From: Planctomycetaceae bacterium
Lineage (GTDB): Bacteria; Planctomycetota; Phycisphaerae; SM23-33
Assembly: GCA_039680605.1 (NCBI GenBank)
Contig: JBDKTA010000067.1
Span: 62,001-126,000 of the forward strand
Length of the DNA stretch: 64,000 bases
Reading direction: 5' to 3'
The position numbers and the translations under genes are program-made. Below the pieces are notes generated by a model, which did no database searches, was not told the origin of the DNA, and saw only the letters and a program-made list of their open reading frames with translations. Positions 1 through 64,000 of this stretch are shown here, piece by piece (the stretch's first letter is position 1; each line of letters begins with the position of its first letter).

Positions 1-2593
1 TGCTCGTGTCACCGTCGTCGCCGGGATGATACCGCCACCCGCCCGTTCGCGGGTTCTGCGCGGCGATGGTGAACCGCACCGCCTTGAGCGCCGACTGGCG
101 GTAACTGTCCTCGTTGGTCATGACGGCGGCCTCGACCATCGCCAGCGTCGCCATGCCGTGGTCGTACATGTCGCCTTCGCCCCGCATGCCGCCGTCGGGT
201 TTCTGCTGGGCAGCCAGGTACGCCAGCGCCTTGCGAACGGTCTCCTGGTACGGGCCCGCCTTGGCTGGCGTGGCGTCGGTAGCCAGAAAGCACAGCGTCG
301 CCAGGCCCGTCAGGGCCATGTCATGGTCGCTGGGCTTGTTCTGTCCGGGCTTGGGGCCGCCGGTGAAGTACGTCCAGCGCCCGTCGGGTTCCTGGCAGCG
401 GGCCAGGAAGTTCAGCGCGTTGGCGACGGCTTCCTCGGTCGTGGCCGACCCGCCCATGATCTCGACATTCTTCTTGCGGATAGGCTCCTGGCGATGGGCC
501 AGCGCCTGCGGCTGCGGAAGAGCCTCGGGGGCGGGCTTGAACTCGGGCACCGTCACATTGGTATTGACCGCCAGGGCGCCGCCGGCGACTTCCCCCGCCG
601 CCGACCGCCCGGCACTGCCGACCGCCTGGGCGATCGAACCGGCCTCGCCAACGTTCGACGCCACCGCGGCGCCGCTGACATCCTGAACGGTCTGCCCGCT
701 GCCGGCAGGTCCGCCATTGGTGGCGACCGGTCCGGCCAGGGCGCCCGGACGGGCGATGCCGGGCATGGGTCTGCCCTCGGCGCCGGTCACGCCTCCGGCG
801 GGGCCTTTGATCGTCGAGACTACCGGCGCCCCGCCGGCGGGGGCGGCGCTGCTACCGACGCCCACGGTTTCGCCGACGCTCTGTTCGAGCGCCGCGCGGC
901 CGCCTGTATCCGTGGCCACGAGGGTGGAGCCTGCCTGGGCCGTCCCGACCTGTGCGGCTGGGGCGCCGCCGGCAACGGCGCCGGTGGGCAGAGTGCTCTG
1001 GGGTCCGCCGGTCTGCTGGCGGGCCGCGACGCTGCCCGTTCCGGCCTGTCCCGGCGTGGCGACGGTCGCCTCGCTGGTGCGGACCGGTCCCTGCCCGCCG
1101 ATGGTGCCGGGCGTTCCGACGTTGGTCGGAGCGTCGCGAACCACCGGGCCGACAAAGGTCCCCGCCTGCACGTCGCGACCGAGGTCTTGCCCGACGCGCC
1201 CGCCGCCGCTGTCTTCGATAACGGCCGTCGACGAACCGCCGACGCCTCTGGCGGGCACGCCCAACGCGCCGGTGCCGACTTCGCCGGGACCTTTGGCGGT
1301 TCCGGCCGAGCCTGCGGTAGCCAACTGCTGATTACTGATCTTTTCGCCGGCGCCTTGTCCGGCAGAGGGCCTGGCCTCGGGGTCGCCCTTGACGCGTTGA
1401 CCGCCGGCCAGAGTGCTGGGCAGGCCCGGCTGCATCTGCGGCGTTCCCGGCAGACCGGTGACGCGCGTTGCGAGGCTCTGCTCGGCGCTGGAGGCCTCCC
1501 CCGCGCGGCTGGCGCCGGACTGTGCCGCGGCCATCGATGACCCACCCGCCTGGGCGGGAACCTCCGAGACCTCGACCGTGCGAGCGGGCGAGGCCTTGGC
1601 CGACGCTTCGCCGGCGAGCTTGGCGTTGGGGGCGGCCTGGCTGACGCCGGTGGCCTTGACCTGGTTCTCCGTCGCGGCGACGCGTTGGGCTTCTAGCTGC
1701 CCGGCCTTGGCGTCGACCTGTTTATTGACCGGTTCGGCGGTTGGCTTGACGGCGCTTTCTGCGGCGGTGGGTTTGGCCTGCCACTGCTGGGCGTCGGGGG
1801 AAATCTGTTTGAGCTCGGCCTTGGCGGCCTGGACCTTTCGCTCGGCCATTTCGAGCTGGGCCTTGGCTTCGGGCGTCTGGGCCATCTGGGCCTTGGGGTT
1901 CTGATCGGTCTGCTGCTTGTTTTCCTGCTGTTTGAACTGCTGCTGCTGGTTCTGCTTGGCCAGTTGGGGCGTCTGGACGTCGGGCTTGACCTGGGTCTTG
2001 ACGAGTTCCTCGGCGCTCTTCTTGACTTCTTCCTTGGGCTTTTCCAGTTCGCGCGGCTTGGGTTGTTCCTCGGTCTTGGGCGCTTCCTGGGTGGGGGTTT
2101 TGGGTTTGGGAGCCTTGGGCTGGGGCGTCTCGACCTTTTCCGGATTGGTCAGCGGATTGGGGATCGGCAGCGGCGTGTTCTGCTTTCGGGCGTCCTGCAT
2201 GACCTGCAGCTCGGGGGCGCTGCGCAGGTTGACCGTAGGCGGCTCGCGTGTGGCCGTCTCAAATGAGATCACCGTCGAGACCTGGGTGATTCGCGTCAGG
2301 AGGATCAGGATGATATGCGCCAGCAGCGCCAGAACGACGCCCTTCTGGATCGGGCTCATCCACCGCGCGTGTTTCTTGGGGATCAGGTACAGCCCCAAAC
2401 CCAGCATCGCCAGGAATATCGCCAGCATGATCCAGACGTTCATGATGCGTTCTTTGAACGACTGATCGCCGATCTCGGAGGCGTGTGAGACCCAGAACCA
2501 GGCGCCGCATATGACGACCGCGACGGCCAGCGTGCCCATCATCGCCGCGGCAAAGACCGACCAACTGAACGGGGTTTTGTTCTTTGGGCTCAC
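1..2593 (-). CDS. TonB-like membrane protein with squalene-cyclase/prenyltransferase-fold C-terminus (partial)
   Basis: The frame is open from a GTG at 2593 to the left edge (864 codons), so the C-terminus is missing. Three membrane segments (about residues 11-35, 50-71 and 84-101) are followed by a Pro/Lys/Glu/Gln-rich linker (about 140-230), a long Ala/Gly/Ser-rich low-complexity stretch, and then alpha-barrel repeats of the prenyltransferase/squalene-oxidase type ending at the edge with GGWRYHPGDDGDTS. It is the last gene of a TPR-ExbB-ExbD operon, 38 bases after exbD. A membrane anchor plus a Pro/Lys linker behind ExbB/ExbD is the layout of TonB, so I infer it receives the proton-motive output in the periplasm; the cyclase-like fold there is probably a binding or repeat scaffold, not a terpene enzyme. 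No clear Shine-Dalgarno; later ATGs would cut into the first membrane segment. Confidence 0.8.
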   Translation of the reverse strand, partial: MSPKNKTPFSWSVFAAAMMGTLAVAVVICGAWFWVSHASEIGDQSFKERIMNVWIMLAIFLAMLGLGLYLIPKKHARWMSPIQKGVVLALLAHIILILLTRITQVSTVISFETATREPPTVNLRSAPELQVMQDARKQNTPLPIPNPLTNPEKVETPQPKAPKPKTPTQEAPKTEEQPKPRELEKPKEEVKKSAEELVKTQVKPDVQTPQLAKQNQQQQFKQQENKQQTDQNPKAQMAQTPEAKAQLEMAERKVQAAKAELKQISPDAQQWQAKPTAAESAVKPTAEPVNKQVDAKAGQLEAQRVAATENQVKATGVSQAAPNAKLAGEASAKASPARTVEVSEVPAQAGGSSMAAAQSGASRAGEASSAEQSLATRVTGLPGTPQMQPGLPSTLAGGQRVKGDPEARPSAGQGAGEKISNQQLATAGSAGTAKGPGEVGTGALGVPARGVGGSSTAVIEDSGGGRVGQDLGRDVQAGTFVGPVVRDAPTNVGTPGTIGGQGPVRTSEATVATPGQAGTGSVAARQQTGGPQSTLPTGAVAGGAPAAQVGTAQAGSTLVATDTGGRAALEQSVGETVGVGSSAAPAGGAPVVSTIKGPAGGVTGAEGRPMPGIARPGALAGPVATNGGPAGSGQTVQDVSGAAVASNVGEAGSIAQAVGSAGRSAAGEVAGGALAVNTNVTVPEFKPAPEALPQPQALAHRQEPIRKKNVEIMGGSATTEEAVANALNFLARCQEPDGRWTYFTGGPKPGQNKPSDHDMALTGLATLCFLATDATPAKAGPYQETVRKALAYLAAQQKPDGGMRGEGDMYDHGMATLAMVEAAVMTNEDSYRQSALKAVRFTIAAQNPRTGGWRYHPGDDGDTS

Positions 2594-2631
2594 CTGATTA
2601 TGTTATCTTTCCGGCCATCGCCACCGCAGCA

Positions 2632-3075
2632 TTACTTGTTCTTGACCATATCGGCGGGAAGCAGGTACGCGATCTTCGCCTTGTTGATTTTGGCCTCATG
2701 GGCCTTCTCCACGACCTTGGCGAAATATTCATGGAGCGATTCGCGATCGGCGCGGATGAGGAACTCGCGATCGGGGTCGTTCCTGGCCATCTCCGCCAGC
2801 ACCGGCACGATGGCATCATAGTGAGGATAGTCGCCGTACTTCTTGGCGCCGATCTTGACGGCGCCGTCGCGACCGATGTTGATCACGGTGTCTTTAGGTT
2901 GCGCCGACATGGGCGCCTGGGAGTCGCTTCCGGGCAGTTGCACGCTCTGGTCGCGTTCGGTCTGGGCCAGCGTGGTGGCCACCAGGAAGAAGATCAGCAG
3001 CAGGAAGACCATGTCGATCATGGGCGTCATGTTGATCGACGATTCGTCTTCGTGCTGGTTGTCGACGATTTTCAT
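2632..3075 (-). CDS. exbD: ExbD/TolR-family biopolymer transport protein
   Basis: A 147-residue protein of normal ExbD length. A short cytoplasmic N-terminus is followed by one membrane helix (about residues 15-38) containing the family pattern NMTPMIDMVFLLLIFFLVAT, whose Asp is the proton-carrying residue, and then a periplasmic domain. With ExbB it forms the inner-membrane proton channel that powers TonB- or TolA-type proteins. It starts 13 bases after the exbB stop and precedes the TonB-like gene. TolR is an alternative name; the absence of tolA, tolB and pal nearby favours an Exb-type role. Confidence 0.93.
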   Translation of the reverse strand: MKIVDNQHEDESSINMTPMIDMVFLLLIFFLVATTLAQTERDQSVQLPGSDSQAPMSAQPKDTVINIGRDGAVKIGAKKYGDYPHYDAIVPVLAEMARNDPDREFLIRADRESLHEYFAKVVEKAHEAKINKAKIAYLLPADMVKNK

Positions 3076-3088
3076 GGGGAGCTTTCCT

Positions 3089-4087
3089 TTACGCCAGCGC
3101 CGGCACGATCACGACGCCCTTGCACTTGGGGCACAGGCCCTTCTTGCCCGCGCGATCGGCGGGAACGCGCAGGCCCTTGCCGCACGAGTTGCACTTGAAC
3201 TCGATGGGGGCCAGTTCGTGGGCCTCCTCGTCGCCGGCGAGGTAATGCTCGGCAAACTCGATCGAGGCGCTGTTGAGCCCGGCGACGATCGACTCGATCT
3301 TGCCGCGGAAATAGTAGTAGAACACCAGCGTGGGAATGGCCACCAGCAGCCCCGCATAGGTCGTGACCAGGGCCTCGTAAATACCGTACGCCAGTCTTGC
3401 CGCGTCGCCCGTGCCCACGCGCGCGGTGACTTCGAACGCCCGGATCATGCCCGTGACGGTGCCGACCAGCCCCAGCATCGGGGCCACCGCCGCCACCGCG
3501 AAGAGCATCTGCATGTTGCGGCGCAGCTTGTGGATCTCGCCGGCGGCGGCGTCTTCGATGGCGCGCTCGACCGATTCTTCGCCTTTCTTGAGCCTGGCGA
3601 TGCCCGCCGCCAGCACGCGGCTGATCGGGCAGTCCCACTGCTGGCAGAACTCCAGGCCCTTGGACCGGTCGTCCGTGGCGGGGTTGAACGCCTGCTTGAG
3701 CTTGTCCAGGAAGCCCTTGGGGATGATCGCCCGGCGACGCAACGCCACCAGGCGCTCGATGATGATCGCCAGGCCGAAGATGCTGCTCAGGGCGATGGGG
3801 ATCATGAAGAACCCGCCCTTGACGAACAGCTCAAAGTGCGTCATCTGAGAGCCTGCCGGTTGCGACGCCGGCTGCGTTGTCGCCCCCGCGGCGGCGGGCT
3901 GGGCTTCCGTGGCGGGTTGGGCTTCTTTGGCGGGCTCGCCCGCCTTGGCGGCGCCAGCCCTGGCGGCGCGGCGGGCCTGGGCCTGGGCGTCCGAGGGCTT
4001 GAACAAGGCCGTTGCGGCGATGGCGAGAATGGTTACCGCCAACAACCACATGGGCGGTCTCTTGGGCAGATTAACGCTGGTGATCAT
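3089..4087 (-). CDS. exbB: MotA/TolQ/ExbB proton channel protein with C-terminal zinc ribbon
   Basis: 332 residues. An N-terminal hydrophobic segment (about 13-30) is followed by an Ala/Pro/Gln linker, then the ExbB/TolQ core: a membrane helix near 85-110 and the conserved pair near 195-270 with APMLGLVGTVTGMIRAF. The protein ends in a four-cysteine zinc-ribbon-like tail (CNSCGKGL...CPKCKG, about 297-325) that ordinary ExbB lacks. The start has AGGAG six bases upstream. It partners the ExbD encoded immediately downstream and follows the large TPR gene. The zinc ribbon probably sits in the cytoplasm (inference). Confidence 0.9.
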   Translation of the reverse strand: MITSVNLPKRPPMWLLAVTILAIAATALFKPSDAQAQARRAARAGAAKAGEPAKEAQPATEAQPAAAGATTQPASQPAGSQMTHFELFVKGGFFMIPIALSSIFGLAIIIERLVALRRRAIIPKGFLDKLKQAFNPATDDRSKGLEFCQQWDCPISRVLAAGIARLKKGEESVERAIEDAAAGEIHKLRRNMQMLFAVAAVAPMLGLVGTVTGMIRAFEVTARVGTGDAARLAYGIYEALVTTYAGLLVAIPTLVFYYYFRGKIESIVAGLNSASIEFAEHYLAGDEEAHELAPIEFKCNSCGKGLRVPADRAGKKGLCPKCKGVVIVPALA

Positions 4088-4133
4088 GAATGCTCCTGCA
4101 GTTCAGACTACTCTTTGACGCACGTTAGGGGTT

Positions 4134-7100
4134 TCAGTTCGCGCCGGGCAGATTTTCGAGGCGCTTTTTCGCCAGGGCGGCAACATCCTGGTCTTTGTAC
4201 TTCTCGATGCACATCGTATATTGCGCCCGCGCATCGTCGTACTGCTTGAGGTATTCGAACGCCCGTCCGGTTTCATACAGAGCCTTGCCCGACCACTGCG
4301 GGTAGGCATAGACGATATCCACCTTCAGCAGCTCTCGGGCCGCTTCGTTGTACTTCGCCTGGGCAAAATAGCACTCGCCGATCTGGAACTGCGCGCGGGC
4401 GGCCGTCTCGCCGTTGTGCGCTTCGATCACCGCCGTATACCACGTGCGCGCGTCGTCGTACTTCTTCTGGTTCTCCATCGCCCAGCCAACGCCGAACCGC
4501 GCCAGGTATCCGTACTCATTGCCCTTGTGCTTGTCGAGGAACTCCTGATACGTCGCCGCCGAGGCGCTGTAGTTGCCGTTGGTCGCCTGCACCTCGCCCA
4601 GCTTGAGCCGAGCGACGGCGACCAGCTTGTCGCTTTCAAACTTCTTGATCAGCGCGGCGTAATGTTCTTCGGCCTTATCCAACTCGCCCGCGGCGGTGCA
4701 GGCGATACCGGCCTGGTACATCGCGGCCGGAACCAGTTCGTTGTCGGGGTAGTTCTTCAGGAACTCGCCGAAGGCCTTGGCGCACTTGGACGGTTCGGAC
4801 ATTTCGCTGTAGCACAGCCCGAGGCGGTACTGGGCGACGGCCTTGGTCTTGGCGTCGGCCTGGCGGTCGGCGAGCACCTTTTCGGCCAAGCCTGCCGCTT
4901 CCGAATACTTCTTATCGAGGCAGAGCAGTTCGGCCAGTTCGGTGCTGGCCGGGGAGACCAGCTTGCTGTTGCGGAACTTCGCCAGCAGTTGCTGGTAAGC
5001 GGCGATGGCCTTGGCATTGTCCTTGACCGCCCGGTACGACCAGGCCAGGTTGTACAGCACAACGTCGCTGACGCTCTGCTTCTTGTCGGCCAGGGCGGCG
5101 AAGATCTCGACCGCCTCGGCGTGCTTGTTGCTCTTTGCCAGGCATTCAGCCAGGAGGAACTTCGCCTCGTTAAGGCGCGGGGAAGACCCGTACGCGCTGA
5201 CGAAGGTCTTCAGGAGCGTGGCGGCCTGGTCGATCTTGCCCGCTTCCTTGGCACAGATGCCCTGCTGCATCGCCGCGTCGGCGGCCAGGGCGTCCTTGGG
5301 ATACTCGGCCACGAGCTTGCCGAACCGCTCTGCCGCCGCGTCATACTTCTTGGCGTCAAAGTCGATCCATCCCAGCAGGAACATCGCCGCCGGGAGCACG
5401 TCGACCGGAGCCTTGGCCTTGGGGTCGAGCACCTTGGCCAAGGCGCCTGCCGCCTTGTCCGACTGTTTGAGCTTCTGGTAGGCCAGTTGTCCGTAAGCCA
5501 GCAGGGCGCGGGCGACCCAGGGCGAGCCCAGCGGCTGGTCAATCAGGGTCGAGAGGGTCTTCTCGGCCTTGTCCGTATTGCCGGCGCGGCTGTACGAGAG
5601 GCCCAGCTTGAAGGTCGCCTCCTGCTTGAGCGAGCCGCCGGAGGCGATGTAACTATCGAGCGACTTGGCCGCCGCGGGATACTGCTGGAGCTGAATCTGG
5701 GCGTCGCCGAGATAGAACGCCGCTTCGCGCAGATTCTCGTCCTTGGCCGCGGCAGCGTCGGCGGCGATAGGAGCAAGAATCTGGGCGGCCTTTTTGTAGT
5801 CGCCGGCCAGGAACGCACACTGCCCAAGGCGCAGCGCCAGGCGCTGCTGGCGGGCGCCCGTGGCGCCGGGCAGGAGCTTCTCGAAGAGCTTGGCCGAGTC
5901 GGCGTGCTTGCTCATCAGGAAGAGGTTCTCGGCCGACAGTTCCGTCGTGGCGGCCGTGACGGGGGAATCGGGGCCTTTGAGGATTTTTTCGCACAGCGTG
6001 TTGCTGGCGGCGAACTGCGTGAGCTTGTGCAGGCAGAACGCCTGGCGGTACATCGCGTCGCCGGCCTGGGCGTGGGCGGAATGCTTGTCGGCGAAGGCGC
6101 CGAACTCCTTGGCCGCCAGCTCGTACTGCCCCAGTTCCATCGCGCACAGCGCCTGGTCGAAGAGGATGGCTTCGAGATTCTCCGGCGGCGGGGTCATGGC
6201 CGCCAGCTTGATCAGCGCCTCCCGGGCGGCGGCGTGTTTCTTCTCGGTCATGTCGCACTGGGCGATCCAGTACGATGCCTTGCGGGCGCGCTGCGGGTCG
6301 TTGGCCACGACCTGATCGAGCGTCTTGCGCGCCTCGCCCGTCTGACCGGCTCCGAGCTGCGCCAACCCCAACTGCAGGCGCGCCGCGGGGGCGAACGAAT
6401 CGCTGCCGTACTTGCTGACGGCGGTGCTCAGCTCCGTGACCGCCTCGGCGAACTTGCCCGCCTTGTACAGCGCCAAGCCCAGGCTGTAGTACCCTTCGCC
6501 CTTGCGCGGGTCGGGGGCGATCTTCAAAAAGTTCCGATACTGCTCGGCCGCGCCGTCAAGCTTGTTCTGGTATTCCATCGCCTGGCCCAGCAGCAGCGTG
6601 GCGTCTTGAGCGTACGAGGAACTCTTGTTGTCGGAGACAAACTTGGCCAGCGTCTTTTCGCTGCCGGCGTAGTCTTTCAGGGCCGACTGCGAACAGGCCA
6701 TGAAATATTCCGCCGCTCCGCGATGGCTGCTCGAGCCGTAGTTCTTGATGAACGCTTCGCAGGCGGCCAGCGAATCTTTGGGGCGTTCCAGAAGGAACAG
6801 CACCTGAGCGCGGTTCAGGGCCGCCAGTTCGGCGTGCTTGCTCTTGGGGTGGTTCTCCAACAGGTCGTCGAACGTCGCCAGGGCCTGATCGTTCTGCTTG
6901 GTCGCCAGCAGGCAGTGCCCCAGCACCGCCAGCGCCTCGTCGCGCTGTGAGAACTTCTTGTCCTTGACGAGCTCATTGAGGGCCTTGGCCGCCTCTGCGT
7001 AGGCGGGCGGTTTGAGGCGATAGTGGCAGACGGCCAGACCATACCGGGCCGCCGAGGCCTTCTCATGCGTGGGATACTTCGCCAGGAAGGTCTCGTAGTC

Positions 7101-7310
7101 CGTAATGGCCATCTTGTACTGACCGCGGTCAAAGAGCCCGCTGGCGGCCATCAACTGCTTCATTGCCGCGTCGGACTTGGCCCCTTCGACGGGAGCGGGC
7201 TTGGCGTCCGTTTCCTGTGCCGTCGCCGCCGCGGCCGACGCTATCAGCACTGCCGCCGCCAAGGCGGAAAACATACCGGTCCATCTGCTCGCAAAGGAAT
7301 GCTTGGTCAT
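4134..7310 (-). CDS. large periplasmic tetratricopeptide-repeat protein
   Basis: 1058 residues. The ATG at 7310 is chosen over upstream in-frame starts because it gives a clean signal peptide (MTKHSFASRW... through AAAATAQ, about residues 1-33) and has GGGAG ten bases upstream. Essentially the whole mature protein is TPR repeats, about two dozen, of the type seen in YbgF/CpoB and BamD (for example FDRGQYKMAITDYETFLAKY). It is the first gene of the operon with exbB, exbD and the TonB-like gene, so it is likely a periplasmic scaffold for that energised complex. No enzyme motif is visible. Confidence 0.87.
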   Translation of the reverse strand: MTKHSFASRWTGMFSALAAAVLIASAAAATAQETDAKPAPVEGAKSDAAMKQLMAASGLFDRGQYKMAITDYETFLAKYPTHEKASAARYGLAVCHYRLKPPAYAEAAKALNELVKDKKFSQRDEALAVLGHCLLATKQNDQALATFDDLLENHPKSKHAELAALNRAQVLFLLERPKDSLAACEAFIKNYGSSSHRGAAEYFMACSQSALKDYAGSEKTLAKFVSDNKSSSYAQDATLLLGQAMEYQNKLDGAAEQYRNFLKIAPDPRKGEGYYSLGLALYKAGKFAEAVTELSTAVSKYGSDSFAPAARLQLGLAQLGAGQTGEARKTLDQVVANDPQRARKASYWIAQCDMTEKKHAAAREALIKLAAMTPPPENLEAILFDQALCAMELGQYELAAKEFGAFADKHSAHAQAGDAMYRQAFCLHKLTQFAASNTLCEKILKGPDSPVTAATTELSAENLFLMSKHADSAKLFEKLLPGATGARQQRLALRLGQCAFLAGDYKKAAQILAPIAADAAAAKDENLREAAFYLGDAQIQLQQYPAAAKSLDSYIASGGSLKQEATFKLGLSYSRAGNTDKAEKTLSTLIDQPLGSPWVARALLAYGQLAYQKLKQSDKAAGALAKVLDPKAKAPVDVLPAAMFLLGWIDFDAKKYDAAAERFGKLVAEYPKDALAADAAMQQGICAKEAGKIDQAATLLKTFVSAYGSSPRLNEAKFLLAECLAKSNKHAEAVEIFAALADKKQSVSDVVLYNLAWSYRAVKDNAKAIAAYQQLLAKFRNSKLVSPASTELAELLCLDKKYSEAAGLAEKVLADRQADAKTKAVAQYRLGLCYSEMSEPSKCAKAFGEFLKNYPDNELVPAAMYQAGIACTAAGELDKAEEHYAALIKKFESDKLVAVARLKLGEVQATNGNYSASAATYQEFLDKHKGNEYGYLARFGVGWAMENQKKYDDARTWYTAVIEAHNGETAARAQFQIGECYFAQAKYNEAARELLKVDIVYAYPQWSGKALYETGRAFEYLKQYDDARAQYTMCIEKYKDQDVAALAKKRLENLPGAN

Positions 7311-7417
7311 CGCGTCTGACTCCCTGTCATGTTTTTGCGTCCTGCCGCCGGCGCAACAGGCCACTGCACAATCGCGCACTGTCACAGGTATGCCGCCGAT
7401 CCACGGCGGGAACCCTG

Positions 7418-7445
7418 ATTGTATACTTCAACACGCCATCTGCAA
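7418..7445 (-). promoter_or_regulatory. candidate sigma-70 promoter for the TPR-exbBD operon
   Basis: On the minus strand TTGCAG (7445-7440) is separated by 16 bases from TACAAT (7423-7418), about 110 bases upstream of the ATG at 7310, in the gap after the convergently ordered phosphoesterase gene. Placement and match are reasonable; no experimental support. Confidence 0.35.
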
Positions 7446-7491
7446 GCGCGGGTTGCGGTTGTTGCGCAAAGCCTCAAAGAGGACAGGCCGC

Positions 7492-9024
7492 TTACTTCAG
7501 CGCCGTCACGTCGACCTTCTTGAACTCCGCTTTGCCGCCCTCGGCGAACAGCGTCACCGCCGCCGGGTTGGTCACGCTGACGGCTTTGGGTTTGGCCATG
7601 CGAATGCGGTTGTTGGCCCGCAAGGTCATCAGCCCCCCGCCGATGGTCACCTGCAACCTGACCGTTCCGGCGTCTGACGGCAGCAGCACGAACGGGATCG
7701 GCGCACCGCCGGCCACGAGCGACTGACCGGTGAAGACGACCTCAACCGGCGAAGACGCGCCGAACCGCAACCCCACGCGCTTGGCCGTGCCCGGAGCGAA
7801 CTCGGCGACCACATTCACGCCCTGCGACGACCCGGCGTCCAGCGTCCTGGTGCCGCCATCGAGTGAGACCGCCGCGGCCGAGAGCGTCTTGTCCGGCGTG
7901 CCTTTGGGCACGATCAGGTCCTTCCAGTTCCAGCTCGCGCTGAGGCCGCAGAGCTTGCCGTGGTAATTCGGCCCGCCCTTGCCGCCGTTGCAGTAGAAGA
8001 CCACGTCGATAGCGTCCTGGGTGACCACGCAGAGATTGCCGCTGCCGCTGGTCTCGGGGTTGACGGTCGTGACGGCCGCAACGCCGGCGTAGTCGTAAAA
8101 CGCGTGGCGATGGTTGTGCCCGCCGAAGGCCTGCGCCACCTTGTGCCTGGCGATCACGTCGAAGTATTCCTTGCACCCCGAAGGAAAATGAACCAGCAGG
8201 ATCGTGCGCGTGCCCGGTTTGACGGCCGACAGATCCTTGTCCAGCCACGCCGCCGCGATCGGCGGGGCCGAGCCCTCGACGTGTTCCTTGATGTCAGGGT
8301 CCCACCAGTCGATCGACGCGAAGTGTACCCCGGCGTAGTCGAACGACCAGCGAATCGGACCAAGGTACTTCGTGAACCCGCCCGCCCCGGCCAGCGGACC
8401 GCTGCCGCGCTCAACCTGCTTGACCATGTCGTGATTGCCCGGCGTGAAGAACATCGGCACGGGGAACTCCTGCCCGATCTTCTTGAGGCCGGTGAACATT
8501 GACTCGGCATTGTCCGGGCCGGCGTAGCCCATGTCGCCGGTGTTGAAACAGAACTTCAGCAGGCCCCCCAGCTCTTTCACGCGCGGGGCAATGTTCTTGT
8601 ACGCCCAGCCGCCGCCGTGGTCGTCGGACATGTGCAGGAAGGCAAACGGCAGCGACTGCTTGTCCTCGCGCAGGGCGAAGTCCACGCGCGTCGCGTCGGC
8701 GAGTTGGTCCAGCCGCGCCCACCACTGCCCGCTCGGCCACATGCCGCTGGGCCAGCTTACCGACACCACTCTCGCGCCGGCGTAGGTCAAGACGCGGTCG
8801 GGCGCGATCGTGATGCTGTAGGCTCCGTCGTCGCCGGTGACGGCAAAGCCGACCCCGTCCGTGACCCGCACGCCGGACAGCCCCTTCTCGCCGTCGTCGC
8901 GTTTGCCGTTGGCGTTGGCGTCCAGGAAGACGACGCCCTTGACCACTGCCGGCGCCTCGCCCCGCGCAACGGACCAAACCATCAGGCACGACAGCACAAC
9001 GATACACGCATTCTTGATCATCAT
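7492..9024 (-). CDS. exported calcineurin-like metallophosphoesterase with SdrD B-like N-terminal domain
   Basis: 510 residues from the ATG at 9024, which has an AGGCGAG ribosome site and begins a signal peptide (MMIKNACIVVLSCLMVWSVA). Residues about 25-110 form a Cna-B/SdrD-like domain (VFLDANANGKRDDGEKG). The catalytic domain carries the metallophosphatase motifs in order: MSDDH (DxH), GDMGY (GDxxY), GNHD, LVHFP and GGHNH. A C-terminal beta domain follows. The architecture matches exported planctomycete phosphoesterases of unknown substrate. It is the only gene in its transcription unit as far as can be seen. Confidence 0.88.
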   Translation of the reverse strand: MMIKNACIVVLSCLMVWSVARGEAPAVVKGVVFLDANANGKRDDGEKGLSGVRVTDGVGFAVTGDDGAYSITIAPDRVLTYAGARVVSVSWPSGMWPSGQWWARLDQLADATRVDFALREDKQSLPFAFLHMSDDHGGGWAYKNIAPRVKELGGLLKFCFNTGDMGYAGPDNAESMFTGLKKIGQEFPVPMFFTPGNHDMVKQVERGSGPLAGAGGFTKYLGPIRWSFDYAGVHFASIDWWDPDIKEHVEGSAPPIAAAWLDKDLSAVKPGTRTILLVHFPSGCKEYFDVIARHKVAQAFGGHNHRHAFYDYAGVAAVTTVNPETSGSGNLCVVTQDAIDVVFYCNGGKGGPNYHGKLCGLSASWNWKDLIVPKGTPDKTLSAAAVSLDGGTRTLDAGSSQGVNVVAEFAPGTAKRVGLRFGASSPVEVVFTGQSLVAGGAPIPFVLLPSDAGTVRLQVTIGGGLMTLRANNRIRMAKPKAVSVTNPAAVTLFAEGGKAEFKKVDVTALK

Positions 9025-9134
9025 AATGCACTCGCCTGGGCCGCCCGCGCCGGTCGCGCAGCGTACAGTCATTCAACCCGGCGAGCCTGCAGACTATCCG
9101 CCAAATACCAGGAATCTGCCCCCCCCGCCGGCGC

Positions 9135-9175
9135 TTCCACTTCCTTGCACTTTGTTGTACTTTTCACAGCGGTTT
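9135..9175 (+). repeat. dispersed block repeat, copy 1
   Basis: Shares a core TTGCACTTTGTTGTACTTTT and the following CACAGCGGTTT with copies at 9335-9383, 28899-28947 and 29017-29065, all in the same orientation. In the antisense direction it spells a peptide STTKCKE that inflates spurious reading frames. Confidence 0.85.
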
Positions 9176-9197
9176 CGAGGGAACCTGCGGCCAGGGA

Positions 9198-9300
9198 ATA
9201 TGCGACACAGAGACGCAGAGAAAACAGAGAAAAGCAACTGTAACAAAGAAGAAGAGTTAAGAAGCTTCCCGCCCCTGTTTTCTCTGCGCCTCTGTGTCGC
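9198..9300. repeat. CAGAG-type inverted repeat
   Basis: The left arm GCGACACAGAGACGCAGAG (about 9198-9216) and right arm CTCTGCGCCTCTGTGTCGC (about 9282-9300) are inverted copies with few mismatches around a 65-base loop. Related hairpins lie at 22030-22134, 28780-28885 and 43000-43126. Confidence 0.75.
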
Positions 9301-9334
9301 AAGGTCTTTGCCAGCCCGAAAGCGGTACGGCCTA

Positions 9335-9383
9335 TACCACAATTCCTCTTCCTTGCACTTTGTTGTACTTTTCACAGCGGTTT
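9335..9383 (+). repeat. dispersed block repeat, copy 2
   Basis: Begins with TACCACAATTCC and contains the same core as copy 1. It follows directly on the CAGAG hairpin and a GTCTTTGCCAG spacer, exactly as copy 3 does at 28899, showing that hairpin and block form a composite unit. Confidence 0.85.
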
Positions 9384-9844
9384 GCAGGAAAGTCCATCTT
9401 CCGCCCCCCGTCACGCCACAGAATCATCGCCCCATTGAACGTAATATATTATTAGCACATGACTTATATCGCCGCCCGACACCATCATAGTCGTAACACA
9501 TTTTCCTGCAAGAAGTTATATGCCGTCTGCCAAGACCCAAGGTGCCCCCCCCAACGCAGTTAATCTGTTGTCGTGCGTCCAGACCCGTTAGCGGCGGGGC
9601 TCGCCCCGCGCGTTCGCCCCACGACTCCGCACCCCGCGCCGAGTCGCACGGTCCCTGGCCAAACCCGCCACCGAGTTGTCCGCGATCTCAACCATTCACC
9701 ATCTCACGCTCATCACTTCACACAACAACTCCACCCGACCCCTTTTTGAAGATTGTCCAGTTGCCTTCCCGCATGGCGATCCTGCGGGCGGGGGAACGCC
9801 TGAAAAATTCCCAAAAAACCTCTTGCATCAATCGGGCTCATAGA

Positions 9845-9862
9845 TTCAAATGACTATTTGAA
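9845..9862. promoter_or_regulatory. candidate TetR operator
   Basis: A perfect inverted repeat TTCAAAT-GACT-ATTTGAA lies 37 bases before the tetR start, followed at 9865 by AAACGTTT. An 18-bp palindrome directly upstream of an autoregulated TetR gene is the usual operator arrangement. Confidence 0.55.
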
Positions 9863-9899
9863 ATAAACGTTTGACACGGGCGTTGAACATGGAGACACC

Positions 9900-10598
9900 A
9901 TGACCGATCCCAAACGACAATCCGGCGACACGCGTGAAAAGATCCTCGATGTGGCTTGCGGGCTCTTTGCGGACCGGGGCTATCGCGGCACGACGGTGGC
10001 CGCCATCTGCAAGTTGGCGCAGGCGAACATTGCGGCCGTCAACTACCACTTCGGGAGCAAGGAAGAGCTTTACCGCCAGGCCTGGCGTCATGCGCACGAG
10101 CAACTGATCGCCCTGACTCCGCCCGACGGCGGCGTTCCCGCCAGCGCAACGGCCGCTGAGCGTCTGCGGGGGCGGATCCGCGCGGGGCTGCAGCGTGGGA
10201 TGGTGGGCGAAAGCGTCGAGATGCGCATCATGCGCAGCGAGATGGCCAATCCCACCGGTCTGCTGCGGCAGGTGATCGAGGACGCCATCGGCCCCCTGCG
10301 CCGCGCGACGCAGGACATCCTCCGCGAGCTGCTGGGCCCGCGCGCCACCGACCTGGACGTCGAGTTCTGCGAAGTGTGCGTGATAGCCCCCTGGATGCAC
10401 GTCATGCATCACCGTCGTGCGGAAAAACACCAGGGCCTGGCGCCGATCTTCCGCGAGGACATGCTCGAGACCATAACCGACCGGTTCACAACCTACGCCC
10501 TGGCCGGGATTCGCGAAATCCGCCGCGACATCGAGGCGTCAGGCGGTAAACGGGGCAAGGAAGAACGCCGGCCCCGCGCAGGAGCGAAGAAATCATGA
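9900..10598 (+). CDS. TetR/AcrR-family regulator (CecR/YbiH-like)
   Basis: 232 residues. The N-terminal TetR helix-turn-helix spans about 12-58 (REKILDVACGLFADRGYRGT and NIAAVNYHFGSKEELY). The C-terminal domain is of the DUF1956/CecR type. GGAGA lies five bases before the ATG. It overlaps the MacA gene by ATGA, so it is co-transcribed with the exporter and probably represses it from the palindrome at 9845-9862. E. coli ybiH(cecR)-ybhGFSR has the same arrangement of a TetR gene leading an HlyD/ABC exporter. Ligand unknown. Confidence 0.9.
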   Translation: MTDPKRQSGDTREKILDVACGLFADRGYRGTTVAAICKLAQANIAAVNYHFGSKEELYRQAWRHAHEQLIALTPPDGGVPASATAAERLRGRIRAGLQRGMVGESVEMRIMRSEMANPTGLLRQVIEDAIGPLRRATQDILRELLGPRATDLDVEFCEVCVIAPWMHVMHHRRAEKHQGLAPIFREDMLETITDRFTTYALAGIREIRRDIEASGGKRGKEERRPRAGAKKS

Positions 10599-11971
10599 AG
10601 ACCATCCTGAAGCGAATTGCAGTGGTGCTGGTGCTGGCCAGCGGTATCACCGTCGCGGCTGCGTGGTATCTGCGCCCCGCCAACGGACAGTCCGCCTCCT
10701 TCGAGACGGTCAAGGTCACGCGGGGCGACCTGCTGGTGACGATCGCCGCCTCGGGCACGCTCGAGCCGGAAGAAGTGGTCGATATCGGCGCCCAGATCAG
10801 CGGACGCATCGTCTCCTTCGGCAAAGACGCCGCCGGAAAGAGCGTCGATTACGGCTCGAACGTCACCCGCGACATGGTTGTGGCCAAGATCGACGACGCC
10901 CTGTATCAGGCCGATCTGGAGGAAGCCATCGCCCAGATCAGTTCCGCCGAGGCCGGCATCAAACGCGCCGAGGCGGACCTGAAGCAGTACCAGGCCAAGA
11001 GTTTCTGTGCCCTGCGCGACTGGGAGCGTGCCCAGAAGCTCAAACAGACGGCCGCCGACGCGATCTCGCAGAGCGAATTCGACTCGTACCAGGCCGCATA
11101 CGAAACGGCCGCCGCTAATGTGGACGTGGGCAAGGCCGCCGTCTCCCAAGCCCAGGCAAGCCTGTCGCAGGCGCAGAACGCCCGCTCGCGCGCCCAGCGG
11201 AACCTGGATTACTGCACGATCAGCTCGCCCATCGACGGGATGGTCATCGACCGCCGCGTGAGCATCGGGCAGACCGTGGCGGCCGGGCTCAACACCCCCA
11301 GCCTGTTCCTGATTGCCCGCGACTTGCGCAAGATGCAGGTCTGGGTCTCGGTGAACGAGGCCGACATCGCCCGCGTCCATCCCGGTCAGAGCGTGACCTT
11401 CACCGTCGACGCCTTGCCCGACGAGACGTTCAGCGGGCAGGTCTACCGGATCCGCCCCAACGCCGCGATGACGCAGAACGTGGTGACCTTTACCGTGGAG
11501 ATTTCGGCAGACAACGCGGCCGGTCGCCTGCGCCCGTACCTGACGGCCAACGTGCGGTTTGAAGTGTCCCGGCGCGACAACGTGCTGATGGTTCCGACGG
11601 CGGCATTGAGCTGGACGCCGACGGTGGAGCAGGTCTCGCCGCAACACCGGCAGGGCCCGCCGCAGGGGCAGGCGCCGCCGGATGGGGCGGGGTCTTCGAC
11701 GCGACCGGCCAGTGGCAAGTCTTCGACCGGCGGTTTTCTCTACGTCGCCGCGGGCGGCTATGTGAGACCGGTGCCGGTCATGACCGGCGTGACGGACGGG
11801 GCGAACACCGAGGTGATCAGCCCGGAGCTCAGCGAAGACATGGAGGTGGTGACGGGCGTTCGAACCGGACCGGCAACGGCGCCCCAGAGCGACCTGAGCA
11901 ACCCCTTTACGCCCAAGGCGCCCAAGAACATGCGTCCGCCGTCAGGGGGCGGCGGTCCGCCGCCGCTCTAA
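10595..11971 (+). CDS. macA: periplasmic adaptor (HlyD/MacA family) of an ABC exporter
   Basis: 458 residues. One N-terminal membrane helix (about 6-24), then barrel-sandwich halves around a long coiled-coil hairpin (about 110-205, ISSAEAGIKRAEADLKQYQAK), then beta-barrel and membrane-proximal domains. The C-terminus is Gly/Pro-rich. It overlaps the tetR stop and precedes both MacB parts. It should bridge the MacB permease in the inner membrane and the TolC-like protein encoded at 14106. The symbol reflects family resemblance, not a proven substrate. Confidence 0.88.
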   Translation: MKTILKRIAVVLVLASGITVAAAWYLRPANGQSASFETVKVTRGDLLVTIAASGTLEPEEVVDIGAQISGRIVSFGKDAAGKSVDYGSNVTRDMVVAKIDDALYQADLEEAIAQISSAEAGIKRAEADLKQYQAKSFCALRDWERAQKLKQTAADAISQSEFDSYQAAYETAAANVDVGKAAVSQAQASLSQAQNARSRAQRNLDYCTISSPIDGMVIDRRVSIGQTVAAGLNTPSLFLIARDLRKMQVWVSVNEADIARVHPGQSVTFTVDALPDETFSGQVYRIRPNAAMTQNVVTFTVEISADNAAGRLRPYLTANVRFEVSRRDNVLMVPTAALSWTPTVEQVSPQHRQGPPQGQAPPDGAGSSTRPASGKSSTGGFLYVAAGGYVRPVPVMTGVTDGANTEVISPELSEDMEVVTGVRTGPATAPQSDLSNPFTPKAPKNMRPPSGGGGPPPL

Positions 11972-12005
11972 GGGGGACCGGGCGCGCCACCGAGGGAGAC
12001 CAGCC

Positions 12006-12721
<716 letters not shown>

Positions 12722-12725
<4 letters not shown>

Positions 12726-14092
12726 AGGTCTATCGCACAGTCCGCTCGGCGTTCAAGGCCCTTCGGCGCAATCCGATGCGGGCGATGCTGACGACGCTGG
12801 GAATCGTCATCGGCATCAGCTCTGTGATCGCCATGATGGAGATCGGGCAGGGGTCGTCCGCGTCGCTGGCCAAGCGCATCGCCAGCATGGGCGCCAATGT
12901 CCTGATGATCATGCCCGGGTCTACCTCGAGCACCGGCGCCAGCCAGGGAAGCGGGAGCATGGCAACGCTGACGCCCACCGATTGCGAGGTGATGGCCAAG
13001 GAATGCAAGTCGCTCAAGGCCATCGCCCCCCTGGTCCGCGCCCGCACGCAGATCGTCTATGGAAACCGCAACTGGCAGCCCAACCAGTTGATCGGGACGA
13101 CGCCCGCTTTCCTGGAGATTCGCGACTGGAAGAAGCTCGCGTCCGGCCAGGCCTTCACCGATCGGGACGTCCTGAGTTCCAACTGCGTCTGCCTGATCGG
13201 CCAGACCGTGGTGAAGGAACTCTTCGAGGGCGCCTCCCCCATCGGCAGGGAGATCCGCGTCAACAACGTCCCGCTGCGGGTGGTGGGCGTGCTGGCGCGC
13301 AAAGGCGCCAACATGATGGGCATGGACCAGGACGACATCCTCATCGTCCCCTGGACGGTGGTCAAGTTCCGCATCGCCGGTTCGACGCTGGGCAATGCCA
13401 ACCAGAGCGCCAGCGGCGGGTCCGGCAGCTCGGGAAACGTCCTGAGCAAGCCCTTCCCCAGCGACGCCCCCACCCTCTACCCCGCCAGGTCCAGCACCCA
13501 GACCGAGAACAGCCCCATGCTCGTGCGGTTTGCCAGCGTCGACTCGGCGATGGCGGCCGCCAAAAGTGCCCAACAAGTCGCCTCGGCCATCGCCGAAATG
13601 AAGACCGTCCTGCGCCGCCAGCATAACCTCAAGGGGGATAAGGCGGACGATTTCGACATTCGCGACGCGGCCGAGATGAGCAACATGCTCTCGTCGACGA
13701 CCGAGATGATGACCGGGCTGCTGCTGTGCGTGGCGATGATCTCGCTGGTCGTCGGCGGCGTGGGCATCATGAACATCATGCTCGTCTCGGTGACCGAACG
13801 CACGCGCGAGATCGGGCTGCGGATGGCCGTCGGGGCGCGGGGGCGGGACATCCTGCGGCAGTTCCTGGTCGAGGCCATCACGTTGTGCCTCATCGGCGGG
13901 GCGCTGGGCATCGCCCTGGGCCATGGCGGCTCTAAGCTCGTCGAGATGTTCATGCGCTGGCCGGTCGAGACCTCCCCGACCGCGATCGCCGCGGCCGTCA
14001 TCGTCTCGGCCGGCGTGGGTATGGCTTTTGGGTTCTATCCGGCCTGGAAGGCCTCGCGGTTGGATCCGATCGAGGCCCTGCGGTATGAGTGA
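12722..14092 (+). CDS. macB: MacB-type ABC exporter permease
   Basis: 456 residues. An N-terminal membrane helix (about 20-42), a large periplasmic MacB-PCD domain (about 43-330) with a Ser/Gly-rich insertion near residues 225-240, and the C-terminal FtsX domain with three helices (about 335-440), including the conserved TERTREIGLRMAVGARGRDIL. The ATPase is a separate gene, unlike fused E. coli MacB. It works with the adaptor and TolC-like protein as a mechanotransmission exporter for a peptide, lipid or antibiotic. Confidence 0.92.
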
Positions 14093-14105
14093 AAAAGGAG
14101 CTCTC

Positions 14106-15518
14106 ATGAAGCTGCTGAAAAGGGAGGTTGCATCGGCACGGATGCTGCCCGTCACGATGGCGTTGCTGATGATCGCCGGCGGCTGTACGGTCGGTCCGGA
14201 CTTCGTGCGGCCCAGGACCTCCGTTCCCAAAACCTACGTGCCCGCCACCACTCGCCCGGCCACCCAGGCTGCCGGCGCGGATCTGCGCCAGTGGTGGAGC
14301 GTCTTCAATGACCCGACGCTGACGGCGCTGATCGAGGCGGCGTTTGCCTCGAACCTCGACATGCGACTGGCCGAAAGCCGCATCCGCCAGGCGCGGGCCT
14401 CCCGCGGGGTGGCCGTCTCGGGCCTGGGTCCGACACTGGACACCAACTATTCGATCCAGCGCGGTCGCGCCGCCGGCGACACCACCAAGCAATACCAGGC
14501 CGGCTTCGACGCCGGATGGGAGATCGACGTTTTCGGCGGCGTGCGGCGAGGCATCGAGGCCGCCGACGCGCAGCTTCAGGCCAGCGTCGAGGACCGCCGC
14601 GACATGCTGGTGACCCTGGCCGCCGAGGTGGCCCGCAATTACGTGGACCTGCGCGCGTACCAGCAGCGCCTGGCGATCACGATCAAGAATCTCCAGTCGC
14701 AGCAGAAGACGGCCGACCTCACGCGCAGGCGTTTCGAGGGCGGATTCGTCAGCGGTCTGGACGTCGCCAACGCCACGGCGCAGGTGGCGACGACGGCCGG
14801 GCAGGTTCCGCTGCTGGAATCCTCCGCCCGCCAGACGATCAATGCCCTGTCCGTGCTGTTGGACCGCGATAGCGAGTCGATGATTCGCCTGCTGTCGAAG
14901 CCGGCGGCGATACCCGCCTCGCCGCCGGCGGTGCCCCATGGCGTCCCCTCCGACCTGCTGCGCCGGCGACCGGACATCCGCCGCGCCGAGGCCGACATTC
15001 ACGCCGCCACCGCCAACATCGGCGTGGCCGCGGCCGACCTGTTCCCCAAGTTCAGCATCGGCGGTTCGTTGGGTTGGCGCTCCGGCGATGCTCACTCGCT
15101 GTTTAGCCCCCTGAGCAAGTTCTGGTCGCTGGGCCCTTCGGTGAGTTGGAACCTGTTCCAGTCCGGACGCACGCTGTCCAATATCGAAGTGCAGAAGATG
15201 CTCCAGGAGCAGGCGGTGCTGACATACCGCAAGACCGTGCTGACGGCGGTCCAGGAAGTGGAAAACGCCCTGGTAGCCGGCGCCAAAGAGCAGGAGCACT
15301 ACCACAGCCTCGAAACCGCCGTGGCGGCAAACCGTCGTGCGACCGAACTGTCGATGCAGCTTTACACCCAGGGACGCACCGACTTCCTCAACGTCCTGAC
15401 GTCTCAGCGGTCGCTCTACGTGACCGAAGAAGCGATGGCCCAGAGCACCCAGACCCTGGCGACGGATCTGATCGCTCTATACAAGGCCCTGGGCGGCGGA
15501 TGGCAGCGACCCGACTGA
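14106..15518 (+). CDS. outer-membrane efflux lipoprotein (TolC/NodT family)
   Basis: 470 residues. The ATG at 14106 is preferred: AAAGGAG lies at the right distance and it starts a lipoprotein signal with lipobox IAGGCTV. Two OEP repeats follow (about 55-245 and 270-455), with the family phrases ADLRQWWSVFNDPTLTALI and RRRPDIRRAEADIHAATANI. It is the outer-membrane exit duct of the exporter encoded by the three preceding genes, 13 bases after the permease stop. Confidence 0.92.
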   Translation: MKLLKREVASARMLPVTMALLMIAGGCTVGPDFVRPRTSVPKTYVPATTRPATQAAGADLRQWWSVFNDPTLTALIEAAFASNLDMRLAESRIRQARASRGVAVSGLGPTLDTNYSIQRGRAAGDTTKQYQAGFDAGWEIDVFGGVRRGIEAADAQLQASVEDRRDMLVTLAAEVARNYVDLRAYQQRLAITIKNLQSQQKTADLTRRRFEGGFVSGLDVANATAQVATTAGQVPLLESSARQTINALSVLLDRDSESMIRLLSKPAAIPASPPAVPHGVPSDLLRRRPDIRRAEADIHAATANIGVAAADLFPKFSIGGSLGWRSGDAHSLFSPLSKFWSLGPSVSWNLFQSGRTLSNIEVQKMLQEQAVLTYRKTVLTAVQEVENALVAGAKEQEHYHSLETAVAANRRATELSMQLYTQGRTDFLNVLTSQRSLYVTEEAMAQSTQTLATDLIALYKALGGGWQRPD

Positions 15519-15610
15519 GCGACGCCAGGCAAGACGTCAGGCCGCAATGGCCGGGATACACTTCTGGGAGCTGCGCCGGGGCGGATCGGGATTTAAGGGC
15601 ATGGTGGAGC

Positions 15611-15879
15611 TATAATTAGGGCTGCGTGGCGCGGGGGCTCGGGCGGGGCTTCAAGAATCTTGTTGCATTGAGCCGTGCCGGAGCGGAGAATCTTACCTCG
15701 CACGGCCGGACTACGGCAGGGGCTTTGGGCTCGCCCGGAGGGGCCACGGCTGGACCTGGCCGACAACCGAAACTGCGGCCGCCTGGGATATGGACTTGCC
15801 CCCCCCCCGGAGCGGCGTGACATAAAAGACCGCGGCAGAACCCCCCGGATGGGTTCCGCCGGCGGTATAGCCGGAACCA
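15611..15879 (+). promoter_or_regulatory. structured leader of the lptD-like gene with competing hairpins
   Basis: A consensus -10 box TATAAT (15611-15616; the -35 is poor) would start a transcript about 258 bases before the lptD ATG. The leader has a stem 15672-15678/15700-15706 (GCCGTGC/GCACGGC) nested within 15639-15645/15732-15738. Near the start codon, hairpin A pairs 15834-15843 with 15851-15860 (9 of 10 pairs), while hairpin B pairs GGTTCCG (15852-15858) with CGGAACC (15872-15878), ending one base before the ATG. A and B share bases and are mutually exclusive, as in translational switches. Function is inference. This is all that occupies 15519-15879. Confidence 0.4.
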
Positions 15880-18852
15880 ATGACAACACACCACCGCTGG
15901 GTTCTGTTGCGGCGTGGGTTAGCCATCGCGGCGATCATTCTGGTCGTGGCCGGCGACCGTATCGCATTGTCTCAACAGTCCGAGCCGATCCAGAACGACG
16001 CGGCGCTGGAAGGCAAGGAGATCATCCCCTTCGTCGACGAGGGCGAGAACGGCTCGATCGTCATGGGCGGGTTCCGCCTGTCGATCGGCGACCACATTCT
16101 CAGCGGGCGCGACGCCGTCGTCTGGGTGCGCACCACCACGCAGGGCAATGTCGAGAAGCACGCCTTCATCGTCTACGTCGAGGGCGACGTCCAGATCAAC
16201 GAGCCCGGCGGAATCACGCGAGACAAGGCCGCCCTGGTCGTCCTGCAGAACGTCGGGCGATTCACCACCAAGGGAACCCCCACCACCCGCGACGACGTCA
16301 AGAAGACCCCGATCTATCTGCGGGCGGCCGAGGCACGCGAGAAAAGCTCCGCCCGCGAAGCGGCCCTGGGGCGCAACGCCGACGTCGACCGCACCCCGCC
16401 GCCGCTGCTGCGCGACGAGCAGGCCCCCCCACGCGCCCGCCTTCGCGACCAGGGCAAACCCCAGGCGCCCTCGCCCGCAACGGGCGACCAGGCCGCGACT
16501 CAGCGCCCCGCCCCGCCCCGCCGCCCGGCAGCGCCCGGCGGCGCCGCGACGACGAAGCCCGCCACGGGATTGTCCGAAATGCCCAAGCAGCCGGTGCATT
16601 TCTATGCCGAAAAGATCACCTCGGCCCTGATGAAGGACAACCGCCGCATGACGGTCGCCCGCGGCAGCGTGTATATCGCCCAGGGCAACCCCGACGCCGA
16701 CGCGTTCCTGGAGATGCAGTCGAACGCGGCCGTCATTATCTCGCGCATCTACGGTCCGGAAGGTCCACCGCAGAAAGCGGCTGTCCACCCGGGCAGCCCG
16801 AAGGTTTCGCCGACGGCCCGCGAGGGCATCGAGGGGGTGTACCTCGAAGGGGACGTGACGATCTCTCGCGGGAACCGGTACATGCGGAGCGAGACGGCGT
16901 ATTACGATTTCACGTCGGACCGGGCGTTGATCCCCAACGTGGTCTTCCGGACGATCCAGGAGCAGCGGAACATTCCGGTGTTCGTCCGCGCCGACGAGAT
17001 GAAGATGCTCTCATCGCGGGAGATGCTGTTCAAAGATGCCCGCGTCTCGACCAGCGACTTCTTCACCCCGACCTACCACATGGGCGCCCGCCGCGTGTAC
17101 ATGCTCGACACGACGCCCTACGACGAGAAGGGCCAGGCCCTGAGCGAGCAGCGGTTCCTGACCAAGATGGAGGACTACACGTTCTCCGTCCGCGGCGTTC
17201 CGCTGCTGTACTGGCCGCGCCTGCAGACGGAGATGGAACGCGGCAACACCGCCCTGCGGCGGGTGAACATCGGCAACGACTCCCAGTTCGGATTAGGTCT
17301 CGAAACCCAGTGGCACCTGTTCCGCATGCTCGGGCTGATCGAGCCCGAGGGGGTCGAGGCGATGTTCAATTTTAACATCTACCAGAAGGAACTGACCGTC
17401 GGCGTCGACTGGGAATACGACCGCCCCACCTTCAGCGGATACGGTATGGCGTACGGCAGCTTTACCAGCAACCTCGAACAGGATTTCGGAACCGAGAACA
17501 AGAACATCGAGGCCGAGTCGGCGCGCGGGCGTTTGCTCAACCGCCACAAGCAGTCGCTGCCGGACGGTTGGATGGCCCAGGTGGAACTGGACTGGATCTC
17601 CGACCGCAACTACCGCCTGGCGGAGTTCCCCGACGACTTCTACGCCGGAAAAGACAGCGAGACGCTTCTGTACGCCATCAAGCAGCGCGACAACTGGGCC
17701 CTGACCGCCCTGCTCCAGGCGCGCATCAACAAATTCCAGACCCAGACCGAGTCGTTCCCGGACGTGAGCTTCTATATGCTGGGCCAGCCGCTGGCCGAGA
17801 ACCGCCTGACGTACTTCAGCGAATCGCACGCCGGCGTGAAGCGCTGGCAGCCCGATGACGACCTCGTCGGCGTCGAGGGCAGCGACGTGATGGCCCGCGG
17901 CGACACCCGCCACGAGATCAACCTGCCCCTGCGCCTGGGGCAGCTCAACGCCGTCCCCTTCCTGATGACCCGCATGACCGGCTGGAGCGACGCGCCCGAG
18001 GGCGGCGAAAACTTCCGCCCCATGCTCGAAGGCGGCGCCAAGCTCAGCACCCAGATCTGGTCCATCGACCGCGACGTGCGCAGCCGCTTCTGGGACGTCA
18101 ACGGCCTCAAGCACATCATCACGCCCGAGCTGGTGGCCTGGGGCAACACCACCGGCGGCGTGGAACCCAACGATCTGTTCCCGATGGAGCCGGGCGTCGA
18201 GACCGGTATCAGCGATGTCAGCGGCGTTTCCTTCGGCGTACACCAGTTGTGGCAGACGAAGCGCGGCGGCAATCGGACCACGCCGCCGGCCACCGTCGAC
18301 TGGATGCGCCTGAGCGTCATGGCCACGGCGTTCTTCACCGACACGCCCCAGCAGCCCGGCGACGGGCGATTCTTCATGTACCGCCCCGAGAACTCGATCG
18401 GTCGCGACAATATCTCCGCCGACTATACGTGGTATATCTCGGACTCGACGACGTTCATGGCCGACGTGAACTACGACACCGAGAGCGGCGAACTGTCCCG
18501 CAGCGGGATTTCGCTGGCGGTGCAGCGCGACCCGCGGCTGAAGTATTTCGTGGGGCTGCGCACCATCGAGGCCCTCGACAGCGCCGCGGCCACCGTCGGG
18601 GCCACGTACAAGCTCAGCGACAAGTACACCGCGTCGATCTTCGAGCAGTACGACTTCGGTCAGAGCGAGAACAGCATCACCGGGTTCACGATCACGCGCA
18701 AGATGGAACGCTGGTACGTGGCGTTCAACATCCTGTACACCGCGCGGGAGAAAGACCTCACCGTGATGATGACGCTGTATCCCGAAGGCATCCCCGAGTT
18801 CAAACTCTCCACCGGCCGACTCAGCCCGCTCAACTCCAGCAACAAGAACTGA
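15880..18852 (+). CDS. lptD: LptD/OstA-like outer-membrane LPS assembly protein
   Basis: 990 residues. An N-terminal signal segment (about 8-28) is followed by an OstA/LptA-type beta-jellyroll region (about 45-330) and a long C-terminal beta-barrel rich in alternating aromatic strands. LptD inserts lipopolysaccharide into the outer leaflet. The jellyroll is interrupted at about residues 145-235 by a Pro/Ala/Arg-rich low-complexity insertion, which is unusual. The start is the first ATG after the leader hairpins, with only a weak ribosome site (CCGGAA). No lptE is adjacent. Confidence 0.82.
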   Translation: MTTHHRWVLLRRGLAIAAIILVVAGDRIALSQQSEPIQNDAALEGKEIIPFVDEGENGSIVMGGFRLSIGDHILSGRDAVVWVRTTTQGNVEKHAFIVYVEGDVQINEPGGITRDKAALVVLQNVGRFTTKGTPTTRDDVKKTPIYLRAAEAREKSSAREAALGRNADVDRTPPPLLRDEQAPPRARLRDQGKPQAPSPATGDQAATQRPAPPRRPAAPGGAATTKPATGLSEMPKQPVHFYAEKITSALMKDNRRMTVARGSVYIAQGNPDADAFLEMQSNAAVIISRIYGPEGPPQKAAVHPGSPKVSPTAREGIEGVYLEGDVTISRGNRYMRSETAYYDFTSDRALIPNVVFRTIQEQRNIPVFVRADEMKMLSSREMLFKDARVSTSDFFTPTYHMGARRVYMLDTTPYDEKGQALSEQRFLTKMEDYTFSVRGVPLLYWPRLQTEMERGNTALRRVNIGNDSQFGLGLETQWHLFRMLGLIEPEGVEAMFNFNIYQKELTVGVDWEYDRPTFSGYGMAYGSFTSNLEQDFGTENKNIEAESARGRLLNRHKQSLPDGWMAQVELDWISDRNYRLAEFPDDFYAGKDSETLLYAIKQRDNWALTALLQARINKFQTQTESFPDVSFYMLGQPLAENRLTYFSESHAGVKRWQPDDDLVGVEGSDVMARGDTRHEINLPLRLGQLNAVPFLMTRMTGWSDAPEGGENFRPMLEGGAKLSTQIWSIDRDVRSRFWDVNGLKHIITPELVAWGNTTGGVEPNDLFPMEPGVETGISDVSGVSFGVHQLWQTKRGGNRTTPPATVDWMRLSVMATAFFTDTPQQPGDGRFFMYRPENSIGRDNISADYTWYISDSTTFMADVNYDTESGELSRSGISLAVQRDPRLKYFVGLRTIEALDSAAATVGATYKLSDKYTASIFEQYDFGQSENSITGFTITRKMERWYVAFNILYTAREKDLTVMMTLYPEGIPEFKLSTGRLSPLNSSNKN

Positions 18853-19062
18853 GTTGGTTGACTGGTTGATTGGTTAACTGGTTGACTCGTTGATTGGCTG
18901 ATTGGTGGTGGGTGGCATGTCGACATGCATGCTTTTTGCAGGTCGCCATGATGCTCGGCGCACACCCATGGCGACCCGCTGAACAACGCGTGTCGCCATG
19001 CCACCCGGCAAGACGGGTTGACCTCGCCCAAAAACCGCGCGGGGCAAGCCCCGCCGCTAACG
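18853..19062. repeat. intergenic repeat cluster after lptD
   Basis: 18853-18906 is a degenerate tandem array of TGGTTGACT/TGGTTGATT words. 18909-19013 is a diverged copy of the GTGGCATGGCGACACGCG nested hairpin seen intact at 25141-25227; its right half (CATGGCGACCCGC, CGCGTGTCGCCATGCCAC) is intact. 19039-19054 is a GCGGGGC-AA-GCCCCGC hairpin, the inverse of copies at 9593 and 20595. Confidence 0.75.
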
Positions 19063-19100
19063 TGACATCAGCGGCTTGATCTCTCGCGGCGGGAGCAGGG

Positions 19101-20531
19101 TCATTTCTTCAGGTCGTCCGGTGTCACTTCGACGATCACGCGGAACCCGATGGCGGGTGAGCTGTAGTCGGCGGCTGCGGCGTCCCGGTTGGCGCTGCGG
19201 CAGAAGGTCGGGCGCGTCTTCCAGGACCCGCCCCGCAGGACGCGGCGCTCGCCCTGGTCGGGGCCGACGGGATCCTTCACAGCCGCGGCGGGGTAAGGGC
19301 CCAGCCAGTCGCGGCACCATTCGGCGGCGTTGCCATGCATGTCGTAGAGGCCCCAGGCGTTGGGTTTTCGCGACTTCACCGGCGCCGGTTTGGGGTCGCC
19401 TTTCGACTCGTCGACCAGCAGCGTTCCGACGCCGTAGGCGTAGCGGGCGTCGTAGTTGGCGTGGTCGGGCTTGATGCTTTTGCCGGCGCTGAAGGGTCCG
19501 GCCGATCCGGCGCGGCAGGCGTATTCCCACTGCGCTTCGGTGGGCAGCAGCACACGCCGGCGGGTGATCTTGGAGAGTTTCTCGCAGAACTCGTTGGCGG
19601 CGGTCCACGTGACGTTGAGGACCGGCAAGGCCGGTCCGCGGACCTGGCTGGGATTGGCGTTCATGACGGCCTGGAACATCTCCTGCGTGACTTCGGAGTC
19701 GCTCATGTAAAACGGCCAGGTCAGGGTGATGGGGTGGGTGTTTTCGTCGGCGTCGCGCTCGACTTCATCGGCGGGCGAGCCCATGGTGAACTTGCCTTGG
19801 GCGATCAGCACCAGTCCCAGAGAGGCCGGTCCGGCTTTGAGCGTCAGGGCGGGCCTGTAGTCGCCCGCCGGGGCGGGCACGTCGGGTTTGGGTTCAGGCT
19901 TGGGCTCGGGCTTGGGCTCGGGCTTGGGTTCGGGCTTGGGTTCAGGTTTCGGTTCGGGCTTAACGTCCGGCCACATGTCCGGCTGAGGGCGCGGTTCAGG
20001 TTCAGGCTTGGGTTCGGGTTGGGGTTTGGGTTCGGGTTTGGGTTCGGGCAGTGCTGCCGGTGTCGGCGGCAGGGAAGGCTCGTCGGGCAAGACCGCGACG
20101 ATCGGAACCGGCTCGGTCTTGCTGTGGGGTCTCCATCCCAGCGCGAGCATGGCGCCCACGCCCAGCAGGAAGATGCAGACCGTGCCGCCGAAGAACCCCA
20201 TGGCGGCAGCCATCGCCGTGTTCCGCCGCGGTCTGGCCTGCTGACCCCTGCCGCGCTGGCCCGGGGTGAGAACCACATTGTCGTCGCCCGCCAGATCGAG
20301 TTGCGCTTGGGGGATGTCGTCCTGCCCGGAAGGTTCGGCGGCATCGCGCGCCGCCTGCGATGCGGCGGCGCTGCGCCGGTCGAGCCACTTTCGCAGCGGC
20401 GAGGTTCGCGGGTGTGGAACGATATACGCCTGTCCGCACAGGGGGCACTCGTCGCGTCGCCCGGCCAGTTCCTCCGGGCTCTCCAGACGCGACGAACAGG
20501 ATGGACACTCGTGGAGAATCATCCCCCGCAT
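19101..20531 (-). CDS. membrane-anchored formylglycine-generating-enzyme-fold (SUMF1) protein with zinc ribbon
   Basis: 476 residues. An N-terminal zinc ribbon (CPSCSSRL...CPLCGQAY, about 9-37), a membrane helix (about 105-125), a Pro-Glu-Pro-Lys linker (about 160-220), then an FGE-sulfatase domain (about 235-470) with MGSP, LPTEAQWEYACRAG, WGLYDMHGNAAEW, RVLRGGSW and the terminal GFRV. Many planctomycete proteins with this domain modify or bind partners without being true formylglycine enzymes; the paired active-site cysteines are not evident, so sulfatase activation is unlikely. The zinc ribbon resembles that of the trypsin-TPR protein at 31446. Confidence 0.85.
   Translation of the reverse strand: MRGMILHECPSCSSRLESPEELAGRRDECPLCGQAYIVPHPRTSPLRKWLDRRSAAASQAARDAAEPSGQDDIPQAQLDLAGDDNVVLTPGQRGRGQQARPRRNTAMAAAMGFFGGTVCIFLLGVGAMLALGWRPHSKTEPVPIVAVLPDEPSLPPTPAALPEPKPEPKPQPEPKPEPEPRPQPDMWPDVKPEPKPEPKPEPKPEPKPEPKPEPKPDVPAPAGDYRPALTLKAGPASLGLVLIAQGKFTMGSPADEVERDADENTHPITLTWPFYMSDSEVTQEMFQAVMNANPSQVRGPALPVLNVTWTAANEFCEKLSKITRRRVLLPTEAQWEYACRAGSAGPFSAGKSIKPDHANYDARYAYGVGTLLVDESKGDPKPAPVKSRKPNAWGLYDMHGNAAEWCRDWLGPYPAAAVKDPVGPDQGERRVLRGGSWKTRPTFCRSANRDAAAADYSSPAIGFRVIVEVTPDDLKK
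19876..20046. repeat. hexamer-based repeat encoding the PEPK linker
   Basis: On the minus strand GAGCCCAAGCCC-type 12-mers are repeated many times and encode the Pro-Glu-Pro-Lys spacer of the SUMF1-fold protein. Such arrays can change length by slippage without breaking the frame. Confidence 0.8.
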
Positions 20532-20588
20532 TATATTTCACCGCGGCAGGGATGGAAGAACCGAATCGCAGCGCCACGCACACCCACC

Positions 20589-20661
20589 GTTAGCGGCGGG
20601 GCTTGCCCCGCGCGTTGCCGGTGGATTGAGGAATGGATGGATGGATGGATGGATGGATGGG
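20589..20661. repeat. GCGGGGC hairpin and (GGAT)n microsatellite
   Basis: TTAGCGGCGGGGCTTGCCCC (from about 20590) contains the stem GCGGGGC-TT-GCCCCGC. 20632-20661 is about seven GGAT units. Between the SUMF1-fold gene and the decayed vapBC there is no other recognisable content. Confidence 0.8.
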
Positions 20662-20727
20662 TGCCATGGCGGCAGTTGTTGAGCCGCCATGTCCTCAGTC
20701 GTCCGCACATGACAGCGCGATGTCTTT

Positions 20728-20913
20728 GTGCTGGCGAACACCGCCAAGGGCGATAGAATCTATAGCGTCCGAACCAAGAAGGAAACCGTCACGGTCGCCT
20801 TGGAAGAACTGATCCGCCATCACGAGCAGAAGAATATCCTCAAGGCCGCGGGAACTATACGATTCCGCGACGATTGGAACTACAAGAAGGATCGCCGTGA
20901 CCGCTTTCGTTGA
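20728..20913 (+). pseudogene. VapB-type antitoxin remnant
   Basis: 61 codons from a GTG. The second half, RTKKETVTVALEELIRHHEQ followed by GTIRFRDDWNYKKDRRDR, matches the VapB antitoxins of the PF09957 kind, including their typical acidic/basic tail. The expected beginning (strand plus first helix with a conserved Asp) is absent; a TGA lies six codons upstream of the GTG. Its end overlaps the VapC start remnant, as in intact vapBC pairs. Probably a decayed addiction module; expression of the fragment is unlikely. Confidence 0.55.
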
Positions 20914-20940
20914 CTTGCGCGGCCCACGCTTCTGGCCTTA
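20897..20940 (+). pseudogene. VapC toxin start remnant
   Basis: A GTG overlapping the vapB end begins VTAFVDL, the usual first strand of PIN-domain toxins with its catalytic Asp (compare (V/M)xxFVDTS), but the frame then reads RGPRFWP and stops. Position relative to vapB is exactly that of vapC. Only the first seven codons are recognisable, so this is suggestive, not proven. Confidence 0.4.
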
Positions 20941-20983
20941 ATTCGAATTTGATAATTGCCGTCCGGAAATCGACAATGGGGCC

Positions 20984-22024
20984 ATGCTCGTCTCCGTACT
21001 ATCGCTGATCTTTGCGGCACAGCCGACTTCGGCCCCGGCTGCCACTGCCCCGGCGGTGCCGGCGCGGGCGCTGCGAGAGGCCGAGCGGCAAATGCTCCAA
21101 ACGCTCGGCCTGCCCACCAAGATCGGCGCCAGCACCGATTCGACGTTGGCCGCGGCAGACAACGTCACACCCGACGGGGCAGCCGGCCTCGATCTGTTCG
21201 CCGCGTTGATCTCCCGCAAGGGCCTGGCCGAGGGCCTGCACTGGGCCTGCTGGCAGGTCCGCAAGAAGCACGGCGTCTCGGCTATCACCCTGGTACCCAC
21301 GCGAACGGACCTGCCCGAAGCAGCCCTGGTCAAAGCTTTGGGAGCGGCCGACCTGGTCCGTCAGAGCGGTTTCCTCGAAGAAGGACGCATCGTCCCCCAC
21401 GCCACCGAAAAGTCCAAGCCGCTGACGTGGCACTGGTATAGCTGGCTGGGGTTCGGCATCGCGGACGGGCGGGTGGCCGTCATCCGCACCGACCATCGCA
21501 TCGTTCCCGCGCCGGCGGGCGAACCGCCGACCCTGCCCGGACACGATCGCCCAGCCGCGGCTACCCAACCGGCGACGCCGAAGCGCCCGCTGCGGGCGGT
21601 GGAGCGGTCGCTGTTGACGGCATTGGGGCACGCGGTGACGGTTCAGGCGTACGCCCGGGCCGGCCAGAACGACCCGGCGATGCTGCGGGCGGCGCTGGCG
21701 GACATTCTGCAGACGCTCAAGATGCGCACCTTGTCGATGGGGCTGGAAGACGCCGCCCAGAACGCCTCGCGCCGGGGCGTGCAGTCGTTCCTGATCTGGC
21801 CACACAAGGACCAGGTGGAACTGGCCGCCCGAGCCAAGGTCCTGGGCGAACCCGACGCGGTTTACCAGGAAGGCTACTGGGCCGACGAGGCCCTGTCGAA
21901 CGATCCCAAGGCCGGCCCTGCCGTCACCTGGCACTGCTACAGTTGGCTGCAGTTGGGCGTGGTCGAGGGCAAGATCAAAATCATCCGCGCCAACTGCGAC
22001 GCCCTGCCGGCTGTCACCCCGTAA
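20984..22024 (+). CDS. hypothetical exported protein with internal duplication
   Basis: 346 residues, no family recognised. A short hydrophobic start (MLVSVLSLIFAA) looks like a weak signal peptide. The protein is two related halves: WHWYSWLGFGIADGRVAVIR near residue 150 and WHCYSWLQLGVVEGKIKIIR near 315, each preceded by a similar helical region, a KALGAAD/KVLGEPD element and an Ala/Pro linker between halves (about 175-205). No catalytic motif is visible. It stands alone between the vapBC remnant and a CAGAG hairpin. Confidence 0.75.
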   Translation: MLVSVLSLIFAAQPTSAPAATAPAVPARALREAERQMLQTLGLPTKIGASTDSTLAAADNVTPDGAAGLDLFAALISRKGLAEGLHWACWQVRKKHGVSAITLVPTRTDLPEAALVKALGAADLVRQSGFLEEGRIVPHATEKSKPLTWHWYSWLGFGIADGRVAVIRTDHRIVPAPAGEPPTLPGHDRPAAATQPATPKRPLRAVERSLLTALGHAVTVQAYARAGQNDPAMLRAALADILQTLKMRTLSMGLEDAAQNASRRGVQSFLIWPHKDQVELAARAKVLGEPDAVYQEGYWADEALSNDPKAGPAVTWHCYSWLQLGVVEGKIKIIRANCDALPAVTP

Positions 22025-22029
22025 AAACA

Positions 22030-22134
22030 AATGCAACCACAGAGACTCAGAGGGGGACGAGGTAGAAACAAGAAAACCGGATATTTTGTTTTCCTGTTGT
22101 TACCTCAGTGCCCTCTGTGTCTCTGTGGTAAGTT
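22030..22134. repeat. CAGAG-type inverted repeat
   Basis: AACCACAGAGACTCAGAGGG (about 22033) and CCCTCTGTGTCTCTGTGGT (about 22111) are inverted arms around a 60-base AT-richer loop. Same family as 9198-9300 and 43000-43126. Confidence 0.75.
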
Positions 22135-22218
22135 TCTTACGGCGGCGGTGTGGCGCCCGACGGTGACAATCCTGCTTCCGTCGAGGGGGGTTTGCGGGTT
22201 TAATAGTCATATCGGCCT

Positions 22219-22839
22219 ATGAAGAACCACCTGCGTCAAGAGATGAAGCGGCGGTTGGCGGCGATTGCCCCGGCGGATATCGCCGCGCGCAGCCACGCGG
22301 CCTGTCAGTCGCTGATCGCCAGCGAGGAGTTCCGCCGCAGCCGCTGCGTCATGCTGTACATGCCGATGCCCCACGAGGCCAGCCCGCTTGCGGCCGCAAT
22401 GGCGGCGTGGCAGCAGGACAAGATCGTCCTGGTCCCCAAGGTCGACATGCAGCAGCGGCACATGATCGCGGTGCGGATCTCGGGCATGGGCGACGAGATG
22501 GTCATCAGCGGGCGCTACGCCATTCGCGAACCGGCCTCGAGCGAGCCCTGGCCGCTGGAGGAGATCGACCTGGTGGTCGTTCCGGCGCTGGCGTACGACC
22601 GCGACGGCAACCGCCTCGGACGCGGGGCGGGGTTTTACGACCGGTTCCTGGGACACAGCCGGATGCGCGCCATCGCCTGCGGGCTGGCGCTGTCGGAGCA
22701 GGTCGTCGAGCAGGTGCCAACGGCTGGCAATGACTGGCCGGTAAACATGCTTGTTACCGATAAAGAAATCATGCGCTTCATCGCCCAAGCGCCTCGCCGC
22801 CCCGCGGGGCAAGGAGAGACGTATGACACCGCTTGCTAA
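22219..22839 (+). CDS. 5-formyltetrahydrofolate cyclo-ligase
   Basis: 206 residues, the normal size. It converts 5-formyl-THF and ATP to 5,10-methenyl-THF in the cytoplasm. The N-terminus has the KN(H)LRQEMKRRL helix, and the C-terminal half the signature DLVVVPALAYDRDGNRLGRG followed by GFYDRFL, which binds ATP and folate. Its last 17 bases overlap the start of the L,D-transpeptidase gene. A cyclodeaminase-like folate gene lies far away at 57171. Confidence 0.9.
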   Translation: MKNHLRQEMKRRLAAIAPADIAARSHAACQSLIASEEFRRSRCVMLYMPMPHEASPLAAAMAAWQQDKIVLVPKVDMQQRHMIAVRISGMGDEMVISGRYAIREPASSEPWPLEEIDLVVVPALAYDRDGNRLGRGAGFYDRFLGHSRMRAIACGLALSEQVVEQVPTAGNDWPVNMLVTDKEIMRFIAQAPRRPAGQGETYDTAC

Positions 22840-23863
22840 ACAGATTGCAATCGTGGTCGGATCGGTGGTTGTCCTGATCGCCCTGATCGTCGGCTGGAAC
22901 AAGTTCCGATCCGATTCTCCCGCCGCGGCGGACCCTGCCACGGCGGCGGTTCCGGCAGCGGCCGCAGCGGCGGAGGGGGCTTCTGCGCCAACGGGCGCCG
23001 CCGGCGGGTCGACGGACGCCGCGGAGCGGGCGCCGGCGCCGACGCCCACCCCGGAATCGGCGGGCAACGCCACCAACGCGATGGCCCAGTTCGACGAGGG
23101 GATCAAGCTCATGGAGGCGGGCAAATTCTTCCCCGCCCGCGTCGCGCTGTCGTCGGCGGTGTTCTCCGGGGCTCTGCCGGCAGACAAGGCCGACCACGCC
23201 CGCAAAATGCTCACGAGCATGGCCGAGCGAACATTGTTCGCCCCGGGCTTCTTCGACGACGACCCGTACGTGGCTCGCTACGAGGTCAAGAACGGCGACG
23301 TGCTGCAGCGCATCGAGCGCAACCTCAAACTGCATGTTCCGACCGAGCTGCTGCTGAAGATCAATAACCTCTCCTCCGACAAGCTGATCCGCGCCGGCCA
23401 GTCGATCAAGGTCATCAAGGGCCCCTTCCACGCGGTGATCAGCCTCAGCGGATACACGATGGACCTGTATCTCAAGCGGGACAATCTCCCGTACATTTAC
23501 ATCCGCCGGTTCACTGTCGGCACGGGCAAAGAGGGCGCCACGCCGTTCGGGGCGTACCACGTGGCGCTGGGCGGCAAGAAGATCAAGCCCGTCTGGAACC
23601 CCCCGCCCTCCAGCGGGCGGACCGGAAGCATCCGCTACGGCGAACCCAACTATGCCTTCGGACCCAAGGGGCTCTGGATCGCCCTGGAAGGCACCGACCC
23701 GGTCACCAAGACCATGAGCGGATACGGCATCCACAGCACCAACGACCCGGCCAGCATCGGCAAGAGCCAGTCGCTGGGCTGCATCCGCATGGCCGACGCG
23801 GATATCGACTACGTCTTCTTGACCCTCTACGAACACTGGTCGAGCGTGCTGATCAAGAAGTAA
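22823..23863 (+). CDS. LysM-like L,D-transpeptidase (YkuD family)
   Basis: 346 residues from the ATG at 22823, which has AAGGAGA nearby. A membrane helix (about 7-25), an Ala/Pro/Gly linker (about 30-75), a small helical region, a LysM-like domain (about 150-195, GDVLQRIERNLKLHVPTELL) and a YkuD domain (about 200-345) with HST...SLGCIRM, containing the catalytic Cys and the His 17 residues before it. Such enzymes make 3-3 cross-links in, or attach proteins to, peptidoglycan in the periplasm, which supports the presence of a wall in this lineage. Confidence 0.9.
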   Translation: MTPLAKQIAIVVGSVVVLIALIVGWNKFRSDSPAAADPATAAVPAAAAAAEGASAPTGAAGGSTDAAERAPAPTPTPESAGNATNAMAQFDEGIKLMEAGKFFPARVALSSAVFSGALPADKADHARKMLTSMAERTLFAPGFFDDDPYVARYEVKNGDVLQRIERNLKLHVPTELLLKINNLSSDKLIRAGQSIKVIKGPFHAVISLSGYTMDLYLKRDNLPYIYIRRFTVGTGKEGATPFGAYHVALGGKKIKPVWNPPPSSGRTGSIRYGEPNYAFGPKGLWIALEGTDPVTKTMSGYGIHSTNDPASIGKSQSLGCIRMADADIDYVFLTLYEHWSSVLIKK

Positions 23864-23977
23864 ACCCGCGGCGGCAATTTTCCTGACGGTCCCTGCAATA
23901 ATTCCCGCGGCCGTTCGCTATATTGATAGAGGACGGTGCGCCCGCCCTTCGTAATTCGCCAAAAAAGGAAGACCGCT

Positions 23978-25006
23978 ATGCCCCGACGAATGATCTATGG
24001 ACTGATCGCCCTGGTGCTGGTAGCCGTTGCGACAGCCTTGCCGCTGCGCACTCTTCCCAATGGAAGCAGAACGGACCTTGACGCGATCTCGGCCGCTACC
24101 AAGAAAAAGAAGACGACCGCACCGGTCAGCAAGCAGAAGGTCACCGTCAACGCGCCGAAGGTACCCGCCAACGATGTCGACGATGCCATTCATCAGCGCG
24201 TCGCGGGGCAGATCGACGCGGCGCGCCGCGCTATCTCCGCCAAGAACTGGCAGCAGGCGCGCGAAACCCTCGAACCGCTGCTGGGCGTCGTGCGCAGTTC
24301 CAATCAGCGCGAGCGTATCGACGAACTGCTGGCCAAGGTCGACGCCGAGGGCGAGATCCGCCTCCAGAAAGCCAACACCCTCTACACCGAGAAAAAATAC
24401 GAACAGGCCCTCAAGGGCTATCGAGCGGTCGCAACCATCTTCGGGCAGCGCAAAGCCGCCCATGAAGCCCAGGCTGCCCTGGACAAGGCCGAAAACGACC
24501 CCGTCGTCGCCTCGGCTTTCAAGGCCTCCAAGGCCCAGGCCATGGCCGACCAGATCCAGGCCATCATCACCACCGACCTGGCGGCGCAGAAACTGCCCGC
24601 ACCGGCGACGCAGCCGGCGTCGGAGTCTGACGGCGACGGCCCGACGATCGATGCGGCGTTGCGATTCGACTACCTCAAGAAGCTCCAGAGCGAACCGCGG
24701 CAGAACGCCCTGAAGTTGCTCGAGATGCTCGCCACGCTGTATCCCGACACGCCGGCGGGAAAACAGGCCGCCTCGGACATGGCGCTGGTCAAGGCCGACA
24801 AGGACCTCCAGCAGCAGATGGCTGCCGACCAGAACGAGAGCCGCGCCAAGCAGATCCTGACCGTGGCGGGCAACTACGAAAAGGCCGGCATGGACAAGAT
24901 CGCCCTGGGCAAGTACCAGGAGTTCCTCAAGCTCTACCCCGCCCGCCCCGAAGCCGCGGACGTGGCCAAGCGCGTCGAGGCTCTCAAGACCAAACTCGGT
25001 CAGTGA
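23978..25006 (+). CDS. exported TPR-like helical protein, unknown function
   Basis: 342 residues. The ATG at 23978 has AAAGGAAG seven bases upstream and begins a signal or anchor segment (MPRRMIYGLIALVLVAVATA). The rest is helical with degenerate TPRs: ARRAISAKNWQQARETLEPL near residue 80, then ANTLYTEKKYEQALKGYRAV, and a last one near 300 (KYQEFLKLYPARPEAADVA). An Ala/Thr/Pro linker lies near 215. No catalytic motif. Probably a periplasmic scaffold. Confidence 0.75.
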   Translation: MPRRMIYGLIALVLVAVATALPLRTLPNGSRTDLDAISAATKKKKTTAPVSKQKVTVNAPKVPANDVDDAIHQRVAGQIDAARRAISAKNWQQARETLEPLLGVVRSSNQRERIDELLAKVDAEGEIRLQKANTLYTEKKYEQALKGYRAVATIFGQRKAAHEAQAALDKAENDPVVASAFKASKAQAMADQIQAIITTDLAAQKLPAPATQPASESDGDGPTIDAALRFDYLKKLQSEPRQNALKLLEMLATLYPDTPAGKQAASDMALVKADKDLQQQMAADQNESRAKQILTVAGNYEKAGMDKIALGKYQEFLKLYPARPEAADVAKRVEALKTKLGQ

Positions 25007-25020
25007 GAAGACGGGGACGG

Positions 25021-25140
25021 GGAGTGCGGGATTACGCGGATTTATGGGATCAAGAGGATTAGAAACGGGGACGGGGACGGGGAGTGCGGGATTACGCGGA
25101 TTTATGGGATTAAGAGGATTAGAAACGGGGGCGGGGACGG
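25021..25140. repeat. 60-bp tandem repeat, two units
   Basis: 25021-25080 and 25081-25140 are identical except at two positions (25051/25111 and 25071/25131). Within each unit GGATTACGCGGATT-like words recur about every 13 bases. Confidence 0.9.
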
Positions 25141-25227
25141 GTGGCATGGCGACACGCGAAGCGGGTCGCCATGATGCTCAGCACCCAACCATGGCGACCC
25201 GCTGAACAACGCGTGTCGCCATGCCAC
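25141..25227. repeat. nested long hairpin (GTGGCATGGCGACACGCG family)
   Basis: Outer arms 25141-25158 and 25210-25227 are perfect 18-bp inverted copies. Inner arms 25161-25173 (GCGGGTCGCCATG) and 25190-25202 are perfect over 13 bp. A diverged relative is at 18909-19013 and left-arm fragments at 61478-61512 and about 61545-61560. Confidence 0.85.
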
Positions 25228-25246
25228 CCGGGGCAGTTTTTCTTTT

Positions 25247-25335
25247 CTACAGTGCAGAGATCGCGGAGGTCGGAAGAGTGTCTGGCTCCCCGTCAGCTCT
25301 GATCTCTGCGTTCTCGGCGATCTCCGCGGTGAAAC
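25247..25335. repeat. GATCTCCGCGGTG-type repeat forming the kinase tail
   Basis: The words GCAGAGATCGCGGAGG (25252) and CTCTGCGTTCTCGGCGATCT (about 25303) followed by CCGCGGTGAAA are inverted relatives of each other and of 28964-29000. The kinase frame reads through them to its stop. Confidence 0.65.
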
Positions 25336-26971
25336 CCTGTCCGCATGGCGCCCGGAGCGTGACGCGACTGCCGCGACCCGGGGACGATTCGATCTTCATC
25401 GTGCCCCCCAGCATTTCCAGCCTCTCGCGCACGCTGAACAGTCCAAACCCCGCCCCGCCGGCGCCGTGCAGTTCGTCGGGGTCGAACCCGGCGCCCTGGT
25501 CGCAGACCGTCAGTTCCAGGTGCGACTCGCTGCGGCGCAGGCACACCTGCGCGGCCTTGACGTTGGCGTGCTTGACGATGTTGAACAGCAGCTCCCGAAC
25601 CGACTGGAACAGCAGGATCGACAGGTCCTGGGTCGCCGGAACGGCTGCAAGGTCCACCTGCAACTCCACGCACAGTGAATGCTTCTCCTGCATCCAGGCC
25701 GCCAGCCACCGCAGCCCGCCGCCCAATCCCTCCTCATGAAGCACCGGCGGAAATAGTTCCATCGTCAACTCGCGCGAGGAGGTGATCGACTCGACCAGCA
25801 AATCCTGCACTCGCCGAAGATCGGCCGGCAGCGACTGCCCCTGCTGCCGCATGCATAGCTCCAGGCCGAGCTTGGCCGAAACGAGCAACTGCTGCAGATG
25901 GTCGTGCAGCACGTGCGCCAGCCGCTTCCGCTCGCGCTGCTCGGCCAGCGTCAGTTCCGATGCCAGACGCGCCAACTGGTTGGACCTGCGATGAAGCTCG
26001 ACGTTCTTGAGCGTCAATTCGGCTGTCCGCTCATTCACCCGCCGCTCCAGTTCGTCTCGCGAGCGAATCAGCGACTGCTGCGTGCGGCGCAGACTCCGCA
26101 TCGCCCGCCCGCGCCGCAGGTCGATCCCCGCCAGCACCGACACGCACCAACCCGTCAGGGCGGCCAGAAAGAGCACGCCCAGCAGGCCGAACAGCGTCGC
26201 GGCCATCGCACTGTCCAAAAACCTGCTCTCCACCGACCATAGCGCAAACCCGGCCAGCAGAGTCGGCGTCAGGATCACGGGAAGCACCAGCCGCCGCGCG
26301 ATCACGCCCGTCGTCCCGCCGCTCCAGAAGATCGCCGCCGGCTTGAGCCGGGGCCTGGCCAGGACGATCCCGGCCGCAAGAGTCACGATCGCCACCGCTG
26401 CCGGTATTGACGCCGCCGGAGCGGTGCCGAAGGCGTGACCGAGCAGTTCCAGAAGTCCCAGAACAGCCGCCGCGGCGGCAAGCCATTGCGAGAGGCTCTG
26501 CTTGCGCGCCACAGTCTTGTTCAGCAGCAGGATCGCCGCGGCACAGAGACTCACTGCCGCAAGGACGGGCGCCTCCATCGCCGGGTAGGCGCTGGCGCCC
26601 CTCACCGCGGTGCCCAGACTGTTGAAAGGCCAATGCCAATTCGACAGGGCGCGGGCCGCGCCTACGGCAGGTACGAGCAGTGCCGCCCATGCCAGAATCT
26701 GCGGCACGCGCCCCCACCGGCTCTCGTTGAGACACACCAGCGCCAGGCTCGCTCCCAGCAACAGCACCGTGCAGCCGGCGTCAATAGACATCGGACAGAA
26801 GACGCCGGCGATGAACCCGGTCAGCCCCGACGCGCCCGCAAGAGCGCCCATCAGCCCTGTCAAAGCTATTGCCGCCGAAGCGCCGCCCGCCGCGACGGCT
26901 GCATAAGAGGTCCACGCCGCCGAAAGCCGCGGCGGCAAGAGAGGGGTCGCTGTTTGAGAAAGGTTGTACAT
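25247..26971 (-). CDS. membrane sensor histidine kinase (NarL-partner HisKA_3 type)
   Basis: 574 residues. The N-terminal half (about 20-275) is a string of eight to ten hydrophobic helices without a known sensor name. A coiled linker with LIRSRDELERRVNERTAELT follows, then HisKA_3 with the phospho-His in RKRLAHVLHDHLQQLL (about 350-365) and an HATPase domain (N-box ELLFNIVKHANVKAA, DQGAGFD, GFGLFSVRERLEMLGG). AAAAGGA precedes the ATG. No response regulator is adjacent, so it is an orphan. The last about 28 residues (FTAEIAENAEIRADGE...) are encoded by a palindromic repeat rather than by the kinase proper. Confidence 0.88.
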   Translation of the reverse strand: MYNLSQTATPLLPPRLSAAWTSYAAVAAGGASAAIALTGLMGALAGASGLTGFIAGVFCPMSIDAGCTVLLLGASLALVCLNESRWGRVPQILAWAALLVPAVGAARALSNWHWPFNSLGTAVRGASAYPAMEAPVLAAVSLCAAAILLLNKTVARKQSLSQWLAAAAAVLGLLELLGHAFGTAPAASIPAAVAIVTLAAGIVLARPRLKPAAIFWSGGTTGVIARRLVLPVILTPTLLAGFALWSVESRFLDSAMAATLFGLLGVLFLAALTGWCVSVLAGIDLRRGRAMRSLRRTQQSLIRSRDELERRVNERTAELTLKNVELHRRSNQLARLASELTLAEQRERKRLAHVLHDHLQQLLVSAKLGLELCMRQQGQSLPADLRRVQDLLVESITSSRELTMELFPPVLHEEGLGGGLRWLAAWMQEKHSLCVELQVDLAAVPATQDLSILLFQSVRELLFNIVKHANVKAAQVCLRRSESHLELTVCDQGAGFDPDELHGAGGAGFGLFSVRERLEMLGGTMKIESSPGRGSRVTLRAPCGQGFTAEIAENAEIRADGEPDTLPTSAISAL

Positions 26972-27109
26972 GGCAGTCCTTTTCTTAAGACTCGCCTCAA
27001 CAAATTCACCCGACCCGGTGGAAAACGTGTTAGCTGACAGTGCAAACTATAGTCATTTCTTGCGTTAGCGATATAGGAAAAAATGCCTAATTTTGCGTCG
27101 GTAGAATTC
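26972..27109. other. AT-richer gap, kinase promoter region
   Basis: 138 bases, clearly richer in A/T than the surroundings, between the two minus-strand genes. It must hold the kinase promoter; TATAGT on the minus strand near 27040 is a possible -10, with no good -35. Confidence 0.4.
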
Positions 27110-28657
27110 CTACTGAATTGACTCGACCAGCCAGACCGGGCTTGACCAGGCCTGCGCCCCGCCGCGACAGGTCACCCGGACATAGTAGTAGATGCAGCGC
27201 CCCATGTGTTTCGAGGGCAACCACAGGCCGCCGGCGTCTTCAACGTCGTCGAAATGCACCGCCGCCTGCCACGAATCGCACCGGCGGCGGTGGATGACGC
27301 TGCCGTTTCGCACGATCTCGATCGTCTCGATATCGCTCTGCCCCGCTGCGGTTACCTCAATCGACCGCGGCGAGCGAGGGTTCTTCCAGACCTGACGTGA
27401 CCCGCCGCCGGCGCCGGCGATGCTGGCGTCCAGGTAGATCCGCTCGCCGCTTGCGGCGTAGCAGTTTCGCTCCCGCAGCGCCATAAAAATGCTCTGCCGA
27501 TCCAGCGCCGCCGCGCGCACGGCCGTCAGTCCTGAAAGGCGCGTCAGGTTGCCCGGTTCTCTTCCCCCGCCGCCGGGCATGCCGGCGTGGCTGTCGCTGC
27601 CGCCCATGAAGCCCAGGCGCAGCCCGCGCCCCAGCAGGTCCTGCACATAGCTCGGGCCAGGATGCACCGCGACGAGGGCATTGGGATTGCCCCGGTATTC
27701 GCTGGTGCCCCACTTGGAGTGAATCTCGACGCACGGCATGGCCGCCGGACCGGGGTAGACGCCGTCGGGAATCTCGCCGTGCTTGCCGACCCGCGTCGTG
27801 TGGTGCGGCACGACGAAGAACCCCTCGCGCCCAAGCACGGCGGTGAGTTTCTCGCACAGCGTTTTCACATTGCCGTTTTCGTACTCGTCCACGTACATCG
27901 CCGGCCAGCGGGACATGTAGATATTGTTGTCGCCGCCGGCGCCGCCCTGCAGCGAGGCCTCGTATGCCGGAACCGTCACAAACGCCGGCGGGTCGTTATG
28001 CAGCTCGCTGGCACGGGTTTCCTGGTAGAACAACGCCTCGCTGCCGCGACCGGTCGAAACGTGGTCCGTCATTGCCAGCCAGTCCAGCCCGCTGACGTAC
28101 CGCGCCGACGCATAGGCAAACTCGATCGAGCGGCAGTACTTGGGCATGCACTGGCCCAGCAGCGAGTGCGCGTGCGGGTCGCCCCAGAAGATGTCCTCGA
28201 CGCGTGCGGCCGTACACCGCGTGGGATTGCTCGGAAACTCCCGGCCCTGGAGACGCGCTGTGAGCCGATGAAAACCCTCCTCCTCCAAGTGAAGGTTCCG
28301 CACCGCCGCCACGGCCGCGACGCCCGGGCGGAATTCCACCGCCGCCACGACCGCCCCGTCGCTGCCGATGAGTCTCACGCGACCGCTGCACTTGACGGAG
28401 GGGTAGCCCCATTTGTCCAGCACAGCCACGCGCGCCTCGAAGGGCATGCCCGGGCGCGTGATCGTCGGGATGACCACCGCGACCCGGTCCGGCGCCTCGC
28501 CGGGGGCCTCGAGCGTCAGAACCTTCCGCGCCTGCGCGGGCGCAAAGACCACCTCAACCCCTCGCGACGCCGGCGCCTCCGCCGCACAGCCGCACACCAG
28601 CATCATGCAAAACCACGCCGATGCAATTACACCCGGAATGGTCCTGGCCCCAGTCAT
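27110..28657 (-). CDS. lipoprotein with PHP-like/DUF3604-type metal-dependent domain
   Basis: 515 residues from the ATG at 28657 (GGGAG seven bases upstream), giving a lipoprotein signal with lipobox MLVCGCA. Residues about 45-145 form a beta domain. The following domain shows PHP-fold metal motifs in order: FWGDPHAHSLLG, WLAMTDHVSTG, VPHHTT, EIHSKWG and FMGGSDSHAG. A C-terminal beta domain ends the protein. Such DUF3604-like proteins are predicted hydrolases of unknown substrate, here anchored in the cell envelope. Confidence 0.8.
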   Translation of the reverse strand: MTGARTIPGVIASAWFCMMLVCGCAAEAPASRGVEVVFAPAQARKVLTLEAPGEAPDRVAVVIPTITRPGMPFEARVAVLDKWGYPSVKCSGRVRLIGSDGAVVAAVEFRPGVAAVAAVRNLHLEEEGFHRLTARLQGREFPSNPTRCTAARVEDIFWGDPHAHSLLGQCMPKYCRSIEFAYASARYVSGLDWLAMTDHVSTGRGSEALFYQETRASELHNDPPAFVTVPAYEASLQGGAGGDNNIYMSRWPAMYVDEYENGNVKTLCEKLTAVLGREGFFVVPHHTTRVGKHGEIPDGVYPGPAAMPCVEIHSKWGTSEYRGNPNALVAVHPGPSYVQDLLGRGLRLGFMGGSDSHAGMPGGGGREPGNLTRLSGLTAVRAAALDRQSIFMALRERNCYAASGERIYLDASIAGAGGGSRQVWKNPRSPRSIEVTAAGQSDIETIEIVRNGSVIHRRRCDSWQAAVHFDDVEDAGGLWLPSKHMGRCIYYYVRVTCRGGAQAWSSPVWLVESIQ

Positions 28658-28699
28658 GCCGATCTCCCTGTCCTGCGGAACGTTCCTCATGCCTTTTGT

Positions 28700-29000
28700 A
28701 GCACAAGAGACGCAGAGAATAACGAGAAAAGCGGCCTACGTAAAAAGGAAGATTGAAGAAGCCTTTCCCGTCAACGTTTTCTATGTGCGACACAGAGCCG
28801 CAGAGAGAAACGAGAAAAGCAACTCTGTAAAAAAGATTTAAGAAGCTCTCTTCCCCCCCCGTTTTCTCTGCGTCTCTGTGTCGCAGAGTCTTTGCCAGTA
28901 CCACAATTCCACTTCCTTGCACTTTGTTGTACTTTTCACAGCAGTTTGCATATACCCGACACCTCTGCGATCTCCGCGATCTCCGCGCGGTGAAATGTCC
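28700..29000. repeat. repeat cluster: CAGAG hairpins, block copy 3, GATCTCCGCG repeat
   Basis: About 28700 and 28783 start left arms of the CAGAG family (GACGCAGAGAATAACGAGAA; CGACACAGAGCCGCAGAG); the right arm TCTCTGCGTCTCTGTGTCGC is at about 28864-28883. After a GTCTTTGCCAG spacer comes block copy 3 (28899-28947), then CTCTGCGATCTCCGCGATCT (about 28965). No gene is present in 28658-29247. Confidence 0.75.
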
Positions 29001-29016
29001 TGCCTGGTACGGGCTA

Positions 29017-29065
29017 TACCACAATTCCACTTCCTTGCACTTTGTTGTACTTTTCACAGCGGTTT
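29017..29065 (+). repeat. dispersed block repeat, copy 4
   Basis: Same 49-base block as at 9335 and 28899, orientation conserved, only 70 bases after copy 3. Confidence 0.85.
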
Positions 29066-29247
29066 CGCGTGACCTCCATCCAGTTGTAGCATTCCTGGAC
29101 CCCCTTAGTAGACGTTCAGCCCCGTATGCTCTCCTATCCCGCTATTCGCCAGTACCGGCACCTTTGCGACGTTGCCGCCAGGCAAGGGGCAAGCGTATTA
29201 TCAGATATGGCCGCACCACGGTGCGAGTGCGGAAAGGAGCGACGGAT

Positions 29248-29643
29248 ATGGCGATACGAAAAAGCATGATGGCGGTGTGTATCCTGGCGGCCGGCGTTGC
29301 CGGCGTTGTCGGCGTGAACAGACTCGTTTCGGCGGACGAGCAGCGGGCGTGTTCCAAGTGTGGCGGAACGGGCAAGGTCGAGTGCGGGCGATGCCGCGGA
29401 ACTGGCAACGAAAAGTGCGGGGTCTGCTGGGGCACAGGCAAAGTCAACGTCAACTGCTCGACCTGCCAGGGCACGGGCAAGGTCCAGGGCAATGCCTGCC
29501 AGGCCTGCAATGGGACGGGCAAGGTCACGCAGCAGTGCAGCAACTGCGGCGGCCGCGGAGTGATCCTGTGCGGACGCTGCAACGGCCAAACAACCGAGAC
29601 GTGCAGCATGTGCAACGGCACCGGCAAGAGCCCCCTGAAGTAA
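29248..29643 (+). CDS. small exported DnaJ-type cysteine-rich zinc-finger protein
   Basis: 131 residues. GAAAGGAG lies nine bases before the ATG; a signal peptide (about 1-29, ending VSADEQ) is followed only by eight tandem CxxC(x)G(x)G units (CSKCGGTGKV, CGRCRGTGNE, CGVCWGTGKV and so on), the zinc-binding pattern of the DnaJ central domain. There is no J domain or substrate-binding part. If exported it would be an oxidising-compartment metal or redox binding protein; its role is unknown. Longer upstream frames only add repeat-derived sequence. Confidence 0.82.
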   Translation: MAIRKSMMAVCILAAGVAGVVGVNRLVSADEQRACSKCGGTGKVECGRCRGTGNEKCGVCWGTGKVNVNCSTCQGTGKVQGNACQACNGTGKVTQQCSNCGGRGVILCGRCNGQTTETCSMCNGTGKSPLK

Positions 29644-29880
29644 CCCCGACGCCCAAAGAGAAGGCCCGGCAGCTTGTTAATCCAGATTGCTCGACGGACA
29701 TGTCGCGCTGGCAGCCCTGAAGCGATAAATGCAGCTTGGGGCCGTCTCGACTTGCCAAGGGCGGAACTTCGGTCACGATCCATCCCCGTATCAAGTCACA
29801 GACTGGCTTGCCAAGGCGTAGTTCGCCGCTGCTGAGATGCCAAACAGATGCCCGGTTCCGCAAAGAACGCTACGCCGTGG
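29644..29880. other. gene-free stretch left of the integrated element
   Basis: No gene or known RNA recognised. CTTGCCAAGGCGTAGTTCGCC (29809 region, shorter related word GACTTGCCAAGGGCGGAACT near 29750) hints at another degraded repeat. Confidence 0.4.
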
Positions 29881-29920
29881 CCCAGTCTTCGTTCGCCATG
29901 AGCGGCGAACGAAGACTGGG
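29881..29920. terminator. perfect 17-bp hairpin, probable displaced tRNA-Val terminator
   Basis: CCCAGTCTTCGTTCGCC (29881-29897), a 6-base loop, and its exact complement (29904-29920). The last four bases are the first four of the att repeat, so before integration this hairpin lay directly at the tRNA-Val 3' end. No T-run follows, so processing signal or repeat are alternatives. Confidence 0.5.
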
Positions 29921-29936
29921 CGATACTGGACTCGAA
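29917..29936. other. attL: left attachment site
   Basis: TGGGCGATACTGGACTCGAA, identical to 39059-39078 and diverging on both sides. It is the orphaned fragment of the tRNA-Val 3' end. Confidence 0.9.
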
Positions 29937-30047
29937 ATAATCGCGAATTCGCCGGGAAACTCGCAGGTTCGCGCTTCATCGAGGCCAGAATCGCGGCCAC
30001 AGTCTGCGCCGATCGGGTCAAACGGGGCGGTTCTCGCCCCTGCCACC

Positions 30048-30215
30048 TTGCCGCATGAAGGCGACGCCCGGCTGCACGCCCTGGCGGACCTGCTGGCCAG
30101 TCTGGACGCAGAGCAAAGGCAGGCGATGATCAGCAGCCTGCCGGCGGCAAGCCGCGCCGCCATCGCCCGCCTGCTCGTCGAGCGTCTGGCCGGCGAAGAA
30201 GGACGGGCGGTATGA
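30048..30215 (+). CDS. small helical protein of the element, start uncertain
   Basis: About 55 residues if started at the TTG at 30048; the frame is open further left across the att site, where it would be chromosomal. The sequence (LHALADLLASLDAEQRQAMI, ARLLVERLAGEEG) is strongly helical. Its TGA overlaps the next ATG. No family recognised; no good ribosome site. Confidence 0.4.
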   Translation: MPHEGDARLHALADLLASLDAEQRQAMISSLPAASRAAIARLLVERLAGEEGRAV

Positions 30216-30415
30216 TGCCGGCCGGCAACGCCACAGGACGCCCAGGAGCGGCGAACGGTTCCGGGGCGGGGTGGACCGCCCGCCCGCACGTGCCCCAAGC
30301 GGCAGAAGCCAACGCAGAGCGTACAAGGCCGGGCACAGCGCCCGGCAAGACAACGCCCCGGACAGGGGCAATACCATCGCCCGGCCGAGACGGGCAGAAA
30401 GAGACAGAAGCATGA
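30212..30415 (+). CDS. small disordered protein of the element
   Basis: 67 residues, Gly/Ala/Pro/Arg/Thr-rich, apparently unstructured. Evidence for coding is its ATGA overlap with the preceding and following frames, suggesting a translationally coupled chain. It could equally be a chance frame in GC-rich DNA. Confidence 0.35.
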   Translation: MMPAGNATGRPGAANGSGAGWTARPHVPQAAEANAERTRPGTAPGKTTPRTGAIPSPGRDGQKETEA

Positions 30416-30594
30416 GCAAGAAGCAAGCAACGTCAGCGAGTACATTCGTGAGCAGAGTAATGGGGCTCCCGCGCGACAGCCGGGACCGGGTTATTGCGGC
30501 GGTCCGCCGCGACGCGGAATCGCGCGGCCTGACTCTCGATCGCGCGAGGCGTCTTCTGAAGCGCGGCCAGCAGCAGCCGGCGGCGGTTGCATGA
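30412..30594 (+). CDS. small basic helical protein of the element
   Basis: 60 residues from the ATG at 30412, which overlaps the previous TGA. STFVSRVMGLPRDSRDRVIA then DRARRLLKRG gives a basic helical protein, possibly nucleic-acid binding. It ends on the first TGATAGCAC motif. No family recognised. Confidence 0.5.
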   Translation: MSKKQATSASTFVSRVMGLPRDSRDRVIAAVRRDAESRGLTLDRARRLLKRGQQQPAAVA

Positions 30595-30712
30595 TAGCAC
30601 GGTGACAGTGCCCCACAGGAGCGCCGGCCAAAGTCTGGCCGGCGAAGTCTGCGAGGCGTCCCGGCCGTGTTGCAGCGCGGCCGGGCGCGAGTTTGAAAGC
30701 GAGCGTGAGACG

Positions 30713-31264
30713 ATGGCGGGAAGGATCGACAAGTTTCTGAAAGAGCGGCTGCAAGCGGCCGGCCAGTGGCAGGCGTTCCAGCAGCGGCGCGACGAACTGA
30801 AGGCGCAAGGCTACAACGCCGGCGACGCCCGGACGGCCGCCCTGGCGGAAGTCATGCCCAAGGCCGGCAGCGGCGCCGACGCCGGCGACACCGGGGGCGA
30901 TGGCGCCGACGTTGCGGCCGATGGACCCCGCGGCGGCAGCCTGCCCCTTGCCCCTGCCGCACTGGCCGGCAAGATCGGCAACGAGACCGATATCGCCCGT
31001 TGGGTGGCCCGCAACATCGACAACCCGGCCGCCAGTGCGGAAGAATGCCCCGATGCCTTCGCCTGGACCTTGCTCCGCATGTGTCGCGAGAATGCCGCCT
31101 TCGCCCTGATGTTCGTCAAAGACATCTGGACAAAGCTGCTGGTCGCCCAGGCCAAGCAAGGCGACGCCGGCGAGACTGACGGGGAAATCGACGGAACGCC
31201 GACGCTCAAGCTGATCGAGCGGATACGGGCGATTCGCGACCATGCCGACCCCGCCCAGGCGTGA
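30713..31264 (+). CDS. hypothetical protein of the element
   Basis: 183 residues from the ATG at 30713. An N-terminal helical part (GRIDKFLKERLQAAGQWQAF), a Gly/Asp/Ala spacer (about 45-75) and a C-terminal helical part (WTLLRMCRENAAFALMFVKD, then LIERIRAIRDHADP). No family recognised; small-terminase or regulatory roles are possible but unsupported. Its stop lies in the second TGATAGCAC motif. Confidence 0.65.
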   Translation: MAGRIDKFLKERLQAAGQWQAFQQRRDELKAQGYNAGDARTAALAEVMPKAGSGADAGDTGGDGADVAADGPRGGSLPLAPAALAGKIGNETDIARWVARNIDNPAASAEECPDAFAWTLLRMCRENAAFALMFVKDIWTKLLVAQAKQGDAGETDGEIDGTPTLKLIERIRAIRDHADPAQA

Positions 31265-31330
31265 TAGCACCGCCCGCACTGGCCGGCACGTCGAGCACTG
31301 GGGCAGCGCGGGGGAACGTGATAGCACGGC

Positions 31331-31395
31331 AAGGGACTCAAAAAAGGAAACGGGACTCCCAGGCCGCCAGAAATCTTTACCACACCCCCACCCCG
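31331..31395 (+). repeat. left direct repeat flanking the trypsin-TPR gene
   Basis: About 65 bases, roughly 80% identical to 33290-33352 with three small gaps: both contain AAGGGACTC, GGAAACGGGACTCCC and ATCTTTACCAC/TCTTTACCAC in the same order and orientation. Confidence 0.75.
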
Positions 31396-31445
31396 TTTTG
31401 CGACCGGGGACCCAAGGTATCTCGCCCCCCGCGTGTGTGCACAAA

Positions 31446-33149
31446 TCATTGGCCTGCAAGGCGGACTCTTGCCAAATACTTCTCCACCATGGGGGCAATC
31501 GCGCCTGCAGGCTCTAGGCGGAGGTACTGCTCGTAGGCTTCAATGGCCTCGGCATTGCGATTCAGTTTCTCACAGGAAGCCCCGAGCCGGAAGTAGGCTC
31601 CAGGATAATTCGGGGCGATGGCAAGGGCTTGTCTGCAAGCTTCAATGGCCTCGGCATGCCGGTCCATTTCGCTGTAGGCGCGCGCCATGATCACATAGGC
31701 TCGATTGTCGCCTGGGTCAATGGCGATGCCCTTTTTGAAGAACTCAATGGCTTGGGAGTATTGCTTCAGATCAGTGTAGACAACTCCTATGACCCTGTAG
31801 GACAGCGCATAATTCGGATCGATGGCGATAGCCTTCTTGCAGGCTTCAATGGCATCTCTATGGCATTTCATCTTCGACCATGCGTCGCCCATCCAGCTAT
31901 ATGCCTGAGCCATGTCGGGCTTGATAGCGATGGCCTGCTTGTAGGCTTCGATGGCATCGGCGTGGCGGTTGAGGGTGCTGCAGGCCAAGCCCATGTTGAA
32001 GTGAGCCGCAGCGTAGTTTGGTTTTAGATCAATGGCGACCTGGTAATGTTGGAGCGCGATGTCGTGATTGCCAATCGCCGCATGCAGTTGCCCCAAAGCG
32101 TACCACACAACCGGATTGTCTCTCTGCTTCTCACGGAGCGATGTGAGTATGCTCGTGGCTGTGCCCCAGTCCTTCTTCGCTATGGCCGCCCAAGCTTTGT
32201 CCAGTTCTTCGGTCTCGGCGCTGTCGAGGCGGCGGCCTCCTGCACTGGTAAGGGTCTGAACCTTACCTTGCTTGCGCATCAGCGCCGAGACACCGGAGAC
32301 GGGGACGGCGAAGTTGAGATTCTGGCCGCCACCCAAGTAGGCCGTTGTGACGCCGACAATTTCGCCGCCGGCGTTGAGCAGTGGCCCGCCGCTGGAGCCG
32401 GGGCTTATCGGGGCAGTTACCTGGATGGCCGGCATGCCAGCCTTGATTTCCCGGTGGCCGCTCACCATACCGCTGCTGAAGGTATTCTCCAGCCCTTGCG
32501 GGTTGCCGATGGCGAAGACGGCCGCACCAACCTTAGGCAAGCCCCCTTTGGAAAGCGCGAGGCAGGGATACCCGCTGCCGGAAACTTTGAGCAGAGCCAA
32601 GTCGCCGTCGGGATCGGTGGCAACCACGCCGTCGACAAACAGCGTGGCCCCGCTGCTGAGGCGCACGGCGGCGAATTCCGCGCCCTTTATGACGTGGAAG
32701 TTCGTGACGATCAGGCCGCCGGCATCGACGAAGAAGCCGGACCCAAGGCCGAGAGGCTTGAGATCCTTGTCCCGCACGACGATGTAGACCACGGCGGGCG
32801 AGGCCTTCTCGAACAGTTGCTCAGGCGTGAGATCGGGCGCCTTACCCCGTGCGGCATCCGCTACCGCGGCTTGCCCTTGCGATTGTTTCGCCTCAGCGGC
32901 CGTCTTCGGTGCCGCCGACACTTGGGGCGCGGGCTTGCCTGTGCCAAGAAGGGCGACGGTCACCACAAGGCCCAGGGCAAGACAGACAAACCCGGATATG
33001 CCAAAGAGCCGAAGCATGCGTCGCGGTCTGCGCCGCTGGATCGGGACCATCGTGACGCGCTTGCAAAGGGGACAAGTGTCTCTCTCGCCTGCGAGGGATT
33101 CAGGGCTTTCGAGAATTGCGCCGCACCTGTCGCACTCGTAACGGATCAT
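31446..33149 (-). CDS. membrane-anchored trypsin-like (S1C) protease with zinc ribbon and TPRs
   Basis: 567 residues. An N-terminal zinc ribbon (CDRCGAI...CPLCKRV, about 6-31), one membrane helix (about 47-69), a linker, a DegP-like trypsin domain (about 108-300) with His152 (TNFHVI), Asp183 (DGDLALLKV) and Ser253 (PGSSGGPL), then six TPRs (about 335-560). There is no PDZ domain. AAAGGGTG precedes the ATG. It is the only gene on this strand in the element and lies between direct repeats, and its base composition looks less GC-rich than its neighbours. Trypsin-TPR combinations occur in stress and conflict systems; its role as element cargo is inference. Confidence 0.88.
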   Translation of the reverse strand: MIRYECDRCGAILESPESLAGERDTCPLCKRVTMVPIQRRRPRRMLRLFGISGFVCLALGLVVTVALLGTGKPAPQVSAAPKTAAEAKQSQGQAAVADAARGKAPDLTPEQLFEKASPAVVYIVVRDKDLKPLGLGSGFFVDAGGLIVTNFHVIKGAEFAAVRLSSGATLFVDGVVATDPDGDLALLKVSGSGYPCLALSKGGLPKVGAAVFAIGNPQGLENTFSSGMVSGHREIKAGMPAIQVTAPISPGSSGGPLLNAGGEIVGVTTAYLGGGQNLNFAVPVSGVSALMRKQGKVQTLTSAGGRRLDSAETEELDKAWAAIAKKDWGTATSILTSLREKQRDNPVVWYALGQLHAAIGNHDIALQHYQVAIDLKPNYAAAHFNMGLACSTLNRHADAIEAYKQAIAIKPDMAQAYSWMGDAWSKMKCHRDAIEACKKAIAIDPNYALSYRVIGVVYTDLKQYSQAIEFFKKGIAIDPGDNRAYVIMARAYSEMDRHAEAIEACRQALAIAPNYPGAYFRLGASCEKLNRNAEAIEAYEQYLRLEPAGAIAPMVEKYLARVRLAGQ

Positions 33150-33289
33150 CGTCGCACCCTTTCAAACAAATGAATCTACCCGCGCATCAGACCAGCCGAA
33201 CCCCGCCGGCTGCCAATATGGTAATCGACCAGTGCGGATACGCAAGCTTAAAGCCGATGACGCCCAGCCTGGCCGGCGACCTTGGGACG

Positions 33290-33352
33290 AAGGGACTCCG
33301 AAGGAAACGGGACTCCCGCGCCGTGCAGAATCTTTACCACGCCCCCGCCCGG
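33290..33352 (+). repeat. right direct repeat flanking the trypsin-TPR gene
   Basis: Counterpart of 31331-31395. The gap 33150-33452 otherwise holds only the protease gene's upstream region; no gene is seen in it. Confidence 0.75.
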
Positions 33353-33452
33353 CGCGGGAGAAGGGACGTTAAGTTACCTAGTCTACGGCGAATGGGTAAT
33401 TTTCACAACATGACTCTTGCGGCCAGCGGTTGTCTGTCGTAGGCTGTGGGGC

Positions 33453-34313
33453 ATGGATGGCACTGGGACATTGGCGAAGGGAATCGACGCTCTCTGGAAT
33501 GTCGTCAATGAGTTTGGGGCTAGAGCTCGCGCCAATAGGGAACTGGTTGAAGAGGCGGTGCGCTGCTTCTTGGCGGCCGAAACTGTCAGGCATCGCGCGG
33601 CGAGTTCTGCAACAGGCTACCCTTGCGGGGATGATGAGGATGCAGTCTTCGAAGTGCTGACTCCCGGCGAGGTCCGAAGCATGGCTATGCACGATGGCGC
33701 GATCTATCGCCGCCTGATGAAAGCCAGCGAATCCGATGAGCCGTCATGCGATGAGATGATAACGTATCTTGTTCGCCTGACTGATCTGGTTGTCGACACG
33801 GATAAGGATCGCCGCGGACGCCAATCAAGGCAATCGCTTGCACCCAAGCTAGACGGGCGAGACGAAGTGATTTTGCATCTACTCATTTTTCCCGATGACT
33901 TGGCTGGCATACGTCAGGACATGGGCACGAAGGGTAGTCACAGAGCGATAGAGTACCTTCATGCGGTCCGAAAGTTTCTTCCGCTTCCCGCCGACGTTGC
34001 CGAGGCGGAAGCCACTGCCATGCGGCCCGCCCGTCAGACTGGCCAGCACTGCAAGAAGGTCTCGGTGCCTTCCACTTCGCAGGCTACACCGCCACCGCCC
34101 CCGCCTCCACCTGCAGAAGGCCAGCCAAACCAGAAGTGGTCTCGTATCTACAGCATGGAAGAGGCGGCCGAAGCTTTGCGGAGTTCAACCGATAAGATAT
34201 GGGACCACCTCAAAAAGTACCCATCTTCAGGTTGGCACATAAACCGCGAGACACATCGTTTTGACCTGAACGACGGGTTATTCCTTGACCTTGAACCGGC
34301 CGGCCATACCTAA
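33453..34313 (+). CDS. hypothetical protein with C-terminal HTH-like segment
   Basis: 286 residues from the ATG at 33453 (GTGGGG upstream). The N-terminal two thirds are mixed helical, no family recognised. A poly-proline hinge (about 212-222) leads to a C-terminal domain with YSMEEAAEALRSSTDKIWDH, which resembles a MerR/excisionase-type winged helix. Possibly a DNA-binding accessory of the element. Less GC-rich than the chromosome around it. Confidence 0.65.
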   Translation: MDGTGTLAKGIDALWNVVNEFGARARANRELVEEAVRCFLAAETVRHRAASSATGYPCGDDEDAVFEVLTPGEVRSMAMHDGAIYRRLMKASESDEPSCDEMITYLVRLTDLVVDTDKDRRGRQSRQSLAPKLDGRDEVILHLLIFPDDLAGIRQDMGTKGSHRAIEYLHAVRKFLPLPADVAEAEATAMRPARQTGQHCKKVSVPSTSQATPPPPPPPPAEGQPNQKWSRIYSMEEAAEALRSSTDKIWDHLKKYPSSGWHINRETHRFDLNDGLFLDLEPAGHT

Positions 34314-34497
34314 GCCGCTTTCTCCACGCCATTTTCTCGCCGTAACTGGCGGCAACTCACAGGAACTCACCGCAACTCGCGACCTGCCCTCTGGCAGACA
34401 GCAGAAGCCACTCCCACAATGCCACGCATGACCTATCCGCGATGGACGCGGCGGGCAAAGGTTTTCTTAAAGCGGCTTGGCCGCAAAGGTGGCAACG
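34314..34497. other. gap with short direct repeats before the AlpA-like gene
   Basis: GGCAACTCAC, GGAACTCACC and GCAACTCGCG follow one another at about 34351-34382, and GCGGC-TTG-GCCGC forms a small hairpin at about 34472-34484, just before the next ribosome site. These could be binding sites for the HTH protein. Confidence 0.4.
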
Positions 34498-34740
34498 ATG
34501 ATTCGTTCAGAAAAATGCAGTTGCGACAGCAAGGATGAGGCGAAGGAAGGGGCTCTTCTGATCGGAGCGGAAGTCGTCGCTTCGATGTTGGACTGCTCGC
34601 CGAGACACATCCGGCGGCTGGTGGATGCGGGCGCCTTCCCCCGCCCGGTGAAGCTGGGCACAAAACTGGTGCGCTGGCCGCGCCGTCAAATCGAGGACTT
34701 CATTGCCGGCGGCTGCCGTGCGACGGGGAAGGCGGTGTAG
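34498..34740 (+). CDS. AlpA/excisionase-like helix-turn-helix protein
   Basis: 80 residues from the ATG at 34498, with AAAGGTGG five bases upstream. The core VVASMLDCSPRHIRRLVDAG then FPRPVKLGTKLVRWPRRQIE is the MerR-like HTH_17/AlpA fold used by excisionases and prophage regulators. It lies two bases before the DUF3987 gene, so it may control element excision or replication. Confidence 0.85.
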   Translation: MIRSEKCSCDSKDEAKEGALLIGAEVVASMLDCSPRHIRRLVDAGAFPRPVKLGTKLVRWPRRQIEDFIAGGCRATGKAV

Positions 34741-34742
34741 CA

Positions 34743-37235
34743 ATGGTTGCCACAATAAAAGTGGCCGCTCGCCAAAGCGGCCACAATTCGAGCCTTCCTG
34801 TGGGTCGGGCTCCTGTGTCAGGGCTCAACGTACTTCAGCGAATATGCCAGAGTCAACGGGAATTGGAGAATCCTCCCCCGCCTCCGCTGGAATCGGAGAC
34901 CTCTCCCCCGCCTCCAGTTGAACCACCTAGCCGGCCGGGTGAGCTATCACCAGCAGAACGCGGCCGGGCGGCCGGGATTCTCCTGCTGTGCGACGCGATG
35001 CTTCGAGCCGATGTTTGCGGTCACGACGATCTTCTGAACCTGGCCAAGAACATGGCCCGTGACTACGTGCCCCCGACAGCCTGTCAGTGGTTCATGCCCC
35101 CGGCGATTCACGATGCCGGCGAGGTCGATATGGCTGGCTGGGTCGCGACTGAAAACGCGCCGTCTGATTCATGCCGGAAGTCGCTCCTGGACAGCGGGTA
35201 CGTCGCCTGCCAACATCGAGGGCGAGCAGTCTACATGCCGGCGGTCCAGTATGGTGAATGCGTGACTGCCGGCTGGCGAGGCGAATGGCTGCTTTTCGGC
35301 AAAGAGGCGTTGACCTTCACCAGTCCCGATGAGGCTAAGCAATTCTGGGCGGCCGTGATTCACGTTGCCGAGAATGCCGCGGCCGCGCTGGCGCCACACG
35401 TCTTCGACTATTGGCGCGTTGGGTTCACGCTGCAGAATGAGCGGCAACTGCTGAACCGCATAGCCGGCATTGAAAGCAAGTTGGCCGGCAGCACTGACGC
35501 AAAAGCGGTTCGTGATGCTATCAGCGACTTCGACGCCCTTCTGAGGGAAGCGGATCAGCAGGCAGACAACGAAGAAATCGTTGCCTGGTATGCCGGCCGC
35601 GACTCCGACGAAGATACTCCGTACTGGCGCGACTGCGACCGCTTCGGCCAAGAGTTGCAGGCAATCAAAGATGAGCGAAAGCAGGCGGTCCGCAAGCTGC
35701 TCGATCAGGAAAAAGCACAGGAAGAAGCCCATATGAAGGAACTATTGGGCGGGACGAATGCGGTTCTTCGTGGCGCTGTTCAATCAGACAGCGGGGAGTC
35801 GGCGCCGTCACCACTGGCCGGCCAGTCTGCGGAGTCCATTAAAGGCCAGATCGAAAAGGCGATGGCCCCTATCCTGGCCGGCGTCAGCGATGCCCAGGTG
35901 CTTGACGTTATGTGCGGACTCGCAGACTGTCTGCGCGGGGCCGCTGACCGCGAACGCGCCAGCGGTCGACAGTGGCGGCCTTTCCCCCTCGACGCCCTGC
36001 CCCGCCGGATTGGTGGCTTCGTCCAGGCGGTGGCCGAAGCGCACAGCGTTGATCCGGTCTTTGTGGTCCTGCCTGTGCTGGCCACAGTCGCGGCGGCAAT
36101 GGGCAATGCCTGGCGGCTGCGGATCAAGGATGACTTCGACGTTCCCCCGGTGCTGTGGTGTTTTCTTGTCGCGCGAACGGGCACCAATAAGTCGGGCCCG
36201 TTTGCGGTGGCCGTAGGACCAATGTGGCAAGTGCCGCCAATGCCCAGTGCCGGCGACGCAATGCTTTCTGTTCGGCAAGAGCAGTACATCATTGACGACG
36301 CGACGAGCGAAGCGGTTCTCGCGCGGCTGGGCAAGTGTCCGCGCGGCCTTCTGCTGGCCGGCGACGAACTCGCTGGCTGGCTTCAATCCTTCGACGCATA
36401 CCGCAAAGGCGCCGGCGGGGATCAGCAGAAGTGGATCAGAATGTGGAACGCGAAACCTATCCGCGTGGACCGCAAAACTACCGATGAGCGGAACATGATC
36501 CCGGCGCCAGCGGTCAGCATTGCAGGATCTATTCAGCCGGAACTGCTGAGCAAAGCAGCGGACGCAGAGAAGCTGGCCAGTGGGTTCTTTCCTCGAGCAC
36601 TGGCAGCCATGCCCCCGGAGCAAAAGCGGCGATGGTCAAACGTCGGGATCAGCGAACAGCAAGCCGCATTCTGGAGGAAGTTGATAGACCGCCTGCGGAC
36701 GACGCCCTTCGATTCCTTGGAAACCGACACAGGCCAGTATCTGCCGAAGATCGTTACTCTCTCGCCCGAAGCAGACGCGGCCTGGGTCCAGTGGTATGAG
36801 GAAGTCGCCGAACGCCTGCACCACTTGACCGGGACGGAGCGTGCTATCACGGCCAAAGCTGACGTGCAGGCTGCGAGGCTGGCGTTCGTACTCTATGGCA
36901 TGGCCTGCGCCCTGGACGAGTACCCCGCTGGTTGTCACATGCCCGGGCCGATCATGGCCGCGGGCGTCCGCCTGGCGGAGTGGTTCCTTGACGAGACACT
37001 TCGGGTCTTTGAGACGACATGCGGCCGCGCCCAAGGGGAGCGGGTCCCGTCTCTCTTGAGTCTCGTCCAAAGGCGAGGCGGTAAGGCGACGCCACGCGAC
37101 ATCCAGCGAGCCGATTCACGGAGCTACCCCAGCGCCGAAGCCGCACGGGTCGCCTTGCAAGACCTCGCCGACGCCGGCCATGGTTCATTCGACGGCCGGG
37201 TGTTTGTCGTCAAGCAAGGGAAGGGGAAGCCTTGA
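34743..37235 (+). CDS. DUF3987-type primase/helicase-like replication protein
   Basis: 830 residues. The N-terminal 400 are unfamiliar helical sequence. The DUF3987 domain (about 415-800) carries a P-loop ARTGTNKSGP (about 477-486) and Walker B-like RGLLLAGDELAGW. Proteins of this family are the replication ATPases of many integrative elements and satellites. It is followed directly by the iteron-like cluster, which supports a replication role. The start two bases after the HTH gene stop implies coupling. Confidence 0.82.
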   Translation: MVATIKVAARQSGHNSSLPVGRAPVSGLNVLQRICQSQRELENPPPPPLESETSPPPPVEPPSRPGELSPAERGRAAGILLLCDAMLRADVCGHDDLLNLAKNMARDYVPPTACQWFMPPAIHDAGEVDMAGWVATENAPSDSCRKSLLDSGYVACQHRGRAVYMPAVQYGECVTAGWRGEWLLFGKEALTFTSPDEAKQFWAAVIHVAENAAAALAPHVFDYWRVGFTLQNERQLLNRIAGIESKLAGSTDAKAVRDAISDFDALLREADQQADNEEIVAWYAGRDSDEDTPYWRDCDRFGQELQAIKDERKQAVRKLLDQEKAQEEAHMKELLGGTNAVLRGAVQSDSGESAPSPLAGQSAESIKGQIEKAMAPILAGVSDAQVLDVMCGLADCLRGAADRERASGRQWRPFPLDALPRRIGGFVQAVAEAHSVDPVFVVLPVLATVAAAMGNAWRLRIKDDFDVPPVLWCFLVARTGTNKSGPFAVAVGPMWQVPPMPSAGDAMLSVRQEQYIIDDATSEAVLARLGKCPRGLLLAGDELAGWLQSFDAYRKGAGGDQQKWIRMWNAKPIRVDRKTTDERNMIPAPAVSIAGSIQPELLSKAADAEKLASGFFPRALAAMPPEQKRRWSNVGISEQQAAFWRKLIDRLRTTPFDSLETDTGQYLPKIVTLSPEADAAWVQWYEEVAERLHHLTGTERAITAKADVQAARLAFVLYGMACALDEYPAGCHMPGPIMAAGVRLAEWFLDETLRVFETTCGRAQGERVPSLLSLVQRRGGKATPRDIQRADSRSYPSAEAARVALQDLADAGHGSFDGRVFVVKQGKGKP

Positions 37236-37238
37236 TGC

Positions 37239-37417
37239 TGTCGGATTTGTCGGGCATGTCGGACTGTCGGGCGCGTCTTGTACTGCTGCTCAAGAGACAA
37301 GAGCGCCCGACAACTGCCCGACAAGTAACGGAAGAAAGAGTAAATGTGTCCGACAAATGCCCGACAAACTTGGTTTATATGTCACGTATGACAGTCCGAC
37401 AGTCCGACAACCCGACA
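37239..37417. other. iteron-like cluster, candidate replication origin of the element
   Basis: Four TGTCGG copies (37239, 37248, 37257, 37265) are followed by seven CCGACA copies (37307, 37318, 37350, 37361, 37396, 37404, 37412), spaced 8-11 bases within groups. The copies invert in the middle, so the region can also fold. Frames drawn through it are repetitive and unconvincing as genes. Confidence 0.6.
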
Positions 37418-37500
37418 CTTTGCCCCCAAGTGGCCGGTGGGTACTTCCCCCGGCTGGCCGGTCCCCTCGCGCGTGCGCGAAAAAAATCTTGAGTCACTAC

Positions 37501-37530
37501 TTGACAATTAGCAAGTATCGGTTATGATAC
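37501..37530 (+). promoter_or_regulatory. sigma-70 promoter with overlapping operator for the XRE gene
   Basis: TTGACA (37501-37506), 16-base spacer, TATGAT (37523-37528). The palindrome GTATC-GGTTAT-GATAC (37515-37530) covers the -10, and ACTTG/CAAGT (37499/37512) covers the -35, fitting autorepression. The expected start of transcription is at about 37535, the ATG at 37536. Confidence 0.65.
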
Positions 37531-37535
37531 CTACG

Positions 37536-37742
37536 ATGGCGATTGACGATGACATTCGGAAAGCACTGGCGGCAAGCGGCCGAAGCCGCTACGCCATTGC
37601 CAAAGAGAGCGGGATCCTCGAGAGTCAGTTGTCTCGGTTCCTGCACGGCGAGCGCGGCCTGAACGTCGCGAACCTCCAACGCCTGGCCCGTGTGCTCGGC
37701 CTGGAGATCATCGTCCGCCAGAAGAACAGAAGGGAGTCTTAA
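37536..37742 (+). CDS. XRE-family helix-turn-helix regulator
   Basis: 68 residues. The HTH spans RSRYAIAKESGILESQLSRF and NVANLQRLARVLGLEI. The earlier in-frame ATG at 37524 lies inside the -10 box and cannot be in the transcript, so the start is 37536, making the mRNA leaderless or nearly so. It is followed one base later by the integrase, so it probably governs integration and its own promoter. Confidence 0.87.
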   Translation: MAIDDDIRKALAASGRSRYAIAKESGILESQLSRFLHGERGLNVANLQRLARVLGLEIIVRQKNRRES

Positions 37743-37743
37743 C

Positions 37744-39099
37744 GTGGCCAGCGTATCCACAACCCCCAGCGGCGCGAAGCAAATCAGGCTCGGTCCCAAC
37801 GAGTGCCCGACAGTGCCGGCGCCCAAGCGCCCGCGTATCGGCGTGGGCAAGGTGAACTCGCGGGCGGCCGAAAGCATGTGCTCGCACGTCGAGGCACTTT
37901 GCAGGGCGAAGCGATCCGGCCAGCCGGTGCCCGACGCAACGGCGGCATGGACGGCGGACCTGTCCGGCAAGTTGCGGCGCCAGCTTGAAGGGCTCGATCT
38001 GCTCGAACCTCGCGAGCGGCGCACCTGTCCCGCCCTGGGCGAGTGGCTGCAAAGCTACATCGACGGCCGCGGCGACGTGAAGGAATCAACCGGCACGGTC
38101 TACGGCCACACCAAGCGCTGCCTGATTAACTTCTTCGGGGAAGGCCGGCGGCTGGACACGATCACGCCCGGCGACGCCGACGCTTTCCGGGTTCACCTTG
38201 CCACCAGCGACGATGAAACCGACCGGGAAGCCCTGGCCGATAACACGGTCCGCCGACGCATGGGCATTGCCAAGCAGTTCTTCCGGGCGGCACAGCGCAA
38301 GCGGCTGATCGGTGACAATCCATTCGACGGGCAGGCAACGGTCGTGCGCGAGAATGCCAAGCGGTTCTATTACGTGACCGAGACAGAGGCGCAGGCGGTG
38401 CTGGCGGCCTGCCCGGATGCCCAGTGGAAGCTGATCTTCGCCCTGGCCCGCTATGGCGGCCTGCGCTGCCCCTCTGAAGTGCTGAAGCTCAAGTGGGTGG
38501 ACATTGACTGGGAACATGATCGGTTCACAGTCCACAGCGACAAGACGGAGCACCATGCGGACGGCGGTATCCGCCAAGTGCCGATCTTCCCGGAAATCCT
38601 GCCGCACCTGCGCGACGTGTTTGAACAGGCGGCCGAAGGCACGGAGTACGTTATCACCCGCTATCGCGACCCCAAGCAAAACCTGCGCACGCAGTTGACG
38701 AAGATCATCAAGCGGGCGGGCGTGACGCCCTGGGGCAAGCTGTTCCAGAACCTTCGCAGCACCCGCGAGACAGAGCTTGCCGAGACGTACCCGGTGCAGA
38801 CCGTCTGCCGGTGGATCGGCAACACCCCCAAGATTGCCATGCGGCATTACCTTCAGACCACCGAAGAACACTGGACCCGGGCGGCCGGCAAGGCGAAGCA
38901 AGGCGAGGGAGAAAATCGCGGCCAAAATCGCGGCCAGCCAGTGCATTCCACAGACGGGCAGGAAGGGACACAGCGGCAGACGGAAGAAGAAAACCTCGAT
39001 ATTTCGGCTGTAAAACTAGGTGAGACCCCAACTGACCTCTACGGTCCAAATCAACCAGTGGGCGATACTGGACTCGAACCAGTGACCTTGCGGGTGTGA
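37744..39099 (+). CDS. int: tyrosine recombinase/integrase
   Basis: 451 residues from the GTG at 37744, with GGGAG eight bases upstream and one base after the XRE stop. A SAM-like core-binding domain (about 95-190) precedes the catalytic domain: Arg in ARYGGLRCPSEVLKLKW, then NLRSTRETELAE with the second Arg, then WIGNTPKIAMRHYLQ with the nucleophile Tyr. The two usual His positions are replaced (N in NLR, N in IGN), a pattern I know from planctomycete integrases. The last residues, GDTGLEPVTLRV, are read from the tRNA-Val gene on the opposite strand, so integration completes the integrase frame. Confidence 0.92.
   Translation: MASVSTTPSGAKQIRLGPNECPTVPAPKRPRIGVGKVNSRAAESMCSHVEALCRAKRSGQPVPDATAAWTADLSGKLRRQLEGLDLLEPRERRTCPALGEWLQSYIDGRGDVKESTGTVYGHTKRCLINFFGEGRRLDTITPGDADAFRVHLATSDDETDREALADNTVRRRMGIAKQFFRAAQRKRLIGDNPFDGQATVVRENAKRFYYVTETEAQAVLAACPDAQWKLIFALARYGGLRCPSEVLKLKWVDIDWEHDRFTVHSDKTEHHADGGIRQVPIFPEILPHLRDVFEQAAEGTEYVITRYRDPKQNLRTQLTKIIKRAGVTPWGKLFQNLRSTRETELAETYPVQTVCRWIGNTPKIAMRHYLQTTEEHWTRAAGKAKQGEGENRGQNRGQPVHSTDGQEGTQRQTEEENLDISAVKLGETPTDLYGPNQPVGDTGLEPVTLRV
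39059..39078. other. attR: right attachment site, within tRNA-Val
   Basis: TGGGCGATACTGGACTCGAA, the tRNA 3' end from discriminator base through T-stem to T-loop; the usual att location for tyrosine recombinases. Confidence 0.9.
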
Positions 39100-39132
39100 T
39101 CCGCACGCTCTAACCAACTGAGCTAATCGCCC
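39059..39132 (-). tRNA. tRNA-Val(CAC)
   Basis: 74 bases fold into a complete cloverleaf: acceptor GGGCGAT/ATCGCCC with discriminator A, D-stem GCTC/GAGC, anticodon stem TGCGG/CCGCA with loop ATCACAC (anticodon CAC), T-stem ACTGG/CCAGT with loop TTCGAGT. CCA is not encoded. The integrated element keeps the gene intact by supplying the same 3' end. Confidence 0.95.
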
Positions 39133-39190
39133 GTGGCACAGGCTTTCCAGCCTGTGAACCATTGACACAGCCTGGAAAGGCTGTGCCACG
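39133..39190. repeat. hairpin repeat (CACAGGCTTTCCAG family) at tRNA-Val
   Basis: Arms of 24 bases starting GTGGCACAGGCTTTCCAGCC and ending GGAAAGGCTGTGCCAC pair with two mismatches around a short loop. A second member lies at 51345-51400 beside tRNA-Phe. Confidence 0.8.
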
Positions 39191-39198
39191 GCTCGGAA

Positions 39199-40377
39199 TT
39201 ATACCCGCTCGCTTCGTCGTTGCAACTCATTCAGCGTGTCGGTGAAATCTTTTGGCCAGGGGGCGGTGAACTCCATCGGCTCGCGCGTGCGCGGGTGCGT
39301 GAAGGCGATCGTGTGCGCGTGCAACGCCTGACGCGTGATCAGCGGGCCGTCGGCTACTTCCGCGTGGCCATCGAGCTGGCTCATGTACAGCGGTCCGCCG
39401 CCGTACATCCGGTCGCCGACGATCGGGTGGCCGATGTAACTCATATGCACGCGGAGCTGATGCGTGCGCCCGGTCTGAGGGTACAACTCCACCAGCGTGA
39501 ACGGCATTGTGCCGCCGGGGCCGGCGGCGAGGCGCTCGAGCACTTTGTAGCGCGTGACAGCAGGTTTGATCGTCACCGGCAGCGGGCGGCCCGTCAGGCG
39601 GTGGACGGCGTACTTCTCGCGGATGCGGGCGTGCTTGCCGATGGGAGCGTCGATGAGGTCTTCGTTCATCGACATGCGGCCGTGGACGATCGCGGTGTAC
39701 GTCTTGTGTACCTTGCGGTGCTCGAACTGCCACCCCAGCCGCCACAGGGCCTGCTCGCTCTTGGCCACGAGCATGATGCCCGTGGTGTCGCGGTCGAGGC
39801 GGTGGACGATGCCCGGGCGGAACGCCTCGCCGCTGGTGGGCAGCTCAGAAATGTCGCGCCAGTTCTTCTGGAAGTAATACGCCAGGGCGTTGACCAGCGT
39901 GCCCGTCCAGTTGCCCCGCGCGGGGTGAACGATGAGACCGGACTGCTTGTTGACGGCCATCAGGTCGTCGTCTTCATAGATGACGTCAAGCGGGATGGGC
40001 TCGGGGGGAATCTCGCGGCGTTTGACGATCGGCAGCATCATATCGATCACGTCGCCGCTGCGGAGGGTGTAGCGCGGCTTGACGATCTTGTCGTTGACGG
40101 TGACGTTGCCCTCGCGGATGTAGCCCTGCAGGCTGGTGCGGGAGTGGTCGCGCCCGAGTCGGCCGGCGAGATACTTGTCCAGCCGCCGGTCGCTCTTGGG
40201 GCGGCGGATGAGGATCTGGAGATGCTCGAGGCCGTCTTCGTCGGCGGCCAGCGTAGTCTGGACGCCCTCGACGTCGTCGTCGGCAAACTCGGCGGTCTGC
40301 TCGTCGGCCTGTTCGTCGGGAGGCAGGTCCTGCTCTTCTGTAATGATGTCTTCCGGGTCAGGCATGTGGTTCATCAT
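39199..40377 (-). CDS. rluD: 23S rRNA pseudouridine synthase, RluD type
   Basis: 392 residues if started at 40377; ATGs at 40374 and 40365 are alternatives and none has a clear ribosome site. An acidic N-terminal extension (about 1-50), an S4 RNA-binding domain (about 55-115), then the RluA/RluD catalytic domain with IVHRLDRDTTGIMLVAK (catalytic Asp) and YPQTGRTHQLRVHM. Modifies uridines of helix 69 in 23S rRNA. The frame upstream of 40377 is repeat sequence and should not be included. Confidence 0.88.
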   Translation of the reverse strand: MMNHMPDPEDIITEEQDLPPDEQADEQTAEFADDDVEGVQTTLAADEDGLEHLQILIRRPKSDRRLDKYLAGRLGRDHSRTSLQGYIREGNVTVNDKIVKPRYTLRSGDVIDMMLPIVKRREIPPEPIPLDVIYEDDDLMAVNKQSGLIVHPARGNWTGTLVNALAYYFQKNWRDISELPTSGEAFRPGIVHRLDRDTTGIMLVAKSEQALWRLGWQFEHRKVHKTYTAIVHGRMSMNEDLIDAPIGKHARIREKYAVHRLTGRPLPVTIKPAVTRYKVLERLAAGPGGTMPFTLVELYPQTGRTHQLRVHMSYIGHPIVGDRMYGGGPLYMSQLDGHAEVADGPLITRQALHAHTIAFTHPRTREPMEFTAPWPKDFTDTLNELQRRSERV

Positions 40378-40403
40378 ACCATAGTCTGTAACGATTACTA
40401 ATG

Positions 40404-40484
40404 AGCCGCTGAGGTCGCTGAGGACGCAGAGGAAGGAGCTGTTTTGCCCTCTTTCGGCCTCAGCGTCCTCAGCGACCTCAGCGG
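40404..40484. repeat. GCTGAGGTCGCTGAGGACGC inverted repeat
   Basis: Left arm from 40404 (GAGCCGCTGAGGTCGCTGAG) and right arm ending at about 40484 (CTCAGCGACCTCAGCGGC) are inverted copies with one or two mismatches over about 27 bases. Built of 9-base words like the CAGAG hairpins. Confidence 0.8.
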
Positions 40485-40507
40485 CTATCCTTGGCCGCAG
40501 GCGGGGA

Positions 40508-40584
40508 GCATGGGCGAGACGCCCATGCCACACAGACGGAGCATGGGCGAGACGCCCATGCTACTCACGGGCGAGACGCCCGTG
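40508..40584. repeat. three AGA-loop mini-hairpins
   Basis: 40508-40528 and 40541-40561 are GCATGGGCG-AGA-CGCCCATGC; 40566-40584 is CACGGGCG-AGA-CGCCCGTG. Stems change in a compensated way while the loop stays AGA. Related hairpins are at 43617-43699. Together with 40404-40484 they fill the gap between rluD and the corrinoid gene. Confidence 0.85.
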
Positions 40585-40675
40585 CTACGCGCGCAAAAAG
40601 GGCCGCGGCGTCTGGGGCGGGCGTTGGAAACGCTTCGCACCAGCCGTCGCGGCCCTGTGAGGTCGCGTGAAGCGG

Positions 40676-41299
40676 TTACAGCAGGGTCTTGGCCACGTCG
40701 GCCGCGCTGGCGGCGTCGGGGGCGTATCCGTCTGCACCGATCTCGTCAGCAAAGCTCTGGGTGACCGGAGCGCCGCCGATGAGGGTTTTGGTCTTGACGC
40801 CGGAGGCCTTCATGGCCTTGACCACTTCGCCCATCTGGGGCATGGTGGTGGTCAGCAGGGCGCTCATGGCGCAGACCTGGGCGTTTTCCTTCTTGCAGGC
40901 CTCGACGAACTTCTCGGCCGGGGCGTCGGTGCCGATATCGACGACCTTGAGTCCGGCGCCGGTGAGCATCATTCCGACGAGGTTCTTGCCGATGTCGTGC
41001 AGGTCGCCCTTGACGGTTCCCAGAACGACGGTGCCGATGGGCTTGACGCCGGCGGCAACGAGCTTGGGCGACAGCACGTCCATCGCGCCGTGCATCGCGC
41101 GGGCGGCGATGAGGACTTCGGGCACGTAGATTTCGTTGGCCTTGAACCGCTTGCCCACGACGTTCATGCCGGCGATGAGGCCGTCATTGAGGACCTTGGC
41201 CGGGCCCACGCCCTCTTCCAAAGCCTTCTTGGTCAGCTCGACGACCTTGTTGCGATCGCCCTTGATCAACGCGTCTGCCAATGCTTGCAAATCTGCCAT
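40676..41299 (-). CDS. corrinoid (cobalamin-binding) methyltransferase partner protein
   Basis: 207 residues from the ATG at 41299 (GGGAGAG seven bases upstream). A helical cap domain (about 1-85) and a Rossmann B12-binding domain (about 88-207) with the ligand motif GDLHDIGKNLV (DxHxxG). Same architecture as MtaC, MtbC and related corrinoid proteins that shuttle methyl groups. No partner methyltransferase or reactivase lies nearby, so substrate is unknown. Confidence 0.88.
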   Translation of the reverse strand: MADLQALADALIKGDRNKVVELTKKALEEGVGPAKVLNDGLIAGMNVVGKRFKANEIYVPEVLIAARAMHGAMDVLSPKLVAAGVKPIGTVVLGTVKGDLHDIGKNLVGMMLTGAGLKVVDIGTDAPAEKFVEACKKENAQVCAMSALLTTTMPQMGEVVKAMKASGVKTKTLIGGAPVTQSFADEIGADGYAPDAASAADVAKTLL

Positions 41300-41452
41300 G
41301 TATGACTCTCCCAACAGTACCGTAAGATCTTCTTCTAAATGCGACGGCTCCATTTTGCCATGCGCCGCCGCACAATGCGAAGCACCCTACACCAGAATCA
41401 TGCCCATATCAACGTGGAAAGCGAAAAATCTTTCCGACAAAAATCCCGCCCC

Positions 41453-42157
41453 TCACGGCAACGTAGCCCGGGCCGGAGCGGTCGCCGGGGCGGTCGCCGC
41501 CGCGGAGGTGGCGGCCGGGGCCGTCGTGGGCAACTGCACCTGCATGGCCACGGGCTTGGCCAGGGCGTCGAGTTGCTTGAGATCGTCTTTGGCCACGGCC
41601 ACTGCGGGCGTGCCGGTCAATCGCGGGTCGTCGACGATCGCCTGAAGTTCTTTGCGTGCGGTGGGGAAATCGCCCGTGGTCTGGGCCAGACGCGCCAACC
41701 CAAGCCGGGCGCGCCCCACGATCAGGACGTTATCGGAAAAACTGTCCAGCGCCTGGCGATAGTAGCTTTCGGCCTGGGTGTGAATCTTTCTGCGCTCGTC
41801 GGGGGGCGTCGTCGGCGGCAGCGTGATCAGCCGCCCGGCGAAGTCATCGCCGAGGGTCACGGTCGCCTGGGCGGCCACGAATGGGTTGGTCTCCTGCTGG
41901 GCGAGGCCCTGGAGTTTCTCCACGCGCTGCTCGAAAGTGAGCTCGGGGTTCTGAGTGGCGGCCTGGTATTGCGCCAGCACATCGCGCTGAGCGGTGCGTT
42001 TGCGGCCCATGGAGTAGTTGATGATCAAGGCGATCAGCGCCACGATCAACACCGCCCAGGCCACATACGTGCCGTATTTCTTGAGGAAGGCCCCAAGCTT
42101 GCTCAGTTCAGTTCCCAGCACGTTGTGCTGCAATTCGTGGCGTCGTTTTGCTTTCAT
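41453..42157 (-). CDS. membrane-anchored TPR-like protein (YfgM-like layout)
   Basis: 234 residues from the ATG at 42157. One membrane helix (about 28-50), a helical periplasmic domain with a TPR (ESYYRQALDSFSDNVLIVGR, ARLGLARLAQTTGDFPTARK) and an Ala/Thr/Pro tail. The layout resembles YfgM, which accompanies the Sec translocon, but sequence evidence for that family is weak. Ribosome site poor (GACGAG). Confidence 0.7.
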   Translation of the reverse strand: MKAKRRHELQHNVLGTELSKLGAFLKKYGTYVAWAVLIVALIALIINYSMGRKRTAQRDVLAQYQAATQNPELTFEQRVEKLQGLAQQETNPFVAAQATVTLGDDFAGRLITLPPTTPPDERRKIHTQAESYYRQALDSFSDNVLIVGRARLGLARLAQTTGDFPTARKELQAIVDDPRLTGTPAVAVAKDDLKQLDALAKPVAMQVQLPTTAPAATSAAATAPATAPARATLP

Positions 42158-42329
42158 CGATTGGTACTCGTCGTGCGGATCGGCCTGCGCGGCCGCACGC
42201 GCGGCCACGGACAACAGGGCGAAGCGGGCATTCTACCGCGGAATCGCGGCAATGCAAACGCCCAAGGGGGAAGTTTATTGAGCGTTGGGGACATGGCGGC
42301 TGAGAAACGGGCCGCCGCGTCGGGGCGGG

Positions 42330-42896
42330 TCAGTCGCGGGTAGATCGCGGTGCGGCGCGGGAGAATCCGGTTCGCGTAACGGCGCGGGCGGCGTCGGCAG
42401 GGCGAATCTCGACCGGGCCGGTGCTCCAGAGGCGCACGGTGATGAGGGTGGGATGGATGAAGTTATACCAGGCGGCGCCGGCGATGATGATGCGGCAGCG
42501 CTCGTTGTCTTTCTCGAACTCCAGCGTGAACTCGCCGTCGGTGACGAGGTAGTTGATGAACTGCCAGCGGTTGGCCTGCATCTGCTGGCGGAAGAAACGG
42601 TTGAGCTCCCACTTGTCGGCGCGGCCTTTATACGTGTGCTCGAGATACCGCGCCGAGCCGGCGCCGAACTCCAGGGTCTGCTTTTCCTTGATCTTGAACC
42701 CCATCGGGACGGGCACGTCGGCGATGGGCGAGGTCGCCAGGGGAATCAGATCCGGAACGAGCACCGCGTCGTCGAGCCTGCCGTCGTCGTCGGTAGGCGA
42801 CATCGTCGCTTCGGTGGTAGTGGTGCTGCTGCAACCGGCCAGCCAGATAATGGCGGCAAAGGCCGCCACGCTTGCGAGCATCCATGTGCGGTTCAT
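42330..42896 (-). CDS. hypothetical lipoprotein
   Basis: 188 residues. A lipoprotein signal with lipobox WLAGCSS (about 18-24) precedes a Thr/Asp-rich linker and one domain of alternating strands and helices (DVPVPMGFKIKEKQTLEFGA, WELNRFFRQQMQANRWQFIN). This resembles small DUF4810- or YfiO-unrelated lipoproteins with a ferredoxin-like fold, but I do not recognise a named family. Stands alone. Confidence 0.72.
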   Translation of the reverse strand: MNRTWMLASVAAFAAIIWLAGCSSTTTTEATMSPTDDDGRLDDAVLVPDLIPLATSPIADVPVPMGFKIKEKQTLEFGAGSARYLEHTYKGRADKWELNRFFRQQMQANRWQFINYLVTDGEFTLEFEKDNERCRIIIAGAAWYNFIHPTLITVRLWSTGPVEIRPADAARAVTRTGFSRAAPRSTRD

Positions 42897-43236
42897 GACC
42901 AGTCTCCATACGTCCGCCCCCCAAGGGGCGCTTTATCGTTATCGGCCGAAGCTTCGCGACAGGATTACAGATTCCGGCGCTTGTGCGGCTCAAGAAGAAA
43001 CTTACCACAGAGGCACAGAGAAAGCAGAGGTGGGAACGAAGACAAAACGAAGACAGGAAACTTTCCGGGTCGAATCTTGTTTTATCCCCTCGGCTTTTCT
43101 CGTTGTCTCTGTGGTAGGTTTTGCTTTTCTCCCGCCGGGGTGTAGGACAGGATTCCAGATTCCGGCGCTTGTAAATCGGGCGGCGGAGTTATATTCTGTT
43201 GCCTTTTCCGGACAATACAGGGCACGGAGACAAAGC
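42897..43236. repeat. repeat-bearing gap with CAGAG hairpin
   Basis: CTTACCACAGAGGCACAGAG (about 43000) and TGTCTCTGTGGTAGG (about 43105) are inverted arms. The direct repeat ACAGGATT(A/C)CAGATTCCGG at about 42960 and 43147 brackets the hairpin. No gene in this gap. Confidence 0.7.
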
Positions 43237-43578
43237 GTGGTCGTTGTCGTCAACCTGTTTGACATTATTGAGGGCAAGGAAAAGCAGTACGCCGAGTACC
43301 TGCGGCGCGTGCAGCCGATCTTGGACCGCTACGGGGCTTCGGTCGTGCTGTACGGCCTGACGCGCATGGTCTACATGGGCGGCTGTACGCAGCGGTACTG
43401 CGGGCTGATCCAGTACAAGAGCCTGGCCGATCTGCGGAAGCTCTCGCATGATCCGGAGTTTCTGGAGATCCGCCCCCTGCGGGACAATTCCACCAAGAAC
43501 TACGTCCTGACGGCGGTTGAAAATTTCGAAACCATGAACCACGCCGTTGAGTACCTAAGTAACGGCGGTGGACAGTAG
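43237..43578 (+). CDS. small dimeric alpha/beta-barrel protein (DUF1330-like)
   Basis: 113 residues from a GTG with GGAG eight bases upstream. VVVVVNLFDIIEGKEKQYAE, an Arg/Tyr-rich middle and FLEIRPLRDNSTKNYVLTAV fit a single ferredoxin-like half barrel of the DUF1330/antibiotic-monooxygenase type. Function unknown. Longer upstream frames are repeat-derived. Confidence 0.65.
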   Translation: MVVVVNLFDIIEGKEKQYAEYLRRVQPILDRYGASVVLYGLTRMVYMGGCTQRYCGLIQYKSLADLRKLSHDPEFLEIRPLRDNSTKNYVLTAVENFETMNHAVEYLSNGGGQ

Positions 43579-43588
43579 TTCCCCGTGT

Positions 43589-43699
43589 CGCGGACGTCCC
43601 CGTCCGCGAGTGTCCACGGGCGTCTCGCCCGCGGAAGGGCATGGGGAAGTTGTAGACGAGGGCAAGATGCCCTCGGCACGCGCGGGCGAGATGCCCGCG
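43589..43699. repeat. mini-hairpin array before ilvD
   Basis: 43589-43608 CGCGGACG/CGTCCGCG; 43617-43631 CGGGCG-TCT-CGCCCG (inverse orientation); 43657-43675 CGAGGGCA-AGA-TGCCCTCG; 43681-43699 GCGGGCG-AGA-TGCCCGC with one wobble pair. Same AGA-loop family as 40508-40584. They occupy the leader just upstream of the ilvD ribosome site. Confidence 0.85.
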
Positions 43700-43714
43700 A
43701 CACGGAGTTTCCTT

Positions 43715-45586
43715 ATGCGCAGCGACAACGTCAAAGCCGGGCTCGAACGAGGCCCCCACCGCAGCTTGCTCAAGGCCACCGGACTTCGCGAGAGCGACAT
43801 CCGCCGCCCGTTCATCGCCATCGTCAACAGCTATACGGACATCGTGCCCGGGCACGTCCACCTCGACGCCGTCGGCGAGTTCGTCAAGCAGCAGGTGCAG
43901 GCCGCCGGCGGCACCGCCTTCGTCTTCAACACCATCGCCATCTGCGACGGTATCGCCATGGGGCACTACGGCATGAAGTACTCGCTGGCGTCGCGCGAGC
44001 TGATCGCCGACTGCGTCGAGTCGATGGCCGAGGCGCACCAGTTCGACGGCATGATCTGCATCCCCAACTGCGACAAGATCATCCCCGGAATGCTCATGGC
44101 CTCCATCCGCCTGAACATCCCCACCATCTTCGCCTCGGGCGGGCCGATGGAAGCCGGAAACGTCTGCGGCAAAGACGTCGACCTGATCGACCAGTTCTAC
44201 GCCGTCGCGCAGTTCAAGACCGGCAAGATGACCGCCGCCCAGGTCAAGCAATACGAAGACAACACCTGCCCCACCTGCGGATCGTGCAGCGGCATGTTCA
44301 CCGCCAACAGCATGAACTGCCTGTGCGAGGCCGTCGGCATGGCGCTGCCGGGCAACGGAACCTGCCTGGCGACTTCGCCGGCGCGGATGGATCTGTTCAA
44401 GAACGCCGCCCGGCGCATTGTGGCGATGGTCAAGGAATGGTCCAGCGGCGGCTGCCGAAAGGCCTACCCCCTGCTGCCGCGGAACATCATGACCAAGAAA
44501 GCCTTCGAGAACGCCTTCGCGCTGGACATGGCCATGGGCGGCTCGACCAACACGGTGCTGCACCTGCTCGCCCTGGCGAGCGAGGCCGGCGTGCCGTTCG
44601 GGCTTAAGGACATCGAGCGCGTCACCGCCCGCACGCCCAACATCTCTCGCGTGGCGCCTTCGTGTACGCCCGAGGGCAAGATTTACCACGTGCAGGACGT
44701 CCACCGCGCGGGCGGCATCCACACGATCATGGGCCAGCTCTGGTGGGACAAGCCCGCCCTGGTCCACGCCGAGGTGCCGACGGTCACCGGTCAGCCGCTG
44801 ATGAAGAATCTCGAACAGTGGTCGCTGCGCAGCAAGAAGTGCCTGCCGGCGGCAAAGAAGATGTATCGCGAAGGTTCCAAAGCCACCGGCCGCAGCGTCG
44901 CGCAGGTCAAGGCGATGTACCGCGGCGAAAAGCCCGCCGCCCTGGTCGCCCGCAATACCGCCAAGCTCGACGTGCAGGACGTGATCCGCACGCTGGAGCG
45001 GCCGTTCACCGCCAAGGGCGGGCTGGTCGTGCTGTACGGCAACATCGCCACGCGCGGGGCGATGGTCAAACTCGCCGGCGTCGACCCGGCGATGTACAAG
45101 CACTCGGGACCTGCCGTCATCTTTGAAGGGCAGGAAGACGCCTGCGCCGGAATCCTGGGCGGCAAGGTCAAGGCCGGCGACGTGGTCATCATCCGCAACG
45201 AAGGACCCAAGGGCGGCCCGGGCATGCAGGAAATGCTTGCCCCGACGAGCTACATCAAGGGCATGGGCCTGGGCGCCGCCTGCGCGCTGATCACCGACGG
45301 GCGGTTCTCCGGCGGCACGGCCGGGGCGTGCATCGGGCATGTTTCGCCCGAGGCGGCCGCCGGCGGCGAGATCGGTCTGCTGAAAAACGGCGACGTGATC
45401 GACATCGACATCCCCGCCGGCAAGATGAACGCCCGCGTGACGGCGGCCGAGTTCGCCCGCCGCCGCAAGACCTGGAAGCCGGTCCCGGCCCCGATCCGCC
45501 ACGGCGCCCTGGGCCGCTACGCCGCCCACGCCACCAGCGCCGACACCGGCGCCATCCTGGACTGGCCCGGAAAACCAAAAGTTTAG
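43715..45586 (+). CDS. ilvD: dihydroxy-acid dehydratase
   Basis: 623 residues from the ATG at 43715 (GGAG eight bases upstream); an earlier in-frame start adds only hairpin-derived sequence. It makes the 2-keto acids of valine/isoleucine/pantothenate synthesis. Iron-sulfur and signature residues are present: CDKIIPGM and CPTCGSCSGMFTANSMNCL, and near the C-terminus SGGTAGACIGHVSPEAA. Length slightly above the typical 560-615. No other ilv gene is adjacent. Confidence 0.94.
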   Translation: MRSDNVKAGLERGPHRSLLKATGLRESDIRRPFIAIVNSYTDIVPGHVHLDAVGEFVKQQVQAAGGTAFVFNTIAICDGIAMGHYGMKYSLASRELIADCVESMAEAHQFDGMICIPNCDKIIPGMLMASIRLNIPTIFASGGPMEAGNVCGKDVDLIDQFYAVAQFKTGKMTAAQVKQYEDNTCPTCGSCSGMFTANSMNCLCEAVGMALPGNGTCLATSPARMDLFKNAARRIVAMVKEWSSGGCRKAYPLLPRNIMTKKAFENAFALDMAMGGSTNTVLHLLALASEAGVPFGLKDIERVTARTPNISRVAPSCTPEGKIYHVQDVHRAGGIHTIMGQLWWDKPALVHAEVPTVTGQPLMKNLEQWSLRSKKCLPAAKKMYREGSKATGRSVAQVKAMYRGEKPAALVARNTAKLDVQDVIRTLERPFTAKGGLVVLYGNIATRGAMVKLAGVDPAMYKHSGPAVIFEGQEDACAGILGGKVKAGDVVIIRNEGPKGGPGMQEMLAPTSYIKGMGLGAACALITDGRFSGGTAGACIGHVSPEAAAGGEIGLLKNGDVIDIDIPAGKMNARVTAAEFARRRKTWKPVPAPIRHGALGRYAAHATSADTGAILDWPGKPKV

Positions 45587-45673
45587 CAGCGGTAGTCTCG
45601 CCGCTTGCGGCTTCGCGAGCCCTCGGCGCCCCTGCAGCACGCGGGGGCTTTAAATACTGTTATCTTCACGCAC

Positions 45674-46216
45674 TTGACAAAGCTCCTCGACAAGCTGTGC
45701 TTGCTTGCCACGCGTCACGTGCGGCTGATGCGCGTGGTGCTGCTGGGGCTGATGATCCTGATCACCGCCGCCGCGGCGTGGCGGTTGATTCAGTGGCGCA
45801 TCTGGGAGAACCGCGAAGCTCTCATGAACGGCCTTTACAGCCTGCCGATGGCGCCGCTGCTGTTCTGGTGGATGATCGCCATGCTGCAGCGCCCGCAGCA
45901 CATCAAGCCCTACCCGGTCCTGATAGACGCCCTGGCCGTGACGCTTGCCGCTTCACGCATCGCCGGGCCGTTCTTCCCCGCGTCCGGCCACGTGCTGTTC
46001 CTGGTGTACTCGTTCCTGGCCACCCGCAACGTCCCCTATCGCTATGCGGCCGCTACGATGCTTGTTTTGACGCTGGTCTGCAAGTTCGTGCTTTTCCACG
46101 ACCCTATCACGCCCACCACCGGCGCAATCGCCGCGGTAATACTGTGGCGGCTGCGATGCTCCGCCATGAGAGACAGCCGCTCCAGGTGGGCTCCTTCAGG
46201 GGCCCGGGGCGAATGA
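45674..46216 (+). CDS. hypothetical integral membrane protein
   Basis: About 180 residues if begun at the TTG at 45674; the real start is uncertain since no ATG occurs before the first membrane helix. Four hydrophobic helices (VVLLGLMILITAAAAWRLI, APLLFWWMIAM, VLIDALAVTLAASRIAG, AATMLVLTLVCKFVL). No family recognised. Its 3' end overlaps the convergent M28 peptidase gene by 21 bases. Confidence 0.6.
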   Translation: MTKLLDKLCLLATRHVRLMRVVLLGLMILITAAAAWRLIQWRIWENREALMNGLYSLPMAPLLFWWMIAMLQRPQHIKPYPVLIDALAVTLAASRIAGPFFPASGHVLFLVYSFLATRNVPYRYAAATMLVLTLVCKFVLFHDPITPTTGAIAAVILWRLRCSAMRDSRSRWAPSGARGE

Positions 46217-47665
46217 ATCGTCGAGCAGGCGCAGCACGTCGACGGCCACGTCAGTCACCTGCGCCACGCCGGCCATGTTCACCGTTTCGGCGCGATCCGT
46301 GCGGCAGTGGTAGTGATCGGTGAAGCGGCCGAAGAAGAACAGCGTCGGCACGTTGCGGTCGTTGAAGGGCGCCTGGTCGGACCACATAGTGCGATTGACA
46401 ATGCCCAGTGGATGCACCTTTGTCGGGCGGTTGGCCAGTTCCGCCACTGCCAGGGCCTGTCGGAACGGCTGGCGGATGCAGTTGCCGATGACAGTCACGT
46501 GCGCATCCTTCACCGCTCCGATCTGATCGAAGTTGATCATGGCGGCCGTCCGGTGCAGCGGCGCCACCGGATAGTTCACGTAATGCTTTGAGCCCAGCAG
46601 GCCGAACTCCTCGGCGTCGAAGGCGATAAAGACGTACGTGCATTTCCTTTCCTTCAGGACAGCTACGGCCCGCGCCGTCTCGATCAGGGCGGCAATTCCC
46701 GAGGCGTTGTCGTCAGCGCCGGGCCGAACGCCCAGTCCGGCATCGCGGGCGCGCTGGCCGCTGGAAGGCAGATGGTCGTAATGCGCCCCGACGACCAACG
46801 CCGGCGCGTCGGGCCCACCGGGCGCCGGCAACACGCCGATGACGTTCTGCCCCATGGCCGGCGCCAGGTCGCAGTTGCCGCTGACGCGTGCGCCCAGGCC
46901 TGCGGTGAGCGGCTTCTTCCCTGCTGCAAGATCCTCCAGCGTCTGCCGCCGGGGGCTCTGCTTGAGAATATCCCGCGCTAAAGCGCGGCTGATGCGCATC
47001 GCCGGCAGCGGACCGTCGCCTCGTCCGAGCAGGCTGTCGAGCGCGTCTTCGCCGTCGGTGACGGGCGCCTGCGGCGGCGTCACCAGCAGCACCGCCCGCG
47101 CGCCGGCCTTGGCGGCATGCTTGAGCTTGTCGCGCGTCAGCATATCGCGCAGGGCCGCGTTCTTGCTCCACCAGAGGCTGTTTTTTGAAACGCCCGCGGC
47201 GGTTCCCTGCAGCAGGAGCACCACTTTGCCTTTGGCGTCAACAGCAGTGAAATCGGAGGCATGCTGGCCGTACCCGACAAACACGATCTCGCCTTCGAAC
47301 GAACCGCTGCACCCCGCGGCGACGGGGGCGAAATCCTTGAAGACCTGCAGCGCCGGCAGCGACGGAACCTTCAGCATGCACGCCTCTCCCGGCGCTCGCA
47401 TGAACTCGATCTCGAAGGGCTGAACCCACTGCCCGCCGCGAGCTCCTGCCACGAGGCCGACCGATTGAAACTGCTGCACGATGTACTGGCGGGCCTGCAC
47501 GTTGCCCGGCGTGCCGACCATCCGCCCGCCACGGGCAGGATCGGCCAGTGTATCGATGTGCCTGCCCACGGCCGCCGGCGTCGCCGACGGCGACTGGGCC
47601 GACAGCAGCACGGTCGCATCGACAGGCCGATATGCGGGTTGGCAGCCGCAGGCGATGATAAGCAT
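46196..47665 (-). CDS. M28-family zinc metallopeptidase lipoprotein
   Basis: 489 residues from the ATG at 47665. A PA domain (about 120-240) sits before the catalytic domain, whose zinc ligands are seen in order: GAHYDH, GADDNASG, FDAEEFGLLG, NFDQIG and DHYHCRTD. A lipobox (LIIACGC) lies only six residues from the ATG, too close for a normal signal; see findings for the likely longer N-terminus. Aminopeptidase-type envelope enzyme. Confidence 0.88.
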   Translation of the reverse strand: MLIIACGCQPAYRPVDATVLLSAQSPSATPAAVGRHIDTLADPARGGRMVGTPGNVQARQYIVQQFQSVGLVAGARGGQWVQPFEIEFMRAPGEACMLKVPSLPALQVFKDFAPVAAGCSGSFEGEIVFVGYGQHASDFTAVDAKGKVVLLLQGTAAGVSKNSLWWSKNAALRDMLTRDKLKHAAKAGARAVLLVTPPQAPVTDGEDALDSLLGRGDGPLPAMRISRALARDILKQSPRRQTLEDLAAGKKPLTAGLGARVSGNCDLAPAMGQNVIGVLPAPGGPDAPALVVGAHYDHLPSSGQRARDAGLGVRPGADDNASGIAALIETARAVAVLKERKCTYVFIAFDAEEFGLLGSKHYVNYPVAPLHRTAAMINFDQIGAVKDAHVTVIGNCIRQPFRQALAVAELANRPTKVHPLGIVNRTMWSDQAPFNDRNVPTLFFFGRFTDHYHCRTDRAETVNMAGVAQVTDVAVDVLRLLDDSFAPGP

Positions 47666-47774
47666 CGCCCACGCCGCCCACGGCCAATGTGTGAAGAGAC
47701 CCCGCGATGTCAGCTTGTTTGCGATGCCTGATTATTGTCTGGAGCACCGCAGCTGACAAGTGCGCATGTCGAGG

Positions 47775-48815
47775 TCATCGGGGATAGGCCCTGGCGGCTT
47801 CGAGCATCAGGACGGCCATGGCGGTGCTGAACAGGCGTCCGCCGTAGGAGGTGTAGTAGGCGTCGGGGTTCCAGCTTCCGGCGTCGGGGCCTGAGGCGAC
47901 CTGCCCGGCGATCAGCCGCTCGCGCATGAGCGGGCTCCACCGCGACCACAGACGCCCCTGGTGGCGGTACGCCGCCAGGGTGAGATAGTACTCATAGTAG
48001 AAGTTCGCCTGGTCGTCCTTCTTGGGCATGTGGTCCAACAGATACTCTGCGGCCTCGGACATCCGCGGATCGTCGGCGGACAGCCCCAGGATCTGATGGC
48101 AGAACATGCCGGCTGCAACCATCGACGGGATGGGGGTCGGGTGGACATACCCGCACAGTCCGCCGTGGCGGCCGCCGCAGACTCCGGCCAACCATCGCCG
48201 CGTCAGTTGGAACGGCTCGTCGCCGATAACGATTCCGCTCTGACGCGCCAGCAGCAGCCCGCCAAGCTGCCAGCTCGTGACGGAGGTGTCGGAATCGGTC
48301 CCTTTTGACGTGTATCGCCAACCGCCGTACTGGCGGTTCTGGGCGCGCAGCGTCACGGCAAGGGCTTTCTTGAGCGGCTCGAGCAGGGCGGGGTCTTTCG
48401 TGGTGGCGTAGAGCCGGGCCAAGGCGCTGACGACGACGCCGTGGGTGTACATGCCGTTGCCCGGACCGGTGCCGCGCGTCCAGTCGCCATCGGCGGGCTG
48501 ATTGGCCAGCATCCACTTGACGGCCTGGGCCAGCGGCTGTTGGTACGGGCCTTCCTGGTCGTGTCGGGCGCCCACGGCCTGGTAGCAGAGCATGGCGTAG
48601 GCGGTGACGGTGTCGTCGCTGCAGGTGGCGCCGCGCTGGGGAGCGGCCCAGTGTCCGTCGTCCTGCTGATGGGCGGTGATCCAGGCCAAGGCTCGGGCCG
48701 TCGCGTCGGCGCCGGTCGGCGAGGCTGTGGGCGCACCGAATTGCACGGTTGCGCAGCCGCCCATCAGTGTGCAGACGCAGGTGGCGATCAAAGCGGCCCA
48801 GAGGCGATTGAACAT
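47775..48815 (-). CDS. lipoprotein with prenyltransferase/squalene-cyclase-like repeats
   Basis: 346 residues from the ATG at 48815 (GGGGGG before it). Lipobox TLMGGCA, then alpha-barrel repeats with DGHWAAPQRG, DGDWTRGTG and GGWRYTSKGTDSDTSVTSWQ, the last shared with the TonB-like protein at the left edge (GGWRYHPGDDGDTS). A non-enzymatic relative of the terpenoid-cyclase fold, common in planctomycetes; function unknown. Confidence 0.8.
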   Translation of the reverse strand: MFNRLWAALIATCVCTLMGGCATVQFGAPTASPTGADATARALAWITAHQQDDGHWAAPQRGATCSDDTVTAYAMLCYQAVGARHDQEGPYQQPLAQAVKWMLANQPADGDWTRGTGPGNGMYTHGVVVSALARLYATTKDPALLEPLKKALAVTLRAQNRQYGGWRYTSKGTDSDTSVTSWQLGGLLLARQSGIVIGDEPFQLTRRWLAGVCGGRHGGLCGYVHPTPIPSMVAAGMFCHQILGLSADDPRMSEAAEYLLDHMPKKDDQANFYYEYYLTLAAYRHQGRLWSRWSPLMRERLIAGQVASGPDAGSWNPDAYYTSYGGRLFSTAMAVLMLEAARAYPR

Positions 48816-48884
48816 GGTGCCCCCCTTCATTGAGATCCGCGGCAGTTGAATGCTAGACGTCGGCAGGCGTGTTTTTCAATGAAG

Positions 48885-49970
48885 CTATCGCCGGACGGTC
48901 GCGCGGGCTTCGAGGTCCAGTTCGGCGGTCAGACCGGCTTGGAGGTAGTGGTACGCCAGGCCGCCGATCATCGCGGCGTTGTCGACGCAGTACGCCATCG
49001 GCGGCAGGCGCAGCGTGCAGCCCAGCGAGGCGGCCAACTCACCCGCGGCGGCGCGCAGACCGGAGTTGGCGGCCACCCCGCCGCCGAGCACCAGGGTGCG
49101 GGCGCCGGTGGCGACGGCGGCGCGGCGAAGCTTGGTGCGCAGCACGTCGACGACGGCCCCCTGGAAGCTCGCGCAGAGATCGTCGATCTCCTGGGGGGTG
49201 AAGTTCTCGATGCCGGTCTTGCCCGCCGGGCGCTGGGGCGTAGCCGCGGTACGACGCCGGCGCGGACGCGTCGACTCCTCCCGCCGCCCTCCGGGGGTGC
49301 CCATGACGTGGTAAAGCACCGCGGTCTTGAGCCCGCTGAAGGAGAAATCGAGCGATTGCCCGTGGAGCAAGGTGCGGGGCAGCTTGACCGCCGACGGGTC
49401 GCCGCGTCTGGCGGCTTTGTCGATGGCGGGCCCGCCGGGGTAGGGCAGCTTCAGGATGGAGGCGACTTTGTCGTAGGCTTCGCCGGCGGCGTCGTCAATG
49501 GTCGAGCCCAGCAGCGTCATATCGATGGGGCTGCGGCAGTGATAGAGGGCGGTGTGTCCGCCCGAGCAGATCAGGGCGGCGGCGGGGTATTCGATGGGCT
49601 CGGCGTCCAGCGCGGCGGCGTAGGCGTGGGCATAGATGTGGTTGACGCCCACCAGCGGGCGGTCGTAGATCCAGGCGAGGGTCTTGGCGGCAGTGACGCC
49701 GATCAGCAGCGAGCCGATGAGCCCCGGTTCGTTGGTGACCGCCACGGCGGCCAGGTCCGACGGCGCCAGTCCCGACTGATCGAGTGCGCGGACGATGACG
49801 GTGTTAATGGCCTCAATGTGCGCCCGCGAGGCGATCTCGGGCACGACGCCGCCGTAGCGGGCGTGCAGGTCGATCTGGCTGGCCACGACGTTGGACAGCA
49901 CGCGCTGCCCGCTAACGACGACGGAGGCGGAGGTCTCGTCGCAACTGGATTCCACGGCCAGGATGTTCAT
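48885..49970 (-). CDS. tsaD: tRNA threonylcarbamoyladenosine synthase subunit TsaD
   Basis: 361 residues. It transfers threonylcarbamoyl to A37 of ANN-decoding tRNAs. The start MNILAVESSCDETSASVV is the family opening; VNHIYAHAYAA holds the metal-binding His pair and LICSGGHTAL the nucleotide site. An Arg/Pro-rich insertion (RREESTRPRRRRTAATPQRP, about 220-245) is not usual. It starts eight bases after the S41 protease stop, so the two are co-transcribed. Confidence 0.93.
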   Translation of the reverse strand: MNILAVESSCDETSASVVVSGQRVLSNVVASQIDLHARYGGVVPEIASRAHIEAINTVIVRALDQSGLAPSDLAAVAVTNEPGLIGSLLIGVTAAKTLAWIYDRPLVGVNHIYAHAYAAALDAEPIEYPAAALICSGGHTALYHCRSPIDMTLLGSTIDDAAGEAYDKVASILKLPYPGGPAIDKAARRGDPSAVKLPRTLLHGQSLDFSFSGLKTAVLYHVMGTPGGRREESTRPRRRRTAATPQRPAGKTGIENFTPQEIDDLCASFQGAVVDVLRTKLRRAAVATGARTLVLGGGVAANSGLRAAAGELAASLGCTLRLPPMAYCVDNAAMIGGLAYHYLQAGLTAELDLEARATVRR

Positions 49971-49978
49971 GGCGTCAC

Positions 49979-51325
49979 TCACGGTCCGGTCGGGCGCGTC
50001 GCGGCGGGGAGTTTTTCGAGGGCGGCCTTGATGGCGGCGGGGTCTGCCGCCAGGTCCATCGCCCGGGCAAGCTGGCGGTCGGCCTTGAGCAGTTGCTCGC
50101 AGAGTGAGATCGCCGTGCCCGAGGCCGGTCGCGTGGCGGCATCGAGCGGGCGAGGCGCCACGCTGGCCTTTCGTCGCAGGCGCTGCAGGGTGGCGTCCGA
50201 CCACGGCTGCGAAACGGCGATGTCGGGGTCGACCCCCCACCGCGTGCTTGCCGGGCGTCGCATGATCGCCAGCACGCCGCCGGCGAGAAACTCCGCCGTC
50301 GTCAGGTTGATCTGCCCCAGGCCCCCGCCCAGGTCGTACATCGTCTGCACGCAGCCTTTGCCCCGCGTGCGGGCGCCGACCAGAACGGCGCGGCGGTGTA
50401 CGCTGAGCGTGCCGGCGACGATCTCGGCGGCCGAGGCCGTCCGCTGGTCTATCAGCACCACCAGCGGAACGTTGGAGACGCCCTCGGGGTGGGCCCAGTA
50501 TCGCTGGTTCGGCCCCTCGCGCTGAAGGACCGTCAAGATCTCGCCGCTGCCCTGGAAGTAGCTGGCGACGCTCACTGCCGAGGGCAGCAGCCCGCCGGGA
50601 TTGCCCCGCAGGTCCAGCACCACCGCCCCGGCGCCTTCGACCCGGCGCAGGACGCGCTGAAAGTCGGCGGCCGTATCCTGGATGAACTCCTGCACCCGGA
50701 TGTACGCGACGCCTCGCCCCATGTCGAAACGGTGCTGCCACTGCCCGTCGCCCTGGCGGTAGAGGCCCACGACCGTCTCGATGTCGCTGTCGGCGGGGGC
50801 GAGGATAACGTCCCGCGTGGCCGCGGCGCCGGGAGAGAGGATCGTCAGCTTGACCGGCGAGAGCTGCGCCGCCAGGACCGACTCGACATCAGGGCCGATC
50901 TCCCGCACGTCGCGCCCATTGACGGCGAGAATTTCGTCGCCGCCGTAGAGGCCCGCCATGTGCGCGGGCGAGCCGGGCAGCGCCCCGACGACCATGGCTT
51001 TGCCGTCGCTGGCGTCGACCAGCAGGCCCAGGCCCCGCGTGCGCCCGCCAAGGCGCTGCTGAAAATCGGACTGCTGCGTCGGCGAGACGTAGCTGGAAAA
51101 CTCGTCCAGGCCAGAGACCAGACCGGAGATCGCCCCCTGCGAGAGGCGGTCGTCATCGAGCGTGCCGCAATAGTTGGTCTCGATCAGGTCCAACGCCTTG
51201 CCCGCCGCCGCGAGCGGGGCGGGGATCGGCCGCGCCGGCGGCGGGCTGGACTGCTGGCGGGCGAACCACAGCGCCGCCGCCAGGACCAGAATCATCGCGA
51301 CCCAGATCAGATTTCGCTTGGGCAT
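49979..51325 (-). CDS. S41-family C-terminal processing peptidase
   Basis: 448 residues from the ATG at 51325. A membrane anchor or signal (about 7-22), an N-terminal helical cap, a PDZ domain (about 85-170) and the S41 protease core with Ser in DQRTASAAEIVAGTL and Lys in GARTRGKGCVQT. Periplasmic processing or quality-control protease. The upstream frame extension comes from the tRNA-side hairpin repeat. Confidence 0.9.
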   Translation of the reverse strand: MPKRNLIWVAMILVLAAALWFARQQSSPPPARPIPAPLAAAGKALDLIETNYCGTLDDDRLSQGAISGLVSGLDEFSSYVSPTQQSDFQQRLGGRTRGLGLLVDASDGKAMVVGALPGSPAHMAGLYGGDEILAVNGRDVREIGPDVESVLAAQLSPVKLTILSPGAAATRDVILAPADSDIETVVGLYRQGDGQWQHRFDMGRGVAYIRVQEFIQDTAADFQRVLRRVEGAGAVVLDLRGNPGGLLPSAVSVASYFQGSGEILTVLQREGPNQRYWAHPEGVSNVPLVVLIDQRTASAAEIVAGTLSVHRRAVLVGARTRGKGCVQTMYDLGGGLGQINLTTAEFLAGGVLAIMRRPASTRWGVDPDIAVSQPWSDATLQRLRRKASVAPRPLDAATRPASGTAISLCEQLLKADRQLARAMDLAADPAAIKAALEKLPAATRPTGP

Positions 51326-51344
51326 GGTTACCCCGAACTTACAG

Positions 51345-51400
51345 CATATGGCACAGGCTTTCCAGCCCGTATCGGTCACAGCCTGGAAAGGCTGTGACAA
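51345..51400. repeat. hairpin repeat (CACAGGCTTTCCAG family) at tRNA-Phe
   Basis: GGCACAGGCTTTCCAGCCC and CACAGCCTGGAAAGGCTGTG are inverted arms about nine bases apart, the same family as 39133-39190. It lies between the 3' end of tRNA-Phe and the S41 gene. Confidence 0.75.
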
Positions 51401-51406
51401 AAGAAC

Positions 51407-51479
51407 TGGCTAGGACTGGAGTCGAACCAGCGACGCCGGCCTTTTCAGGGCCGCGCTCTACCACCTGAGCTACCTAGCC
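51407..51479 (-). tRNA. tRNA-Phe(GAA)
   Basis: 73 bases: acceptor GGCTAGG/CCTAGCC with discriminator A, D-stem GCTC/GAGC, anticodon stem CGGCC/GGCCG with loop CTGAAAA (anticodon GAA), T-stem GCTGG/CCAGT (one G·T pair) with loop TTCGACT. CCA not encoded. Confidence 0.95.
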
Positions 51480-51503
51480 ATGCAACGGGTCACCCACTTT
51501 ATC

Positions 51504-53819
51504 TTATGACGCGGAATTGTCAACGGGCAAACGTTCTTGCTCGGGCTTAAATTGCGTGCGGGCGACGATGTTGGGGTAAGCGAACCATTCCCGCAGCGCC
51601 AGACCCTGCTGCTCCTGGGCCAGGTCTCTGCGCAGCTCGGGCGACATCGCGTTGAACTGAGCCCGTTGCGGGGGCGTGTATCCCACCCGCTGAACGACAT
51701 AGACCGCATGCTTGGGGGCAACCTCCATGACACCCACCGCCGGACTCTGCGGGTACGGCGGATTGACGTTCTCGGGCGCCAGGGCGAATATCTGGCTGTG
51801 GAGTTTCTCTACGCATTCCTCCGCCGTCTCCTGCGACGCCATCGCCGGCAGTTCGATGCCCGGAACGCGCGAGGGGAAGATCATCGTCTGTCCGCCGTAC
51901 GAAAACCGCAGGCGGCGGCTGAAGGGTTCGCTGTGGGTCGTCTCGATCTTCATCGAGGCGGCGGCTTTCTCCAGACCGTCTCGCCTGGCCTGGTCGGCCA
52001 GGGCTTTGGCGCGTTCGATCGCCACGGCGTAGGCCCGCTGCGTCTTCCAGTCCTCGACAACCTGCTTGCGGATCTCGGGCGTGAGGTCCTTGGGTTCATG
52101 GGCGGGATCGACGCCCGTCAGCGTCCAGAGCAGTCGTCCGCTGACGGACCCGCCCGAGCCGTTGACGTACATCTCGGGACCCGAGCGGCCGACCTCGACC
52201 AGCGGCACGACCTTGCCCTCGTGCTTGAACGCCGACGCCGTGGAAACCAACTGCGCCAGCGACGAGCCCGTACCGCCGATACCGGTCATGGCGCTGCCCA
52301 GCACGGGATCGCCCGAGAGCGTCTTGAAGTCGATCAGTCCGGTCTGCCCGGCCTCGACGGGGAACGTGTCGGCGGCGCCGGGACCTTTGGCAAAGAGCAC
52401 CCCCGACAGGGCACGGCACATGGTCCACTCGATCTTGGGCGCCTTGAGCTGCCGGGCAATCTGATCCAGCGCCTCGGCCAGCGTGATATCTTTCCCACTG
52501 ACAGCCACGGGCGCCTGCCCGCGCACCACCTGCTCGTCAGAGCTCTTGAGGCCCAGCGGATAGCTGATGGCCCGCAGTCCGGCGGCCTTGGCCAAAGCGG
52601 CCAGCGCCTGCGACAGCGGACGCTGGGTGATGTCCACGGCGGGGAGTTTGACCGCCAGGGCCGCAGCGGCCTCATCGTCGAGCATCATGGCCTGGCGGAC
52701 CTGTGGATAGGTCCGGGCGCCCTGGGCGTCAGCTTTCAGCAGAAGCTGGATTTCCTGGACGACCTTGCCGACCTGGCGGTCCGCTTCGAGGTCGCTGAGG
52801 CGCGCTTCGATTTCGGGCAGGGCCTCGATGAGGCTCTTGGGCACCTCGCGCGACTGCGGCGCGGTGGCCGTCGCCGGGGCGGTCGCGGTGGCCGGGGCGG
52901 TCGCCGCCGGGGCGGTGGCCTGCGTCGCGGGCGTCTCGACGGGCACGAGTTTGACGAACTGCGCCTCGTTGCGGCGATAGTAGGCGCGGGCCTCGGCCGG
53001 ATCGATCCGCACGAACTTCGTCACGGCGTCCTTGGAGACCAGCAGGTAGCTCAGCGCCGCGCGGTCGGGCTGGTAGTACCCAAAGCCCATCGAATCGCAG
53101 GAGGCGAACTGCTGCGGCACGCTGGAGCGATACTTCTCGAAGAACTCGCGCACCTGCGCGTCCGTCGGATCGCCCATCGAGGCCTTGAATTTCGAAGCTG
53201 ATATCTCCGCCATCCGCACGTCGATCCGCTCGCTCACCTGGGCAAAAAGCCGTTCCACCGCCGGAAGGCTCGGCGGAGTCTGCGGCAAGCCGGCGATGGC
53301 GCCCTTGCGCACCAGAAGCCAATTCGCGATGGAACTTCGCAGCATTTCGTCGCCCGATCGCCCGAGGCTCTCGATGGTCGCGGCGTAGCCCGGCGATTTC
53401 GGATCGAGGCCGATGTCGGCCAGGAAGCCATCCACTTCGTCGGCGGTAACCTGCACGCCCATGTGGTTGGCTTCGGCCAGCAGCAAGGCGTAGGCGCGCC
53501 CCATCTCGTATTCGTCAAGAGGCTGTGAAACCATCAGCCCGAAGATCGGGTCTATGGCCCTGGGCCTGCCCCCGACGCCGCGCACCAGCACGCCTTCGCG
53601 GAGGACCTTGAGTTGGTTCGAGGCATCCACGATGTCGCGATGGTTGATCGTGACCTTGCCCCCAAACGCCGTGCCGACGTTGCCCCGGGGCGAGACCAGT
53701 TCCGTCAGACCGTGCATGACCCTGTCAAAACCCTGGAAGCCGACCAGGAACGCCACCATCAGGACCACCATGATGATGATGACCATTTTCTGCCGGCGCC
53801 GGAAGAATGCGAATGCCAT
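51504..53819 (-). CDS. SurA/PpiD-like membrane-anchored periplasmic chaperone
   Basis: 771 residues from the ATG at 53819 (AGGAG six bases upstream). An N-terminal membrane helix (FFRRRQKMVIIIMVVLMVAF, about 5-30) and a SurA-N-type helical chaperone domain (about 50-260), as in PpiD. An Ala/Thr/Pro linker (about 310-330) precedes an unexpected STN/secretin-N0-like unit (about 390-455) before a C-terminal helical part with LAPENVNPPYPQSPAVG. A clear rotamase core is not evident, so chaperone rather than isomerase function is likely. Confidence 0.75.
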   Translation of the reverse strand: MAFAFFRRRQKMVIIIMVVLMVAFLVGFQGFDRVMHGLTELVSPRGNVGTAFGGKVTINHRDIVDASNQLKVLREGVLVRGVGGRPRAIDPIFGLMVSQPLDEYEMGRAYALLLAEANHMGVQVTADEVDGFLADIGLDPKSPGYAATIESLGRSGDEMLRSSIANWLLVRKGAIAGLPQTPPSLPAVERLFAQVSERIDVRMAEISASKFKASMGDPTDAQVREFFEKYRSSVPQQFASCDSMGFGYYQPDRAALSYLLVSKDAVTKFVRIDPAEARAYYRRNEAQFVKLVPVETPATQATAPAATAPATATAPATATAPQSREVPKSLIEALPEIEARLSDLEADRQVGKVVQEIQLLLKADAQGARTYPQVRQAMMLDDEAAAALAVKLPAVDITQRPLSQALAALAKAAGLRAISYPLGLKSSDEQVVRGQAPVAVSGKDITLAEALDQIARQLKAPKIEWTMCRALSGVLFAKGPGAADTFPVEAGQTGLIDFKTLSGDPVLGSAMTGIGGTGSSLAQLVSTASAFKHEGKVVPLVEVGRSGPEMYVNGSGGSVSGRLLWTLTGVDPAHEPKDLTPEIRKQVVEDWKTQRAYAVAIERAKALADQARRDGLEKAAASMKIETTHSEPFSRRLRFSYGGQTMIFPSRVPGIELPAMASQETAEECVEKLHSQIFALAPENVNPPYPQSPAVGVMEVAPKHAVYVVQRVGYTPPQRAQFNAMSPELRRDLAQEQQGLALREWFAYPNIVARTQFKPEQERLPVDNSAS

Positions 53820-53944
53820 GAGTGCTCCTGTAGTTCGTGGCCCGACCCGTCCGGGCCGTGCTCGTCGTAGAACGCCATCGCGATCACGCGTAAGCGGCGT
53901 CAAGCAAGCCGCTTATTCTAATTCGTCACAATGCTAATGCAAGT

Positions 53945-55726
53945 TCAACCCGGATGATGTGCGGGAGGCTCCTGGTCGGACCGATCGGGGCTCTCCGGCG
54001 CGGCGGGGGGCGCGGGCCAACCGCGAACCACGGCCGTCCGCCCCACCATGTCGCCCAAATGCTGGCGGTGACGGGTCATGAAGACGATCAGGAACAGCAA
54101 CTGCAGCGGCGGAGAGATCAGGATCATCACCTTGATCAGGTTGCGCATGAGCACGCCGCGGAAGTCGGGGCGCCGCCCGCCGTCGCCGACGAGGCGGATG
54201 TGCATCATCATCTTGCCCACCGTGGCGCCCAAGGCCAGTTCCATCACGACGGTGTACAGCACGTACGCCGTCATCGTGGCCACGATGGCGTAGCCCATCT
54301 CGGGGCTGTTCTGGAGTTCCTGGAGCACCGAGCGGATCACCTCCTGCGACAGGGGCAGGGGCTCGCCCTCGGTGAATCGCCGCGTCATCGGCGAAAGCAC
54401 CAGCATGAACGGGACGGTGTCGATCAGGAACGCGACCAGCCGCTTGCCCAGGCTCGCCGGCACGACCGTCATGGGCAGCTCGAACTGTCCCGGCGGCGTC
54501 GAGGGGCGCAGCATCAGCGTCGCCAGCACCATCGCCACCAACAACGCGTAAAGGAAGTACTGGACAATCTCCGTCCCCCCGCCGGGCACCATCGCTCCGC
54601 TCAGCGGAGTGGGCTCGAACTTGCCGACCCGCCCTGAAGCGTCCGCCGTCGCGAACACCAGTGCCCCGTCGCGCCAGGCGACCAAAGCCACCTGCTCGGC
54701 AACCCGCGACACCAGCGGCGTCGCCCCGGCCGGCCAGGTCAGCACCCCTTGGTCGCTGTGGATGCTCTGCCGCCCCGCAGCCGCGCCCGCCTCATCCAGA
54801 ACGATCACCTCCAGCGCCGACTGCCCCCCGGCAACCGGTCGAGAGACCACGGCTGTCATCCCGCGCTGAAACGCCATCAAAGCCAATGGACGCGAGCCCT
54901 CCCCCGCCGTCCAGGGCGTCACGCGCCACTTGTTGTCATGGAAAACGCCCAGGCGGCTGCCGCCTTCATTCGACGCCAGCACCACCACGCGATCTCCCGC
55001 GGCCGCCAGATGCCAACTCTCGGCCCCCTTAGACAGGCTTGCGGGCAGTTCCCCCAGCACCGACCAGAGCCCCTGGTAGAAGCGCCACAGACGCGGCAGC
55101 GCAGCGCCTGCGGCGGTGGCAGTCGCAGCGGTGGTGGTGGCCGCCGGGGCGGTCGCCGGCGCCGCCGGGGGACGCGCCACGACCAGCAGCGACGAGCCCG
55201 CCGCGCCGGCGAAATCTTTAGCGCCGAAGGCGGCCAGCGCCTTCGTGCCGGCGGGCCACTGGTCCTGGGGGGGAAGGGGCAGCGGTCCGGGGCGCTCTTC
55301 GATCTCCATCGGCAGCGCCATCGCCGCCAGCGGATCGTCGGACAGGAGATAGAGCTGATTGTTCAGCGGCGTGATAACCGTCGGCTGGGAGAGAGCGTTC
55401 TGCGTCACCCAGAGCCATTTCTTTCGGGAGACGGGCTTGGCGGCGGCATCGAAGGTGGCAACGGCGGCGCCGTCGTCGTCCTTGGCTGGGCGTTTGTCGT
55501 TAAGGCGGACCAGCCAGAGGCCTTCCTGGTTTCCCGCCAGCATGAACTGCCGCCGTAGCGGGAGTCTGCCTTCGGGCAGGGGCGGCTGGGCAACGTAGGC
55601 GGGTGGGGCGACCGGCGCGCTGGCGGTGGCGGGCGCGGTGGCCGGGCGGGTCTGAGCGGCTGCGGCGTGCCCCAGCGTCAACAGAAGAATAAGGCCGACC
55701 CGGGCCGGCACGGCGAAACGCGTCAT
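53945..55726 (-). CDS. RDD-domain membrane protein with exported N-terminal beta domain
   Basis: 593 residues from the ATG at 55726 (AAAGGA). A signal peptide (about 1-24), Ala/Thr/Pro spacers, a beta-rich periplasmic part (about 40-400, probably a propeller) and a C-terminal RDD domain of three helices (about 450-570) with GKRLVAFLIDTVPFMLVLSP and VGKMMMHIRLVGDGGRRPDF. Its ATG overlaps the preceding lipoprotein stop, so it belongs to that operon. Role unknown. Confidence 0.82.
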   Translation of the reverse strand: MTRFAVPARVGLILLLTLGHAAAAQTRPATAPATASAPVAPPAYVAQPPLPEGRLPLRRQFMLAGNQEGLWLVRLNDKRPAKDDDGAAVATFDAAAKPVSRKKWLWVTQNALSQPTVITPLNNQLYLLSDDPLAAMALPMEIEERPGPLPLPPQDQWPAGTKALAAFGAKDFAGAAGSSLLVVARPPAAPATAPAATTTAATATAAGAALPRLWRFYQGLWSVLGELPASLSKGAESWHLAAAGDRVVVLASNEGGSRLGVFHDNKWRVTPWTAGEGSRPLALMAFQRGMTAVVSRPVAGGQSALEVIVLDEAGAAAGRQSIHSDQGVLTWPAGATPLVSRVAEQVALVAWRDGALVFATADASGRVGKFEPTPLSGAMVPGGGTEIVQYFLYALLVAMVLATLMLRPSTPPGQFELPMTVVPASLGKRLVAFLIDTVPFMLVLSPMTRRFTEGEPLPLSQEVIRSVLQELQNSPEMGYAIVATMTAYVLYTVVMELALGATVGKMMMHIRLVGDGGRRPDFRGVLMRNLIKVMILISPPLQLLFLIVFMTRHRQHLGDMVGRTAVVRGWPAPPAAPESPDRSDQEPPAHHPG

Positions 55727-56649
55727 TGGGAGTCCTTTGGCGGGCTGATGTTTTTGTCCAACTGGATGACGTCGACGATGCCCGGCGGGAGGTTCTCGAC
55801 AAACAGCAGCGACGAACGGTCCCACTTGTCCTCGACGGTCATCTCCGAGAGCGAAAAGCGAATGCTTCGGATCGGGCTGTTAGGATGCCCCGGCCAGCTA
55901 ACGGTGCTCAGCGAGATGTCGGTGGGCATGACGGCGGTGGAGGCGCCCTCGATGGGCCGGTAGCTCTTGAGGCCCGACTTGAGCGTGCGTCGCCCGTCGG
56001 GGGAGAAGAAGTCGATGCGGTAGGGGCGCAGGGGTTCCTGGTCTTTCGTCCAATCGATATACGCTTCGCGACGAAAGAGGGCATTGCCCGTAATGGGCTG
56101 GCGGTCGATGTAGCTGACCACGTAAGCGCAGGGGCTGGTACACATACTCATTACTACGGCAGGAAGGCGGGAACCGTCTTTGGGAAGTTCGGTAATTCCC
56201 AGCAAGGCCAGAAGCTGATAGGGGTCCAGGGGGATGGCTTCCAGCCCGGGCGCTCCGGCCATGGCGGTGCGACCCCAGACGGCCTGACCGCTGCCGCCGA
56301 ACTGGTACCAGAAATAGTACACGCCCTCTTGAGGGCTCGATCCGATGCGGAAGATGTCGTGCCCGAGCTCGCGCCCGATCAGCACGAACCCCGGGGGGAC
56401 ATTGGGATTGGAGTTCTTGGCCAGCAGCAACAGACCGTCGGTGGCCAAGGGAACCAGCAGTCCGCTGCGGGCTACCGTCAGCTCGATCCTCGCCCGCGCC
56501 CAGAGCATTGGAACCTGCGCCGCGTTGGCGTTGTGTTCCTGCACCAGCGTCTGAAGCGAGACATGCTGTTCCGGGCACGCACAGCCGCCCGCCGCCACAA
56601 CCGCCGCCAGCACCGCCGCCACCAGAGTTTTCTGCACGCGAGTAGTCAT
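55723..56649 (-). CDS. hypothetical lipoprotein
   Basis: 308 residues from the ATG at 56649 (GGGGGAG four bases upstream). Lipobox AAGGCAC; the remainder is beta-rich, resembling LolA/LppX-type lipid-binding half-barrels in layout (repeated long strands such as RPYRIDFFSPDGRRTLKSGL), without certain homology. Overlaps the gene before by ATGA and the RDD gene after by ATGA: a tightly coupled operon 57155-53945. Confidence 0.75.
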   Translation of the reverse strand: MTTRVQKTLVAAVLAAVVAAGGCACPEQHVSLQTLVQEHNANAAQVPMLWARARIELTVARSGLLVPLATDGLLLLAKNSNPNVPPGFVLIGRELGHDIFRIGSSPQEGVYYFWYQFGGSGQAVWGRTAMAGAPGLEAIPLDPYQLLALLGITELPKDGSRLPAVVMSMCTSPCAYVVSYIDRQPITGNALFRREAYIDWTKDQEPLRPYRIDFFSPDGRRTLKSGLKSYRPIEGASTAVMPTDISLSTVSWPGHPNSPIRSIRFSLSEMTVEDKWDRSSLLFVENLPPGIVDVIQLDKNISPPKDSQ

Positions 56650-57155
56650 AGCTCCCCCTCGATTATGTCGCTCAGGCTTTGACTGACCTGCGCGATGCGG
56701 TCTTCGTCGAGCTTGGGATCGATCACCTCGTACGGCTCTCCCGTCTTGCGGAGATGCACCGACCATATCTCGCCTCCGCCCTCGACGCGGCGGCTGCGAT
56801 CGTACGCCAACAGTTTCTTGCGCATCAGCACCAGCGCCAGGACGTAGCGAAAATCGATCTTCACGGGATCGTCGCTTCCCTCGAGACGCTGAAAAAAACT
56901 CAGCAGCACCGAGTCGTCTACCAGCAGGCGCTTCTTCTTTTCAGTGGACGCGGGAACCTTCGTCCGCCACACCGCATAGACGTCCGGAAGATCACCCGAA
57001 GGCACGGAACTGACGCACTTGAGGCAATAATCCTCACGGAGGAACTCCCCGTCCTGCTCGCGGACGGCCGCCACCAACTCTTCGCCGGCGCTGATGGTCG
57101 TCTGGCAGTTCCGGCACAGGGCCTCGGTCTTGGCTATTTTATATTCTCTGGCCAT
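56646..57155 (-). CDS. small zinc-binding hypothetical protein
   Basis: 169 residues. Four cysteines in CRNCQTTISAGEE and DYCLKCVSS form a probable zinc-binding site; the rest is a helical domain with DFRYVLALVLMRKKLL. No family known to me. It opens the coupled operon with the lipoprotein and RDD protein, 15 bases downstream of the cyclodeaminase-like gene. Confidence 0.75.
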   Translation of the reverse strand: MAREYKIAKTEALCRNCQTTISAGEELVAAVREQDGEFLREDYCLKCVSSVPSGDLPDVYAVWRTKVPASTEKKKRLLVDDSVLLSFFQRLEGSDDPVKIDFRYVLALVLMRKKLLAYDRSRRVEGGGEIWSVHLRKTGEPYEVIDPKLDEDRIAQVSQSLSDIIEGEL

Positions 57156-57170
57156 CGCGGCGGCGGTCCG

Positions 57171-57806
57171 TCAGGGGAGATATTCCTTGGAAGCGGCTTC
57201 GATTTCATCCAGCAGGCGCTGGGCTCGCGACAGGTCGGCGGCGGACGTCATTGCCAACTCGGCGGCCGCCGGTCGGTCGGCGAGATTGGGCACGTTGACG
57301 CGAACGTTGTAGTCGCTGAGCCTGGCCGCGGCCACCGCCAGCACCGCCCCGGCCAGCAGGTCGGTGATCAGGTATGAATTGACGCGGTTGACGAGACCCT
57401 TGAGATCTTCCAGCAGCGCCAGGGCGACCTTGGTAGCCTCTCGCGGAACGTCAATCGCCGCGGCAGTGGCCAGCGCCATCGCCTCGGTCTTCTCGGGGGA
57501 GTCGTCCATTTTCGTGGCGGACTGGTAGAGCGTGTAGGCCGCGATATCGTCCGCCACGAGATCTTCGAACATGCCCCGGGCCAATTCGAGCCGCCGCTGG
57601 AGTTGGGCGTAGTACTCCTCGTGCTGGGCGAACTTCTTCTTGCCGCGCGTGAATGCCAGCGACATCTCACCCAGCGCCGCCCCCAGCGCCCCCACTACTC
57701 CCGCCACGCTGCCCCCGCCGGGCGTGGGCGTTTTGGCGGCCGTCGCCGCCACAAAGTCCCGCACCGGCAACGACAACATATCCTGCTGCGATCCCTGTTC
57801 GGTCAC
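57171..57806 (-). CDS. cyclodeaminase/cyclohydrolase-family protein (FTCD_C-like)
   Basis: 211 residues with the family opening VRDFVAATAAKTPTPGGGSV then GALGAALGEM, matching the FTCD C-terminal domain and the FchA methenyl-THF cyclohydrolases. Stand-alone members convert 5,10-methenyl-THF to 10-formyl-THF or deaminate formimino-THF. Helical throughout. It starts the minus-strand run 57806-53945. Confidence 0.87.
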   Translation of the reverse strand: MTEQGSQQDMLSLPVRDFVAATAAKTPTPGGGSVAGVVGALGAALGEMSLAFTRGKKKFAQHEEYYAQLQRRLELARGMFEDLVADDIAAYTLYQSATKMDDSPEKTEAMALATAAAIDVPREATKVALALLEDLKGLVNRVNSYLITDLLAGAVLAVAAARLSDYNVRVNVPNLADRPAAAELAMTSAADLSRAQRLLDEIEAASKEYLP

Positions 57807-57946
57807 GTTTGGCTCCTTTTCCGATGCAACAGTATAGACGGACGCCCCAACAGCGACAATGCTTCACATTGGAACTGGTAGCCCGTAGCCTGTAGCCAGT
57901 CGCCGGGAGTTGCACATGGTCTTTGTAAGCTCTTGCCGGAGAAGAT

Positions 57947-58762
57947 TCACTTCGCTACGCGGAAGGCAGCGGAATTGATCAGAGTGAGTTCTTGCTCGCG
58001 ATTCTTGTAAGACATTTCACCCCGAAAGCTCACAGGGAGGTTGTTGGTTACATCGAATAGAATAGTCCCTTTTCTCTTCATGACAGAACAGCAGTCGCTG
58101 GTGGCCCCGTCGAACTCGATCAATGCAACCTGAAGACCCTGCTGTGGCGAGACGCGGACGAGCTTGCACTCGACGCTCTCCTGGATCAATCCCCAACTAA
58201 TGCATACAGGGAAGACAAGATAAGACCGGCTAATCTTCCATGTCTGTCCAACCGTCACAGGCCCCTCGGGCAAATAGGCCGCGACCTTGCCCACAATTTC
58301 TCCATATGCCGCTGCCATTTCTCCTTCGGCTTTCTGGCCAGTCTTGGGCAAATGGCGACATGAAATGACCTCGCCTCGAATCCCACAGCTCATCGTATAT
58401 TTGTCTCCCATTTCCTTAGCCATGTGTTTGCTGAAATCGTCTTTGAGCGTTTCCGGTTTGGCTGTGTCGGCCACCACCCCTTTGGCGTCCTCGACGGTGC
58501 ATCGAGTGAGGGTAGCGATTATAGACTTGCGGCCATTTTCTTCGCGATCCGCCAATGACGCTTGAAGCTCAAAGCCTACCGTGCTGCTTATCTTCTCTGC
58601 TGGCTGCCCTTCCCGGAAGGAACGGGTTTCAATCATTGAAAGCGTGTCTGCCGCAACGAGTATCTCGCCAGGCTTCCAATCGCACTTGAGTGTGTAGGTT
58701 TGCGGTTGACACCCGTAAATCCCCATAGCCGCAAGACAGATTGCCCAAGACAGTCTGATCAT
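57947..58762 (-). CDS. hypothetical lipoprotein, DUF6263-like
   Basis: 271 residues. Lipobox MGIYGCQ, then a beta-rich domain (YTLKCDWKPGEILVAADTLS, GPVTVGQTWKISRSYLVFPV) of the kind seen in proteins that measure or bind envelope ligands; the match to DUF6263 is by layout. Base composition is lower in GC than the surroundings. It starts four bases after the orphan antitoxin stop. Confidence 0.72.
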   Translation of the reverse strand: MIRLSWAICLAAMGIYGCQPQTYTLKCDWKPGEILVAADTLSMIETRSFREGQPAEKISSTVGFELQASLADREENGRKSIIATLTRCTVEDAKGVVADTAKPETLKDDFSKHMAKEMGDKYTMSCGIRGEVISCRHLPKTGQKAEGEMAAAYGEIVGKVAAYLPEGPVTVGQTWKISRSYLVFPVCISWGLIQESVECKLVRVSPQQGLQVALIEFDGATSDCCSVMKRKGTILFDVTNNLPVSFRGEMSYKNREQELTLINSAAFRVAK

Positions 58763-58766
58763 ATTC

Positions 58767-58973
58767 TTAAGTCACAATTCCAGTGCACCGGCCTGAACGG
58801 AGATCTTCCAGCGCAGCGTCAGCCGATTCGTCCAGACGCCCGGCAGCCGCGTCGAGTTCTATCTGGTGGTCCCATGAAGCGGCGTCAAATTGATCAAACC
58901 ACTCTCTGAACCGCCGCAACTCTTCGGCGTTAAGACCAGCTACAGCTTTTTCAATGTCATCGATGGTGGTCAT
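58767..58973 (-). CDS. orphan antitoxin-like protein
   Basis: 68 residues: IEKAVAGLNAEELRRFREWF then FDAASWDHQIELDAAAGRLD is a well-recurring small antitoxin type normally followed by a RelE/ParE toxin gene. Here no toxin follows; the next frame is the lipoprotein at 57947. Either solitary or left over from a lost module. Confidence 0.75.
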   Translation of the reverse strand: MTTIDDIEKAVAGLNAEELRRFREWFDQFDAASWDHQIELDAAAGRLDESADAALEDLRSGRCTGIVT

Positions 58974-59101
58974 ATAAACAGTATAGAATCATTCCCCCGC
59001 ACCAGCAAGTGCCCGAGCAGGAGGCCTGCTTCCAGCGTTCCGGCATCAGCGTGTCCAATCTTCGATTCCGCCCTCGGCGTCGCCGTGCCGATAGAGGAGG
59101 T

Positions 59102-60673
59102 ATGTCTCTGCTGCATGGAACGACATCGCGACATCTATCCGCCGTCACCCGCTGGGCTTTGATCAGCCTGGTGCTGGCGGCATTGATCGGCTGGTGGTGG
59201 CCGAGCATCCGGGCCTGGGGCGCCTTGACGGGCGGGCTGATGGTCGTCTTCACGTTCTGGCTGGCCTGGCGGATCACCCTGGGCGACCGCCGCCTCGACG
59301 CCCACCCGATGTACCTGGCGCTGCTGGGCCCGGCCGTGATCCTCGGTTGGCACGCCGCCCACAGCGGAATGTCCCGCATGCCCCCCGGCGGCGCGAGTCT
59401 CTACGGCGCGCTGGACATCTCGATGCTCTTCCAGATCAGCCTGGCGGTGCTGGGATTGCTGCTGGCGCAGAGCCTGCTCGACCGCTTTGTGCATAATCCC
59501 ATCATCCCGCTGATCGTCGCACTGGCGATGGCCATAGGCCCCTCCGCCGCGGCCGTCGGCGCCCTGCGCCGTGGGTGCCTCGCCGGCGAGGCGCTGGCGC
59601 TGCTGGCCTGGACGGCCCCGGTGGTGCTGCTGCAGACCCGATGGAGCATTCTCTACGGCCAAACCCTCCGCGACGCCGAGCCCCACCACCGCCGAGCCAC
59701 GGCCTGGGCGGCGTCAGCCCTGGCGGCGGCGATGGTCGCTGCGATGATATTCCTCTTTCCCCGCCAGGCGATCATCACCGCGCTGCTGGCCGGGGGCACC
59801 CTTTGGGTGGCGGCGATAATCCTGCCCCAGCGGCGCAAGGCGACTTTCGCCGTCGCGCTGCTGCTGTTGGCCGGCGGCGCCGCCGCGGCGGCGACCGCGA
59901 CGCCGTCATGGCCAGCCGTCCTTGCCGGAGAACCAACCGCCCTCGGACGCGGCGAACAGGCCGCGCGAGAGGTCTATTCGCTCTCAGGCGCCTCGGCCAT
60001 CCTGGCTGCCGCCACCGGGTGGCTCGGACTGGCCTGGATGGCTGCCGGCGCCGCGGCCAGCCTGGTGCTCCTGCTCTGGCGAGCCAGAAAAGCGCCGCCC
60101 CAGGAGCAAACTCGCTGCAGCGCCTGGGCGGTGGCGGTGGTGTTGGCATCGGCAGCGGCGGCCGCACCCGGCGGGCTGTCGATCCCGGCGGTGACTCTGG
60201 CGGCGGCGGTGCTGTGGGGTCTGCTGCCGGTGATGACGGGGCGCGCGGGCCGGTCTCTTCCCGGCGCACTGGTCATGCTGGGCCTGTGCGCGGTGCTGCT
60301 GGCGATGGGCCTGGTGCGCGACCCGGGGTTGCTCGGTCAGATCTGGCAGTCGTTCGGGTTGCACCCCAACCTGCTGCACGCCCCGACGGGGTTCTTCGTG
60401 GCCCTGTGCGTCGCCTGGCAGGTCGGGTCTCGCCGCATCTGGATGGGCCTGCTGGGCGTGGCCGCCGTGGCGGCGGTCGGATGGGGCGGGGAGATGCTGC
60501 AGGCGGAGTTCTCAACGCGGCGTTACGCCGAGGTCCAGGACTGGTATCTTCATGTTGCAGGCTGCGTACTGGCGCTGATACCCTATCTGCTGGCGATGGG
60601 TTCGCGCCTGTGCGAACTGGAGCCCCTGCCCGAGAGCGTGATCCGCCGGCTGCAGCGCAAGGGCCGAATGTGA
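59102..60673 (+). CDS. polytopic membrane protein of unknown function
   Basis: 523 residues from the ATG at 59102, close behind GAGGAGG (only one base between, so the start is not certain). About a dozen hydrophobic helices from WALISLVLAALIGWWW to VAGCVLALIPYLLAMGSRLC. No transporter or enzyme signature recognised. Its stop is 23 bases before the esterase lipoprotein, so they are probably co-transcribed. Confidence 0.7.
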   Translation: MSLLHGTTSRHLSAVTRWALISLVLAALIGWWWPSIRAWGALTGGLMVVFTFWLAWRITLGDRRLDAHPMYLALLGPAVILGWHAAHSGMSRMPPGGASLYGALDISMLFQISLAVLGLLLAQSLLDRFVHNPIIPLIVALAMAIGPSAAAVGALRRGCLAGEALALLAWTAPVVLLQTRWSILYGQTLRDAEPHHRRATAWAASALAAAMVAAMIFLFPRQAIITALLAGGTLWVAAIILPQRRKATFAVALLLLAGGAAAAATATPSWPAVLAGEPTALGRGEQAAREVYSLSGASAILAAATGWLGLAWMAAGAAASLVLLLWRARKAPPQEQTRCSAWAVAVVLASAAAAAPGGLSIPAVTLAAAVLWGLLPVMTGRAGRSLPGALVMLGLCAVLLAMGLVRDPGLLGQIWQSFGLHPNLLHAPTGFFVALCVAWQVGSRRIWMGLLGVAAVAAVGWGGEMLQAEFSTRRYAEVQDWYLHVAGCVLALIPYLLAMGSRLCELEPLPESVIRRLQRKGRM

Positions 60674-60696
60674 CCGCTGCCCAACCTGGAGGCATG

Positions 60697-61470
60697 ATGG
60701 CGATGAGACGATGCCTGGTTCTGCTGCCGTTGCTGTGCGTGTTGTCGGGCTGCCCCGTAACGCAGCCTCAGCCCACCAGCGGCAAGCTGCTCAAACTTAA
60801 GGTCTCCGCCAACCGGCAAGACTACCAGCTCTTTCTGCCCAGCGAATACACCCCCGACAAAAAGTGGCCGCTGGTGATCACGCTGCACGGCACGCACGGA
60901 TGGGACGACTACCAGCCGCAGATGCGCGAATGGAAATATCTGGGTGAAAAGAAGGGGCTCATCATCGCCGCGCCGTACCTCAAGAGCCCCCAGGGCATCC
61001 TTCCGGTGCTGCACAACATCCGCGACAAGCAGCTTCAGGAAGATGAGAAGACCATCCTGGGCCTCATCGACGACGCCGTGGCCAACTACAACGTCGATCC
61101 CAATGCCGTGCTGCTGACGGGCTTCTCGGCTGGCGGATACGCGATGTACTACGTCGGCCTGCGGCACCCCGAGCGGTTCAACATGCTCATCGCCCGTGCG
61201 TGCAACAGCGATCAGGAGGTGTTCGAGTCGATCCAGTTGACCGAGGCGGCCCGCAACAAGCCCATCGCGATCTTCTGGGGCGGCGACGACCTCAAGCCCA
61301 TCCAGGAACAATCCTGGGCCGCCTTCGAGTACCTCAGAACCCACAAGTGCTACCAGACGGTCAAGAAGGAGATCCAGGGCGGACACCTTCGCCGACCCGA
61401 GGTCGCCTACGACCTGTGGCGCGAGCACATGCCCAAGAAATACGTCCGCGAACCCGCCACCAGGAAGTAG
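60697..61470 (+). CDS. alpha/beta-hydrolase esterase lipoprotein (PHB-depolymerase/LpqC-like)
   Basis: 257 residues; ATGs at 60694, 60697 and 60703 all follow GGAGG, 60697 being a compromise on spacing. Lipobox VLSGCPV, then an esterase fold: oxyanion TLHGTHGW, nucleophile elbow LTGFSAGGYAM, acid in FWGGDDLKPI and His in IQGGHLRRP. Similar to feruloyl-esterase/polyhydroxybutyrate-depolymerase relatives in planctomycetes. Substrate unknown. Confidence 0.85.
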   Translation: MAMRRCLVLLPLLCVLSGCPVTQPQPTSGKLLKLKVSANRQDYQLFLPSEYTPDKKWPLVITLHGTHGWDDYQPQMREWKYLGEKKGLIIAAPYLKSPQGILPVLHNIRDKQLQEDEKTILGLIDDAVANYNVDPNAVLLTGFSAGGYAMYYVGLRHPERFNMLIARACNSDQEVFESIQLTEAARNKPIAIFWGGDDLKPIQEQSWAAFEYLRTHKCYQTVKKEIQGGHLRRPEVAYDLWREHMPKKYVREPATRK

Positions 61471-61476
61471 CGCCCC

Positions 61477-61575
61477 GGGTGGCATGGCGACACGCGCAGC
61501 GGGTCGCCATGGGTAGCAGATGGATGGATGGATGCGAGGGCCGGGTGGCATGGGGACACGCGCATCCATCCATCC
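61477..61575. repeat. GTGGCATGGCGACACGC fragments and inverted GGAT microsatellites
   Basis: Left-arm fragments of the nested hairpin family at 61478-61512 and about 61545-61560. GATGGATGGATGCG (about 61519) and CGCATCCATCCATCC (about 61560) form an inverted pair around the second fragment. Confidence 0.7.
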
Positions 61576-61605
61576 TCTCCCCCGGCGTGGGGACCGCGAT
61601 TCGGG

Positions 61606-62895
61606 CTATTTGGGTCTGACGCGCTGCAGGGCGGTGGAGGAGAACTCGCTGGAGGCGATCATTGCGGCGGCTTCTTTGGCCGAGAGCACCTTGGGGACCG
61701 GCGCCACAGCGGCGCGGCGGAACGCCATGAACGCCGGGCGGTTCTCCTTGTCCGGCGGAAGCGAGAACACCCAGTCAATCACCAGCCAGTCCTGCTTGTC
61801 GCCAACCTGGCGATCGACGCTCAACTCCGCTCGCTGATAGCGATCGGGCAAGTCCTTGCTCACCGGCGCCGGGCCGACAAACAGCCACTCCTGCGGTTTA
61901 GGCCACTGCCGGGCGGTGGCTTCCCTGACGGCCGCCTCGAGGTTGTCCAGCGACGCGTAGGCCAGGTAACCCAGCGGATAGAAGTCCTCGCCCTTGTCCG
62001 TCACCAGGCGGAAGTGCGGCAGGGGCAGGACCCACCAACCGGCGACGGGGCCGCTTTCCGTTTCCGCGGCCGCTCGCGAGACCTTCACGCGCACGACATA
62101 GAGCTTCTGTCCGCGCCGCGCCGGCGCCGCCAGCAGCGGATGGCGCAGGTCGCCGGGGTACCAGTTCTTGACGAACTCGTCGGGGCACTCCATCACGGAG
62201 ACCACCTGCAACTCGCCGCGCCGTGCGTCGAGGCGACCGTAGCGGTTGGTGACCTCTTCGGTCACGCTGCCGTTCTTCACCGGACCAGTCCGCTCGACCC
62301 GATAGCGAGCGCAGTACAGCTCGCGCAGCAGGTCGCTGTGGGCGCGGCCGAAGTTCCACTCGCCCTGCGTCTGGAGCGTGCCGCCCGAGAGCATCTTGGT
62401 CAGCCCCAGCACGAATTCGTCGGGATACAGCGGGGCCAGGCTGTCCTGTCTGCCGTCGTGACCGTCGGTGTTGCCCTGGATGTCGATGCTGGAGTCGTAG
62501 GGTTGGTAGTCGATGACGCTGGGGCCCCAGGGCAACATTTGCAGGGCGACGAACAACACCCCGAACGCCAGCATCCCCGTCAGGACGCCCATCAGCGCCC
62601 CGCCGATGCTGTCGACCCAGTGGTTGAACACGATGCCTCGCGAGATCAGGCGGTCGATGATGATCCGCAGCACCAGCAGCGGCAGCACGAACAACCCCAT
62701 CAGGCACAACGCGTCGGCGTAGACCATGTGCGAGTCATACAGCACCGCGCGCGCCAGCGGTTCATACCACCCCAACGCCACCGCGGCGCACAACAGCGAC
62801 AGCAACGCCATGATGCCGGAGTTGAACAGCCCCTGGCGCCAATGAAAGACGGCGCTTCCCAGGATGAGCAAGATAGCCACTATGATCAGAAGCAT
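61606..62895 (-). CDS. CvpA-like membrane protein with large extramembrane domain
   Basis: 429 residues. Four N-terminal helices (about 1-120) resemble CvpA: LLIIVAILLILGSAVFHWRQ and NHWVDSIGGALMGVLTGMLA. A large C-terminal domain (about 130-429) of unknown fold is not part of standard CvpA (about 160 residues). Conserved planctomycete layout; function unknown. It begins 60 bases after the GspE-like gene. Confidence 0.75.
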   Translation of the reverse strand: MLLIIVAILLILGSAVFHWRQGLFNSGIMALLSLLCAAVALGWYEPLARAVLYDSHMVYADALCLMGLFVLPLLVLRIIIDRLISRGIVFNHWVDSIGGALMGVLTGMLAFGVLFVALQMLPWGPSVIDYQPYDSSIDIQGNTDGHDGRQDSLAPLYPDEFVLGLTKMLSGGTLQTQGEWNFGRAHSDLLRELYCARYRVERTGPVKNGSVTEEVTNRYGRLDARRGELQVVSVMECPDEFVKNWYPGDLRHPLLAAPARRGQKLYVVRVKVSRAAAETESGPVAGWWVLPLPHFRLVTDKGEDFYPLGYLAYASLDNLEAAVREATARQWPKPQEWLFVGPAPVSKDLPDRYQRAELSVDRQVGDKQDWLVIDWVFSLPPDKENRPAFMAFRRAAVAPVPKVLSAKEAAAMIASSEFSSTALQRVRPK

Positions 62896-62933
62896 CGGTC
62901 TCTCTACTTTCTACTTTCTCCAGCTCCCCTGCT

Positions 62934-62959
62934 CTAGCGGCGTGCTTGCACGCCGCTAG
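62934..62959. terminator. perfect 12-bp hairpin over the GspE-like stop codon
   Basis: CTAGCGGCGTGC-TT-GCACGCCGCTAG. The TAG stop of the GspE-like gene lies within the right arm. It looks like the short form of the TTAGCGGCGGGGC hairpin repeat, and may attenuate readthrough into the CvpA-like gene. Confidence 0.55.
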
Positions 62960-64000
62960 CCTTTGCCGGTCTTTTGGGTCGCGCGGATGACTTCCTTGAC
63001 GTCGATGACGCCCTCGACCACTTTGTGCAGCGCCTGCTCCTGCAGGTAGAGCATCTTGTGCTTGCGGGCGCAGGCCTTGATCTGCGCCACCGGCGCGCCG
63101 CCGGCCACCAGGCGGCGAACCTCGTCCGTCACGTCGAGCATCTCGAAGGCGGCCGTGCGACCCATGTACCCCGCCCCGCCGCAGGTGGGGCAGACGATCA
63201 TCTGCGCCGGATCGGTCGCGTCGGGCTTGGGAACGTGGGCGCGATAGAACTGGTCGATGTCCATGCCCGTCAGGTTGGCCTTGACCAGCATCTGCTTGTC
63301 GGGGGTGTAGCCTTCCTTGCAGTCGGGGCAGAGCTTGCGCAGCAGCACCTGGCAGACGATGGTGCGGAGGTCTTTGACAGCCGTGACGGCCGAGCCGCAC
63401 ACCTTGACCCACTTGGCCATGGCCACGAAGGTGTCGCCGGCGTGCAGGCCCAGCAGGGTGGGCCGTTCCGCCGCCGATCGCAAGACCAGTTCGCTGCCCT
63501 CGGTGTCGCCGCAGCGGTCCACCAGCAGCACGTCGGGATGTCGGCGCATGACCGACGCCAGCGTGGCGTTGAACTGCTTGGGGTCTTTGTAGGCGTTCTG
63601 GGTGATGTTCTCCAGGTCGATGCGCGGGTGCATCTCGACGGTGACCAGTTGCTTGACGAACGGGTCGTACTGGCGCAGGATCGAATACATCGTGCTGGTG
63701 ATGCCGCTGCGGGGCATGCCCGAGACGATGATCAGACCGCTGGGCTCGCCGACGAGGTCCTTGATCCGCATGAGCACCTCGTTGCTCATGCCCAGCTCGT
63801 CGATGTTCGTCCGCAGCGCCTCCTGCACCACCAGGAACGTCATGCGCTGCCCGCCGGTGGTGCCCGCGCACGAGACGCGAACGTCCATGCGCCCGCTCAG
63901 ACCGTCGACGGAAATCTCGCCGTCCTGCGGGCGGCGGCGGTCTTCGATATTCATGCCCGCGGCGCCCTTGAGAAACTGGATCACCGCTTCGCTGGCGGCC
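62956..64000 (-). CDS. GspE/PilB-like secretion ATPase with degenerate P-loop (partial)
   Basis: 348 codons, open to the right edge; the N-terminal part is missing. The fold is that of type II secretion/type IV pilus ATPases: MDVRVSCAGTTGG, then LIIVSGMPRSGITSTMYSIL at the Walker A place, MRRHPDVLLVDRCGDTEGSE at the Walker B place, and the four-Cys zinc element CPDC...CPTCGGAGYMGRTAAFEML. The Walker A lysine is Ile and the Walker B Asp/Glu context is changed, so ATP hydrolysis is doubtful. Probably a structural paralogue of an active ATPase elsewhere. Confidence 0.85.
   Translation of the reverse strand, partial: AASEAVIQFLKGAAGMNIEDRRRPQDGEISVDGLSGRMDVRVSCAGTTGGQRMTFLVVQEALRTNIDELGMSNEVLMRIKDLVGEPSGLIIVSGMPRSGITSTMYSILRQYDPFVKQLVTVEMHPRIDLENITQNAYKDPKQFNATLASVMRRHPDVLLVDRCGDTEGSELVLRSAAERPTLLGLHAGDTFVAMAKWVKVCGSAVTAVKDLRTIVCQVLLRKLCPDCKEGYTPDKQMLVKANLTGMDIDQFYRAHVPKPDATDPAQMIVCPTCGGAGYMGRTAAFEMLDVTDEVRRLVAGGAPVAQIKACARKHKMLYLQEQALHKVVEGVIDVKEVIRATQKTGKG

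Follow-up and report, generated by a model that had tools for sequence, protein, structure and literature searches.

The question raised by this locus is what becomes of an integrase whose own gene contains the site at which its element recombines. The locus lies in a window of 64 kb, the whole stretch of planctomycete DNA that was analysed. An earlier note, made from the letters alone, had placed here a complete mobile unit of a planctomycete with identical 20-bp att repeats and an integrase at tRNA-Val(CAC). The element was found to be 9,142 bp long, seated in that tRNA gene and bounded by a 20-bp direct repeat, the 20-mer TGGGCGATACTGGACTCGAA, which occurs exactly twice in the window.

29917 to 29936, no strand: left att core (20 bp), exact copy of 39059-39078
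39059 to 39078, no strand: right att core, second copy of the 20-mer, within the 3' end of tRNA-Val
39058 to 39132, minus strand: tRNA-Val(CAC), target gene, left intact (ARAGORN and Rfam)
37744 to 39099, plus strand: tyrosine integrase, integrated-state form, 451 aa, GTG start (Pfam PF00589, PHROG phrog_1)

Direct repeats, an integrase at the tRNA, an intact tRNA and unoccupied sites in relatives, the features by which an integrative element is recognised, were all present. The same tRNA-Val adjoins rluD in 19 relatives, and 16 of these have no detectable integrase there, as judged on flanks of about 0.1-1.4 kb. Further integrases of this family come almost entirely from Planctomycetota; cultured, named isolates that carry it include Aeoliella straminimaris (L112) and Lacipirellula limnantheis (L150). 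The att repeats, the tRNA-Val sites without integrase and the phylum of the integrase relatives therefore support the claim of a complete, integrated element of a planctomycete.

The remaining genes named in the earlier note, an AlpA-like HTH protein, an XRE regulator and a DUF3987 protein, were recovered by Pfam, and the iteron-like cluster was recovered by motif count.

34477 to 34740, plus strand: AlpA/HTH_17 protein, candidate excisionase (Pfam, phrog_66)
34743 to 37235, plus strand: DUF3987 replication protein (Pfam; phrog_2373 DNA helicase)
37239 to 37417, no strand: iteron-like cluster of four TGTCGG followed by seven CCGACA (motif count)
37524 to 37742, plus strand: XRE/Cro-type HTH regulator, directly upstream of the integrase (Pfam)

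Homologues of the AlpA/HTH_17 protein are present in 12 of the 14 elements compared. The 11 copies of CCGACA/TGTCGG at 37239-37417, where 0.24 would be expected at the window rate, form the densest such spot of the 64 kb. In agreement with the earlier note, no phage structural or conjugation families were detected among the named ORFs (Pfam, NCBIfam, PHROGs), nor any relaxase, and the element was not classed with ICEs or mobilisable elements. Its proposal of a "satellite or integrative plasmid" stood in part. The possibility of a phage satellite, a question apart from the integrase tail described below, draws on the small size, the regulator-primase-integrase layout, the listing of relatives in a viral contig collection and a tape-measure-like protein in one relative (L157). 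This reading is nevertheless improbable: packaging, capsid or capsid-redirecting families were not matched in the element (Pfam, PHROGs; several small ORFs are without assignment), no helper was found, and neither the whole element (no near match) nor its integrase was matched in the phage collection, the integrase also having no match in the plasmid collection. An integrative, self-replicating element fits better, because the replication proteins of relatives are interchangeable (DUF3987, DnaB-like, D5/DUF5906, AAA_25) and one relative is assembled as a 7,314-bp circle.

The integrase matches PF00589 with an E value of 2.8e-10, and residues R241, K267, R338, W357 and Y369 are invariant among 20 relatives. 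It thus has the fold and the R, K, R, H/W, Y residues of a tyrosine recombinase, with the box-II His replaced by Gln here and in most aligned relatives. The best solved structures matched by Foldseek include XerA, Tn1549 Int and lambda Int, and a sequence search of the PDB returned nothing. In the integrated state the catalytic domain is complete and the ORF enters the tRNA antisense, stopping 6 codons beyond the core, so that its last residues, GDTGLEPVTLRV, are antisense tRNA. The attachment site therefore sits within the integrase gene, and when attP is rejoined at the circle junction (39078|29937) the frame stays open for another 92 codons, giving a protein of 537 aa instead of 451 aa.

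29937 to 30215, plus strand: detached integrase tail, 92 codons and a stop, in frame with the integrase once attP is rejoined (39078|29937)

The peptide that spans the core in this long integrase would be GDTGLEIIANSPGNSQVR, in place of the tRNA-encoded end GDTGLEPVTLRV of the short form. As read from the DNA, the C-terminus that the integrase lacks is found as coding sequence at the element's left end, and integration swaps the C-termini of the enzyme. With the attachment site inside int, each insertion cuts the tail off and each excision should restore it. Both the internal attachment site and the tail at the left end had escaped the earlier note.

The same build appears to be shared by related elements across the phylum. 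In 63 of 80 GTDB loci the integrase reads into a tRNA, of many types and in all three T-arm frames; in 12 of the 80 the integrase end shows no tRNA. A frame common to all loci with respect to the tRNA was looked for and not found, the T-arm frames being used 52, 4 and 5 times among 61, and the tail is still in frame in two elements that use a rarer frame (L129 and L048). The attP could be resolved in 12 relatives, inserted at tRNA-Val, Met, Glu, Ile or Leu, and all of them open into a tail of 41-72 aa; in one further relative (L135) the tail is out of frame. Uncut ORFs joining integrase and tail were found in L162, L170, L172, L184, L279, L281 and the circular L181, as well as at tandem junctions in L114 and L135; IMG/VR contigs hold such fusions, among them the circular 7,314-bp element. 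Some loci deviate. The integrase stop falls just short of the tRNA in L123, L135 and L151, and in L109 the integrase's own frame mismatches the nearby tail. In L044 and L045, two copies in one genome, the stop precedes the core by about 110 nt, and a fused tail may thus be dispensable for movement in some lineages.

The tail was compared among the 13 resolved elements. The integrase frame past the core is open for 41-92 codons, and the other two frames for 0-54 and 5-169. Leave-one-out profiles recognised 12 of the 13 tails, exclusively in the integrase frame (E 5.9e-5 for the tail of the window); the tail of L048 was not recognised (E 0.9). Pfam holds no family for the tail, the one match, to MgtE_N (E 0.001), being below its cut-off. 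In the AlphaFold model of the natural fusion L162 a linker with pLDDT below 50 (389-459) is followed by confident helices at 463-474 and 477-493, and the tail is accordingly predicted to be a helical hairpin on a disordered linker. The dN/dS ratio of the helices was 0.22 between L181 and L184, the one pair tested, which indicates purifying selection in this pair.

These data bear on the suggestion that the tail belongs to a distinct small gene, perhaps for a directionality factor translated from its own start codon, and is in frame by chance. At the left end the tail segment does form an independent ORF, and a TTG at 30048, the single possible in-frame start before the predicted helices, could initiate translation in the integrated state. 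In most tails, though, the stretch before the helices contains no in-frame ATG, GTG or TTG; moreover, 13 of 13 elements keep an open frame through the core, and uncut fusions exist. The separate gene is thus highly improbable and was rejected on start codons and frame.

Paired direct repeats, themselves coding, were detected on both sides of the core and are probably arm sites, to which we infer that the integrase binds.

38915 to 38936, plus strand: putative P arm site ATCGCGGCCAAAATCGCGGCCA, two copies 12 bp apart, within integrase linker codons
29978 to 29999, plus strand: putative P' arm site ATCGAGGCCAGAATCGCGGCCA, within tail codons

The repeat match score between the two sides of one element averaged 17.9, as against 8.9 between elements and 7.5 for codon shuffles, and in 17 of 18 attPs the repeats on both sides scored above all shuffles. 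The GGAxSGA stretch of the tails comes from the arm repeats, and some of the tail conservation is due to the DNA repeats that the tail encodes. It could be argued that the tail contributes nothing to the integrase, attP lying at the 3' end of int since arm sites need int nearby, with the frame open as the repeats are compatible with coding. The placement of the repeats in linker and tail codons, the repeat-encoded GGAxSGA and the early stop of L044 and L045 all agree with this. It is quite unlikely all the same, in that the conserved helices are encoded beyond the arm repeats, are detected by profile in the integrase frame only, are under purifying selection in the one pair compared and are predicted to fold with high confidence.

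The reading that is favoured here, and that seems rather probable, is a small integrative and probably self-replicating element whose int coding sequence holds the core and probably the arm sites of both sides, and whose integrase isoforms set direction. On the circle, the gene would specify a long integrase in which arm-binding, core-binding and catalytic domains are followed by a disordered linker, where attP lies, and by a helical hairpin at the C-terminus. When the element recombines with the tRNA, the gene would be severed behind the catalytic domain. The catalytic part would stay at one end and gain a new C-terminus of a few residues encoded by the tRNA, and the segment coding for the hairpin would be carried about 9 kb off, without an obvious start; excision would restore the long form. 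We infer that both forms are produced: the long form, made from the circle only, would promote integration, and the short form, made from the integrated state only, would be quiet or would excise together with the AlpA-like protein. The C-terminal swap would thus probably act as a directionality control. The broader proposal, about evenly balanced in our judgement, is a phylum-wide family of bacterial integrases in which this control resides in gene geometry, the hairpin being lost at integration and restored by excision, so that the state of the DNA determines the isoform.

The reverse assignment was also considered, namely that on the circle the tail holds the integrase back, as an inhibitor, docking site or degradation signal, blocking immediate re-integration or favouring spread, and that the short form is the active enzyme. 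The short form does keep a complete catalytic domain, and in the model the tail is a hairpin set apart by a long flexible linker. A precedent is the integration-dependent immunity of mycobacteriophage BPs, where attP lies inside a regulatory gene (PMC4557955), so that integration alters the protein; there the altered protein is the repressor, in the planctomycete element it is the integrase. Restraint is nonetheless unlikely, as what is conserved is a folded hairpin rather than a short degron-like C-terminal peptide, and a purely inhibitory tail gives no reason for its loss exactly at integration.

If the two forms do differ in behaviour, as the favoured reading holds, a tyrosine recombinase would have its direction fixed through the rearrangement of the gene that encodes it, and a separate factor would be unneeded for one direction. 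This model would account for planctomycete integrases that end in tRNA-derived peptides. Under it, integrase annotations made on integrated copies should be truncated, a point that is relevant when integrases are picked as genetic tools, and a hairpin tail beside a tRNA fragment provides a search handle for both ends of these elements.

Among known systems, the lambda and Tn1549 integrases share the core-binding and catalytic fold and a core with arm-like repeats on both sides; the planctomycete enzyme differs in its extra C-terminal hairpin, in attP within int and in the box-II Gln for His. In the streptomycete elements pSAM2 and SLP1 the int genes adjoin attP. An attP inside int is found in the suicidal integrases of SSV1, pTN3 and pT26-2, where integration likewise splits the gene, often at a tRNA gene, and which are described as exclusively archaeal (review PMC8371274). 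In those enzymes integration severs the N-terminal part from the catalytic domain, leaving pieces that are described as inactive (PMC8371274), whereas here the two stay joined, only the C-terminal tail is exchanged and the host is not an archaeon. Given that description, the planctomycete case is a new bacterial variant, and "attP inside int" would extend from archaea to bacteria; a search of the open-access literature turned up no bacterial example. In pleolipoviruses a coding sequence across attP is also complete only on the circle (PMC7911831), although that sequence is a distinct gene lying downstream of the integrase, and in the planctomycete it is the 3' end of the integrase gene itself.

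The rest of the element is made up of small ORFs behind the tail, two proteins without assigned function and a cargo cassette that was absent from the account in the earlier note and was added in this analysis.

30212 to 30415, plus strand: small ORF, 67 aa, whose ATG overlaps the tail stop codon
30412 to 30594, plus strand: small ORF, 60 aa, with an ATGA overlap with the preceding 67-aa ORF
30713 to 31264, plus strand: 183-aa protein
31394 to 33300, no strand: cargo cassette, 1.96 kb, with 50-bp direct repeats (31344-31393 and 33301-33350) at its borders
31446 to 33149, minus strand: trypsin-like (Trypsin_2) TPR protein in the cargo cassette (Pfam)
33417 to 34313, plus strand: 298-aa protein

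For the 298-aa protein there was no family match in Pfam, NCBIfam or PHROGs and no homologue among 60 relatives. For the cargo, PADLOC gave no more than weak domain-level matches. The overlap of start and stop codons suggests that the 67-aa ORF is possibly coupled translationally to the tail on the circle. The trypsin-TPR cassette is missing from the related element G001:C611, which carries a homologue 83% identical to the 183-aa protein.

The repeats that the earlier note had proposed as the bounds of the element were recovered: the 20-mer TGGGCGATACTGGACTCGAA occurs in exactly two copies within the 64-kb window. The 9,142 bp separating the copies hold all genes named in that note, and a family match was obtained for each of the integrase, XRE regulator, DUF3987 protein and AlpA/HTH_17 protein. 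The iteron-like cluster it had claimed is real as well (11 hexamers at 37239-37417 versus 0.24 expected).

Features of the window element
29917-29936, att core copy 1, exact 20-mer
29978-29999, arm-like repeats after the core
31344-31393 and 33301-33350, 50-bp direct repeats (82%) flanking the trypsin-TPR cargo gene
38915-38936, arm-like repeats before the core
39059-39078, att core copy 2, exact 20-mer, inside tRNA-Val(CAC)
39058-39132, minus strand, tRNA-Val(CAC)

A related element (L314, in G001:C611) lacks the cargo and its flanks meet at one repeat copy, which indicates that the trypsin-TPR gene is a 1.96-kb cassette gained or lost separately. A perfect palindrome with 18-bp arms and a 6-nt loop lies at the left boundary (29880-29921) and extends 5 bases into the att core; palindromes resembling it were found in the same genome on contigs C59, C53, C21 and C10, some at contig ends.

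The integrase ORF starts with GTG at 37744, meets no stop codon ahead of the tRNA, runs across the att core and terminates at 39099, which places attP inside the integrase gene. In the integrated state the protein terminates in GDTGLEPVTLRV, whose final residues are antisense tRNA. Joining 39078 to 29937 keeps the frame open for 92 more codons up to a stop at 30215, so that the integrase measures 537 aa with this C-terminal tail (long form) versus 451 aa when integrated (short form). The following ORF begins overlapping the tail stop. Residue 335, where tyrosine recombinases have the box-II histidine, is Gln in the window protein and in most aligned relatives; a few have His.

A profile search of GTDB genomes yielded 552 integrase relatives, the best 80 of which were read; their titles are nearly all Planctomycetota. 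The integrase ORF enters an antisense tRNA in 63 of the 80, terminating within it in 61 and passing beyond it in two (L136, L139). The remaining 17 comprise three that stop just short of a tRNA, 12 without a tRNA and two cut by contig ends. The tRNAs include Val, Glu, Leu, Met, Asn, Lys, Gln, Ile, Tyr, Arg and Ala. As the integrase meets the T-arm in varying frames (52, 4 and 5 of 61), the in-frame tail is no by-product of tRNA sequence.

Both element ends were located for 12 relatives, whose elements span 4,975-10,806 bp and occupy tRNA-Val, Ile, Met, Glu or Leu. In all 13 elements, including that of the window, the integrase frame is open past the core over a narrow range of 41-92 codons; the other two frames are open for 0-54 and 5-169 codons. 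Tail profiles that omitted the tested element were scored in all six frames and matched 12 of the 13 tails (E 0.005 to 4e-16; window tail 5.9e-5), exclusively in the integrase frame and in none of the five others. The tail of L048 was not recognized (E 0.9). The common segment resembles DLAAVVxAWPxLPExxRAAILxxV, and a Pfam search of the tail returned no family. Integrase and tail form a single uninterrupted ORF in six IMG/VR contigs (L162, L170, L172, L184, L279, L281). Contig L181 ends in a 123-bp terminal repeat and represents a 7,314-bp circle, and its integrase reads across the ends of the contig into the tail. L114 and L135 each show an incomplete integrase upstream that continues into the following element's tail, as tandem insertions would give.

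The AlphaFold model of the natural fusion L162 (mean pLDDT 83.7) begins with a three-stranded sheet and a helix, followed by a SAM-like and a catalytic domain; residues 389-459 are predicted to be disordered, followed by confident helices at 463-474 and 477-493. Foldseek matched XerA, Tn1549 integrase and lambda integrase. The dN/dS values for the one pair L181 and L184 were 0.15 (integrase body), 0.56 (linker), 0.41 (tail) and 0.22 (tail helices). The integrase of L109 does not share the frame of the adjacent tail, and those of L123, L135 and L151 end short of the tRNA. Both repeats were found in L135, whose own integrase is out of frame with the repeat and which lies outside the 13-element set. 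L044 and L045 (both in G035) have 96.5% identical integrase regions with a stop approximately 110 nt before the core; L045 terminates at tRNA-Arg(CCG), and in L044 a tRNA-like stretch precedes the tail. These exceptions may be decayed copies or lineages that dispense with the tail.

Direct repeats paired at 12-bp spacing flank the core on both sides in 17 of 18 attPs and score above all 60 codon shuffles. The upstream pair falls in integrase linker codons about 90-165 bp ahead of the core, the downstream pair in tail codons about 36-77 bp after it. Mean scores were 17.9 for own pairs, 8.9 for cross-element pairs and 7.5 for shuffles. Because some elements share the motif, the own pair exceeds every cross pair in only 9 of 18 elements. 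The pairs resemble the arm sites of a lambda-like attP and would serve that role. Constraint at the DNA level thus acts on the start of the tail, and the helices lie past the repeats.

The attP location, the in-frame tail, its conservation and the natural fusions can all be read from the sequences. Both isoforms would be translated and would differ in direction, the long form most likely acting in integration and the short form in quiescence or excision; the opposite assignment or a neutral tail is less likely but possible. Archaeal suicidal integrases, described as exclusively archaeal, also carry attP within int, and their integration splits the N-terminal region from the catalytic domain (PMC8371274), whereas the enzyme described here stays whole and the tail alone changes. 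In pleolipoviruses a separate CDS spans attP (PMC7911831), and mycobacteriophages with integration-dependent immunity are described as having attP within the repressor gene (PMC4557955). The present integrase would work like these three systems but is a member of none; with attP inside int, it appears to be a new bacterial variant.

tRNA-Val(CAC) adjoins rluD in 19 of the 29 relatives' loci examined. On its far side, 16 of the 19 have no detectable integrase and three have an integrase or piece (some flanks are short, about 0.1-1.4 kb), which marks it as a recurrently used site that many genomes leave unoccupied. At this site beside rluD (39059-40533 in the window), the same tRNA carries an integrase or integrase pieces in genomes G033, G027 and G035. 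The window's own genome contains further family integrases, L052 and L053 (contigs C7 and C53), at tRNA-Glu and tRNA-Arg. With the second, orphan tail directly after tRNA-like sequence (L053, C53), it holds at least three such elements.

An AlpA-like protein is common to 12 of 14 elements compared and an XRE-like regulator to about half. The replication protein varies (DUF3987, DnaB-like, D5/DUF5906 or AAA_25), and several relatives carry minus-strand cargo encoding trypsin, TPR, PQQ or lactonase proteins. Within a 10-kb family element, L157:7227-8774 encodes a tape-measure-like protein (PF06791, E 6.6e-12).
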